Origin: Campylobacterales bacterium
GTDB taxonomy: Bacteria; Campylobacterota; Campylobacteria; Campylobacterales; Nitratiruptoraceae
Direction: 5' to 3'
DNA: 45,810 nt
NCBI GenBank assembly: GCA_027082175.1
Contig: JALWIX010000069.1
Coordinates: 1-45,810, forward strand
Shown: positions 1 through 45,810 of the stretch, one piece after another
How positions within the stretch are numbered: position 1 is the first letter of the stretch
How the letters are laid out: every line of letters begins with the position of its first letter
Made by a program: the position numbers and the translations under genes
The notes under the pieces: model-generated
The model's input: only the letters and a program-made list of their open reading frames with translations
Databases searched by the model: none
Told to the model about the DNA's origin: nothing

Positions 1-440
1 TAGTTAGAGCGCCTATCGTTTACGGATACGGCGTTAAGGCAAATATGAGAAGTCTTGTAACTTTGGTAAAAAGGTTTCCTATACTGCCTTTTGCGGATAT
101 TAACAACAAAAGAAGTATGGTATATGTTGGAAATTTGTCTCATTTGATAGATGAGATTGTAAAACAGGAAAAAAACGGTATTTTTTTGGCGAGCGACGAT
201 GAGGCTATAAGTACTACTAGATTGATTGAGCTTATAGCTCAAAGTTTAGGGCAAAAAGTAAATTTGGTTAAAATTCCGATGTTTTCCTTTTTGTTGAAAA
301 CTTTAAAGAGAGATTATTATAAAAGGCTTTACGGGAATCTAGTAGTAGATAATAAGGAGACTATGAAGAGATTAGGACTCAAAAATCCCTATACGACTCA
401 AGAGGGAATTAAGTTGATGATCTATGGTGAGAAGCCGTAA
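1..440 (+). CDS. NAD-dependent epimerase/dehydratase (SDR), C-terminal part, truncated by left window edge
   Basis: Frame is open upstream of the listed ATG to the edge (VRAPIVYGYGVKANMRSLVTLVKRFP...), so ATG45 is internal; sugar-nucleotide epimerase-like C-terminus. Confidence 0.75.
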   Translation, partial: VRAPIVYGYGVKANMRSLVTLVKRFPILPFADINNKRSMVYVGNLSHLIDEIVKQEKNGIFLASDDEAISTTRLIELIAQSLGQKVNLVKIPMFSFLLKTLKRDYYKRLYGNLVVDNKETMKRLGLKNPYTTQEGIKLMIYGEKP

Positions 441-454
441 AAAATGAGGATCAA

Positions 455-1420
455 ATGATTTTTTATATATCGATTATAGTTTTATCGTTTATTTTAACAT
501 TTCTCGTAAGAGAGTATGCTCTAAGGAAAAAGATCATCGATGTTCCAAACGAAAGAAGCTCTCATAGCGTTCCTACGCCAAGAGGCGGCGGTCTGGCGAT
601 AGTGCTCTCTTTTTATATCGGTCTTGTGATTTTTTATCTTAACGGTAAAATTTCTAATGAGCTTTTTTTTGCTTTAATATGCTCATTACCCATCGTTATA
701 GTTAGTTTAGTTGACGATATCGTAACGGTGAGTTCTAAAGTAAGATTTATCGTTCAGACGGCAAGTGCCGCTTTGGCTCTTTACTTGTTAGGGGGAGTCA
801 ATAAGCTAGATTTCGTTCTGTTTAAAATCGAAGGAGAATGGATCAATCTTTTGATACTTTTGGGTATGGTTTGGCTTATTAACCTTTACAATTTTATAGA
901 CGGTATAGACGCATATGCGGCTACAGAGGCAATTTTTGTTTCTATTGGAGCATATATACTTTTTCACAACGAGATCTTTTTACTTTTAGCTGCGTCGGTT
1001 AGCGGTTTTTTACCCTTTAACTGGCCAAAAGCCAAGATTTTTATGGGTGACGTGGGAAGTGCTTTTTTGGGTTTTGTATTTGCGGTGTTTATAGTCTATT
1101 ATATACATAAGGAAGTCTCCATAATCTATTGGCTTATTTTGCTTGCCCTGTTTTGGTTTGATGCTACTTTAACTCTTGCAAGAAGGATAAAAAACAAAGA
1201 GCCTTTTACAAAACCTCATAGAAAACATGCCTACCAAAGAGCCGTACAAGCAGGGTTTACGCATAAGCAGACCGTTATTGTCGCAATGATTATTAATTTA
1301 GTCGCTTTTTCTATTTTATACGTTTTAAAAGAGACAAAAGAGATTTTTTACTTCTTTTTAATATATATTGTCGCTTTATACTTTTTGACAAAGTTTATAG
1401 ATACAAAAAAGGCCTTTTGA
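455..1420 (+). CDS. MraY/WecA/WbpL-family polyprenyl-phosphate glycosyl-1-phosphate transferase
   Basis: Multi-TM protein with DVPNERSSHSVPTPRGGG, DD and NLYNFIDGIDAYA...FMGDVGSAFLGF motifs. Confidence 0.88.
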   Translation: MIFYISIIVLSFILTFLVREYALRKKIIDVPNERSSHSVPTPRGGGLAIVLSFYIGLVIFYLNGKISNELFFALICSLPIVIVSLVDDIVTVSSKVRFIVQTASAALALYLLGGVNKLDFVLFKIEGEWINLLILLGMVWLINLYNFIDGIDAYAATEAIFVSIGAYILFHNEIFLLLAASVSGFLPFNWPKAKIFMGDVGSAFLGFVFAVFIVYYIHKEVSIIYWLILLALFWFDATLTLARRIKNKEPFTKPHRKHAYQRAVQAGFTHKQTVIVAMIINLVAFSILYVLKETKEIFYFFLIYIVALYFLTKFIDTKKAF

Positions 1421-3210
1421 TGAATATTTTTAAACCAACAGTCGCAAATAGGGCGATATTTTTTTTGATATTTGATCTTTTGATCTCTCTTTTCACACTA
1501 TATTTGTCATATCTTTTAAGATTTAATTTTCACATACCAGCTGATCATCTACACAATTTTCCAAAAGTATTCGTTGTATTGGTCTCTTTAAAGATTTTAT
1601 TTTTCTTTGCTTTTAAGATCTACTTTTTTGCTTGGAGATTTTTTTCTTTAAACGAAGCTAAAAAACTACTTTTTGCTCATATTGCGGCTTATTTTGGTTT
1701 TACGATTCTATTTTTATTTTTCAAAGAGTTTTTTATACCTATGCCAAGAAGCGTTATTTTAATAGACTTTTTCTTATCTATATTTTTTATAGGCGGTTTT
1801 CGTTTTTTAAAAAGACTATTTTTAGAGTTTTCAAAAAAAGGTGAAGTTAAACCGACTATGATTATAGGGGCTACTCCAAAGGCGGTTTCTCTTATAAGAC
1901 ATTTTGTAACGGAAAAAGCTGGTTATTGGCCTGTTGCTATAGTTGATGATAATAGTTCGATGATAAATACTTATCTTGCAAATATAAAAGTATATGATTT
2001 GCGAAATTTGGAAAGAGTTATAGAGAAATTAAATATAAGTTCCGTTATCATCGCAAAAGATTATGATACGAAAAAGTTAGATAAAATTTTTGAAAGGCTT
2101 AAAGAGTTAGGTATAGAAGACATTAAATTGGCAAAGCTTTTGGGAGATAGAGTCGAAGAGTTAAAAGATATATCCATAGAGGATCTTTTAGCTAGAAAAC
2201 CAAAAGATTTAGATATAAAAGTCATCAAAGATTTTATAGAAAATAAAACTGTTTTGATAACAGGTGCAGGCGGTAGTATAGGAAGCGAGATAGCAAGACA
2301 GTGTAGTAGATTTGGAGCAAAAAAACTTATTCTTTTAGACAATAGCGAATATAATCTATACACTATCACCGAAGAGCTCTCCACCTACGATATAGTCCCT
2401 CTGATGCAAACGGTTGTAGATAGAGAAGCTATCAACAAAACTATAAAAAAATATAGACCGGATATCATAGTTCATGCGGCAGCGTATAAACACGTTCCTC
2501 TGGTTGAATTTAATCCTAAAGAGGCAGTAATAAACAATATACTAGGAACGAAAAATGTAATTGACGCTTCTATTAAGTACGGAGTAAAGAAATTTGTACT
2601 TATTTCGACAGACAAAGCTGTTAGACCTACGAACGTAATGGGTGCGACAAAAAGAGTTTGTGAACTATACGCACAAAACGTGGATGCTAAAGAGACCGAG
2701 ATTGTCGCTGTTAGATTTGGCAACGTACTAGGAAGTAGCGGAAGTGTCATACCTAAGTTCAAAGAGCAGATAAAAAAAGGCGGACCATTGACAGTAACAC
2801 ATCCTGAGGTTACAAGATACTTTATGCTTATTCCGGAAGCTTGCAAACTGGTTCTTCAAGCAGCTGCAATCGCTAAGGGTGGAGAGATTTTCATACTAGA
2901 TATGGGAGAGCCTGTGAAGATTGTGGATTTAGCTAAAAAAATGCTAAAGCTTTATGGAAAAGAGAAAGAGATAGAGATAGTATTTACCGGTCTTAGACCC
3001 GGAGAAAAACTTTTTGAAGAACTTTTGCTAGACGAGACGGAGCAAAAAACAAAGTATGAATCTATCTATGTGACAAGACCGACCATTTACGATATTGATG
3101 TGCTTGAAAAAAATATAGAAGAGCTTTTAAAAACCGATGAAAACAGTATAGTTGCAAAGTTACAAGAGATAGTTAAAGAGTTTCAGCCCAAACAATATAA
3201 AAAAAGTTGA
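1417..3210 (+). CDS. pglF: PglF/WbpM/CapD-type membrane nucleotide-sugar 4,6-dehydratase
   Basis: N-terminal TM segments followed by TGAGGSIGSEIARQ Rossmann motif and STDKAVRPTNVMGATKR; overlaps upstream gene by 4 nt. Confidence 0.85.
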   Translation: MMNIFKPTVANRAIFFLIFDLLISLFTLYLSYLLRFNFHIPADHLHNFPKVFVVLVSLKILFFFAFKIYFFAWRFFSLNEAKKLLFAHIAAYFGFTILFLFFKEFFIPMPRSVILIDFFLSIFFIGGFRFLKRLFLEFSKKGEVKPTMIIGATPKAVSLIRHFVTEKAGYWPVAIVDDNSSMINTYLANIKVYDLRNLERVIEKLNISSVIIAKDYDTKKLDKIFERLKELGIEDIKLAKLLGDRVEELKDISIEDLLARKPKDLDIKVIKDFIENKTVLITGAGGSIGSEIARQCSRFGAKKLILLDNSEYNLYTITEELSTYDIVPLMQTVVDREAINKTIKKYRPDIIVHAAAYKHVPLVEFNPKEAVINNILGTKNVIDASIKYGVKKFVLISTDKAVRPTNVMGATKRVCELYAQNVDAKETEIVAVRFGNVLGSSGSVIPKFKEQIKKGGPLTVTHPEVTRYFMLIPEACKLVLQAAAIAKGGEIFILDMGEPVKIVDLAKKMLKLYGKEKEIEIVFTGLRPGEKLFEELLLDETEQKTKYESIYVTRPTIYDIDVLEKNIEELLKTDENSIVAKLQEIVKEFQPKQYKKS

Positions 3211-3291
3211 TAAAAAATAGTTTTTTGTTTTTAAAGTATATTGATAAACAAAAATGCTAATATTATAAAAATTGACTTTAAAGGTGAATAA

Positions 3292-5490
3292 GTGATTGGT
3301 AACAAGGAAGAGAATATACAAAAAAAAGAGATTATCGTTTTTATAGTTTTAGCTTTTGTTTTTTCTATAGCCGTTCGTCTTTATTGGTACTATTGGGCAT
3401 CGGGAATAGACGGGTTTTACTGGAACGGTCAGGTTATGATAAACACAAATGACGGCTACTATTTTGCTAGCGGCGCTCAAAAAGAGCTTTTCGGGATGCA
3501 TCAGTTTAATCCGTTAGTCCCAGGCTTTTGGGATAGGGGACTTGTATTTATAACCACTATCTTAGCTAAAGTTTTACCCTTTTCTCTAGATTCTATAATC
3601 CTTTTTATGTCAGCGATTTTTTCAAGTTTTATCGTAGTTCCTCTAGTTTTATTGGGACGGCTTTACGGTATAAGCTGGGTTGGTTTTTTTGCGGCTATTT
3701 TAGCTTCTGTAGTTTGGAGTTATTACAACAGGACAATGATAGGCTACTACGATACGGATATGTTTAGCGTATCGATTTTGATGTTTATTTTTTACTTTTT
3801 AGTCGCGTCTATAAAGAGAAAAAACTATCAAGATATCTTTTGGGCGGCTGTAATAGGAGCTATATATCCTTTCTTTTATGTTCCCGGACAGAACGTTTTA
3901 TATGGTCTTATCATAGCATATACTATCTATTTAGCGATTTTTCATAGAAAAGATTCATTTTTTTATCCTTCACTGATTTTACTTTATGTTTCGCTTTTTC
4001 CTCTATTTTTTATTTTTAAACTCATATTGGTAATATCGACATTTATAGCATTGAAAAAAGAGTTTATACCAAAACAATATGAAAAATATTTAGCTTTTGG
4101 AGTTATTGCTATTTTTTTCCTTTGGAGCGATGCGCTTTTAAGGATTTGGCAAAAGATTGACGCATATTTTTTCAAACATGGAACGGAAAACCAGGGTTTA
4201 CACTTTTTTAAGGTTATGCAAACCGTCAGAGAAGCCTCCTCGATACCATTTGAGACTCTCGCAAACAGGATAAGCGGTCATGTAGCCACTTTTTTGCTTG
4301 CAATGGTTGGATATATCGTACTTTTGTTTAAAGAGAGAAGTTTTTGGATAAGCTTGGTTTTGGTAGGACTTGGACTTTTTGCTATAACGGGGGGACTTAG
4401 ATTTACCATTTACGCCGTACCATTTATGGCTTTTTCTTTGGTATATCTTTTTTGGTTTATGTTCTATAAAATAGAAAAAAAAGTCTTAAAATATACACTT
4501 GTTGGAGTTTTAACTATTTTTGCTCTAATACCCAATATCATCCACGTTATAGAGTATAAAGTTCCTACCGTTTTTACTAAAAAAGAGGTTGCAGACCTTA
4601 ATAGACTTAAAAATGTGGGCTCGTCTAAAGATTTTGTGCTAACCTGGTGGGATTACGGCTATCCTATATGGTACTATGCGGATAAATGTACGTTAATAGA
4701 CGGCGGAAAACACAACCACGACAATTTTATCGTCTCAAAGATTCTATCAACCAGTTCACAACTGCAAGCCGCTAGGCTAGCTAGGATCTCCGTTGAGACT
4801 TACGTTAAACAAGTAGAGTGGTATAAAAGATATAAAGAAGAAGGGCTTGATTTATCTGAAATTCCAGAAGAGTTTATATTTCGAAAAAAAGGGAAGAAAT
4901 CTTTTATAGCAAATCCGGGTTTTCCGGTGGCAGATGTGATTTTTCAAAATGGTAAAAAGAGCCAAATTGATCCAAACGACTTTTTAGAAGAGCTAAAATA
5001 TGGCGATGTAAAACTTCCAAAAAAGACGAGAGAGATATATGTGTATCTGCCTCTTAGGATGATGGAAATTTTTCCGACCGTAAAACTTTTTAGCAGTATA
5101 GATTTAAAAACCGGTAAAAAGAGCTCCTCTTTTATCTTTTATAGTGAAAGGTTTAAAGATACAAAAGATCTTCTCATATTTGAAAGAGGAGTGGCGCTTG
5201 ATAAAAAAAGTGGAGTTTTGCTTATCGGTAAACAGAAGGTCCCTATAAAAGAATTTTTTACGGTAGGGTATACAAAAGGTGGGAAAGTCGTTAAGCAAAA
5301 ACAGAGTCTACGCAAAAACGCTCCTTTAAGCGTGATCTTTTTGTCAAGTTATCAATCTTTTTTGATAGTCGATGATGAGATGTTAAACTCCTTATATATA
5401 CAGATGTTTGTTTTTGACAACTATGATAAAGAGCTATTTGAACCCGTTGTTATATCTCCTTGGAGCAAGATATATCGGGTTAAGATATAA
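3292..5490 (+). CDS. pglB: STT3-family oligosaccharyltransferase (PglB-like), GTG start
   Basis: 13-TM-like N-terminus plus WWDYGYPIWYYADKCTLIDGGKHNHDN (WWDYG motif); length 732 aa. Confidence 0.9.
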   Translation: MIGNKEENIQKKEIIVFIVLAFVFSIAVRLYWYYWASGIDGFYWNGQVMINTNDGYYFASGAQKELFGMHQFNPLVPGFWDRGLVFITTILAKVLPFSLDSIILFMSAIFSSFIVVPLVLLGRLYGISWVGFFAAILASVVWSYYNRTMIGYYDTDMFSVSILMFIFYFLVASIKRKNYQDIFWAAVIGAIYPFFYVPGQNVLYGLIIAYTIYLAIFHRKDSFFYPSLILLYVSLFPLFFIFKLILVISTFIALKKEFIPKQYEKYLAFGVIAIFFLWSDALLRIWQKIDAYFFKHGTENQGLHFFKVMQTVREASSIPFETLANRISGHVATFLLAMVGYIVLLFKERSFWISLVLVGLGLFAITGGLRFTIYAVPFMAFSLVYLFWFMFYKIEKKVLKYTLVGVLTIFALIPNIIHVIEYKVPTVFTKKEVADLNRLKNVGSSKDFVLTWWDYGYPIWYYADKCTLIDGGKHNHDNFIVSKILSTSSQLQAARLARISVETYVKQVEWYKRYKEEGLDLSEIPEEFIFRKKGKKSFIANPGFPVADVIFQNGKKSQIDPNDFLEELKYGDVKLPKKTREIYVYLPLRMMEIFPTVKLFSSIDLKTGKKSSSFIFYSERFKDTKDLLIFERGVALDKKSGVLLIGKQKVPIKEFFTVGYTKGGKVVKQKQSLRKNAPLSVIFLSSYQSFLIVDDEMLNSLYIQMFVFDNYDKELFEPVVISPWSKIYRVKI

Positions 5491-5502
5491 CCTCCTTGCT
5501 AT

Positions 5503-5536
5503 TTTTTAGTTTTTGAACTAGTTCAAAAACTAAAAA
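5503..5536. terminator. 34-bp perfect palindrome between convergent genes, likely bidirectional terminator
   Basis: TTTTTAGTTTTTGAACTAGTTCAAAAACTAAAAA lies between the ends of pglB (+) and the 129-aa gene (-). Confidence 0.7.
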
Positions 5537-5574
5537 GATAAAAAGTTGCTTATTTATAAGATAGTAGTTGTTTA

Positions 5575-5964
5575 TTAAAAGAGTGCAAGATAAAACAATG
5601 CGATATAAATGACTGTATTTAAGTATATCATACTAGAAGATATTTTAAAATCTTGAGGGATACCTAAAATCTCATCTATATCTTTGCCTTTTATTTTAGA
5701 TTGAATAAGCCATAGTTTAAAGGCTATATCGGAAGTTTTTAAAAGCAAGATACTAATCATCCATATATTTGATATTCCATATTTTATAGCTACATATAAA
5801 ACAAACCAGTAGCTAGGGTGAGATAAGAAAAAGTAGATTTGGCCATTTTCATACTTTTTAAAAATATTGTCGATTATACCTTTAAAACTGTCCGCTTTTT
5901 GCCAAGATGCCTCGTATAGCTCAAAAATTATTAAAATGATTAGATATAAAGCTTTATCTTCCAT
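5575..5964 (-). CDS. Small hydrophobic membrane protein of unknown function
   Basis: 129-aa ORF with several hydrophobic stretches; convergent with pglB. Confidence 0.6.
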   Translation of the reverse strand: MEDKALYLIILIIFELYEASWQKADSFKGIIDNIFKKYENGQIYFFLSHPSYWFVLYVAIKYGISNIWMISILLLKTSDIAFKLWLIQSKIKGKDIDEILGIPQDFKISSSMIYLNTVIYIALFYLALF

Positions 5965-6046
5965 AGCTCCTACTAATATAAAAACTTTTCGCTATTTTAA
6001 TCAAAAATGAATAAAATATGGTTGAATATTAACTAAAGAGGTAGAG

Positions 6047-6541
6047 TTGGAGATAGCGATTATCAATACCGGAGGAACCTTCAATAAAAGATACGATCCC
6101 ATAAAGGGAGAGCTGATAGTTCCTAGAGATAACTTGGCGATAGAGAATATTTTAAAAAGTTATCATACAAACTTAGATTATGTACTAAAAGGGATGATAT
6201 TTAAAGATAGTCTTGAAATGGACGATAAAGATAGAGAGAGTTTGCTAAACGAGATAAAAAATGCTCAAACTAAAAAGGTTTTAGTAGTTCACGGAACGGA
6301 TACTATGCGAAAGAGTGCAGCTTTCATAGCAAAAAATATTGAAGAAAAGTGTGTCGTATTTACCGGCGCTATGGAGCCTTTTTCTATAAATCCCGCGGAG
6401 GCTACGGCAAATTTTACTTTGGCTTTAGCAAAACTTCTTTTGAACTTTGAGGAGGGCGTTTTTATAGCTATGCACTCTTTGGTTCTTCCTTATAGTAAAA
6501 TTATCAAAGATAGAGAGAGGGGAATTTTTTGTCGAAAATAA
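6047..6541 (+). CDS. Short asparaginase-family protein, TTG start
   Basis: IAIINTGGTFNKRYDP and VVHGTDTMRKSAAFIA asparaginase-type motifs; overlaps ccoI. Confidence 0.75.
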   Translation: MEIAIINTGGTFNKRYDPIKGELIVPRDNLAIENILKSYHTNLDYVLKGMIFKDSLEMDDKDRESLLNEIKNAQTKKVLVVHGTDTMRKSAAFIAKNIEEKCVVFTGAMEPFSINPAEATANFTLALAKLLLNFEEGVFIAMHSLVLPYSKIIKDRERGIFCRK

Positions 6542-9045
6542 GCTGCGATCACTGCAATCTCGAATTTGACGAAAAGGTTATGATAGAAGATGAGATTGAC
6601 GGAGAAAAGAAGTATTTTTGTTGTAAAGGGTGTCAGGGAGTTTATCATCTTTTAAAAGAGGAGGGTCTTGATAGTTTTTACGATAAACTAGGGAGCACAA
6701 AGCTTCAGCCTGCTGTTAAGAAAGAGGATGATCTAAAAAAGTTTGATCTAGAGGGTTTTATCAAAAAATATGTAAAAGTGAGAGATGATGGGCTTTATGA
6801 AATAAATCTCATTATAGAGGGGATTCACTGTGCAGCTTGCGTGTGGCTCAATGAAAAGGTTCTTCACCAAACTCCCGGAGTCATAGAGGCTACTATCAAC
6901 TATACCAACAATAAAGCAAAAATCGTTTGGGACCCAGAAGAGATAAAACTCTCTAAGATTATAGAAACGATCCGCTCTATAGGGTATAACGCTTATCCTT
7001 ACGACCCAAAACTTCAAGAAGAGAGAGCCGTAAAACAAAGGAGAGAATACTACGCTCGCATATTAGTAGCGGTTTTTGCGACTATGAATATCATGTGGAT
7101 AGCTATAGCTCAGTATGTGGGACTTTTTACCGGAATGAGACGAGATATTAAAGATATTTTAAATTTTGCCGAATTCGTGTTGGCTACTCCTACTCTTTTT
7201 TATAGCGGATGGGTATATTACAGAAGCGCCTATTACGGCTTGAAGCATCGCTTTGTCAATATGGATCTGCTCGTAGCAACGGGAGCTACGCTAGCTTATA
7301 TCTACTCCGTTTACGCTATGATAACACGAACCGGAGAAGTGTATTTTGATTCTGTAACTATGATAGTTACATTTATTTTGGTTGGAAAATATCTTGAAGT
7401 TTTAAGTAAAAAACAGGCTGTTGATACTCTAGACTCTATCTTGGGTACCATTCCTACCGAAGTTACGGTTGTAAAGGAGAATGAAAAAGCTCTAGTGATG
7501 GTGGAAAATGTGGAGCCCGGAGACATCATAGAGATAAAGCCTGGTGAAAAAGTTGTTATTGACGGTGTTATCATAAACGGAAGCGCTTCCTTTGACGAAA
7601 GCTCTTTAACGGGAGAGAGCGAGCCCGTATTTAAAAAAGAGGGAGATGAGGTATTAAGCGGCTCTATCTGTATAGACGGGGTAGTTAGGTATAGAGCGAA
7701 AAAAGATTTTTCTGCCTCGCTTCTATCAAATATCGTCTCGCTACTTGAAGATTCTATAACTAAAAAGCCTAAAATAGAGAGACTTGTAAATCAGATTTCG
7801 GGATATTTTAGCGTTACGATTCTTTCTATCGCTTTTTTAACTTTTATAGGGTGGTATTTTTATGCGGGAGAGTTTGAAAAGGCTTTGATAGTGGCTATTT
7901 CGGTAGTTGTTATAGCTTGTCCTTGCGCTTTGGGGCTTGCTACTCCGATGGCTACTTTGGTAGGCATAGGTATAGCCGCTAAGAGAGGACTTCTTTTTAA
8001 AGAGGCAGCGTTTTTGGAAACTATGGCAAAAAGCGATATGCTTGTTTTGGATAAAACTGGAACGATAACGGAAGGAAAGCCGAGTGTAATTACCTATGAA
8101 AAGTTAAAAGATTTTGATGAGAGTATAGTTTTGGAGCTTGTAAAAAACTCAAACCATCCTATTAGTAAGGGGGTTGAGAGGTTTATAGTAGAGAAGATGG
8201 TAAGGGGAGAAGGTGATAAGGGGGTAAGGTGGCAAGGTGATAAGGGGGTAAGGTGGCAAGGGGTGAAGGAGGGAAGGAGTGAAGATGAATATTTTCGTAC
8301 TCACACCCACACCCACACTTCAATATTGAAGGTTGAAAAGTTTAAAGAGATAAAAGCAAAAGGGATGATTGCTAAAATTGGTGGCAAAAGAGTTTTGGGA
8401 GGAAATATTGAGCTTTTAAAAGAGTTTGGGATAGATGTAGAAATAGAGAGTGAAAATAGTATATTTTTGGTTGCGATAGAAAACGAGCTTGTAGCGGTTT
8501 TTGAACTTAGCGATAAGATAAAAGAGGGAGCCGCCGAAGCAATCTCTAAGATTAAAGAGTTGGGTATAAGAGTTGTAATGTTAACCGGTGATAATGAAAA
8601 AGTAGCCAAAAAAGTGGCCGATACGCTTGGGATAGAAGAGTTTTACGCAAAACTTTTGCCGCAAGATAAAAGTGCCTACATAGATAAGTTTCATAAAGAT
8701 GGGCATATCATCGTAATGGCCGGAGACGGGATAAACGACTCTATAGCCCTTGCTCGAAGCGATATAGCCATAGCGATGGGAAGTGGGGCGGATGTGGCCA
8801 TAAGCGTTAGCGATATAGTTTTACTTGATGAAAAACCAAAGAGTATATATGAAGCTTATAAGATAAGTAGAAGAACCTTTAAAGCGGTCAAAGAGAATCT
8901 AGCTCTCTCTTTGATATATAACACTTTTGCGGTTCCGGTAGCGGTGATGGGGTTTGTCAATCCTTTAGTAGCCGCTATTTCTATGTCTTTAAGTTCGTTA
9001 TTGGTTGTTGGAAATTCGTTTAGAATTAAGTTGAGTGATAAGTGA
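6529..9045 (+). CDS. ccoI: Copper-translocating P1B-type ATPase (CcoI-like)
   Basis: IHCAACVWL metal-binding motif, CPCALGLATP, DKTGTITEGKPS, HPISKGV, GDGINDSIALA; followed by ccoS. Contains a low-complexity insertion at about aa 557-603. Confidence 0.92.
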   Translation: MSKISCDHCNLEFDEKVMIEDEIDGEKKYFCCKGCQGVYHLLKEEGLDSFYDKLGSTKLQPAVKKEDDLKKFDLEGFIKKYVKVRDDGLYEINLIIEGIHCAACVWLNEKVLHQTPGVIEATINYTNNKAKIVWDPEEIKLSKIIETIRSIGYNAYPYDPKLQEERAVKQRREYYARILVAVFATMNIMWIAIAQYVGLFTGMRRDIKDILNFAEFVLATPTLFYSGWVYYRSAYYGLKHRFVNMDLLVATGATLAYIYSVYAMITRTGEVYFDSVTMIVTFILVGKYLEVLSKKQAVDTLDSILGTIPTEVTVVKENEKALVMVENVEPGDIIEIKPGEKVVIDGVIINGSASFDESSLTGESEPVFKKEGDEVLSGSICIDGVVRYRAKKDFSASLLSNIVSLLEDSITKKPKIERLVNQISGYFSVTILSIAFLTFIGWYFYAGEFEKALIVAISVVVIACPCALGLATPMATLVGIGIAAKRGLLFKEAAFLETMAKSDMLVLDKTGTITEGKPSVITYEKLKDFDESIVLELVKNSNHPISKGVERFIVEKMVRGEGDKGVRWQGDKGVRWQGVKEGRSEDEYFRTHTHTHTSILKVEKFKEIKAKGMIAKIGGKRVLGGNIELLKEFGIDVEIESENSIFLVAIENELVAVFELSDKIKEGAAEAISKIKELGIRVVMLTGDNEKVAKKVADTLGIEEFYAKLLPQDKSAYIDKFHKDGHIIVMAGDGINDSIALARSDIAIAMGSGADVAISVSDIVLLDEKPKSIYEAYKISRRTFKAVKENLALSLIYNTFAVPVAVMGFVNPLVAAISMSLSSLLVVGNSFRIKLSDK
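8199..8339. repeat. In-frame array inside ccoI: octamers GGnGnnAA (perfect 24-bp unit x2 at 8212-8235/8236-8259), then CACACC hexamers (8299-8320) and GGTTGAA
   Basis: Read directly: ggtgataa gggggtaa ggtggcaa twice, then ggggtgaa ggagggaa ggagtgaa ... actcacacccacacccacactt. Confidence 0.9.
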
Positions 9046-9086
9046 GGAGTGCGGAATTATTGGTGTATTAGTGTATTGGTGTATTT
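9030..9086. repeat. Array at the ccoI 3' end: gagtgataagtgaggagtg, then TGGTGTAT octamers x3
   Basis: tggtgtat tagtgtat tggtgtat at 9061-9084; ccoI stop codon lies in the first part. Confidence 0.75.
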
Positions 9087-9126
9087 GAATCAAACTTTAT
9101 GAATAATAAATATAAAAAGGAAAAAA

Positions 9127-9360
9127 ATGAGTGCCGGTATAATAGCTATGATGTTAGGTATTTCGACGCTTCTTGGCGCTTTAGGATTGGCGGCTTTGTT
9201 GTGGGGACTAAGAACGGGACAGTTTGACGATACTTCAAAGTTTTTGGATGGCGCTAGATTTGATGGAGAAGAAGAACTAAAAGATGCCGTTATGATGGAG
9301 GAAAAGAGAAAAAAAGCTTTAGAAAAGAGAAGAAAAGATAAAAGGGTAATGCCGGATTGA
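9127..9360 (+). CDS. ccoS: CcoS-like cbb3 oxidase maturation protein
   Basis: Single N-terminal TM, LLWGLRTGQFDD, acidic/basic tail; follows ccoI. Confidence 0.8.
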   Translation: MSAGIIAMMLGISTLLGALGLAALLWGLRTGQFDDTSKFLDGARFDGEEELKDAVMMEEKRKKALEKRRKDKRVMPD

Positions 9361-9361
9361 T

Positions 9362-9385
9362 TATGAGTGATGAGTAATCAGTGAC
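9362..9385. repeat. Left array flanking four-helix-bundle remnant 1
   Basis: tatgagtgatgagtaatcagtgac, immediately after ccoS stop. Confidence 0.7.
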
Positions 9386-9402
9386 GACAAATAAAAAAAT
9401 AA

Positions 9403-9633
9403 GTTATTTCAATACCTAGCAACATAGCAGAAGGAGCTGCAAGACAATCAAACAAAGAGTTTATTCAGTTTTTATATATAGCTTTAGGTTCGTTATCTGA
9501 ATTAGAAACTCAATTAATAATTGCCAATAATTTAAATTTTATAAATATTGATAATTCAATTTTAGAATTGATAGAAAAAATTAGAAAAATGATAATTGGA
9601 TTGATTAAATATAATAAAAACAAAATTCATTAA
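9403..9633 (+). pseudogene. N-terminally truncated four-helix-bundle (S23/Avd-like) gene remnant
   Basis: Reads VISIPSNIAEGAARQSNKEFIQFLYIALGSLSELETQLIIANNLNFIN...NKIH*; matches the C-terminal two-thirds of the intact copy at 11882; in-frame stop directly upstream. Confidence 0.85.
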
Positions 9634-9640
9634 TAATTAT

Positions 9641-9685
9641 ACTCACTTTTTACTGATCACTGCTTACTGTTTGCTGATCACTAAC
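9641..9685. repeat. Right array flanking remnant 1, opposite orientation to left array
   Basis: actcactttttactgatcactgcttactgtttgctgatcactaac; reverse complement resembles the left array. Confidence 0.75.
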
Positions 9686-9790
9686 TTATTTCTGTTTATC
9701 CAAAAGATACCAAAGAAGGGCTAAGAGGATAGGCAGGGCAAACCAGACTGCTATTTGAGGAGTCGCTGGGTTTTTCAATATGTCTTGCAT
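9686..9790 (-). CDS. Putative 34-aa single-TM microprotein
   Basis: MQDILKNPATPQIAVWFALPILLALLWYLLDKQK*; downstream of cytochrome c on the same strand; below the ORF-track cutoff. Confidence 0.4.
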   Translation of the reverse strand: MQDILKNPATPQIAVWFALPILLALLWYLLDKQK

Positions 9791-9846
9791 ATTTGTTATA
9801 AACTTAAAACTATTTCCGGGCAAAAGCCCGAAAATTTTTAAGTAAA

Positions 9847-10146
9847 TTAGAATTTAGAGATATATTCTGATACAGCTTCGATGTCAGCGTCGCTATAAGA
9901 AGCAACTTGACCTTTCATAAGGCCGCCCATTCCGTAAACGTTTCTTGTACCCGCTTTATATCCTTTAAGAGCTTCAACTAGCTTATCTTTGCTCCAACCT
10001 TTAATTGGCTTAGATTTCCCAAGTGCGTGTTTTTCACCATGAGCGCCGTGGCATCCCGCACATTTTTTATATAGAGCCGCTCCGTCAGCCGCCATAAGGC
10101 TCATAGTTCCAGCAGCGATAAGTCCTATGATTGCCAATTTTTTCAT
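9847..10146 (-). CDS. Periplasmic class I c-type cytochrome (c553-like)
   Basis: Signal peptide plus CAGCH heme motif and C-terminal Met-containing region. Confidence 0.9.
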   Translation of the reverse strand: MKKLAIIGLIAAGTMSLMAADGAALYKKCAGCHGAHGEKHALGKSKPIKGWSKDKLVEALKGYKAGTRNVYGMGGLMKGQVASYSDADIEAVSEYISKF

Positions 10147-10321
10147 TTATACTCCTTTATAGATTTTGCACAGTAGGTGCAAATTTGATTAAGTCGTTCA
10201 TATTATAAATTATGAAATCTTTAATAAAGATAAAGAGTTGTAGAATTGCATTAAAATATTGTTTGTGATAAGAAAAGAAACAAATATAGTTTTAAATATC
10301 GAAAATGAAGGAATGTTCAGT

Positions 10322-10828
10322 ATGAATAAAGCTATTTTTTTAGATAGAGACGGAGTTATAAATATAGATAAATCTTATGTTTACAAAATTGATGACTTTG
10401 AATTTGTTGAAGGATTGATGAAAGCGCTAAAACATTTTCAAGATTTAGGGTATCTGCTTATAGTTGTAACTAATCAGTCCGGAATAGGTAGAGGATATTA
10501 TACTATCAATGATTTTAAAAAACTAACTCACTGGATGTTGGAAGAGTTTAAAAGAGAAAAGATTGATATAAAAAAGGTGTTTTTTTGTCCTCATTCTCCG
10601 GAAGAAAGGTGTGAATGCAGAAAACCCCAACCTGGAATGATAAAAGAAGCGGCAAAAGAGTTTGATATAGAACTTAAAAACTCATGGATGATAGGAGATA
10701 AAGAGAGCGATATTGAGGCTGCTTTGAGTGCCGGTATAAAAAATACGATATTGATAGGAGATATGGATACGAAAGCGAAATTTAAAGTTAAATCGATTTT
10801 AGATACAATTTCTATAATTAAAAAGTAG
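10322..10828 (+). CDS. gmhB: D-glycero-D-manno-heptose 1,7-bisphosphate 7-phosphatase
   Basis: MNKAIFLDRDGVINID, CPHSPEERCECRKPQPGM zinc loop; internal ATG at 10322 preferred (GAAGGA RBS) over the ORF-track start 10259. Confidence 0.9.
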   Translation: MNKAIFLDRDGVINIDKSYVYKIDDFEFVEGLMKALKHFQDLGYLLIVVTNQSGIGRGYYTINDFKKLTHWMLEEFKREKIDIKKVFFCPHSPEERCECRKPQPGMIKEAAKEFDIELKNSWMIGDKESDIEAALSAGIKNTILIGDMDTKAKFKVKSILDTISIIKK

Positions 10829-10858
10829 AACGTAGCCGGTAAATTACAAGGAGAATAG

Positions 10859-11863
10859 ATGAGATATTGCGATATAGACTTTAATAATAAAACCGTTTTA
10901 ATAACGGGAGGAGCCGGTTTTATAGGGAGCAATCTGGCTTTCTATTTTCAAGAAAATTTTCCCGAGTGCAAAGTGGTTGTTTTTGACAAATTTAGAACCG
11001 AAGAGAAGTTTTCAAACGGTAATTTGACTAGTTTTGGCCATTTTAAAAACCTTATAGGTTTTAAAGGTGAAATTATAAGCGGAGATATCACAAATAAAGA
11101 AGATATTGAGAGATTAAACGATTTTAAGTTTGACTATATTTTCCATCAAGCCGCTATTAGCGATACTACGGTTCAAGATCAAAAGATAATGGTAGATACT
11201 AACGTGAATGCTTTTAAAGACCTTTTAGATATGGCGGTTATGATGAAAGCGGGGATGATCTACGCTTCTAGCGGAGCCGTTTACGGAAAACTACCTGCTC
11301 CTCATAGAGTGGGCAAAGAGGCTCCCGCAAATATATACGGATTTAGCAAACTTATGATGGATAATTTAGCTTATGAATATATGAAAAAAAGTGACATTCC
11401 TATCGTAGGGCTTAGATATTTTAATGTTTACGGTCCTAGAGAATACTACAAAAACAAAACCGCGTCTATGGTACTTCAGTTTGGTTTGCAGATACTGAGC
11501 GGACAAAATCCTAGACTTTTTGTAGGAAGTGACAAGATAAAAAGGGACTTTGTGTATGTGGAAGATATTATACAAGCCAACATTAAAGCCTGTAATCCGA
11601 AAAAAAGCGGAGTTTATAACGCCGCTACCGGGATTGCTAGAAGTTTTCAAGATATAGTCGATATTTTACAAAAAGAGTTAAACACTGAACTTCCTTGTGA
11701 ATGTATTCCAAACCCTTACGAAAAACAGTATCAGTTTTTTACTCAGGCCGATATCGAACCAACCAAAAAGTTTTTAGATTATGAACCTAGATTTTCTTTA
11801 GAAGAGGGTATAAAAGCAGATATACCTTATATTAAAAAGATTTATGATGAGGAAGTAAGGTAG
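10859..11863 (+). CDS. hldD: ADP-L-glycero-D-manno-heptose 6-epimerase
   Basis: TGGAGFIGSNLA, heptose context, FNVYGPREYYKN. Confidence 0.92.
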   Translation: MRYCDIDFNNKTVLITGGAGFIGSNLAFYFQENFPECKVVVFDKFRTEEKFSNGNLTSFGHFKNLIGFKGEIISGDITNKEDIERLNDFKFDYIFHQAAISDTTVQDQKIMVDTNVNAFKDLLDMAVMMKAGMIYASSGAVYGKLPAPHRVGKEAPANIYGFSKLMMDNLAYEYMKKSDIPIVGLRYFNVYGPREYYKNKTASMVLQFGLQILSGQNPRLFVGSDKIKRDFVYVEDIIQANIKACNPKKSGVYNAATGIARSFQDIVDILQKELNTELPCECIPNPYEKQYQFFTQADIEPTKKFLDYEPRFSLEEGIKADIPYIKKIYDEEVR

Positions 11864-11877
11864 AAGGTAGAAGGGAA
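11855..11877. repeat. Left array flanking intact four-helix-bundle gene; overlaps the hldD stop
   Basis: gtaaggtagaaggtagaagggaa; GGTAGAA-type heptamers. Confidence 0.65.
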
Positions 11878-11881
11878 TAAA

Positions 11882-12241
11882 GTGAGAAATAATCAATATA
11901 GAGATTTAATTGTTTGGCAAAAAGCAATGAAACTAGTTGAATTAGTTTATGAGAAATTGCTATATTTTCCGAAAGAAGAAATATATGGTTTGGCATCTCA
12001 GATAAAAAGATCAGTGATATCTATTCCAAGTAACATTGCAGAAGGTAAAGGAAGAAAAACAGATAAAGAATTTATACAGTTTTTACATATTGCTTTAGGC
12101 TCTTTATATGAACTTCAAACTCAAATTGAACTTGCCAAAAGATTAAATATGATAGAAAATATTGATGAAATAGAAAATAGAAGTTTAGAAATAGAAAAAA
12201 TGTTAAATGCATTGATAAATTCTAAAAAGGAATATAAATGA
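11882..12241 (+). CDS. Intact four-helix-bundle protein (S23 / Avd-like family)
   Basis: YRDLIVWQKAMKLVELVYEK...YGLASQIKRSVISIPSNIAEGKGRKTDKEFIQFLHIALGSLYELQTQIELA, the family signature. Confidence 0.9.
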   Translation: MRNNQYRDLIVWQKAMKLVELVYEKLLYFPKEEIYGLASQIKRSVISIPSNIAEGKGRKTDKEFIQFLHIALGSLYELQTQIELAKRLNMIENIDEIENRSLEIEKMLNALINSKKEYK

Positions 12242-13677
12242 TATCTTCATCCTTCAACCTTCATCCTTCAACCTATATTCCTAAAATCCTAGTAGTAGGT
12301 GATCTTATGATAGATCACTACCTTTGGGGAGAGTGTGAGAGGATATCTCCCGAAGCTCCTGTACAGGTGGTCGATGTCAAAGAGGAGAGCTTTGTTCTTG
12401 GCGGAGCCGGGAACGTTTTAAACAATCTAAAAGCTTTTGGAGCCGAAGTAAGCGTAGTTAGTGTTGTTGGAGATGACGAAAACGGAGAATGGCTAGAGAA
12501 AAGATTAGAAAAAAGAGGTATAAAAAAGCTGGCTCTAATAAAAGAGAAGGGAAGAAAAACTAGTAAAAAAAGTAGAGTTATAGCTTCTCATCAACAGATA
12601 GTGAGGTTTGATAAAGAGAGTAAAGATGATATCTCTAAAAGAAGTGAAGATGAAATTTTGAAAGTTTTAAAGAAAAATGTCTCGGATTTTGATCTAATTT
12701 TGCTTTCTGATTACGGGAAAGGGGTTTTAACTGCTTCGTTGACTCAGAAGATCGTTTCTTTAGCAAAAGGAAAGATTCCGGTCTTTGTGGATCCAAAAGG
12801 AAAAGATTATAGCAAATACAAAGGAGCCGATCTAATAACTCCTAACAAAAAAGAGGCGTCAATCGCTACCGGTATCGAAATAAAAGATGAAAAGAGTTTA
12901 AAAGAGGCAGGATTTTATTTGAAAAATGCGTATGATTTAAAAAATGTGATAATAACTTTGTCAGAAGAAGGCCTGGCTATATTTGAAGATAAGATGGTAA
13001 AGATACCTACCGTAGCTAAAGAGGTTTATGACGTTACGGGAGCCGGCGATACGGTATTGGCCGCTTTGGGTTTTGCGGTTGCAAGCGGAAAGAGCTTAAG
13101 AGAGGCTGCGCGGTTTGCCAATCTTGCGGCCGGGGTAGTTGTGGGAAAAGTTGGTTGTGCTACGGCTACTTTAGAAGAGATAGAAGAGTATGAAAGCTCT
13201 TTGCATAAAAGTAGTTCCGAGGAGCATATAAAAAGCTTTGAAGAGATCAAAAAAGTCGTTGAATATCTAAAAAACAAAAATAAAAAGATTGTTTTTACCA
13301 ACGGCTGTTTCGATATCCTACATATAGGACATGTGAAATATCTTGAAAAAGCTAAAAAACTTGGCGATGTTTTGATAGTAGGCCTTAACGCCGATGAAAG
13401 CGTTAGAAGATTAAAAGGTGATGATAGACCCGTAAATAGCGAGTATGACAGAGCTTATTTGCTTGCCGCTTTGGAAGCTGTTGATTATGTGGTGATTTTC
13501 AAAGAGGATACTCCTTATGAGCTTATAAAAGTAATCCAACCGGATATTTTGGTAAAAGGAGCCGATTATAAAGATAAAGAGATAGTAGGCAGCGATATAG
13601 CAAAAGAGGTAAAACTTATAGAGTTTATTGAAGGTAAGAGTACGAGTAAGATTATTGAGAAAGTGAGGAGGGGATAG
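12238..13677 (+). CDS. hldE: Bifunctional heptose 7-phosphate kinase / heptose 1-phosphate adenylyltransferase
   Basis: PfkB-type kinase (DVTGAGDTV) fused to FTNGCFDILHIGHVKYLEKAK nucleotidyltransferase. Confidence 0.93.
   Translation: MISSSFNLHPSTYIPKILVVGDLMIDHYLWGECERISPEAPVQVVDVKEESFVLGGAGNVLNNLKAFGAEVSVVSVVGDDENGEWLEKRLEKRGIKKLALIKEKGRKTSKKSRVIASHQQIVRFDKESKDDISKRSEDEILKVLKKNVSDFDLILLSDYGKGVLTASLTQKIVSLAKGKIPVFVDPKGKDYSKYKGADLITPNKKEASIATGIEIKDEKSLKEAGFYLKNAYDLKNVIITLSEEGLAIFEDKMVKIPTVAKEVYDVTGAGDTVLAALGFAVASGKSLREAARFANLAAGVVVGKVGCATATLEEIEEYESSLHKSSSEEHIKSFEEIKKVVEYLKNKNKKIVFTNGCFDILHIGHVKYLEKAKKLGDVLIVGLNADESVRRLKGDDRPVNSEYDRAYLLAALEAVDYVVIFKEDTPYELIKVIQPDILVKGADYKDKEIVGSDIAKEVKLIEFIEGKSTSKIIEKVRRG
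12245..12274. repeat. Right array flanking intact 4HB gene; forms codons 3-13 of hldE
   Basis: Reverse complement is (GGTTGAAGGATGAA)x2; encodes SSFNLHPSTY. Confidence 0.9.
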
Positions 13678-13716
13678 GTGGTAAGGCGATGAGGGGATAA
13701 GGTGGTATGGTGGTGT
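13663..13716. repeat. Octamer array at the hldE 3' end (GGnGnnAA)
   Basis: ggtggtaa ggcgatga ggggataa ggtggtat ggtggtgt from 13677; hldE stop codon lies in its first part. Confidence 0.85.
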
Positions 13717-13743
13717 AAAAAAAAACTAATTTTAATTGAGGCC

Positions 13744-13913
13744 TCTGAAAAATTACAAATTGAACGAAGGATTTGAAATTTTAGCTTGAAAATTTTATGT
13801 TCGCCAAAAGGCAAAAAAGTGCGCTTGTTTAGCACTTTTTAATAAAATTTACAAGCGCGTTAGTTTTACTAAAAATTTCAACTCTCCTGAGTGAAATTTT
13901 GTAATTTTTCAGA
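13744..13913. repeat. 170-bp inverted-repeat element with perfect 16-bp ends and alternative internal hairpins
   Basis: TCTGAAAAATTACAAA (13744-13759) and its reverse complement (13898-13913); internal AAAAAGTGC/GCACTTTTT and GCGCTTGT/ACAAGCGC. Confidence 0.75.
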
Positions 13914-13952
13914 ACATTCAGTTCATTTTTTAAAAAGTTAAAAAGGAAAAAA

Positions 13953-14516
13953 ATGTTAGAAATAATAGAAAAAGATTTTGAGTCTCATTTAAAAACTTTT
14001 GAAAAGGTTGTTGAAGAGTTAAAGTTTCATATATATACCGCTTCGATAATCTGTGTTGAGGCATTAAAAAATCAAAAAAAGATTTTACTTTTTGGAAACG
14101 GAGGAAGTGCGGCTGACGCTCAACATATTGCGGCGGAGCTTGTGGGGAGATTTAAAAAAGAGAGACGCTCTTTGCCGGCTATTGCTCTAACAACCGATAC
14201 TTCCGCTTTAACGGCTATAGGAAACGATTACGGCTTTGAGGAAGTTTTTGCAAGGCAGCTAGATGGCTTAGCGAACGAAGGGGATGTAGCTATAGGTATA
14301 AGTACTAGCGGAAATAGCGAAAATGTTTTGAGAGCTTTGGAAATTGCAAAAACAAAAGGGTGCAAAACTATAGGGTTAAGCGGTAGAGATGGCGGAAAAA
14401 TGGCTGCTTTGTGTGATGCGAATATTGTTGTTCCGTCAAACGAAACTCCTCGTATCCAAGAGATGCATATTATGATAGGTCATATTATATGCAATGTTAT
14501 TGATGAGAATTTTTAA
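13953..14516 (+). CDS. gmhA: Sedoheptulose 7-phosphate isomerase
   Basis: SIS domain, [25 protein letters not shown]. Confidence 0.93.
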
Positions 14517-14815
14517 TGAGATTGAGAGAATTTGAGATAGAAGCTATTAGAAAATGCGCTAAAGATATTATCAAAGAGGGTAGAGTTTATCTTTTTGGTA
14601 GTAGAGCTGATGATACAAAAAAGGGTGGAGATATCGATTTGTATATTGAACTTCCAAAAAAACCTGATTTTATGATGAAAATAGATTTTTTGGTATGTTT
14701 AAAAAAAATAATAGGTGAACAAAAAATAGATATAGTTTTACATTATCCTGAGAAAAAAAGAAAGTTAATAGACGATATTGCTAAAAAAGAGGGAATATTG
14801 CTATGGAGCAATTAA
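14516..14815 (+). CDS. MNT-type nucleotidyltransferase (MntA-like)
   Basis: VYLFGSRADDTKKGGDIDLYIEL (GSx10DxD); overlaps downstream HEPN ORF. Confidence 0.85.
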   Translation: MRLREFEIEAIRKCAKDIIKEGRVYLFGSRADDTKKGGDIDLYIELPKKPDFMMKIDFLVCLKKIIGEQKIDIVLHYPEKKRKLIDDIAKKEGILLWSN

Positions 14816-15261
14816 AAGAGAAAATTTTTATGCTCGAACAACTTTTTAAAAAAACTGATTTTGACTTTGACGAGTTAACGAAAATGGATTTAAATGAAAA
14901 AATATATGAAAATATTGAAAAAGAAAGGATTGTAAATAGTTTTTTATTTAGGTATGCAAAAATACAAGACAATATGGGAGCAAAGCTTTTTAAAGAGATT
15001 TTATATGTTTTGAAAGAGATAGATAACTATTCTACTCCTATGAAAGATGTGTTAAATAAAATGGAAAAATTGGGGATTATAAAAGATGCTACAACTTGGG
15101 ATAGATTAAGAGAAATTAGAAATGATATATCTCACGAATATCCGTTAGATTATGAAGAGAGATTGGAAAATCTTAAAAAAGCTATGTGGGGTTATGCAAA
15201 TCTAAAATCAATATTTAATGATATAAAAGTTTATTTAAAAAGAGAAAGTCTTTTAGATTAA
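14803..15261 (+). CDS. HEPN-domain protein (HepT-like) paired with MNT
   Basis: REIRNDISHEYP contains Rx4HxY; overlaps MNT gene. Confidence 0.78.
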   Translation: MEQLKEKIFMLEQLFKKTDFDFDELTKMDLNEKIYENIEKERIVNSFLFRYAKIQDNMGAKLFKEILYVLKEIDNYSTPMKDVLNKMEKLGIIKDATTWDRLREIRNDISHEYPLDYEERLENLKKAMWGYANLKSIFNDIKVYLKRESLLD

Positions 15262-16254
15262 CTCGTTTGCAGCTTTTATAACCATATTTGGAGTTAAATC
15301 TTTCATGCATTTATGATGCTTTAGCGGACAGACTCTTTTCATACATGGCGAACAGTCCAAGTTTAGAGCGACTATTTTACTTTTTGGGTTTTTCCACTGT
15401 GAAGTGGAAGTATAATCGGTAGGACCAAAAATTGCAACAGTTGGTATCTTAAAAGCCGCCGCTATGTGCATAGGTCCGCTATCGTTTGTTATAAAAAGAT
15501 TCAGTTTTGAGATTGCCGCCATCAACTCTTCTATAGTAGTTTTTCCGGCTAAATTTATATAGTTTTTAACACCCAATATTTTGAGTTCTTTTTCTATATC
15601 TTTTGCTATCTCTTTTTCGTTTGGGCCTCCAAAAATTACTATATTAAATCTATCCGAGAAGGTAGCCGCTACTTTTGCAAACTTTTGGGGATACCATCTT
15701 TTTGCACTTCCGTATGTTGCGCCTGGATTTATACCTAATAGAGGAGAAGGCGGTAAGGTGATAAGGTGGTAAGGATTAAGATAGAGTTTTAAGTCGCCGG
15801 GCGGTATATCTGTTTTAAAAACGGAGTTTATGAAGTAGTTGTACTTTTCTACTTGATGCAAAGAGGTTGAAGGGTGAATTTTGAAGGTTGAAGGAGAATA
15901 AAAAAATCTTTTTTTTGAGCCTGTTAAAAATAGTAGCAGTTTAGAAAAAAAGTGGCTTCTAAAAGATACTGCGATATCATGAGAGCCGATTTTTTTAGCT
16001 AGTTTGTATGTTGAAAAGAGGCGATTTTTACTCTTTTTGGTTTCGTCGATGAAAACTTTATTTATTTTTGGATGGTGTTTTAACGCTTCGGCAGATACGT
16101 AACTTCCTACTATAGTTATCTCTTTTGGATTTAGAGTTTGTATGAGATTTTCGATAGCCGGAGTTGCCATTACCGTATCACCAAGCCAGGTTGGAATTTC
16201 AATAAGTAAGGTTGAAGGATGAAGGTTTAAGGTTGAAGGGTTAAATGAGTTCAT
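15253..16254 (-). CDS. waaF: ADP-heptose:LPS heptosyltransferase II (GT9)
   Basis: IPTWLGDTVMATPAIENL, GINPGATYGSAKRWYP, TNDSGPMHIAAAF; carries three low-complexity array insertions. Confidence 0.9.
   Translation of the reverse strand: MNSFNPSTLNLHPSTLLIEIPTWLGDTVMATPAIENLIQTLNPKEITIVGSYVSAEALKHHPKINKVFIDETKKSKNRLFSTYKLAKKIGSHDIAVSFRSHFFSKLLLFLTGSKKRFFYSPSTFKIHPSTSLHQVEKYNYFINSVFKTDIPPGDLKLYLNPYHLITLPPSPLLGINPGATYGSAKRWYPQKFAKVAATFSDRFNIVIFGGPNEKEIAKDIEKELKILGVKNYINLAGKTTIEELMAAISKLNLFITNDSGPMHIAAAFKIPTVAIFGPTDYTSTSQWKNPKSKIVALNLDCSPCMKRVCPLKHHKCMKDLTPNMVIKAANELI
15749..15780. repeat. In-frame octamer array inside waaF
   Basis: ggcggtaa ggtgataa ggtggtaa ggattaag; encodes LNPYHLITLPPSP on the minus strand. 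Confidence 0.85.
15865..15899. repeat. In-frame heptamer array inside waaF
   Basis: ggttgaa gggtgaa ttttgaa ggttgaa ggagaat; encodes FYSPSTFKIHPSTS. Confidence 0.88.
16210..16244. repeat. Five-heptamer array forming the waaF N-terminus
   Basis: ggttgaa ggatgaa ggtttaa ggttgaa gggttaa; encodes FNPSTLNLHPST after the start Met. Confidence 0.92.
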
Positions 16255-17266
16255 AGATAACCTCTAACGTTTTTTGGACATTTTTTTCTATGGTAAAGTT
16301 TTTTGAAATTTCTCTCATCTTTTTTTGCGTTTTATTGAGTTTTTCTTCATCTTTTAAGAGCGAATCTATCTTTTTAGCAACTGAAAAATCTTTTGGGTTT
16401 TTTAAAATAAACTCTTTAGGCAGTATCTCGGAAGCGCCATTTTGGGCCGTAGTAAACGTTACATTTTCAAAACTCATAGCCTCCAAAACAACATTGGAAA
16501 AGGGCTCGTAGTGAGTTGGAAATAAAAATATATCGGAAGCCGCGTAAAAATTGTCGATATCCTTTCTTGGACCCGTAAAGGTAACTTTTGCATCAATCCC
16601 CAAATCTTTTGCTATTTTTTTATATTTTGATATATTTTTCTCTTTACCAAGAACAAAAGCATAAAAATCACTTTCAAGCAATGTCAAAGTCTGTAAAAAC
16701 TCCACAACTCCTTTTCTTTTAAAACCGCTTCCGGCATATAGGATAATTTTGATATCTTTATCTATTCCAAACTCTTTAGAAAGTAGGACTCTAGACTCAA
16801 TCTTATCAAACTCTTTTATCTCTATACCGTTGTAGATGACAACTATTTTTTCAGGAGGAACATTGTAATTTTTGAGGACTTGATCTTTTATCATATTAGA
16901 GTTTGCTATGATCTTTTTTGCGTTTAGAAAAGCTTTTTTCTCAAGATAGAGATATGTTAGATGAAGTGGATTTAAAGATATACCTTTAGTTTTTATAAAC
17001 TCTTTGTGGACCCCGTCTCCTGCTCTGTATATATCGGGGCAGGCGATACGATCTAGAGAAAAGTAAAACTTTTTATTTTTTTTGCTGCAAATTTGTCTAT
17101 TAAAAAGAAGAGCTTTTATCCATGAAGGGAACCATTTTGGAAAATTTGTATGTATGATCTCAAAATCTACATCTTTTTCTTTTAAAACTTTTGCAAGTCT
17201 CTCAAGATATCTTTCAGCTCCGCCGTAGGGAGTATGCTTTTGACGGATAAAACTAAGCTTTTTCAT
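16241..17266 (-). CDS. GT4-family glycosyltransferase (WaaG-like)
   Basis: RQKHTPYGGAERYLERL, YAGSGFKRKGV, FPTHYEPFSNVVLEAMS. Confidence 0.85.
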   Translation of the reverse strand: MKKLSFIRQKHTPYGGAERYLERLAKVLKEKDVDFEIIHTNFPKWFPSWIKALLFNRQICSKKNKKFYFSLDRIACPDIYRAGDGVHKEFIKTKGISLNPLHLTYLYLEKKAFLNAKKIIANSNMIKDQVLKNYNVPPEKIVVIYNGIEIKEFDKIESRVLLSKEFGIDKDIKIILYAGSGFKRKGVVEFLQTLTLLESDFYAFVLGKEKNISKYKKIAKDLGIDAKVTFTGPRKDIDNFYAASDIFLFPTHYEPFSNVVLEAMSFENVTFTTAQNGASEILPKEFILKNPKDFSVAKKIDSLLKDEEKLNKTQKKMREISKNFTIEKNVQKTLEVIYELI

Positions 17267-18573
17267 ATTCTACCAAACTCGCAAAAGATAGAAGTCCAGC
17301 TAGCATCATAAACATTACAAGATTGTGGTTTTGAAAAGTCATATCTATAAAAGAGCGGCTATTGAAACCAATGACTATAAAAAAAAGAATCAAACTTGGT
17401 ATTGAGTGATATTTTATATATCTTTTATATCCAAAATATATTAAAGATAATGAAAAAAGTATCCAAAAAATCGTTCCTATAATGCCGACACCGATTGCTA
17501 AATTGAGCAGTCCGCTATGAGGATGACCGTGTCCTTCTCCATATTTTTTCAAAAGCGCGTGTTTGTACGCTCTTCTACCAAAGCCTACTCCTAAAGGATT
17601 TTCAAGAAACAGCTCTGAAGCCACCTTTAGCTGGGCGGGTCTTAGGTAATTTGAGTCGTTTATAGGTTTTCCGTTTGGTAAAAGAGGTTTTTTATATTTT
17701 TTTCTATCTAGCCAGTATTTGTATTTTTCGGTTTGCAAAGCAATAGGGATAGTGTTAAATAGAGTTTGCCACCTTTTATCTGTTTTTATATTCATATATA
17801 AGACTGTAAAGCCACCGATAAAAATTGATATGAAAATGGCTATAGCGGCTTTTTTGTTTTCCATGTTATTTATAAAAAATAGTCCAAGAGCAAATGTTAA
17901 AAATAGAAAAGTTATAGCACCCAATCTAGTTCCTACCACATAAATTGAAAAAATTGTCATTAAAGTTATTAAAAAAAGTAAGGTTATTTATAAGTATAAG
18001 TTTCTTTTTATGTATAATTCTTACGTAAATCTCAATCAAAACGAAAATCACAAAGGTATTTATCATAAAACTATTTTCATCTCTGGCTCTCGTTAATCCT
18101 CCTAACATTGTAGGAATTTTTCCAGTTTTAAAAAATGTGATAAGCGCCGATAAGTCGGTATATAATACATGAATAAACATTGCAAAAAAAATCACGGTAA
18201 AAATATTTTTTGGTTTTAAAAGAGTGGTTTTTTTTGTTGAAAAAGCGCATAATCCTATAATAAAAGCCGTTAAACTAAGTAGCCATTGACTTCTAAACTC
18301 ATTAAGCGCGTAATAAGTATAATCAGTAAACAAGATTGCTTGGATTGGAATCCATATAGTAAATAGAGCTATAAAAATGATTGCAATTTTTAATATTTTA
18401 TTGTTTATGGCTTTTTTTATGTTGTTTCTATTTAGATATATTGTCGAAATCAGTAAGGTTATCAATAATACGTTTCTAATAACGGTAGTTTTTTCAATAG
18501 GATAAATAAAAAAAAGTATTCCTAGCGCTATCAATATAAAAGTTTCTAGCTTTTTATCCGTTAAAGTTGCCAT
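17253..18573 (-). pseudogene. waaL: O-antigen ligase (WaaL, Wzy_C-type) split into two ORFs by a frameshift at a T7 tract
   Basis: ORFs 17926-18573 and 17253-17960 overlap out of frame; removing one T from the minus-strand T7 (17971-17977) joins ...NNLTF-LITLMTIFSIYVVGTRLG...NPLGVGFGRRAYKHA...GHPHSGLLNL. Confidence 0.8.
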
Positions 18574-19888
18574 CCATCACCTTTTTGATTTTCTCTTTCC
18601 ACTTTTTTACATCGGATGGTTTTATAGTTTTATTATAGACTCTAAGTTTTTCTTTGTGCTTTTTAGGGAAAATTTTTGCTTTTGTCAAAGAGAAGGGATT
18701 ATAGTTGTAAGGTAGATTTAGTTTTTCAAAAAAGAGCAGTTTTTTCCCTTTTCTTTGATGTTTTTTATCTATCTTTCTAAAATCTGGTTCAATTCTTTCG
18801 ACGGCTTTTTTGATGATATTGGCGAGTTTTTTTGAAGAGTCGCCTTTTGGATCTGCACACCATTTTTTTAGGTGCTCTTTTCTAAGAGGCTCAAACTCTT
18901 TTTCCCTTTCCTTTTTTAAAGCTTTCTGTATCGTTTCATCTAGTAGTTTTGGATCTTCGCAGGTTAAACTCATTTTGCTTAAAAACTCATGAAAAAAAAC
19001 AGGATGTTTTGTTAATATAAGCTCGATAGTAGGCTTTTTAGCGATCCAACTCTCAAGGGTAGTAGTACACGTTTCGCAAGCTATCTCTACATCACACTGT
19101 GGTATTAGCTCCCAGATATGGCTTTTTGTATCAAGTTTTACTTTTTCTTTTAGAACTTTGTCTAACTTTTCGTACCATTTTTGATATATATCAGTTTCTT
19201 CTCCAGGATGAGGTTTTAAGATGATATTGTATTTATTAAGTGAAACTAGGGTGTTTAAAAAGTTAAAAAAGAGCTTTCTTGATTTGTGGTTAGTTTTTAT
19301 GAGTTCCCAGTAGTTGCTATAAGATGAGATTCTTCCTTTCCAAGGTGCAAAAAGTTTTTCGGCTATTTTTGGATCTTTTTCCAAAAATTGAGCAAAAACG
19401 AAATTGGTACAAACAAGTATGGTAGGCGTAGGAGAAGTTTTTTTAGGTTTTAGAGGTTCAAAGTAAAAATCAAACCTAGGAACTCCCACTATCTCTATAT
19501 TTTTGATAGAACCGCTATTGCCTTTTTTTAGGGCCTCTTTGTGGGCCTCGTTCCACACAAAAAAGTAATCTACATGAGCATTATTGTGAAATTTTGAGGC
19601 GTTAAACTCTAAAACCTCTTTGTTATACAAGATGCCTTCGTTCGGTAACACTCCTACAAGTACTCCCATATCTCGAAGTTCTTGAGAGTATTTTACAAGG
19701 TGGGAACCTAATAGGTGGTTAAATATGATCATATGCGGTTTTCTAGCGTATAAACATCCTCTCCAAGCTTCAAGAGGCTCCAAATAGCATTCAATTCCCA
19801 TTTTTTCTAAATGATAAGCTATTAAAGCGGCGCCGGGAAGATCCCTTTTTTTATTGTCTACAAGTATTACTACCCTCTTTTTGTCCAA
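18554..19888 (-). CDS. Surface-carbohydrate biosynthesis protein (possible CDP-glycerol glycerophosphotransferase-like fold)
   Basis: 444 aa; LVDNKKRDLPGAALIAYHLEKMGIECYLEPLEAW... and ILKPHPGEE...; in a glycan gene context. Confidence 0.55.
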   Translation of the reverse strand: MDKKRVVILVDNKKRDLPGAALIAYHLEKMGIECYLEPLEAWRGCLYARKPHMIIFNHLLGSHLVKYSQELRDMGVLVGVLPNEGILYNKEVLEFNASKFHNNAHVDYFFVWNEAHKEALKKGNSGSIKNIEIVGVPRFDFYFEPLKPKKTSPTPTILVCTNFVFAQFLEKDPKIAEKLFAPWKGRISSYSNYWELIKTNHKSRKLFFNFLNTLVSLNKYNIILKPHPGEETDIYQKWYEKLDKVLKEKVKLDTKSHIWELIPQCDVEIACETCTTTLESWIAKKPTIELILTKHPVFFHEFLSKMSLTCEDPKLLDETIQKALKKEREKEFEPLRKEHLKKWCADPKGDSSKKLANIIKKAVERIEPDFRKIDKKHQRKGKKLLFFEKLNLPYNYNPFSLTKAKIFPKKHKEKLRVYNKTIKPSDVKKWKEKIKKVMDGNFNG

Positions 19889-20940
19889 TTTAAAACCTTC
19901 AAGTATATATCCAGCAATTTAGCAACGTTGGTATCAGAAAAAATTTTTTTGATCTTTTTTTGAATTTTATCTAAATTTGTCTCTATTTTATCCCAATTTG
20001 TATATAAATGTTCTAGTTTTTTATAAAGTTCCTCAATATTTGGTTCAAACAAAAACTCCTCATCTAAAAGTTTTGCTACAACACCTCTTTTGCTAGATAA
20101 AAGCAAAACACCGGCGGCTAGGACTTCTAAGTTTGCAAGTCCAAAACTCTCATACTTTGAAGGAGAGATTACTAGATCGAAATCTCTTGCGCTTAAAGCT
20201 AGATTTTTAAATTTTTCGTTAAAAACGAGTTTGATATTTTCGATTTTTTCCTTTGTATTGGATGTTGGCTTTCCGGTAAAGTGAACCTCTTCAACAACGG
20301 CGGGATAAATTTTTGCAAATTTTTTTATGGCTTCAATCGCTATATGCCAGCCTTTATTAGGATGAGGATTACCGATAACTAAAATCTTTTTAGGAAAATT
20401 TCTACTCTTAGGTTTTGGAGTATAAAATTCGTCATTGTTTAAAAAATCGTAAACTATTTCGACATCTCCTTTATAAAAACTATTTATCTCTTCTCTTAAT
20501 TGATCGCTAACTGCTATTTTGATGTCGTTTTTCTCGCATCTATATTTGTAAAAATCTTTTTCTTTCATTAATGCGCTTCTAAAAAAAACGGCGCTTTTAC
20601 ATCCGTATAGTCCGGAAAGTTCAAGCGTCAATAGATTTTCTATATATTCGTTAGCTTGGATAATATCTGGCGAAAAGTCGAGTTTTTCCAATCTTTTTTT
20701 AATTCTTTTTGCCCAAGTTCTATTTTGATATATTCTAGCGGTTAGCGATCTAGAAGAAGGAAAATTTTCTACTAAAACTTTTATATGGTTATACTTTTTT
20801 AGTTCTTGAGTAAGCCATCCTTTTTCGGATGTAATTACGACGATAAAGTGTTTTTGCATTTTTTGATTTGTAACAAGTCTTTTTAAAGCGTGTTGTGCGC
20901 CAGCTTTTGAAGCTCTATTTTGTATATAGACTATATTCAT
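19870..20940 (-). CDS. GT4-family glycosyltransferase
   Basis: VIGNPHPNKGWHIAIEAIKKF, SPSKYESFGLANLEVLAAG. Confidence 0.83.
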   Translation of the reverse strand: MNIVYIQNRASKAGAQHALKRLVTNQKMQKHFIVVITSEKGWLTQELKKYNHIKVLVENFPSSRSLTARIYQNRTWAKRIKKRLEKLDFSPDIIQANEYIENLLTLELSGLYGCKSAVFFRSALMKEKDFYKYRCEKNDIKIAVSDQLREEINSFYKGDVEIVYDFLNNDEFYTPKPKSRNFPKKILVIGNPHPNKGWHIAIEAIKKFAKIYPAVVEEVHFTGKPTSNTKEKIENIKLVFNEKFKNLALSARDFDLVISPSKYESFGLANLEVLAAGVLLLSSKRGVVAKLLDEEFLFEPNIEELYKKLEHLYTNWDKIETNLDKIQKKIKKIFSDTNVAKLLDIYLKVLNWTKRG

Positions 20941-21965
20941 GCTATTTCTAGATTTTCTATAGCTTTTATGACGTTTTCAATTTTGATATCTTGCATACAA
21001 GGTAGCATTTTTGATTTGTCGCAGACAAAATTTCGTGTCAATTTACAAGGACAATTGCCAAGTACCAGTTCGTGTTTTACTCTCCAAGGATGCCAACTCC
21101 ATTCGTCGCTTGGTCCAAAAAGCGCGACTACCGGAGTTTGAACCGCCGCGGCTATATGCATAGCCACCGTATCTACTCCTAAAAAAAGCTTTGCGTTTTC
21201 TATCAAAAAAGCCAATTCTTTTAGGGTTGTCTTTCCTTCGGTGGTTTTGGCGTTTTTTAAATTTGATACGATTTCTTTGGCTTTTTGTATCTCTTTTTTA
21301 TCGGGGCCGCACGTAACCAATACTTTTAAACCTCTATTTTCCAAATATTTTGCAACTTCTCTCCATCTATTCAAATCCCACTCTTTATAGCTCCATCTGC
21401 TGGTTGGATGAATAACTGCATAGTTTACCTCTTCAAGATCAAATCTTTTCAATACTTCTTTATTAACATTTTTAGTATTGATATATAAATGTCCCGGTTC
21501 TCCCTCTTTTTTCAAAATCTCCTGAACCGTTTTAAAATCTTTATATACTTGATGAGTTTTGCCCCAAGCAAAATTGGAAAAATCTGTAAAGAGATATTTT
21601 TTAAATCCCAGGTTTGCATGCCAAGAGTTTATCCCTCTTCTTTTCGCAAAAGATAAAAGGATTATCAATTTTGCTCTATCCGAGTTTGATAGATCAAAAG
21701 CGTAGTCGTATCTTTTAAAAAATATAGATTTAAAAAGTTTTAAAAATTCCGTTATAGAACTTTTAAGCCTTCTCTCTTTTTTTTCCGGCCTAGCTATAGT
21801 GATGATGTTGTCTATATATTCGTTGTCTTCCAATACCCCTTCACACCCTTTTCTAACTACCACGTCAACGATGGAGTTTGGAAAATTTTCTTTAATATAC
21901 CTGATAGTTGGAGTCATAATAAGCGTATCGCCGATGTGATTCAGTTTTATTAGTAGGAACTTCAC
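20937..21965 (-). CDS. GT9 heptosyltransferase (RfaQ-like)
   Basis: LIKLNHIGDTLIMTPTIRYIK, VIHPTSRWSYKEWD, GVDTVAMHIAAAVQTPVVALFGPSDEWSW. Confidence 0.85.
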   Translation of the reverse strand: MKFLLIKLNHIGDTLIMTPTIRYIKENFPNSIVDVVVRKGCEGVLEDNEYIDNIITIARPEKKERRLKSSITEFLKLFKSIFFKRYDYAFDLSNSDRAKLIILLSFAKRRGINSWHANLGFKKYLFTDFSNFAWGKTHQVYKDFKTVQEILKKEGEPGHLYINTKNVNKEVLKRFDLEEVNYAVIHPTSRWSYKEWDLNRWREVAKYLENRGLKVLVTCGPDKKEIQKAKEIVSNLKNAKTTEGKTTLKELAFLIENAKLFLGVDTVAMHIAAAVQTPVVALFGPSDEWSWHPWRVKHELVLGNCPCKLTRNFVCDKSKMLPCMQDIKIENVIKAIENLEIA

Positions 21966-21989
21966 TAAATCCTCTGATAACTTTTTTGT

Positions 21990-21995
21990 TATAAT
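21990..21995 (+). promoter_or_regulatory. Candidate -10 (TATAAT) for the 22043/pse operon
   Basis: tttttgtTATAATac in a divergent intergenic region. Confidence 0.45.
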
Positions 21996-22042
21996 ACAAT
22001 ATTTTTTTATTTTAACAAAGGTTATTTTAAAAGGTTGATTTT

Positions 22043-22906
22043 GTGGTTAAACCAAAAGTTGCATTCGCGACACATGCTTATTACAAAGATTGGAGAGTAG
22101 TATTAAATCCTAAAAGGTTTGAAACTGTTTTAAAAAGTCATAAATACGATTTTGATCAAGTTATTGTGGTAATTAATAATATTTATAAAGGTGATCAAAA
22201 AAAAGTTTTAAAATATGCGGAAAATCTTTTAAAAACAGGACTTGTAACAGATATTTTAGTCAGTGAAAAGTATTTAACGAAATCTGTTTTGACAGATTTT
22301 AATATCGATTTTGATTTTTTTTGGAAAAATAATCCATATTTTTCATCCGCACAGTTGAGTGCTTTACATTATCTTAGAGAAAAAGTTGATTTTGTTTTAC
22401 ATATGTCAGGCGATGTTTGGCTCCAAAAATGCGGGGAATGGATAGCCGGAGCGATGAAAAAGTTGGAAGAAGATGAAAATATGATAGGTTTTAACATTTG
22501 TAGAAATATCTACATAGACAAATATCCTATTTGGGCACATAGTGAAAATGATAATTTCTGGATAAGTAATGGAGAGTTAAAAAAAGGTGGAGAAAGACGA
22601 GGGTTTGGTTTAAGCGATCTAGCTTATGTTTTAAAAACTAAACCAAAAATTTATTATGATTTCAGTTTTAGCAAAAAAGAGCTTTATAAATATAATAATT
22701 TTTGGCCATCTTATGCAAGACCTTGTTTTGAGATGTATATAAGAGCGTTTTTAGATAAATATAGTCTTAATTATGGGGCTTTAAAACCTAAAAACGAAGT
22801 ACCTGTAACAAAGCATAAAAATTTTAGCAGTTTTCAGCTAAAAAATCTTTTTTATCTGTATGCAGGTTTTTATACTAATGGAAAATATGCTCCAAAATGT
22901 AAATAA
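22043..22906 (+). CDS. Uncharacterised protein, possible glycosyltransferase, first gene upstream of pseB (GTG start)
   Basis: 287-aa ORF, soluble; VDFVLHMSGDVWLQKCGEWI is reminiscent of GT-A folds; no confident family. Confidence 0.6.
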   Translation: MVKPKVAFATHAYYKDWRVVLNPKRFETVLKSHKYDFDQVIVVINNIYKGDQKKVLKYAENLLKTGLVTDILVSEKYLTKSVLTDFNIDFDFFWKNNPYFSSAQLSALHYLREKVDFVLHMSGDVWLQKCGEWIAGAMKKLEEDENMIGFNICRNIYIDKYPIWAHSENDNFWISNGELKKGGERRGFGLSDLAYVLKTKPKIYYDFSFSKKELYKYNNFWPSYARPCFEMYIRAFLDKYSLNYGALKPKNEVPVTKHKNFSSFQLKNLFYLYAGFYTNGKYAPKCK

Positions 22907-22917
22907 AAGGAGATTAA

Positions 22918-25074
<2,157 letters not shown>

Positions 25075-25091
<17 letters not shown>

Positions 25092-25815
25092 TCTTTTTGT
25101 CATTATTCAGGCTAGAATGACATCTACCAGGCTTCCTGGGAAGGTTATGTTGCCTCTTTGCGGCAAAACTGTATTGGAGGTAATGTTAGATAGATTAGAT
25201 AGATTTGCAAAAAACATCATCATAGCTACTACCGACGACGGAAGCGAAAAACCTATAATTGAGCTTTGTGAAAAAAAAAGATTGCGATTTTTTAGAGGAG
25301 ATACAAACAACGTACTAGATAGATACTATAAAACTGCCGCTTTTTTCGGTGCTAAAGAAGGTGATACGATAGTTAGGCTCACTTCGGACTGTCCCTTAAT
25401 CGATCAAGAGATTTTGCAAAAAATGTTGGATGAGTTTAAAAAAAGCGAATGTGACTATCTCTCAAATACTATAACAAGAACCTTTCCAAGAGGACTCGAT
25501 ATAGAGATTTTCAGTTTTGAAGCGCTAAAAAGAGCTTATGAAAATGCAAAAACGGAGTTTGAAAAAGAGCATGTGACTACTTACATTCACACTACCCATA
25601 AAGATGAGTTTATGATTTGTCAATATAAAGATAAGGAGGATAATTCAAAATATCGTCTTACTTTGGATGAAGATGCCGATTATGAAGCAATAAAAGAGAT
25701 ATATAAACTTTTAAAGTGTAAGAGGGATTTTAGTTATGAGGAATTGATAGATATATTGGAAAAAAATCTCTACTTATACGAAATTAACAAAGATGTAGAA
25801 CAAAAAAAGGTATGA
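25075..25815 (+). CDS. SpsF-type cytidylyltransferase, likely the CMP-pseudaminic acid synthetase of this operon
   Basis: VIIQARMTSTRLPGKVMLPLCGKTVLEVMLDRL; located between pseC and pseGH. Confidence 0.78.
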
Positions 25816-27287
25816 AAAAAATTTTAGTTAGAGCGGATAGCTCAAAAGAGATAGGAACCGGGCATATAACAAGAACTCTTGTTTTGGCAAAAGAGCTAAA
25901 AAAAAATGGTTTTGATGTAATATATATAGTAAAAAATCTGCCCGGAAATATAAATTTTAAGATAAAAAAGGCCGGATTTAAAAAAATTGAACTTAAAAGT
26001 ATAGATAAATATAGCGAAATTAAAGAGGTAATGAGCATTATACAAGAGCAAGACGCATCTTTTATAGTGTTTGATCATTATGGAATTGATGAAGATTACG
26101 AAAAAGAGATAAAAAAGAGCGGCGTAAAGATATTTGTTATCGATGATCTGTATAAGAAACACCATTGCGATATATTGTTAAATCAAAATATTTACGCAAA
26201 AAAAGAGGATTATAAAGGACTAGTGCCAAAGGAGTGCGACCTTCTTTGCGGGATTGAGTTTGCGCTTATAAGAGATGAATTCAAAAGAATTAAAAATATA
26301 AAAAAATCAAAATTTGATAAGGAAGATAAGAGGGTTTTAGTTACTCTTGGCGGAGCCGATCCAAAAAACGTGACTTTTGAAGTTATGAAAGCTTTGGACG
26401 AGATTGAATATAATTTTTTTGAAGCGGATATTGTTGTTGGCGCCGCAAACAAGTATCTAAAAGAGCTTCAAGATTTTGCGAAAAATAGCGAAAAAAGATT
26501 TAATATTGTTGTAGATGCCAAAAATATGGCTGAGCTTATGAATATATCTGATATAGGGATTATATCTTGCGGAACCACAAGTATAGAAGCTCTATATATG
26601 AAACTCCCTTTTATAGCTTTGCAATTAGCGGATAATCAAAAGAGAATTTTTGAGTATCTTACCAGAAATGGCTTTGCTATCGGTGCAAAAAACTGTAAGA
26701 ATGAGATAAAAAACGCTTTTTTAAATCTTGCAAATGATGAAGAAACGAGAAAATTTTTGATAGAAAAGATGAAAAGTCTCTCTATAGGAAGAGTCGATAA
26801 AGTTACAAAGAGAATAATCTGCAAAATATATGAAGAGTTTTATATCAGAAAAGCCAAAAAACAGGATATGAAAAAAATTTTTGATATCTCTAACGATGAA
26901 GAGGTTAGAAGAAACTCTTTCAACAGTGAAAAAATAGTTTTTGATGACCATCAAAAGTGGTTTTTGAGTAAGTTAAAAGATAGAAATAGTCTGTTTTTAG
27001 TTGCGCAAAAAGGCGATGAGGTCTTTGCCCAAGTAAGATTTGAAAAAGAGAATATAGGCTATATTATAAGCATATCTTTATCCTCTAAAGTCAGAGGATG
27101 CGGATTGGGAGTAAAAATTTTGCAAAAGAGTTTAGAATATTTCAAGGAAAAAATAGGCGATGAGGTAATTTACGCCTATATAAAAAAAGAGAATAGTCCT
27201 TCTATAAAAATATTTGAAAAAATCGGTTTTAAAAAAGAAAAAGAGATTTTATATAAAAATATTCCTACTTACATTTTTAAAAGGTAA
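25812..27287 (+). CDS. pseG: Fused PseG (UDP-sugar hydrolase) - PseH (N-acetyltransferase)
   Basis: N-terminus KILVRADSSKEIGTGHITRTLVLAKEL plus TLGGADPKNVT (PseG); C-terminus IRKAKKQDMKKIFDISNDEEVRRNSF...GCGLGVKILQKSLEYF (GNAT/PseH). Confidence 0.88.
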   Translation: MKKILVRADSSKEIGTGHITRTLVLAKELKKNGFDVIYIVKNLPGNINFKIKKAGFKKIELKSIDKYSEIKEVMSIIQEQDASFIVFDHYGIDEDYEKEIKKSGVKIFVIDDLYKKHHCDILLNQNIYAKKEDYKGLVPKECDLLCGIEFALIRDEFKRIKNIKKSKFDKEDKRVLVTLGGADPKNVTFEVMKALDEIEYNFFEADIVVGAANKYLKELQDFAKNSEKRFNIVVDAKNMAELMNISDIGIISCGTTSIEALYMKLPFIALQLADNQKRIFEYLTRNGFAIGAKNCKNEIKNAFLNLANDEETRKFLIEKMKSLSIGRVDKVTKRIICKIYEEFYIRKAKKQDMKKIFDISNDEEVRRNSFNSEKIVFDDHQKWFLSKLKDRNSLFLVAQKGDEVFAQVRFEKENIGYIISISLSSKVRGCGLGVKILQKSLEYFKEKIGDEVIYAYIKKENSPSIKIFEKIGFKKEKEILYKNIPTYIFKR

Positions 27288-27291
27288 AAAG

Positions 27292-28335
27292 ATGATTAAA
27301 ATAGGTTCTAAAACCATCTCAAATAATAGTCCGGTATATATAATCGCAGAAGTTTCGGCAAATCATAACCAAGATTTTGAAATAGCCAAAGAGATGATAA
27401 AGGCCGCAAAAGATGCGGGGGCGGATGCGGTAAAGCTTCAGACTTATACTCCTGATACGATTACTTTAAAATGCGATAATGAGTATTTTCAGATAAAACA
27501 AGGTACCATCTGGGACGGCAAAACTTTATACGAACTGTATGAGGAAGCGTACACTCCTTGGGAGTGGCAACCAAAACTTAAAAGTTACGCAGACTATATA
27601 GGAATCGATCTTTTCTCTTCACCTTTTGATAAAAGCGCGGTAGATTTTCTTGAAAAGATGGATGTGCCGGCTTATAAAATTGCCTCTTTTGAGATAACGG
27701 ATATTCCTTTGATAGAATATGCGGCTTCAAAAGGAAAACCTATGATTATATCTACGGGAATTGCGACTCTTTGCGATATTGAAGAGGCGGTGAATGCTTG
27801 TAGAAGAGTCGGCAATGAACAGATCATACTTCTTAAATGCACATCTGCTTATCCGGCGCCATTAGAAGATGCAAACTTAAGAACAATTCCCAATCTATCC
27901 GAGACTTTTGGCGTAATAGCTGGATTTTCCGATCACACTTTAGGTATTACCGCTCCCGTTGCAGCCGTGACTTTGGGCGCTAAAGTTATAGAAAAACACT
28001 TTATTTTGGATAAAAGTTTAGGTGGTCCCGATGCCGCATTTAGTTTAGACATAAATGAATTCAAAGAGATGGTAAAGGCTGTTAGAGATACTGAAAAACT
28101 TCTTGGAAGAGTCGACTACGCTATGAACGAAAAGAAAAGGAAGAGCAGGGAGTTTTCAAGAAGCCTTTTTGTGGTTAAAGATATTAAAAAAGGCGAAATT
28201 TTGACTGAGAAGAACGTTCGTTCCGTTAGACCCGGTTTCGGTCTTCATCCAAAATATCTTAAAGATATTTTAGGTAAAAAAGCAACAGTCGATCTAAAAC
28301 GGGGAACGCCTCTTAAATGGGAGCATATTAGTTAA
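27292..28335 (+). CDS. pseI: Pseudaminic acid synthase
   Basis: YIIAEVSANHNQDFEIAKEMIKAAKDAGADAVKLQTYTPDTIT, SAF domain at C-terminus; start 27292 preferred because 27214 lies inside pseGH. Confidence 0.93.
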   Translation: MIKIGSKTISNNSPVYIIAEVSANHNQDFEIAKEMIKAAKDAGADAVKLQTYTPDTITLKCDNEYFQIKQGTIWDGKTLYELYEEAYTPWEWQPKLKSYADYIGIDLFSSPFDKSAVDFLEKMDVPAYKIASFEITDIPLIEYAASKGKPMIISTGIATLCDIEEAVNACRRVGNEQIILLKCTSAYPAPLEDANLRTIPNLSETFGVIAGFSDHTLGITAPVAAVTLGAKVIEKHFILDKSLGGPDAAFSLDINEFKEMVKAVRDTEKLLGRVDYAMNEKKRKSREFSRSLFVVKDIKKGEILTEKNVRSVRPGFGLHPKYLKDILGKKATVDLKRGTPLKWEHIS

Positions 28336-29413
28336 GCAGATTTTGGTAAATATATAAGATTTTGTCTGCCATTACTTTTTTTGAAAAATTTTTTACGACA
28401 AAATCCCTAGCTTTGAGGGAGTAGTTTTCTCTAAGCTCGGGATTTTGTATCAATTTATCCACACTTTCAACCAAATTTTTCATATTTTTGGGCTCAACTA
28501 GCATAAAGTTTTCATCGCGCCACAAATCTTTTACACTGCCCACATCTGTAGCCACAACGGGCAATCTCATCATAAGAGCCTGCATAACCGATTGGGGAAC
28601 GCCCTCGTTTGAATCGGAAGTAAGAGTAAAGATATCTAGAGCCGAGAGGAATTTTGCCGGCTCATTTATATGACCCAATATTTTGACTTTTTTTTCAAGT
28701 TTGAAATCTTTTACCAATTTTTTAATGCTTTCTTTTCTTGGACCGTCACCCGCTATCAAAAAAACTGTGTTTGGATGTTTTTTTGATATCTCTTTTGCCA
28801 TTTCTAAAAAGAGGTCATGCCTTTTAAAACCTCTTAAAACCGCTAAGATTCCTATGGCGATTTTGTCTTTTTCTATACCGAAAAGTTCTCTGTTTTTTTC
28901 TCTGTCCTGTTTTGAAGGATCAAAAATCTCTTCGTCTATACCTGTTGGAATAGATTCTATTTTTTGTGGCTTTATACGGTTGTAACGGATCATATCCTCT
29001 TTTACGCTTTCCCCTGTAGTGATGATAAAATCGGCTATCTCATTGATGAAGTTTAATCTTGAAGGATTGATTTTGTTTGATAAATGTCTGGTTCTGATAA
29101 ATTTTACTCCGGATATTTTAGCCGCAAATCCTCCCACCCAGGTATCTTTTCCGCTGTGGGTATTTACTATATCGATATTTTCTTCTTTTATGATTTTAAC
29201 TAAACCAAATAGAGTCTTTAAGTCTGCGTTTCCTTTGAAAGGAAGCGTATGGACTTTAAACCCTTTTTTTAAAGCCTCCTTTTTTATTTTGGCATAATCT
29301 CGACAAGCAAGTTGAAGCTCCACTCCTTTTTCACGCAGAGTCTCCATTTCTGAAATGATTCTTATTTCTTGTCCGCCCCAGCCATCCGACCATTCAGTAT
29401 GTAGTATTTTCAT
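28328..29413 (-). CDS. GT4-family glycosyltransferase
   Basis: EWSDGWGGQEIRIISEMETL, ILAVLRGFKRHDLFLEMA, TLTSDSNEGVPQSVMQALM. Confidence 0.85.
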   Translation of the reverse strand: MKILHTEWSDGWGGQEIRIISEMETLREKGVELQLACRDYAKIKKEALKKGFKVHTLPFKGNADLKTLFGLVKIIKEENIDIVNTHSGKDTWVGGFAAKISGVKFIRTRHLSNKINPSRLNFINEIADFIITTGESVKEDMIRYNRIKPQKIESIPTGIDEEIFDPSKQDREKNRELFGIEKDKIAIGILAVLRGFKRHDLFLEMAKEISKKHPNTVFLIAGDGPRKESIKKLVKDFKLEKKVKILGHINEPAKFLSALDIFTLTSDSNEGVPQSVMQALMMRLPVVATDVGSVKDLWRDENFMLVEPKNMKNLVESVDKLIQNPELRENYSLKARDFVVKNFSKKVMADKILYIYQNLLN

Positions 29414-29429
29414 CTTTTTATATTTGCCT

Positions 29430-30143
29430 TTAGAGTTCTTTTTTGTTTTTTACATATTTCCAAAAAGTGTACTGACTATATAGTCTCGCTATCAAAAATC
29501 CTTCCCAACCGTCAAGAAAACCAAGCTTTAAAAAATATATTTTTAAAAAAGTCCAAAAAGGGTTTATTAAAGCTTTTAGCCTATTTGGTTTGGCACCAAG
29601 AGAAGAATAGCGATTTTGTTTATCTATAAACTCTTCAACATTCTCATAAGCAAGGTGGATCATATGGTTTTTTAGCGAGCCAGTTTTACCTTGCGCAACT
29701 ACTTTTTCATGAACCTCGTCTTGAGTGAAATAGGCTTTTTCTTTATCGAATAGCCTGATAGTTTTATCTGGATAAAGCCCGCAATATCTTATAGGCTTTC
29801 CAAAAAAGTAGTTTAGTCTTGGAACTTCATAAGCCTCAAATTTTGGATTTTTCAAAATTTCATTTATCTCAATTTGAAGATTTTCGGTTATTCTTTCATC
29901 ACTATCAAGCACGAAAACCCATCTGTTTTTGGCTAAATCTACCGCTTTTTGTTTTTGCTTTCCAAAACCCAGCCAATTTTGATACTCTACTCTTGCGCCG
30001 AGACTTTTTGCAATCTCTAGCGTTTTATCGCTAGAGCCGCTATCGAGAATCAAAACTTCATCCGCAAATAAAGCGCTTTTAATGGCATCTATAATAAATT
30101 TTTCACTATTATGAGTAATGATAACTATTGATAATCTATTCAT
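29430..30143 (-). CDS. GT2-family glycosyltransferase (WaaE/KdtX-like)
   Basis: LSIVIITHNSEKFIIDAIKSALFADEVLILDSGSSDKTLEIAKSLGARV, WVFVLDSDERIT. Confidence 0.87.
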   Translation of the reverse strand: MNRLSIVIITHNSEKFIIDAIKSALFADEVLILDSGSSDKTLEIAKSLGARVEYQNWLGFGKQKQKAVDLAKNRWVFVLDSDERITENLQIEINEILKNPKFEAYEVPRLNYFFGKPIRYCGLYPDKTIRLFDKEKAYFTQDEVHEKVVAQGKTGSLKNHMIHLAYENVEEFIDKQNRYSSLGAKPNRLKALINPFWTFLKIYFLKLGFLDGWEGFLIARLYSQYTFWKYVKNKKEL

Positions 30144-30595
30144 ATGGAAAGTTTATTTTTTAAATTTTGTAAAAAAGTTACAATCTCTTTACTTTTATAT
30201 TTTTTATACTCTTTAATTGTCGATTCTATTGCATCATTAATATCCGAACAATTTTTAGAAATGTTTAACAAATCATTATATAATATAGGGAGTTTTTCTT
30301 TGACAATATCCCAGATTTCCTCCTCATCGATGCCAAAATACTCATGTATTATTAAATTTCTAAAGTTTACAATTTTCCTAAAATACTTTGGAGTACTTTT
30401 GGATAGCTCCGAGTTATTCAAAATATATTTTATCGATTCGCCAATTATTTCAAGTTCTTTGATTGTTGCGTCCCAATGCAGAAAACTATATCTGAATTCT
30501 TGAGCATTATTAAATGTTTTAGTGTAATTTTCAATTTTTTTAATAGCTACAAAAGTATCTATAATAAAAAGAGATATACTTCTATTTTTAGACAT
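30140..30595 (-). CDS. HEPN-domain protein (HepT-like)
   Basis: FRNLIIHEYFGIDEEEIWDIV contains Rx4HxY. Confidence 0.87.
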   Translation of the reverse strand: MSKNRSISLFIIDTFVAIKKIENYTKTFNNAQEFRYSFLHWDATIKELEIIGESIKYILNNSELSKSTPKYFRKIVNFRNLIIHEYFGIDEEEIWDIVKEKLPILYNDLLNISKNCSDINDAIESTIKEYKKYKSKEIVTFLQNLKNKLSI

Positions 30596-30875
30596 AAATC
30601 AAATCTTTATCGATAAATTTTTTATAATAATCTCTTATAGAGTCAAAATAACCGATATCTACTTTTTTATGCAGATTTTTTTCAAGATACTCTTTGAAAT
30701 CCTCTTTTAGAAAAAAATCTTTCTTTTTCATATCAATTAAAAGATCAATATCACTATTCTCATTAGCCATATCTTTTGCATAACTTCCAAAAAGAGCAAT
30801 TTTTTGTATGCCGTATTTTTTTAAAAAAATTTTTTTATGTTTGGCTAAAAAATCTAAAATTTCCTCTTTTTTCAT
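30588..30875 (-). CDS. MNT-type nucleotidyltransferase (MntA-like)
   Basis: IALFGSYAKDMANENSDIDLLID (GSx10DxD); overlaps HEPN gene. Confidence 0.88.
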   Translation of the reverse strand: MKKEEILDFLAKHKKIFLKKYGIQKIALFGSYAKDMANENSDIDLLIDMKKKDFFLKEDFKEYLEKNLHKKVDIGYFDSIRDYYKKFIDKDLIYV

Positions 30876-30911
30876 AATTTGTCCTAAAAAATATTAAACA
30901 ATTTTAGCAAA

Positions 30912-31964
30912 TCAAACTCCATAAAACTCTCTATACCATTTGACAAACTGTTCTACTCCATATTCGATAGGTGTGCCTGGCTTATAGCCTAAATCTTTTT
31001 CCAAAGAGGAAGTGTCCGCCCAAGTTGCGGGAACGTCTCCCGGCTGCAAAGGAAGATAATTTTTCTTAGCCTCTTTGCCTAGAGCTTTCTCTATAGCTTT
31101 TATAAAATCCATCAGTTCCACAGGAGAGCCGTTTCCTATGTTATATACTCTATAAGGAGCTTTACTAGTGGCAGGATCGGGCGTTTTACCGCTCCAGTTT
31201 GGGTTTGGTTTGGCCGGATTGTCTATGACTCTGACAACACCTTCGATAATATCGTCGATAAATGTAAAATCTCTTTTCATTTTTCCATAATTAAAAACGT
31301 CAATAGCTCTATCTTCCAAAATCGCTTTGGTAAACAAAAACAGAGCCATATCAGGTCTTCCCCAAGGACCGTAAACGGTGAAAAATCTAAGTCCGGTTGT
31401 AGGAATATTGAAAAGATATGAGTAGGTGTGAGCCATTAGTTCGTTGCTTTTTTTGCTTGCTGCGTAAAGGCTTATCGGATGATCTACATTGTGATGAACG
31501 TTAAATGGCATAGTCTCATTTAATCCGTAAACACTGGAACTGCTTGCGTATGCTAGATGTTCAACCTCGTTATGACGGCAAGCTTCTAAAATATTGATAA
31601 ATCCCACTATATTGCTTTGAGCGTAAGTGTGCGGATTTGTCAATGAGTACCTAACACCTGCTTGAGCGGCGAGATTACATACTCTTTGAGGGTTTTCGTT
31701 TTTGAAAATTTTCTCTATAGCCTCTTTATCTTCGAGATTCACTCTGTAAAATGTGTGGTTGGGATATTTTTTGCTTATATACTTTTTTCCAAATTCAAAA
31801 TCTTTCTCTTCAAATCCAAGTTCTTTTAACCTTCCGTATTTAACCCTGATATCGTAATAGTCGTTAATATTGTCTACTCCTACTACTTCGTCTCCTCTTT
31901 CAAGAAGTTTTTTAGCTAGATGAAAACCTATAAAACCTGCCGTTCCTGTTAAAAGGATTTTCAT
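30912..31964 (-). CDS. NAD-dependent epimerase, UDP-glucuronate 4-epimerase-like
   Basis: [46 protein letters not shown]. Confidence 0.88.
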
Positions 31965-31978
31965 TTGAAAATCCTTTT
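31951..31978 (-). promoter_or_regulatory. Perfect inverted repeat enclosing SD and start codon of the epimerase gene
   Basis: AAAAGGATTTTC-ATTT-GAAAATCCTTTT; start codon complement CAT at 31962-31964. Confidence 0.6.
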
Positions 31979-32022
31979 AGTTAATGGTTGATGGTTTATG
32001 GTTGATAGTTGTTTGTTGATAA
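31979..32022. repeat. Array flanking four-helix-bundle remnant 3 (left side)
   Basis: agttaatggttgatggtttatggttgatagttgtttgttgat. Confidence 0.8.
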
Positions 32023-32037
32023 TTATAATAGAGTTTT

Positions 32038-32392
32038 TCATTTTGTTTTTCCTTTCAAAGAACTTATAAGACTGTTTAACATTTTTCTTAATTTTGTTAT
32101 TTCGAGAATATAATTTTCAATATTATTAATATAGCCAATTTTTTTTGCAATTATAATTTGAGTTTCTAATTCAAGCAGAACCTAAAGCTATATATAAAAA
32201 TTGTATAAACTCTTTTTTAGTATTTCGAGATGCACCTTCTGCTATATTGCTTGGTATTGAAATTGTTGATCTTCTAATTTGATCTGATAATACATATATT
32301 TCACTATTTGGAAAACTTTTAATAAGCTGATATATTTTTTCCACTAAGGATATGGAGTTTTGCCAAACCTTCAAATCTTTGTAATCATTCAA
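32038..32392 (-). pseudogene. Frameshifted four-helix-bundle (S23/Avd-like) gene
   Basis: MNDYKDLKVWQNSISLVEKIYQLIKSFPNSEIYVLSDQIRRSTISIPSNIAEGASRNTKKEFIQFLYIALGSA*, then ELETQIIIAKKIGYINNIENYILEITKLRKMLNSLISSLKGKTK* in another frame. Confidence 0.85.
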
Positions 32393-32408
32393 CTATTATC
32401 CTTTCAAA

Positions 32409-32444
32409 ACTATCTACCATCAACTATCCACTATCCACTATCCA
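32409..32444. repeat. Array on the other side of remnant 3, opposite orientation; supplies the ugd stop codon
   Basis: Minus strand: ggtggatagtggatagtggatagttgatggtagatag. Confidence 0.85.
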
Positions 32445-33838
32445 CCGGTAACACCTACTTGGTAATACTCAAATCCCATCTCTTTGAGTTTATCTTTATT
32501 GTATTGATTTCTTCCGTCAAAGATTATAGGGTTTTTGAGTCTCTTTTTCATCTCGAAAAAGTCCGGACTTCTGAACTCTTTCCATTCAGTTACTAGTATC
32601 ATAGCGTCCGAGTCGTTTAGAGTGTCGTATTTGTTGTCGAAATACTCGATATTTTCAACACCTTTAAGCCAAAAGTTTTTTGCCTCATCCATAGCTTTTG
32701 GATCGTAAGCTTTGATTTTAGCGCCTCTTTTGGCAAGCTCTTTTATTATGGTTATGGAGGGCGCTTCTCGCATATCATCCGTTTCCGGTTTAAAGCTTAG
32801 TCCCCATATAGCAAAAGATAAGCCTTTTAATGGCTTATCTTTTGAGTTGATAGTCGATAGTTGATAGTTGATAGAAAAGCGGTTTAAGATTTTGTTTAGA
32901 AAATAGATTCTTTGCTCTTTGTTTACCTCTTCGACAGCTTTTACTATTTTTGGCTCAACTCCCGCGTCCAGCGCTATCTTTTCAAGAGCCTTCACATCTT
33001 TTGGAAAACAGCTGCCGCCATATCCGACTCCAGGATATATAAAGGCATAACCTATACGACTATCGCTACCGATCCCCACTCTTACTTTATTAATATCGGC
33101 TCCTACCGCTTCTGCAATACGCGCCATTTCGTTCATAAAAGATATTTTTGTCGCAAGCATCGCGTTTGCGGCGTATTTGGTAAGTTCGGCGCTTCTAACG
33201 TCCATACCTATAAATCTTTCATGGCTTCTTGTAAAAGGAGCGTATAGCTCTTTTAAAACTTCCATCGATTTTGGATTATCGGCGCCTATGACTACTCTAT
33301 CCGGTTTCATAAAATCATTTACCGCGTCACCCTCTTTCAAAAATTCGGGATTGCTCACTACGTCAAATTTCAAAAGTTCTTTATATGTCTTTTCATTTAT
33401 TTCATTATTTTTTAATCTTTTTTCAAGCTCTTTTTTTATAGTTTCTCTAACTTTGTCAGCTGTGCCTACGGGAACAGTAGATTTATCCACTACTATCAAA
33501 GGATGGCTCATATATTTTCCTATATCTTTTGCTACGGCCAAGACATACTGTAAATCCGCGCTTCCGTCTTCACCTTGTGGAGTTCCTACGGCGATAAACA
33601 CTATATCAGAGTTTTTTAGGGCATATTTTATATCTGTTGTAAACTCCAAAGTGCCGATTTTGAAGTTATTTTTGACTATCTCTTCAAGTCCGGGCTCATA
33701 TATGGGTATGACTCCCTTTTTTAGGTTTTCGATCTTTTTTTCATCAATATCTACGCATATTACGTTATTTCCCATCTGCGCAAAACAAGCGCCGGTAACT
33801 AGTCCTACATAACCTGTGCCAATAATGCTTATCTTCAT
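32438..33838 (-). CDS. ugd: UDP-glucose 6-dehydrogenase
   Basis: [58 protein letters not shown]. Confidence 0.93.
32812..32873. repeat. Perfect 13-bp inverted repeat (32812-32824/32832-32844) abutting a GTTGATA heptamer array (32846-32873), inside ugd
   Basis: CAAAAGATAAGCC ttttaat GGCTTATCTTTTG a gttgata gtcgata gttgata gttgata. Confidence 0.92.
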
Positions 33839-33847
33839 CTTTTTCCT

Positions 33848-34741
33848 CTATTTGTAAATCTCTTCATACTGATTTTTCCATCTTTTATGAAACCAAAACC
33901 ACTCATCAGGTTTTTGACGGATCACTCTTTCTGTTATATCTGCTTGAGCCTGGGTGCATTTTCTTATATCCTCTTCGCTGTTTTGGGTTTTTTCGCAGAT
34001 TATAGGCTCATAAAAGGTAATCGTATATTTTTCATAATCTATTGTGCTTATGAACGTAGGTATAATTTTAGCATTAAATCGTCTAGCTAGTAAAGCCGCA
34101 CTTGGGGTATGGCGTGCTCGTTTACCGAAAAAGTCTATAAGTATCCCTTCGCTCTCAGCCGTATTTTGATCCACTAAAAGTCCAACCATCCTTCCTTTTT
34201 TAAGATCGTTTATAAGACCTTTCATGGCTCCTTTTTTATCGAGCATTCTTATATCATACTGCTCTCTATTTCTTTTTAAGATATCGTTCATCGTTTTAGA
34301 GTCAAGCGCTCTTCCCACTGCAGTAAGAGGCCCGAAAAAAGCCGCTATAGATAGCGGTAGAAGCTCCCAATTCCCGTAATGGGCCGTTATAAGTATAACT
34401 TTTTCGCCATTTTTTAAAGCCTCTTTTAATATCTTTTCATTTTTAAACTCAACCTTTTTTAAAAGTTCCTCTTTAGAGATACCTTGGTTTTTTACAAAAT
34501 CTGCCAGATTGTAAAGCATATTTTTATAGCATTTTTTAACGATTTTATCTTTCTCTTTTTTGCTAAGTTTATCTCCAAAGGCAAAATCTAGATTGGTTTT
34601 TATTATCTTTGAATGCTTTTTATCCAAAATATATATCAGATGTGAGAGTGAGTTTAAAATGGCGTTTAAAACTTTTTTTGGAGTATGTCTGACTAACCAT
34701 TGGAAGATATTGAAAAGTCCAAGATATATTTTATCTTTCAA
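33848..34741 (-). CDS. Lipid A biosynthesis acyltransferase (LpxL/HtrB family)
   Basis: ITAHYGNWELLPLSIAAFFGPLTAVGRALDSKTMND, GLLVDQNTAESEGILIDFFGKRARHTPSAALLA. Confidence 0.88.
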   Translation of the reverse strand: MKDKIYLGLFNIFQWLVRHTPKKVLNAILNSLSHLIYILDKKHSKIIKTNLDFAFGDKLSKKEKDKIVKKCYKNMLYNLADFVKNQGISKEELLKKVEFKNEKILKEALKNGEKVILITAHYGNWELLPLSIAAFFGPLTAVGRALDSKTMNDILKRNREQYDIRMLDKKGAMKGLINDLKKGRMVGLLVDQNTAESEGILIDFFGKRARHTPSAALLARRFNAKIIPTFISTIDYEKYTITFYEPIICEKTQNSEEDIRKCTQAQADITERVIRQKPDEWFWFHKRWKNQYEEIYK

Positions 34742-35726
34742 GAAGTTCCTTTGCTTTTTCTATAATTTTTTTAGGCTCTATCAGAGTGATTGAATCGTCA
34801 CTTTTATCAAATCTGCAAGCTCCGGCGGATGAGGGAGATTTTATCGCTATATTTTTAGGCGTTTGATACATTAAAGTAACGGGAGTATACCCAAAAAGAA
34901 CTATCGAGGCTCTATTCATAGCCCAGGCCATATGAACGGGTCCCGTATCCCCTCCGATTATAAGATCCATTTTGGAGACGAGATATTTTAAATCGTTTAA
35001 AGATAGTTTCGGTAAAACTTTAGCGCCGCTATTTTTTGAGATATACTCTGCCTTTTTTCTCTCCTCTTCATTTCCCCATATAAGCAGAATATTTTTATTT
35101 AAATTTTTGGCGATCTCAATAAAACCATCGCTAGGATAGTTTTTGTTCTCTTTGCTTGAACCAGGAATGAACAAAATATTTTTATCTTCTAAAAAATTGT
35201 CGATAATTGAGTAGTCTTTAGAAGTGTCATAAAAAAGATAAGCCTCTTTTTTTAAAATCTCTTCATCGCTATATTCAAATCCGAAAATTTTGGAAACAAA
35301 ATCTAAGTTTCTATAAATCACATTTTTTTCGCAAGGGATTATGACTCTATTCGTATAAAAAAGGGAAGCTAAAGATTCTCTTATGCAACCAACTTCCAAG
35401 CCATATCTTTTTTCTCCCAAAAAAAAGGAGATAAGAGCCGATTTTATAAGCCCTTGTATATCTAAAACATAATCAAAACTATCTAAATTTTTTAAAAAGT
35501 CAGCCGTTTTTTTTAACTCTTTTAGAGATTTTTTAGTTTTTAGTTTTTTAATATCTATCCCCACAACTTGTTTTATACTTGGATTGAAGTTTAGCGCGTC
35601 TTCAAAATTTTTTTGAGTAACCCAAGTGATGTCGGCGTCTGGAAAATATTTTTTTATAAACTGTAAAATAATCATAGAATGAACGATGTCCCCAAGCGCG
35701 CTAAGTCTAACAATCGCTATTTTCAT
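34731..35726 (-). CDS. waaC: Heptosyltransferase I (GT9)
   Basis: MKIAIVRLSALGDIVHSMIILQFIKKYFPDADITWVTQK, GGDTGPVHMAWAM; start 35726 preferred over 35756. Confidence 0.9.
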   Translation of the reverse strand: MKIAIVRLSALGDIVHSMIILQFIKKYFPDADITWVTQKNFEDALNFNPSIKQVVGIDIKKLKTKKSLKELKKTADFLKNLDSFDYVLDIQGLIKSALISFFLGEKRYGLEVGCIRESLASLFYTNRVIIPCEKNVIYRNLDFVSKIFGFEYSDEEILKKEAYLFYDTSKDYSIIDNFLEDKNILFIPGSSKENKNYPSDGFIEIAKNLNKNILLIWGNEEERKKAEYISKNSGAKVLPKLSLNDLKYLVSKMDLIIGGDTGPVHMAWAMNRASIVLFGYTPVTLMYQTPKNIAIKSPSSAGACRFDKSDDSITLIEPKKIIEKAKELLER

Positions 35727-35764
35727 TTTTCTCCTTAAGAATTTGTATTTTATCAAAACTGCAA

Positions 35765-35800
35765 AAAATTGACAATTTTTGTATAATACTTGTCAATTTT
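35765..35800. promoter_or_regulatory. Divergent promoter region with 10-bp inverted repeat around a TATAAT
   Basis: AAAATTGACA (35765-35774), TATAAT (35782-35787), TGTCAATTTT (35791-35800). Confidence 0.55.
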
Positions 35801-35815
35801 ATCTACGGAGTAGCA

Positions 35816-36607
35816 ATGATTTGCGTATTTGACTGCGAAACCATTCCCGATACCGAACTTATAAAAAAAGAGTACTCTTTTAATGAGGATTTGGATGAGT
35901 TAAATCTAAGTTTAAAGGCTATGAGTCTTCAAGAAGCGAAAAACGGCTCTACTTTTTTGCCTGTTCCATATCATAAAGTCGTGGCTATCTCGGCGGTTAT
36001 AGCCGATGATTTTGGAAATTTTAAAAAAGTCAATTCTATTGACGGCGAAAATGAGAAGGAGATGATAGAAAACTTTTTAAATTTCATCGATAGACACAAT
36101 CCAAAGCTTATCAGTTTTAACGGAAGAGGTTTTGATATTCCTATGCTTTTTATAAGAGCTTTAAAATACAACCTCTCTTGCCCCGCATATTTTGAGCAGG
36201 ACAATCAGATGTTAAATAAGACCAAATGGGAAAACTATCGATCAAGATACAGCGAACAGTTTCATATAGACCTTTTGGAAGTTTTTGGACATTACGGCGC
36301 CGTTAGAAACCTAAAACTTGATACTATCTGCACTATGGCCGGAGTTCCGGGAAAATTTGACGTAAGCGGTGATATGGTGTTGGAGCTTTATTATAAAGGC
36401 GAAATTAAGAAAATAAAAGAGTATTGCGAAAGTGACGTCTTAAATACTTACATTCTATTTTTGAAGTATGAGATATTAAAAGGAAATTTAACTCAAGAGG
36501 ATTATAAAGCTATCCTTTTGCAAATGAGTGATAAAATGCCAAAAGAGAAAAGTTATAGCGAAATTTTTTTAGATTTTATAAAAAATGAGGTAAAAGATGA
36601 TAGTTAG
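35816..36607 (+). CDS. Predicted 3'-5' exonuclease, PolB-exonuclease-like
   Basis: VFDCETIPDTEL, NGRGFDIPMLFIRAL, YCESDVLNTYILFLKYE (DEDD-type motifs). Confidence 0.82.
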   Translation: MICVFDCETIPDTELIKKEYSFNEDLDELNLSLKAMSLQEAKNGSTFLPVPYHKVVAISAVIADDFGNFKKVNSIDGENEKEMIENFLNFIDRHNPKLISFNGRGFDIPMLFIRALKYNLSCPAYFEQDNQMLNKTKWENYRSRYSEQFHIDLLEVFGHYGAVRNLKLDTICTMAGVPGKFDVSGDMVLELYYKGEIKKIKEYCESDVLNTYILFLKYEILKGNLTQEDYKAILLQMSDKMPKEKSYSEIFLDFIKNEVKDDS

Positions 36608-37505
36608 GGAAATTGAGCAGTACGCTGAGATAAGAACGAAAGCAAGAGCATATTTATGTTATCTTCTACAGCGTTACATACCGAACTATATGCCTGTTCC
36701 TTCGTTAGACAACATTATCAATACGTTAAAAATACTCAAAAAAGAGCTTCCCCAAGCGGAGGCTTTTTATGTATTGGATAAAAGCGGAATGCAGATCATC
36801 GACGCTATTTCTAAAAAACCGGAATACAGGAAAGGGAAAGGGATCAATAGAAGTATGAGAGCATATTACTATCGTGCCGTCAAAGAGAAAAGATGTATTT
36901 TAACTGATCCCTATCCGTCATTGTTAACGCATGAACTTACGGTAACGGCTTCATACCCAATATATAACGATAAAAAGCAGTTAGTTTATATAGTCTGTAT
37001 CGATCTCTCTTTAACGGATATTTTAAAAGTTTTTCATCCTACATCAATTGATTCTATTTTCGGTAATTTTTCTAAAATCTCATATTTTCTTTTTACATTC
37101 GCCCTTTTGGTAGTAGCAATACTACTTTTTTTAAAAGGGATTATGAGTGTTATGGTTCATGGTATTCATGTTTATAATCTAGACGTAAAAGAGATTTTTG
37201 AATCAACTATTTTGATAACTTTATCTTTAGCTATTTTTGATTTAGTAAAGACTCTTTTTGAAGAAGAAGTATTGGGACGTCATAAACAAAGAAGCACTTC
37301 CGACGTTCATAAGACAATGATTAGGTTTTTAGGGTCTATAATAATAGCTCTATCTATAGAAGCTTTGATGTTGGTTTTCAAGTTTGCTATAATCGGGCCG
37401 GAAAAAATCATATACGCTGTTTTCTTAGTAGCGGCCGTTACTATGCTGCTGTTTGGTCTCTCTTTCTATCTAAAATCTATGCAAGGGTATAGAGAGGAAG
37501 AGTGA
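36597..37505 (+). CDS. Cache/PDC-like sensory region followed by four TM helices, unknown function
   Basis: AEAFYVLDKSGMQIIDAIS...GINRSMRAYYYRAVKEKRCILTDPYPSLLTHELTVTASYPIYND; C-terminal hydrophobic helices. Confidence 0.6.
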   Translation: MIVREIEQYAEIRTKARAYLCYLLQRYIPNYMPVPSLDNIINTLKILKKELPQAEAFYVLDKSGMQIIDAISKKPEYRKGKGINRSMRAYYYRAVKEKRCILTDPYPSLLTHELTVTASYPIYNDKKQLVYIVCIDLSLTDILKVFHPTSIDSIFGNFSKISYFLFTFALLVVAILLFLKGIMSVMVHGIHVYNLDVKEIFESTILITLSLAIFDLVKTLFEEEVLGRHKQRSTSDVHKTMIRFLGSIIIALSIEALMLVFKFAIIGPEKIIYAVFLVAAVTMLLFGLSFYLKSMQGYREEE

Positions 37506-37509
37506 TTGA

Positions 37510-37610
37510 GTATAAAGGTGGTAAGGTTATAGGAGATAAGGGCAAGTGGTTAGGATGAAGAAAAATACTATTCCCGATTCCAAATTTTTAATTCCTAATA
37601 TCTAATGTCT
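37510..37610. repeat. Intergenic array pair upstream of hisH
   Basis: aaaggtggtaaggttataggagataagggcaagtggttagg ... attcccgattccaaatttttaattcctaatatctaatgtc. Confidence 0.65.
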
Positions 37611-37622
37611 AAAAGAGGTATT

Positions 37623-38237
37623 ATGAAAGTAGCGATAGTTGATTACAATATGGGAAATCTCGCAAGTGTTAAAAACGCTTTTTTGAAAATAGGCGCAAAG
37701 CCTGAGATTGTAAAAGAAGGTGAAAAATTAAAAGATTTTGATAAACTTATTTTACCTGGGGTAGGAGCTTTTGGAGACGCGATCTCTCATCTAAAACAGT
37801 ATGCCCTAATCGAACCTATTTTAGAGTTTGCAAAAAGTGGAAAACCACTTCTTGGAATTTGTCTTGGAATGCAGCTTCTTTTTGATAAAAGTTATGAGTT
37901 TGGCGAGCATAAAGGGCTTGGATTAATTCCCGGAGAGGTTGTTCCTTTTGATAAAAGCAGATTCGAACATAGGTTGAAAGTTCCGCATATGGGATGGAAT
38001 GAACTTTTTGTTCAAAAAGAGACCTCTTTGTTTAAAGGACTTCCTAAAGCTTTTTATCTCTATTTTGTTCATAGTTTTCATGCCGTATGCGATGAAAAGT
38101 ATGTTGCTGGGAGAACCATATACGGTTATGAGTTTGTAAGCGCGGTTCAAAATGAAAACGTATTTGGCCTTCAGCCGCATCCAGAAAAGTCGCACGAAAA
38201 CGGACTTAAAATTTTGGAAAATTTTGTGAGACTTTAG
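37623..38237 (+). CDS. hisH: Imidazole glycerol phosphate synthase glutaminase subunit
   Basis: VAIVDYNMGNLASVKNAF, GICLGMQLLFD, FGLQPHPEKS; start 37623 preferred. Confidence 0.93.
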   Translation: MKVAIVDYNMGNLASVKNAFLKIGAKPEIVKEGEKLKDFDKLILPGVGAFGDAISHLKQYALIEPILEFAKSGKPLLGICLGMQLLFDKSYEFGEHKGLGLIPGEVVPFDKSRFEHRLKVPHMGWNELFVQKETSLFKGLPKAFYLYFVHSFHAVCDEKYVAGRTIYGYEFVSAVQNENVFGLQPHPEKSHENGLKILENFVRL

Positions 38238-38345
38238 GGTGAATAGTGTGGGTGTTAGTGTGGGTGTGGGTGTGGGTGTGAGTGTGAGTGTGAGAGGATT
38301 ATCTCTTACCACTTACCCCTTATTACTAATTACGCTTTACGATTC
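38237..38345. repeat. Array pair abutting the hisH stop: GTGTGG hexamers, then an opposite CTTACC/CTTATT-type array
   Basis: agtgtgggtgttagtgtgggtgtgggtgtgggtgtgagtgtgagtgtgag ... cttaccacttaccccttattactaattacgc. Confidence 0.85.
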
Positions 38346-38363
38346 GCAAAATAAAGGAATATA

Positions 38364-39086
38364 ATGACAATTTATCCTGCTATAGATTTAAAAGATGGAA
38401 AAGCGGTAAGACTAACAAAAGGTTTGATGGAGAGCGCTAAAATCTACAGCAATGAGCCCTGGGAGCTTGCTAAGAAGTTTGAAGAGATGGGTTCAAAATG
38501 GCTACATTTAGTCGATTTAAACGGCGCTTTCGCAGGTGAACCTAAAAATCTTGAGCAGATAAAAAAGATTAGAGAAAACTCCTCTTTAAAAATGCAGTTG
38601 GGCGGCGGTATAAGAGATGAAGAGACTATAAAGAGATATCTAGATATAGGTATTAATCGGGTTATTTTGGGCTCAGTCGCGGTGAAAAATCCCAATTTTG
38701 TCAAAGAGATGGCAAAAAAATATCCCGTCGTAGTCGGAATAGACGCAATTGATGGCTATGTGGCGGTAGAGGGATGGGCAAAAACCAGCACTATGAAAGC
38801 TACCGAACTTGCAAGAGCTTTCGCGGATAGCGGAGTAGAAGCGATAATCTGTACCGATGTTGGACGTGATGGAACTTTGAGCGGAGTAAATGTTGATTTT
38901 ACCGTAAGTATAGCCGAAGCTAGCGGTATTGAGACGATTGCTAGCGGCGGTGTTAAAGATATAGAAGATATAAAAAGATTGCTTGAAACTAAGAAAGTAG
39001 CCGGCGTAATAATAGGCAAAGCTTTTTATGAAGGCGCTTTAGATTTGAAAGAGGTTTTTGAATTATTAGTGAGTAGTAAGCAGTGA
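38364..39086 (+). CDS. hisA: Phosphoribosylformimino-5-aminoimidazole carboxamide ribotide isomerase
   Basis: [35 protein letters not shown]-like, [12 protein letters not shown]. Confidence 0.93.
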
Positions 39087-39138
39087 GCTGTGTTCGGTAA
39101 ACTGATCACTTACCACTTATTACTGCTTACTCATTATT
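39066..39138. repeat. Inverted array pair overlapping the hisA 3' end
   Basis: tagtgagtagtaagcagtgagc ... gatcacttaccacttattactgcttactcatt. Confidence 0.85.
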
Positions 39139-39162
39139 TTAAGATAAGAGAGTGATATAAGA

Positions 39163-39987
39163 ATGAAAAAGTATTATTATGAGGTAACTATAACGCCAAC
39201 TTCTCATAAAGAAGAGATAGAGAGTTTTTTGATGGATCATTTCTATAACGGTATCGAAGAAGTCGGTAACTCTTTAATCTTAAGAAGCGAAGAGCCGCTA
39301 GAGGATATTATTGAAAAAACTAAAGAGTATGCAAATGCTTTGAGTGAGATTTTTTCTGAAAAAATAGCTCTGGATATAAAAGTTGAAAAAAAAGAGAATC
39401 AAGACTGGATAGAAAACTATAAAAAAAGTATTACTCCCGTTGAAGTAGAAGAGTTTTATATACGTCCAAGTTGGTATGAAAAAAAAGAAGATAGCGTTGA
39501 TATAGTTATAGACCCGGCTTTAGCTTTTGGCTCGGGACATCATCCAAGTACTCTAAACTGTTTGAAAATAGTAAGCCAAAAGGTAAAAAAAGAGGATAAA
39601 GTATTGGACGTAGGTACCGGCAGCGGCATATTGGCTATTGCCGCGGCTAAAAAGGGCGCGATAGTCGATATTTGCGATACGGATGAGCTCGCCGTTAAAG
39701 AGGCAAAAAAAAATTTTAGATTAAACAAAGTTGAATATAATAAAGCATGGATAGGTTCGGCCGTAAATCTCAAGGAAAAGTATGATATAGTAATAGCTAA
39801 TATAGTGGCTGACGTGTTGGTATTTTTAGCTAAAGATTTAAAAAGTTGCGTGAAAGATGAAGGATATTTGATACTTTCGGGGATAGTGGATAGGTATCTT
39901 TCAAATGTATTGGAAAGATATGACGATTTGAAACTTATAAAAAAGATTCAAGAAAAAGGGTGGATAACTCTTTTGCTTGCAAAATAG
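39163..39987 (+). CDS. prmA: Ribosomal protein L11 methyltransferase
   Basis: DPALAFGSGHHPSTLNCLK, VLDVGTGSGILAIAAAKKGA. Confidence 0.92.
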   Translation: MKKYYYEVTITPTSHKEEIESFLMDHFYNGIEEVGNSLILRSEEPLEDIIEKTKEYANALSEIFSEKIALDIKVEKKENQDWIENYKKSITPVEVEEFYIRPSWYEKKEDSVDIVIDPALAFGSGHHPSTLNCLKIVSQKVKKEDKVLDVGTGSGILAIAAAKKGAIVDICDTDELAVKEAKKNFRLNKVEYNKAWIGSAVNLKEKYDIVIANIVADVLVFLAKDLKSCVKDEGYLILSGIVDRYLSNVLERYDDLKLIKKIQEKGWITLLLAK

Positions 39988-40038
39988 TTATGATAAATAG
40001 AGTTTAGCTCTAAAAATATTTCAAGAAAAAGGATACAG

Positions 40039-42048
40039 ATGGCAAAAAAGAGACCGAATAGAGATAAAAAAGATAATTTTTTCAACCAAAATCCTCTTAT
40101 AACTTTTGCGATTTTTTCGATTATCATCATACTACTTTTCAAATCGATGATAGGACCAACCGGAGCGAATATGGGTGAAGGCGCTACGACCCATATGGTA
40201 GGCGCTCCCATACAAAAGAGTAAAGAGGTTAGTTATTCTGAACTCAAAAATCTTATAAAACAGGGACGGGTAAAATATGTTGCTATTGGTCAAAGAACTA
40301 TAAAGGCGATAGCCGACGAAAATGGTTATAAAGTTATCTATTTTGCAAATAGAGTGCCGGAAGATAACACTTTGATACCTCTTTTGGAGCAAAAAGGCGT
40401 TGATTACGGCGGATATAGTGAAAGCAACTGGGTAAGCGAGGTTATTTTTGGCTGGGTTATTCCTATCTTTATCTTTTTTGCGATATGGATGTTTTTAGCA
40501 AGCCGAATGCAAAAGAGCGTGGGGGGAGGGATTCTTGGCATGGGTAGCGCCAAAAAGCTTATAAACAGCGAAAAACCTAACGTAAAATTTAGTGATGTAG
40601 CTGGAGCGGAAGAGGCAAAAGAAGAAGTTAAAGAGATAGTCGATTTTCTAAAATATCCGGATCGTTACGTTAAGTTGGGGGCTAAGATTCCTAAAGGGGT
40701 TTTGCTTGTAGGCCCTCCCGGAACGGGTAAGACTCTTTTGGCAAAAGCTGTTGCAGGCGAAGCGAGTGTTCCATTTTTCGCCGTTAGCGGTTCAAGTTTT
40801 ATAGAGATGTTTGTTGGAGTAGGAGCGGCAAGAGTTAGAGACCTGTTTGAGCAAGCTAAAAAAGAGGCTCCTGCGATAATTTTTATCGACGAGATAGATG
40901 CTATAGGAAAAAGCAGAGCGGCGTCCGGGCCTATCGGCGGAAACGATGAGCGTGAACAGACGCTTAATCAGCTTTTAGCAGAGATGGACGGTTTTGATAG
41001 CGCAAAATATCCGATTATAGTTCTAGCTGCCACAAATAGACCCGAAGTTTTGGATCCTGCGCTACTTAGACCGGGACGTTTTGATAGGACGGTGGTTGTG
41101 GATAAACCTGATTTTGAAGGAAGGTTAGCCATACTAAAAGTCCATGTAAAACATATAAAAATGTCTAATAATGTTGACCTAAGTGAAATAGCAAAACTGA
41201 CTGCCGGACTTGCTGGAGCAGATTTGGCAAACATAGTAAATGAAGCCGCTCTTTTAGCGGGAAGAAAAAATAAAAAAGAGGTAGAGCAGGAGGATTTCTT
41301 AGAAGCCGTTGAAAGGGCAATAGCCGGATTAGAAAAGAAAAGCAGAAGAATAAGTCCAAAAGAGAAGAAAATAGTGGCTTATCATGAGAGCGGGCATGCA
41401 TTGTTAGCCGAGACCACCCAAGGCGCAAAAAGAGTAACAAAAGTCTCGATTATTCCTAGAGGTCTTGCCGCTTTGGGTTATACGCTCAATACTCCCGAAG
41501 AGAACAAATATCTTATGCAAAAACATGAGCTTGTCGCTGAGATAGACGTACTTCTTGGAGGTAGAGCGGCCGAAGAAATTTTTATAGGGGAGATAAGCAC
41601 GGGAGCCGCTAACGACCTAGAAAGAGCAACCGATATAGTAAAAGCTATGGTTATGATGTACGGGATGAGCGAAGTAGCGGGCTTAATGGTGTTGGAAAAG
41701 CAAAGAAATCTCTTTTTGGGCGGCGGTATGGCGCCTGTTAAAGAGTATAGCGAAAAATTGGCCGAAGATATAGACGAGTTTATAAAGAGATTTTTAAACC
41801 AGAGATACGAGCATGTTAAAGATCGGCTTAAAGAGTATAGCGAAGCGATAGAGGAGATGGTTAAGGAGCTTTTTGAAAAAGAGGTTATAGAAGGCAAAAG
41901 GGTAAGAGAGATAATCAGAGAATTTGAAGATAAGCACTCTATAAAGTCTAAATTGGTTTCTGATGATTTGGAAGATATAAAAGAGGCTAAAGAGAGAGCG
42001 AAAAAAGAGTCTAAAAAAGAGGATGATTCAAAACAGGAGGAGGAGTAA
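40039..42048 (+). CDS. ftsH: ATP-dependent zinc metalloprotease
   Basis: [41 protein letters not shown]. Confidence 0.96.
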
Positions 42049-42051
42049 GCA

Positions 42052-42681
42052 TTGAGCCTCTTCTTTGATAATTTTGCTTTCGAAGGACGTAAAAAATTGA
42101 CAATAAGCGCTTTAGTTGCGCTTATTGGGCTAGTTTTTGCAAAATCTTGGTTTTTGAATGCTTTTTTTGTTTCTCTTTTTTTGTTTTTATTTTATATCTA
42201 TTATATTCCGAAAAATAGAGTCGAACTTTTAGAAAAAGAGGCGATTTTTTCTCCCGTAGATGGGAAAGTTACCGATATCTATGAAAGAGATGGAAAAAAA
42301 GTTATAGAAATTTACAAAAAGTTAGAACACGGCTCCGGTATAAAATCTCCTATGAGCGGAATAGTAGAAGAGACTTACTTTAGACATGGAGCATTCTTGG
42401 ATTTGACCTCAGGAAAATCGCATAATTTAAACGAAAGATTTATTTTTGTTATAAAAGATGGTAAAAAGAGGATAAAGGTGTCTTCATTGGCCGGGAGATG
42501 GGGCTTTTTGGGACATTCGTTATATAAATCTAAAAATAACCGATGCGATTTTTCTGAAATTTTGGGATTTTGTACCGAAGCGTTATTTACCATAGAGTTA
42601 CCCAAAGAGGCAGTATTAAATGTGAAAAGAGGCGAAAACTTAGTTGCAGGCATAAGCGTTTTGGCTAATCTAAAGGGATAA
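42052..42681 (+). CDS. Phosphatidylserine decarboxylase-related protein, TTG start
   Basis: AIFSPVDGKVTDIYER and KSPMSGIVEE; between ftsH and pssA; no LGST/GST pyruvoyl-forming motif visible. Confidence 0.75.
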   Translation: MSLFFDNFAFEGRKKLTISALVALIGLVFAKSWFLNAFFVSLFLFLFYIYYIPKNRVELLEKEAIFSPVDGKVTDIYERDGKKVIEIYKKLEHGSGIKSPMSGIVEETYFRHGAFLDLTSGKSHNLNERFIFVIKDGKKRIKVSSLAGRWGFLGHSLYKSKNNRCDFSEILGFCTEALFTIELPKEAVLNVKRGENLVAGISVLANLKG

Positions 42682-42683
42682 AA

Positions 42684-43406
42684 TTGAATAAACCTAGTTT
42701 TCATTTGATGTATATATTGCCTAATCTTTTTACCGCTGCAAGCGCGTTTATTGGCGTTATAAGTATCATAGCGGCTTCCAAAGGCGAATTTCAAAAGGCC
42801 GCTTGGCTTATACTTTTGTCATTGATATTTGACGGCATAGACGGACGAGTAGCAAGACTTACCCATACTACTAGTAAGTTTGGTGTAGAGTTTGACTCTT
42901 TAGCCGATATTGTCGCTTTTGGCGTTGCTCCGGCTATGCTTTTATATTTTTGTTGCGGTTATGAATATGGAAAATTTGGCTCTTTGGTATCTGCTATGTT
43001 CGTAGTTTTCGGTGCGATTAGACTAGCTAGATTTAACGTTATGGCGCCTTCTAGCGAGCCGTCGCTTTTTATAGGATTGCCTATACCAACCGCTGCGGTC
43101 TTTGTAGCTGTATGGATTTTGCTTTTTCAAGAGTATCCGATGTTGCTCAAATATTCCTATTTGCTTCTGATTGGCGCTCTGCTTTGTGCATTTTTAATGG
43201 TTAGTAATATAAGGTATCCTAGTTTTAAAAAATTGGAGTTAAAAAAAATTAATGCCATAAAAATCTTGATAATTTTGGTTATTGTTTTATCTCTTTTGTA
43301 TCTTTTTCCTATTGAAGGCATAACTATACTTACTACGTTTTATATACTTTATGGTATTTTTAGAGCGGTATATTTTGTTTGGCTTAGAAAAAAGAGAAAA
43401 ATATAG
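42684..43406 (+). CDS. pssA: CDP-diacylglycerol-serine O-phosphatidyltransferase, TTG start
   Basis: FDGIDGRVARLTHTTSKFGVEFDSLADIVAFGVAPA (CDP-alcohol phosphatidyltransferase motif). Confidence 0.92.
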   Translation: MNKPSFHLMYILPNLFTAASAFIGVISIIAASKGEFQKAAWLILLSLIFDGIDGRVARLTHTTSKFGVEFDSLADIVAFGVAPAMLLYFCCGYEYGKFGSLVSAMFVVFGAIRLARFNVMAPSSEPSLFIGLPIPTAAVFVAVWILLFQEYPMLLKYSYLLLIGALLCAFLMVSNIRYPSFKKLELKKINAIKILIILVIVLSLLYLFPIEGITILTTFYILYGIFRAVYFVWLRKKRKI

Positions 43407-43412
43407 TATAAT
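43407..43412 (+). promoter_or_regulatory. Candidate -10 box for the leuA leader transcript
   Basis: TATAAT directly after the pssA stop, about 30 nt upstream of the leader ORF. Confidence 0.5.
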
Positions 43413-43441
43413 AATGGAAAAAAATTATCAAAGGAAAATAT

Positions 43442-43519
43442 ATGAGTGATACAGGTGTTATTAAAGCGATTAAGATTCTTCCTAAAATTGAGATTAAAAA
43501 CCTCCTCCTGCGCTTCTGA
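43442..43519 (+). CDS. Putative leuA leader peptide
   Basis: AAAGGA RBS then MSDTGVIKAIKILPKIEIKNLLLRF*; consecutive CTC CTC CTG codons near the stop; upstream of leuA. Confidence 0.6.
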   Translation: MSDTGVIKAIKILPKIEIKNLLLRF

Positions 43520-43579
43520 CATCTTTTTATAGACAGTTTTTTTAAATACTCAAAACATTTTTAATTCAAAGGATAGAAA

Positions 43580-45133
43580 ATGAGCGATATAGTAAAAATA
43601 TTCGATACGACTTTAAGAGACGGCGAACAAAGTCCCGGTGCTTCTATGAATACGGAAGAGAAGATACAGATAGCAAAACAGCTTGAAAAACTTGGAGTAG
43701 ATATTATAGAAGCTGGTTTTGCGGCGGCAAGCCCGGGAGATTTTGAAGCTATATATAGAATAAGCCAAATTGTGAAAAACAGTACCGTGTGTTCTTTGGC
43801 AAGAGCCGTTGAAAAAGATATAACAGCGGCAGGAGAGGCTATAAAACCGGCAAAAAAGAAAAGAATACACACTTTTATAGCTACAAGCGATATTCACATG
43901 AAATATAAGCTTAGAATGAGTCCCGAAGAGGTTATAAAAAGAGCGGTTGAAGCTGTGAAAATGGCAGGAGAATTTACCGACGACGTAGAGTTTAGTTGTG
44001 AAGATGCCGGTAGAAGCGAAATGAGTTTTTTAAAAGAGATAATAGATGAGGCTATAAAAGCAGGCGCTAAAACTATCAATATACCGGATACCGTCGGATA
44101 TAGATTGCCTCACGAGATGGGCGGGATGATTAAAGAGTTAAAAGAGTATATTGGCGATAGAGCTATAATTTCCGTTCATTGCCATAACGATTTGGGACTT
44201 GCTACCGCAAACTCTTTATATAGTGTTTTAAACGGAGCAAGGCAGGTTGAGTGCACCATAAATGGACTTGGCGAACGAGCGGGAAATGCGGCTTTGGAAG
44301 AAGTTGTGATGGCTATAAAAACAAGGAAGGATATCTTTGACGGTGTTGAAACAAATATAAATACAAAAGAGATTTATCCTACTAGCCGTTTAGTTGCAGC
44401 TATTACGGGTATCGAACCTCAGCCAAATAAAGCTATTGTCGGTAGAAACGCTTTTGCTCATGAAAGCGGCATCCATCAAGACGGAGTATTGAAACATAAA
44501 GAGACTTACGAGATAATGAGAGCCGAAGATATAGGGTTTGAGACAAATGCGATAGTTTTGGGTAAACACTCGGGACGCCACGCTTTTAAGGAGAGAATTA
44601 AATCTTTAGGCTTTGATTTGAGTGATGATGAAATTAACAAAGCCTTTGAGAGATTTAAGATATTGGCGGATAGAAAAAAAGAGATAACTGACGATGATTT
44701 AAGGATGATAATAACTAGCGAATTAACTAGCATACCTGAGATTTATAAGCTTAAAAAGTTACAGATAAACGACTGTAGTGAAGGTGTACCTAGCGCCGCG
44801 GTAACAATAGAGTATAATGGAAAAGAGATAACAGATGCCGGTATTGGCGACGGCACTATTGACGCCATATTTAAAACTATTGATAGAATAAGCGGTTATA
44901 ACGGTACGTTGAACGATTATGAAGTGAAAGCTGTAAGCAAAGGAAAAGATGCTTTGGCTAAAGTCGTAGTCAAAGTCGTATTTGACGAAAACAAACCTGC
45001 GGTTATCGGTCATGGTTTAAGCATAGATACTATGATGGCTAGCGCGAAAGCCTATATAGGAGCTTTAAACAGCTATATTTCTATGAAAGATATATTAAAG
45101 AAAAAAAGCTGCGTAGAAGGAGACGATATATAG
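43580..45133 (+). CDS. leuA: 2-isopropylmalate synthase
   Basis: [56 protein letters not shown]. Confidence 0.95.
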
Positions 45134-45143
45134 CAGGTCAAGT

Positions 45144-45810
45144 TTATACTTGGCCTGGGTTTTTATGAATATTAAGTAGTTTTTTCACTTTTTTTAAAAA
45201 GCACTCCTGTACATTTATAAATTTTAAACCGATTTGATAACTCTCATCTTGTAAGATATATTTTATCTTTGCTTCTGTTGATTTAAATCCATTACCAAAT
45301 AAAATATTTAATGAGACTGTTTTGTTTTTATCTATATCAATATTTTTCTCATTTGTTGCTATTTGAGCACCCTCTAAACAGATATTTTCAACCAAACAGT
45401 TAAATGAACTTATAAATCCTTTTTGGGTTCTATAAGTCAATTTTGCTTTCAAATTGGTTTGATATCTATCATGAACTCTTCTTTCTCTATTTGATAATGA
45501 GGTACTATGTTCAGTTGTGACAATACATCCGCTTTCTCCAAAATCGATAGATATTATCTTTGTATTAAATTTATAAAATCGTTTATCTTCATATCTCGAA
45601 AAACCTATCTCTATTTTTTCATCTTTGTTTAAATATCCTATATAACTACAGTCAATATGCCAAAATAGTTTTGTTTCAGAATTTCTTTGAAGAGCTAAAG
45701 GGATATTGTTTTTATTGATGATTACTGCTTTTTGTCCTTTTTTGATATGTTTTGTACTAGAAAGAGCATATTTTGTGTCATAAAAGTTTAGTTTTTCTCT
45801 TATATTATTA
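45144..45810 (-). CDS. PilZ-type domain protein, truncated by right window edge
   Basis: Minus frame is open beyond the ORF-track start: ...KIISIDFGESGCIVTTEHSTSLSNRERRVHDRYQTNLKAKLTYRTQKGF...ENICLEGAQI (RxxxR and NxxxxG-like). Confidence 0.65.
   Translation of the reverse strand, partial: NNIREKLNFYDTKYALSSTKHIKKGQKAVIINKNNIPLALQRNSETKLFWHIDCSYIGYLNKDEKIEIGFSRYEDKRFYKFNTKIISIDFGESGCIVTTEHSTSLSNRERRVHDRYQTNLKAKLTYRTQKGFISSFNCLVENICLEGAQIATNEKNIDIDKNKTVSLNILFGNGFKSTEAKIKYILQDESYQIGLKFINVQECFLKKVKKLLNIHKNPGQV

Follow-up and report, generated by a model that had tools for sequence, protein, structure and literature searches.

How does a stretch of some forty repeat-built codons come to lie inside the nucleotide-binding domain of a copper-transporting ATPase, and what has kept it there? 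The question is raised by ccoI in the stretch of DNA analysed here (the window: 45,810 nucleotides, positions 1 to 45,810 of contig JALWIX010000069.1, assembly GCA_027082175.1). The host is probably a member of the genus Nitrosophilus near N. labii HRV44. Over long aligned blocks the window is ~90-97% identical in DNA to N. labii (G003), and the two CcoI proteins are 97% identical; CcoI of the congener G002 is 82% identical to that of the window. The gene is the following:

6529..9045, forward strand: ccoI, copper P1B-type ATPase of cbb3 oxidase maturation (Pfam and NCBIfam).

The frame is uninterrupted, encodes 838 amino acids, contains GEGDKGVRWQGDKGVRWQGVKEGRSEDEYFRTHTHTHTSILKVEK, and retains intact CPC, DKTGT and GDGIND catalytic motifs. 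ATPase-cat_bd, HMA, E1-E2 ATPase and HAD domains are recognised above the curated Pfam cut-offs, and the NCBIfam call is copper subfamily P-type ATPase. The neighbourhood is that of CcoI/FixI, ccoS (FixS/CcoS by Pfam and NCBIfam) following at 9127-9360. N. labii, which also carries an insert, makes the CcoO protein and respires O2 up to 1% (PMC11539149), and this fits, indirectly, with a working CcoI. Just before ccoI, at 6047-6541, there is a short ORF of 164 amino acids that matches only the N-terminal part of asparaginase.

The insert comprises ~40 codons (~8200-8318) of octamer and hexamer repeats, placed between the HP-motif helix and the following strand of the N-domain, and is the part missing from relatives. 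It consists of three segments:

8200..8285, forward strand: left, G-rich octamer array, including two perfect 24-bp units (missing from ~80 other CcoI genes).
8286..8295, forward strand: AT-rich middle, the ATGAATATTTTCGTA region, with AAGGAG before it (from the sequence; almost identical in N. labii).
8296..8318, forward strand: right, C-rich CACACC hexamer array, encoding THTHTHT (from the sequence and the N. labii alignment).

The first-pass annotation had described two perfect 24-bp repeats, further octamers and a CACACC array that leave the frame unbroken, and both the sequence and Tandem Repeats Finder confirm this, the latter reporting 2.6 copies of a 24-bp period at 8199-8261 and a period of 8 across 8194-8277. 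The two perfect copies each encode GDKGVRWQ. The true unit of the left array is the octamer, the 24 bp being composed of AAGGTGAT AAGGGGGT AAGGTGGC. The head-to-tail units and open frame are those of a coding VNTR. The block had been placed at 8199-8339; what relatives lack runs from ~8200 to ~8318, and ILKVEK is already part of the conserved strand region. In base composition the two arrays are opposites: the left has 44 G and 2 C in 84 bp, and the stretch overlaps the 84-bp segment where the excess of G over C is strongest in the whole window; the right has 13 C and 1 G. The block thus follows a G-left/C-right polarity. An example of a tryptic peptide spanning the loop is SEDEYFCTHTHTHTHTSILK.

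Alignment of CcoI orthologues, which had been proposed as a check, shows the insert to be restricted to this lineage and not conserved across distant CcoI proteins. Only the window species, N. labii and, with other units, G002 have it; it was not found in the two other members of the genus, G001/L007 and G004/L006, or in N. alvini, Nitratiruptor or ~80 other Campylobacterota CcoI proteins. The insert of N. labii is VVRWQGVKEGRSEDEYFCTHTHTHTHTSILK. Relative to the window, its octamer part is 48 bp shorter (two 24-bp units) and its hexamer part 6 bp longer in the DNA alignment, neither difference breaking the frame, so unit number varies between close relatives as in a coding VNTR, and the suspicion that the insert might be length-variable is supported. 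The HT tract is common to both species, with mostly synonymous changes between them. At the same point G002 has a different block, whose left part consists of the heptamers GGTTGAA GGATGAA GGTAGAA GGGAGAA and whose right part has the units CACGAAT/TACGAAT. In Helicobacter sp. 16-1353 (L067) this loop holds an independent, unrelated insert of repeats rich in serine, glutamate and lysine, and another insert precedes it within the domain. Since the window species and N. labii, G002 and Helicobacter carry different inserts, the site is a repeatedly used, variable loop. It is possible that the different units of G002 represent independent insertions rather than one evolving block, and the repeated hits on this loop could reflect selection for something.

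An AlphaFold2 model of CcoI, built with 40 sequences, has pLDDT values below 50 only at residues 54-62 and 560-596, the second segment lying between a helix at 544-558 and a strand at 602-608. Structure comparison matches the model to solved copper ATPases, with ATP7B among the relatives found. The alignment with LpCopA (3rfu) stops at its residue 476 and restarts at 480 around the insert, so that approximately four residues in LpCopA correspond to approximately forty in the window CcoI. Lineage restriction, the length difference from N. labii and predicted disorder together agree with the proposal of the first-pass annotation that this is a tolerated surface-loop insertion.

The DNA of the insert also carries a mark of its reading frame. 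The third octamer of both 24-bp copies reads GGCAAG, in frame TGG CAA, and does so likewise in N. labii, whereas the base at that position is T in each of the genome's six other near matches; in the ccoI frame a T there would give TGG TAA. The T-to-C base therefore avoids the in-frame TAA of the other genomic octamers. Slippage by a single octamer would shift the frame, and the observed difference of 2 x 24 bp is therefore as predicted for slippage filtered by frame. The noncoding array before the IVP gene described below differs from its N. labii counterpart by one 7-bp unit.

We consider it likely that the CcoI insert is a lineage-specific, in-frame block of short-period repeats in a dispensable N-domain loop, expanded by slippage and filtered by frame. 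According to this model, a Nitrosophilus-type array block, with G-rich left, AT-rich middle and C-rich right parts, would have landed between the HP-motif helix and the next strand. The numbers of octamer and hexamer units would then have changed by slippage or unequal exchange, and only changes by three octamers (24 bp) or by multiples of 6 bp would have survived, because ccoI must stay in frame. In-frame stops would have been lost by mutation, and the outcome would be a disordered loop that leaves catalysis undisturbed. Slippage as the mechanism, neutrality, and a common origin with the other array blocks are what we infer. The insert is a clear small case of short repeats adding a disordered loop to an enzyme, with selection for frame visible in the DNA.

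The other arrays of the window put this block in context. Six arrays were detected in the window by a periodicity scan, against none in ten shuffles of it; second-order Markov shuffles of the sampled genomes, scanned later with different settings, yielded none either. Per 100 kb of sampled sequence, the window genome, N. labii, G002 and N. alvini have 11-24 arrays of 6-8 bp, compared with 5 in G024 and 0-2.5 in G006, G007, G008, SB155-2 and G037. The samples were of 40-315 kb per genome, except that G001 and G004 were represented by 9-11 kb only, which held no arrays and does not really fix their density. Where two arrays lie less than 150 bp apart, 32 pairs are G-left/C-right and none C-left/G-right, although the 32 include orthologous pairs in two species and so amount to fewer independent events. 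At spacings of 150-700 bp neither polarity is favoured (8:6), and we therefore restrict the polarity claim to close pairs and to the arms of IVP genes. The arrays of the window other than those at IVP genes are:

9056..9088, no strand assigned: octamer array TATTGGTG between ccoI and ccoS (periodicity scan).
15746..15775, reverse strand: octamer array inside waaF (heptosyltransferase II), encoding LNPYHLITLPPS (array scan, protein comparison).
15850..15894, reverse strand: heptamer array inside waaF, encoding SPSTFKIHPSTS (array scan, protein comparison).
16207..16244, reverse strand: heptamer array forming the WaaF N-terminus, NPSTLNLHPST (array scan, protein comparison).
32839..32879, reverse strand: heptamer array inside the UDP-glucose dehydrogenase gene, udg (protein comparison).
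38244..38335, no strand assigned: array after hisH, GTGTGG hexamers on the left and CTTACC/CTTA repeats on the right (sequence, DNA search).

Array-coded protein stretches are found also in WaaF, UDP-glucose dehydrogenase and HldE of the same window. The WaaF N-terminus of N. alvini differs from the others by 21 bp (3 x 7), or seven residues, and of four genomes compared, only those of the window species and N. labii have the 13-residue in-frame heptamer-coded insert in udg. The array after hisH, read as its reverse complement, has the order of the CcoI insert, GGGTAAG-type repeats followed by CACACC. An inverted match of ~20 nt between this array and the CACACC part had been noted, and it holds on the opposite strand, exactly over 17 nt and over 20 nt by eye. 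The match does not speak for a specific kinship of the two arrays: the genome has 35 CACACC-type matches with at most two mismatches, many of them in a separate palindromic family. The dispersed repeat at 13734-13919, to which three more copies in the vicinity of the syntenic region of N. labii are 86-97% identical, appears to belong to a palindromic family with CTCTGAAAAATT ends, in which many copies have GTGTGG/CACACC arms.

Short arrays also flank the genes of IVP (S23) proteins, a family whose role is unknown (PMC4990558). Such loci in the window are:

9385..9597, forward strand: broken IVP (PF05635) gene lying between degenerate arrays (profile search, sequence).
11846..11875, forward strand: left, G-rich heptamer arm (GTAGAAG) of the intact IVP element, giving the upstream gene its stop.
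11882..12241, forward strand: intact IVP/four-helix-bundle gene (PF05635, TIGR02436; profile searches).
12243..12275, forward strand: right, C-rich heptamer arm, which codes for the N-terminus of hldE (MISSSFNLHPSTYIPK).
31977..32020, no strand assigned: heptamer arm of a broken IVP element (right in IVP orientation).
32171..32380, reverse strand: broken IVP gene with one in-frame TGA (profile search).
32407..32448, no strand assigned: heptamer arm of the broken IVP element (left in IVP orientation), 21 bp longer than in N. labii.

PF05635 matches number six each in the window genome and N. labii; G002 has five, N. alvini has a single one, and G001 and G004 have none. When the flanks of 23 IVP genes above the family cut-off were inspected, short arrays lay on both sides, with a locus-specific unit common to both and inverted; three weak matches below the cut-off had no inverted arrays. 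The inverted-arm score was at or above the 99th percentile of random controls in 17 of 26 loci, the three weak ones included. By summed skew, the best arms were G-left in 28 of 29 loci (20 from Campylobacterota, 9 on plasmids) and C-left in none. Commonly the upstream gene ends inside the left array. The stop codon of the IVP gene often abuts or overlaps the ATG that follows, and the next protein often takes its N-terminus from the right array, as in HldE. On plasmids of cyanobacteria, an alphaproteobacterium and a gemmatimonad, the arms were inverted at 9 of 12 IVP loci, with direct arrays at two and a one-sided array at one.

Several further observations concern these loci. At the same intergenic sites (hldD-hldE, udg-epimerase and emrA-emrB, identified from the similarity of the gene products), both the IVP and the unit differ from species to species (L136-L165, L243-L254). 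On cyanobacterial plasmids (L245, L247, L250), IVP genes lie within CRISPR-cas clusters, in the orders cas6-IVP-cas4 and cas10-IVP-cmr3, with short arrays flanking them. Synteny with N. labii breaks at 9385-9597, the sequence at 1-9385 and that from 9574 onwards being in opposite orientation and ~36 kb apart, which suggests a rearrangement ending at the IVP locus. At G023:C37:19640-20909 a reverse transcriptase gene adjoins a weak IVP/Avd-like match without inverted arrays; this is probably a true diversity-generating retroelement, in contrast to the solo IVP genes. A retroelement origin was rejected for the window genome (G000) and G002, in which a search found no reverse transcriptase (PF00078).

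We tentatively raise the possibility that solo IVP/S23 genes lie at the heart of an insertion element that is widespread but undescribed and has polar inverted arrays as its borders, and that blocks without an IVP gene, including that in CcoI, derive from the same machinery, although we hold this to be rather less than an even chance. In such an element the G-rich left arm would carry stops and end the upstream gene, the IVP stop would overlap or abut the next start, and the C-rich right arm, being open, would become the new N-terminus of the downstream gene. A stop-rich left arm with an open right arm could therefore allow the element to settle in operons without breaking them. A general association of IVP/four-helix-bundle genes with flanking repeats was not found in the open-access literature, where the Coxiella 23S IVS is a single-locus precedent. 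That these flanks are so regular in several phyla would open a way to test what the S23/IVP protein does, and the arrays would also bear on the origin of the puzzling heptamer repeats in cyanobacteria and other bacteria.

It would follow the same pattern if the CcoI insert were itself the remnant of an IVP element that had lost its protein gene, leaving a stop-rich left array, an SD and ATG, and an open right array, later fused in frame; we regard this as unlikely. The block does have the G-left/C-right order of IVP elements, AAGGAG-TGAAG-ATG stands right before the right array like the start codon at the ends of IVP genes, and the three insert-bearing members of the genus have 5-6 IVP genes, whereas G001 and G004 have neither insert nor IVP genes. 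However, a profile search found no PF05635 gene between the arrays inside ccoI, the block holds no trace of IVP coding sequence, and the IVP insertions observed here are intergenic, never inside a gene. The arms of IVP elements share one inverted unit, whereas in CcoI an octamer on the left faces a hexamer on the right and the polarity alone is shared. Because it lacks an IVP gene and its arms differ in unit, the insert is not filed as an IVP element. The difference in units also counts against the preferred explanation, a slippage-expanded block of common origin with the other arrays.

That the loop is functional, its His-Thr repeats binding copper, for example, or its charged repeats binding CcoS or a chaperone, we consider improbable. 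The loop has been hit recurrently, as G002 and Helicobacter sp. 16-1353 show, and the mostly synonymous divergence of the HT tract between the window species and N. labii would accord with a function. The insert of G002, however, has no HT tract, which is thus not conserved even within the genus; N. alvini and the compared Nitratiruptor genomes lack the loop altogether, the repeat number varies between near relatives, and the loop is predicted to be disordered.

Rickettsia palindromic elements insert in frame in coding genes, at tolerated surface locations, and the first-pass annotation had drawn this analogy. The CcoI insert resembles them in being in frame within a coding gene and in its probable surface loop, and the genome does contain the dispersed palindromic family with GTGTGG arms. 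Nevertheless, the Rickettsia elements are a mobile, multicopy, conserved palindrome, and a whole-genome DNA search with the insert returned only partial low-complexity matches of 21-51 bp; nor does the insert have the ends of the palindromic family. As no multicopy conserved core was found, assignment to such a family is unsupported, and we think it very improbable. An assembly or sequencing artefact, or a decaying gene, has next to no probability: the window genome is a draft of 115 contigs, but N. labii carries the same kind of insert, and the ccoI frame and its catalytic motifs are intact.

Among copper ATPases, ATP7B has a long flexible insertion in its nucleotide-binding domain. The likeness to CcoI, a disordered loop in the N-domain, is at the level of the domain; the ATP7B loop is eukaryotic and not built of repeats. 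At the level of DNA, the closest systems are TAACTGA and other heptameric direct repeats of Beggiatoaceae and cyanobacteria (MacGregor 2015; PMC4679880), which likewise form abundant 7-bp direct arrays, mostly intergenic and sometimes within ORFs. As here, one orientation of TAACTGA stops all three frames and ends genes, and the other is translatable as a repeat peptide (PMC4679880). However, one heptamer dominates in those genomes, whereas here the units vary by locus and include octamers and hexamers, the close arrays of Nitrosophilus form polar G-left/C-right pairs, and the CcoI block lies in the middle of a conserved enzyme. The heptamer and octamer elements of Geobacter metallireducens (PMC2700814) also form 7-8 bp arrays within and between genes, some paired on opposite strands; they are multicopy families with conserved sequence, in contrast to the arrays here, for which no conserved family core was found. 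The 23S rRNA IVS of Coxiella burnetii has an S23 ORF, terminal inverted repeats and a variable number of heptamers just upstream of the ORF (PMC4990558), the same components as the IVP elements described here. The Coxiella IVS resides in 23S rRNA and is excised, whereas the elements here lie between protein genes, their arms terminating one gene and often beginning the one that follows, and the CcoI insert has no IVP gene. Beside these systems, the CcoI insert is one of a lineage-specific set of 6-8-bp arrays that are densely spread in the genome.
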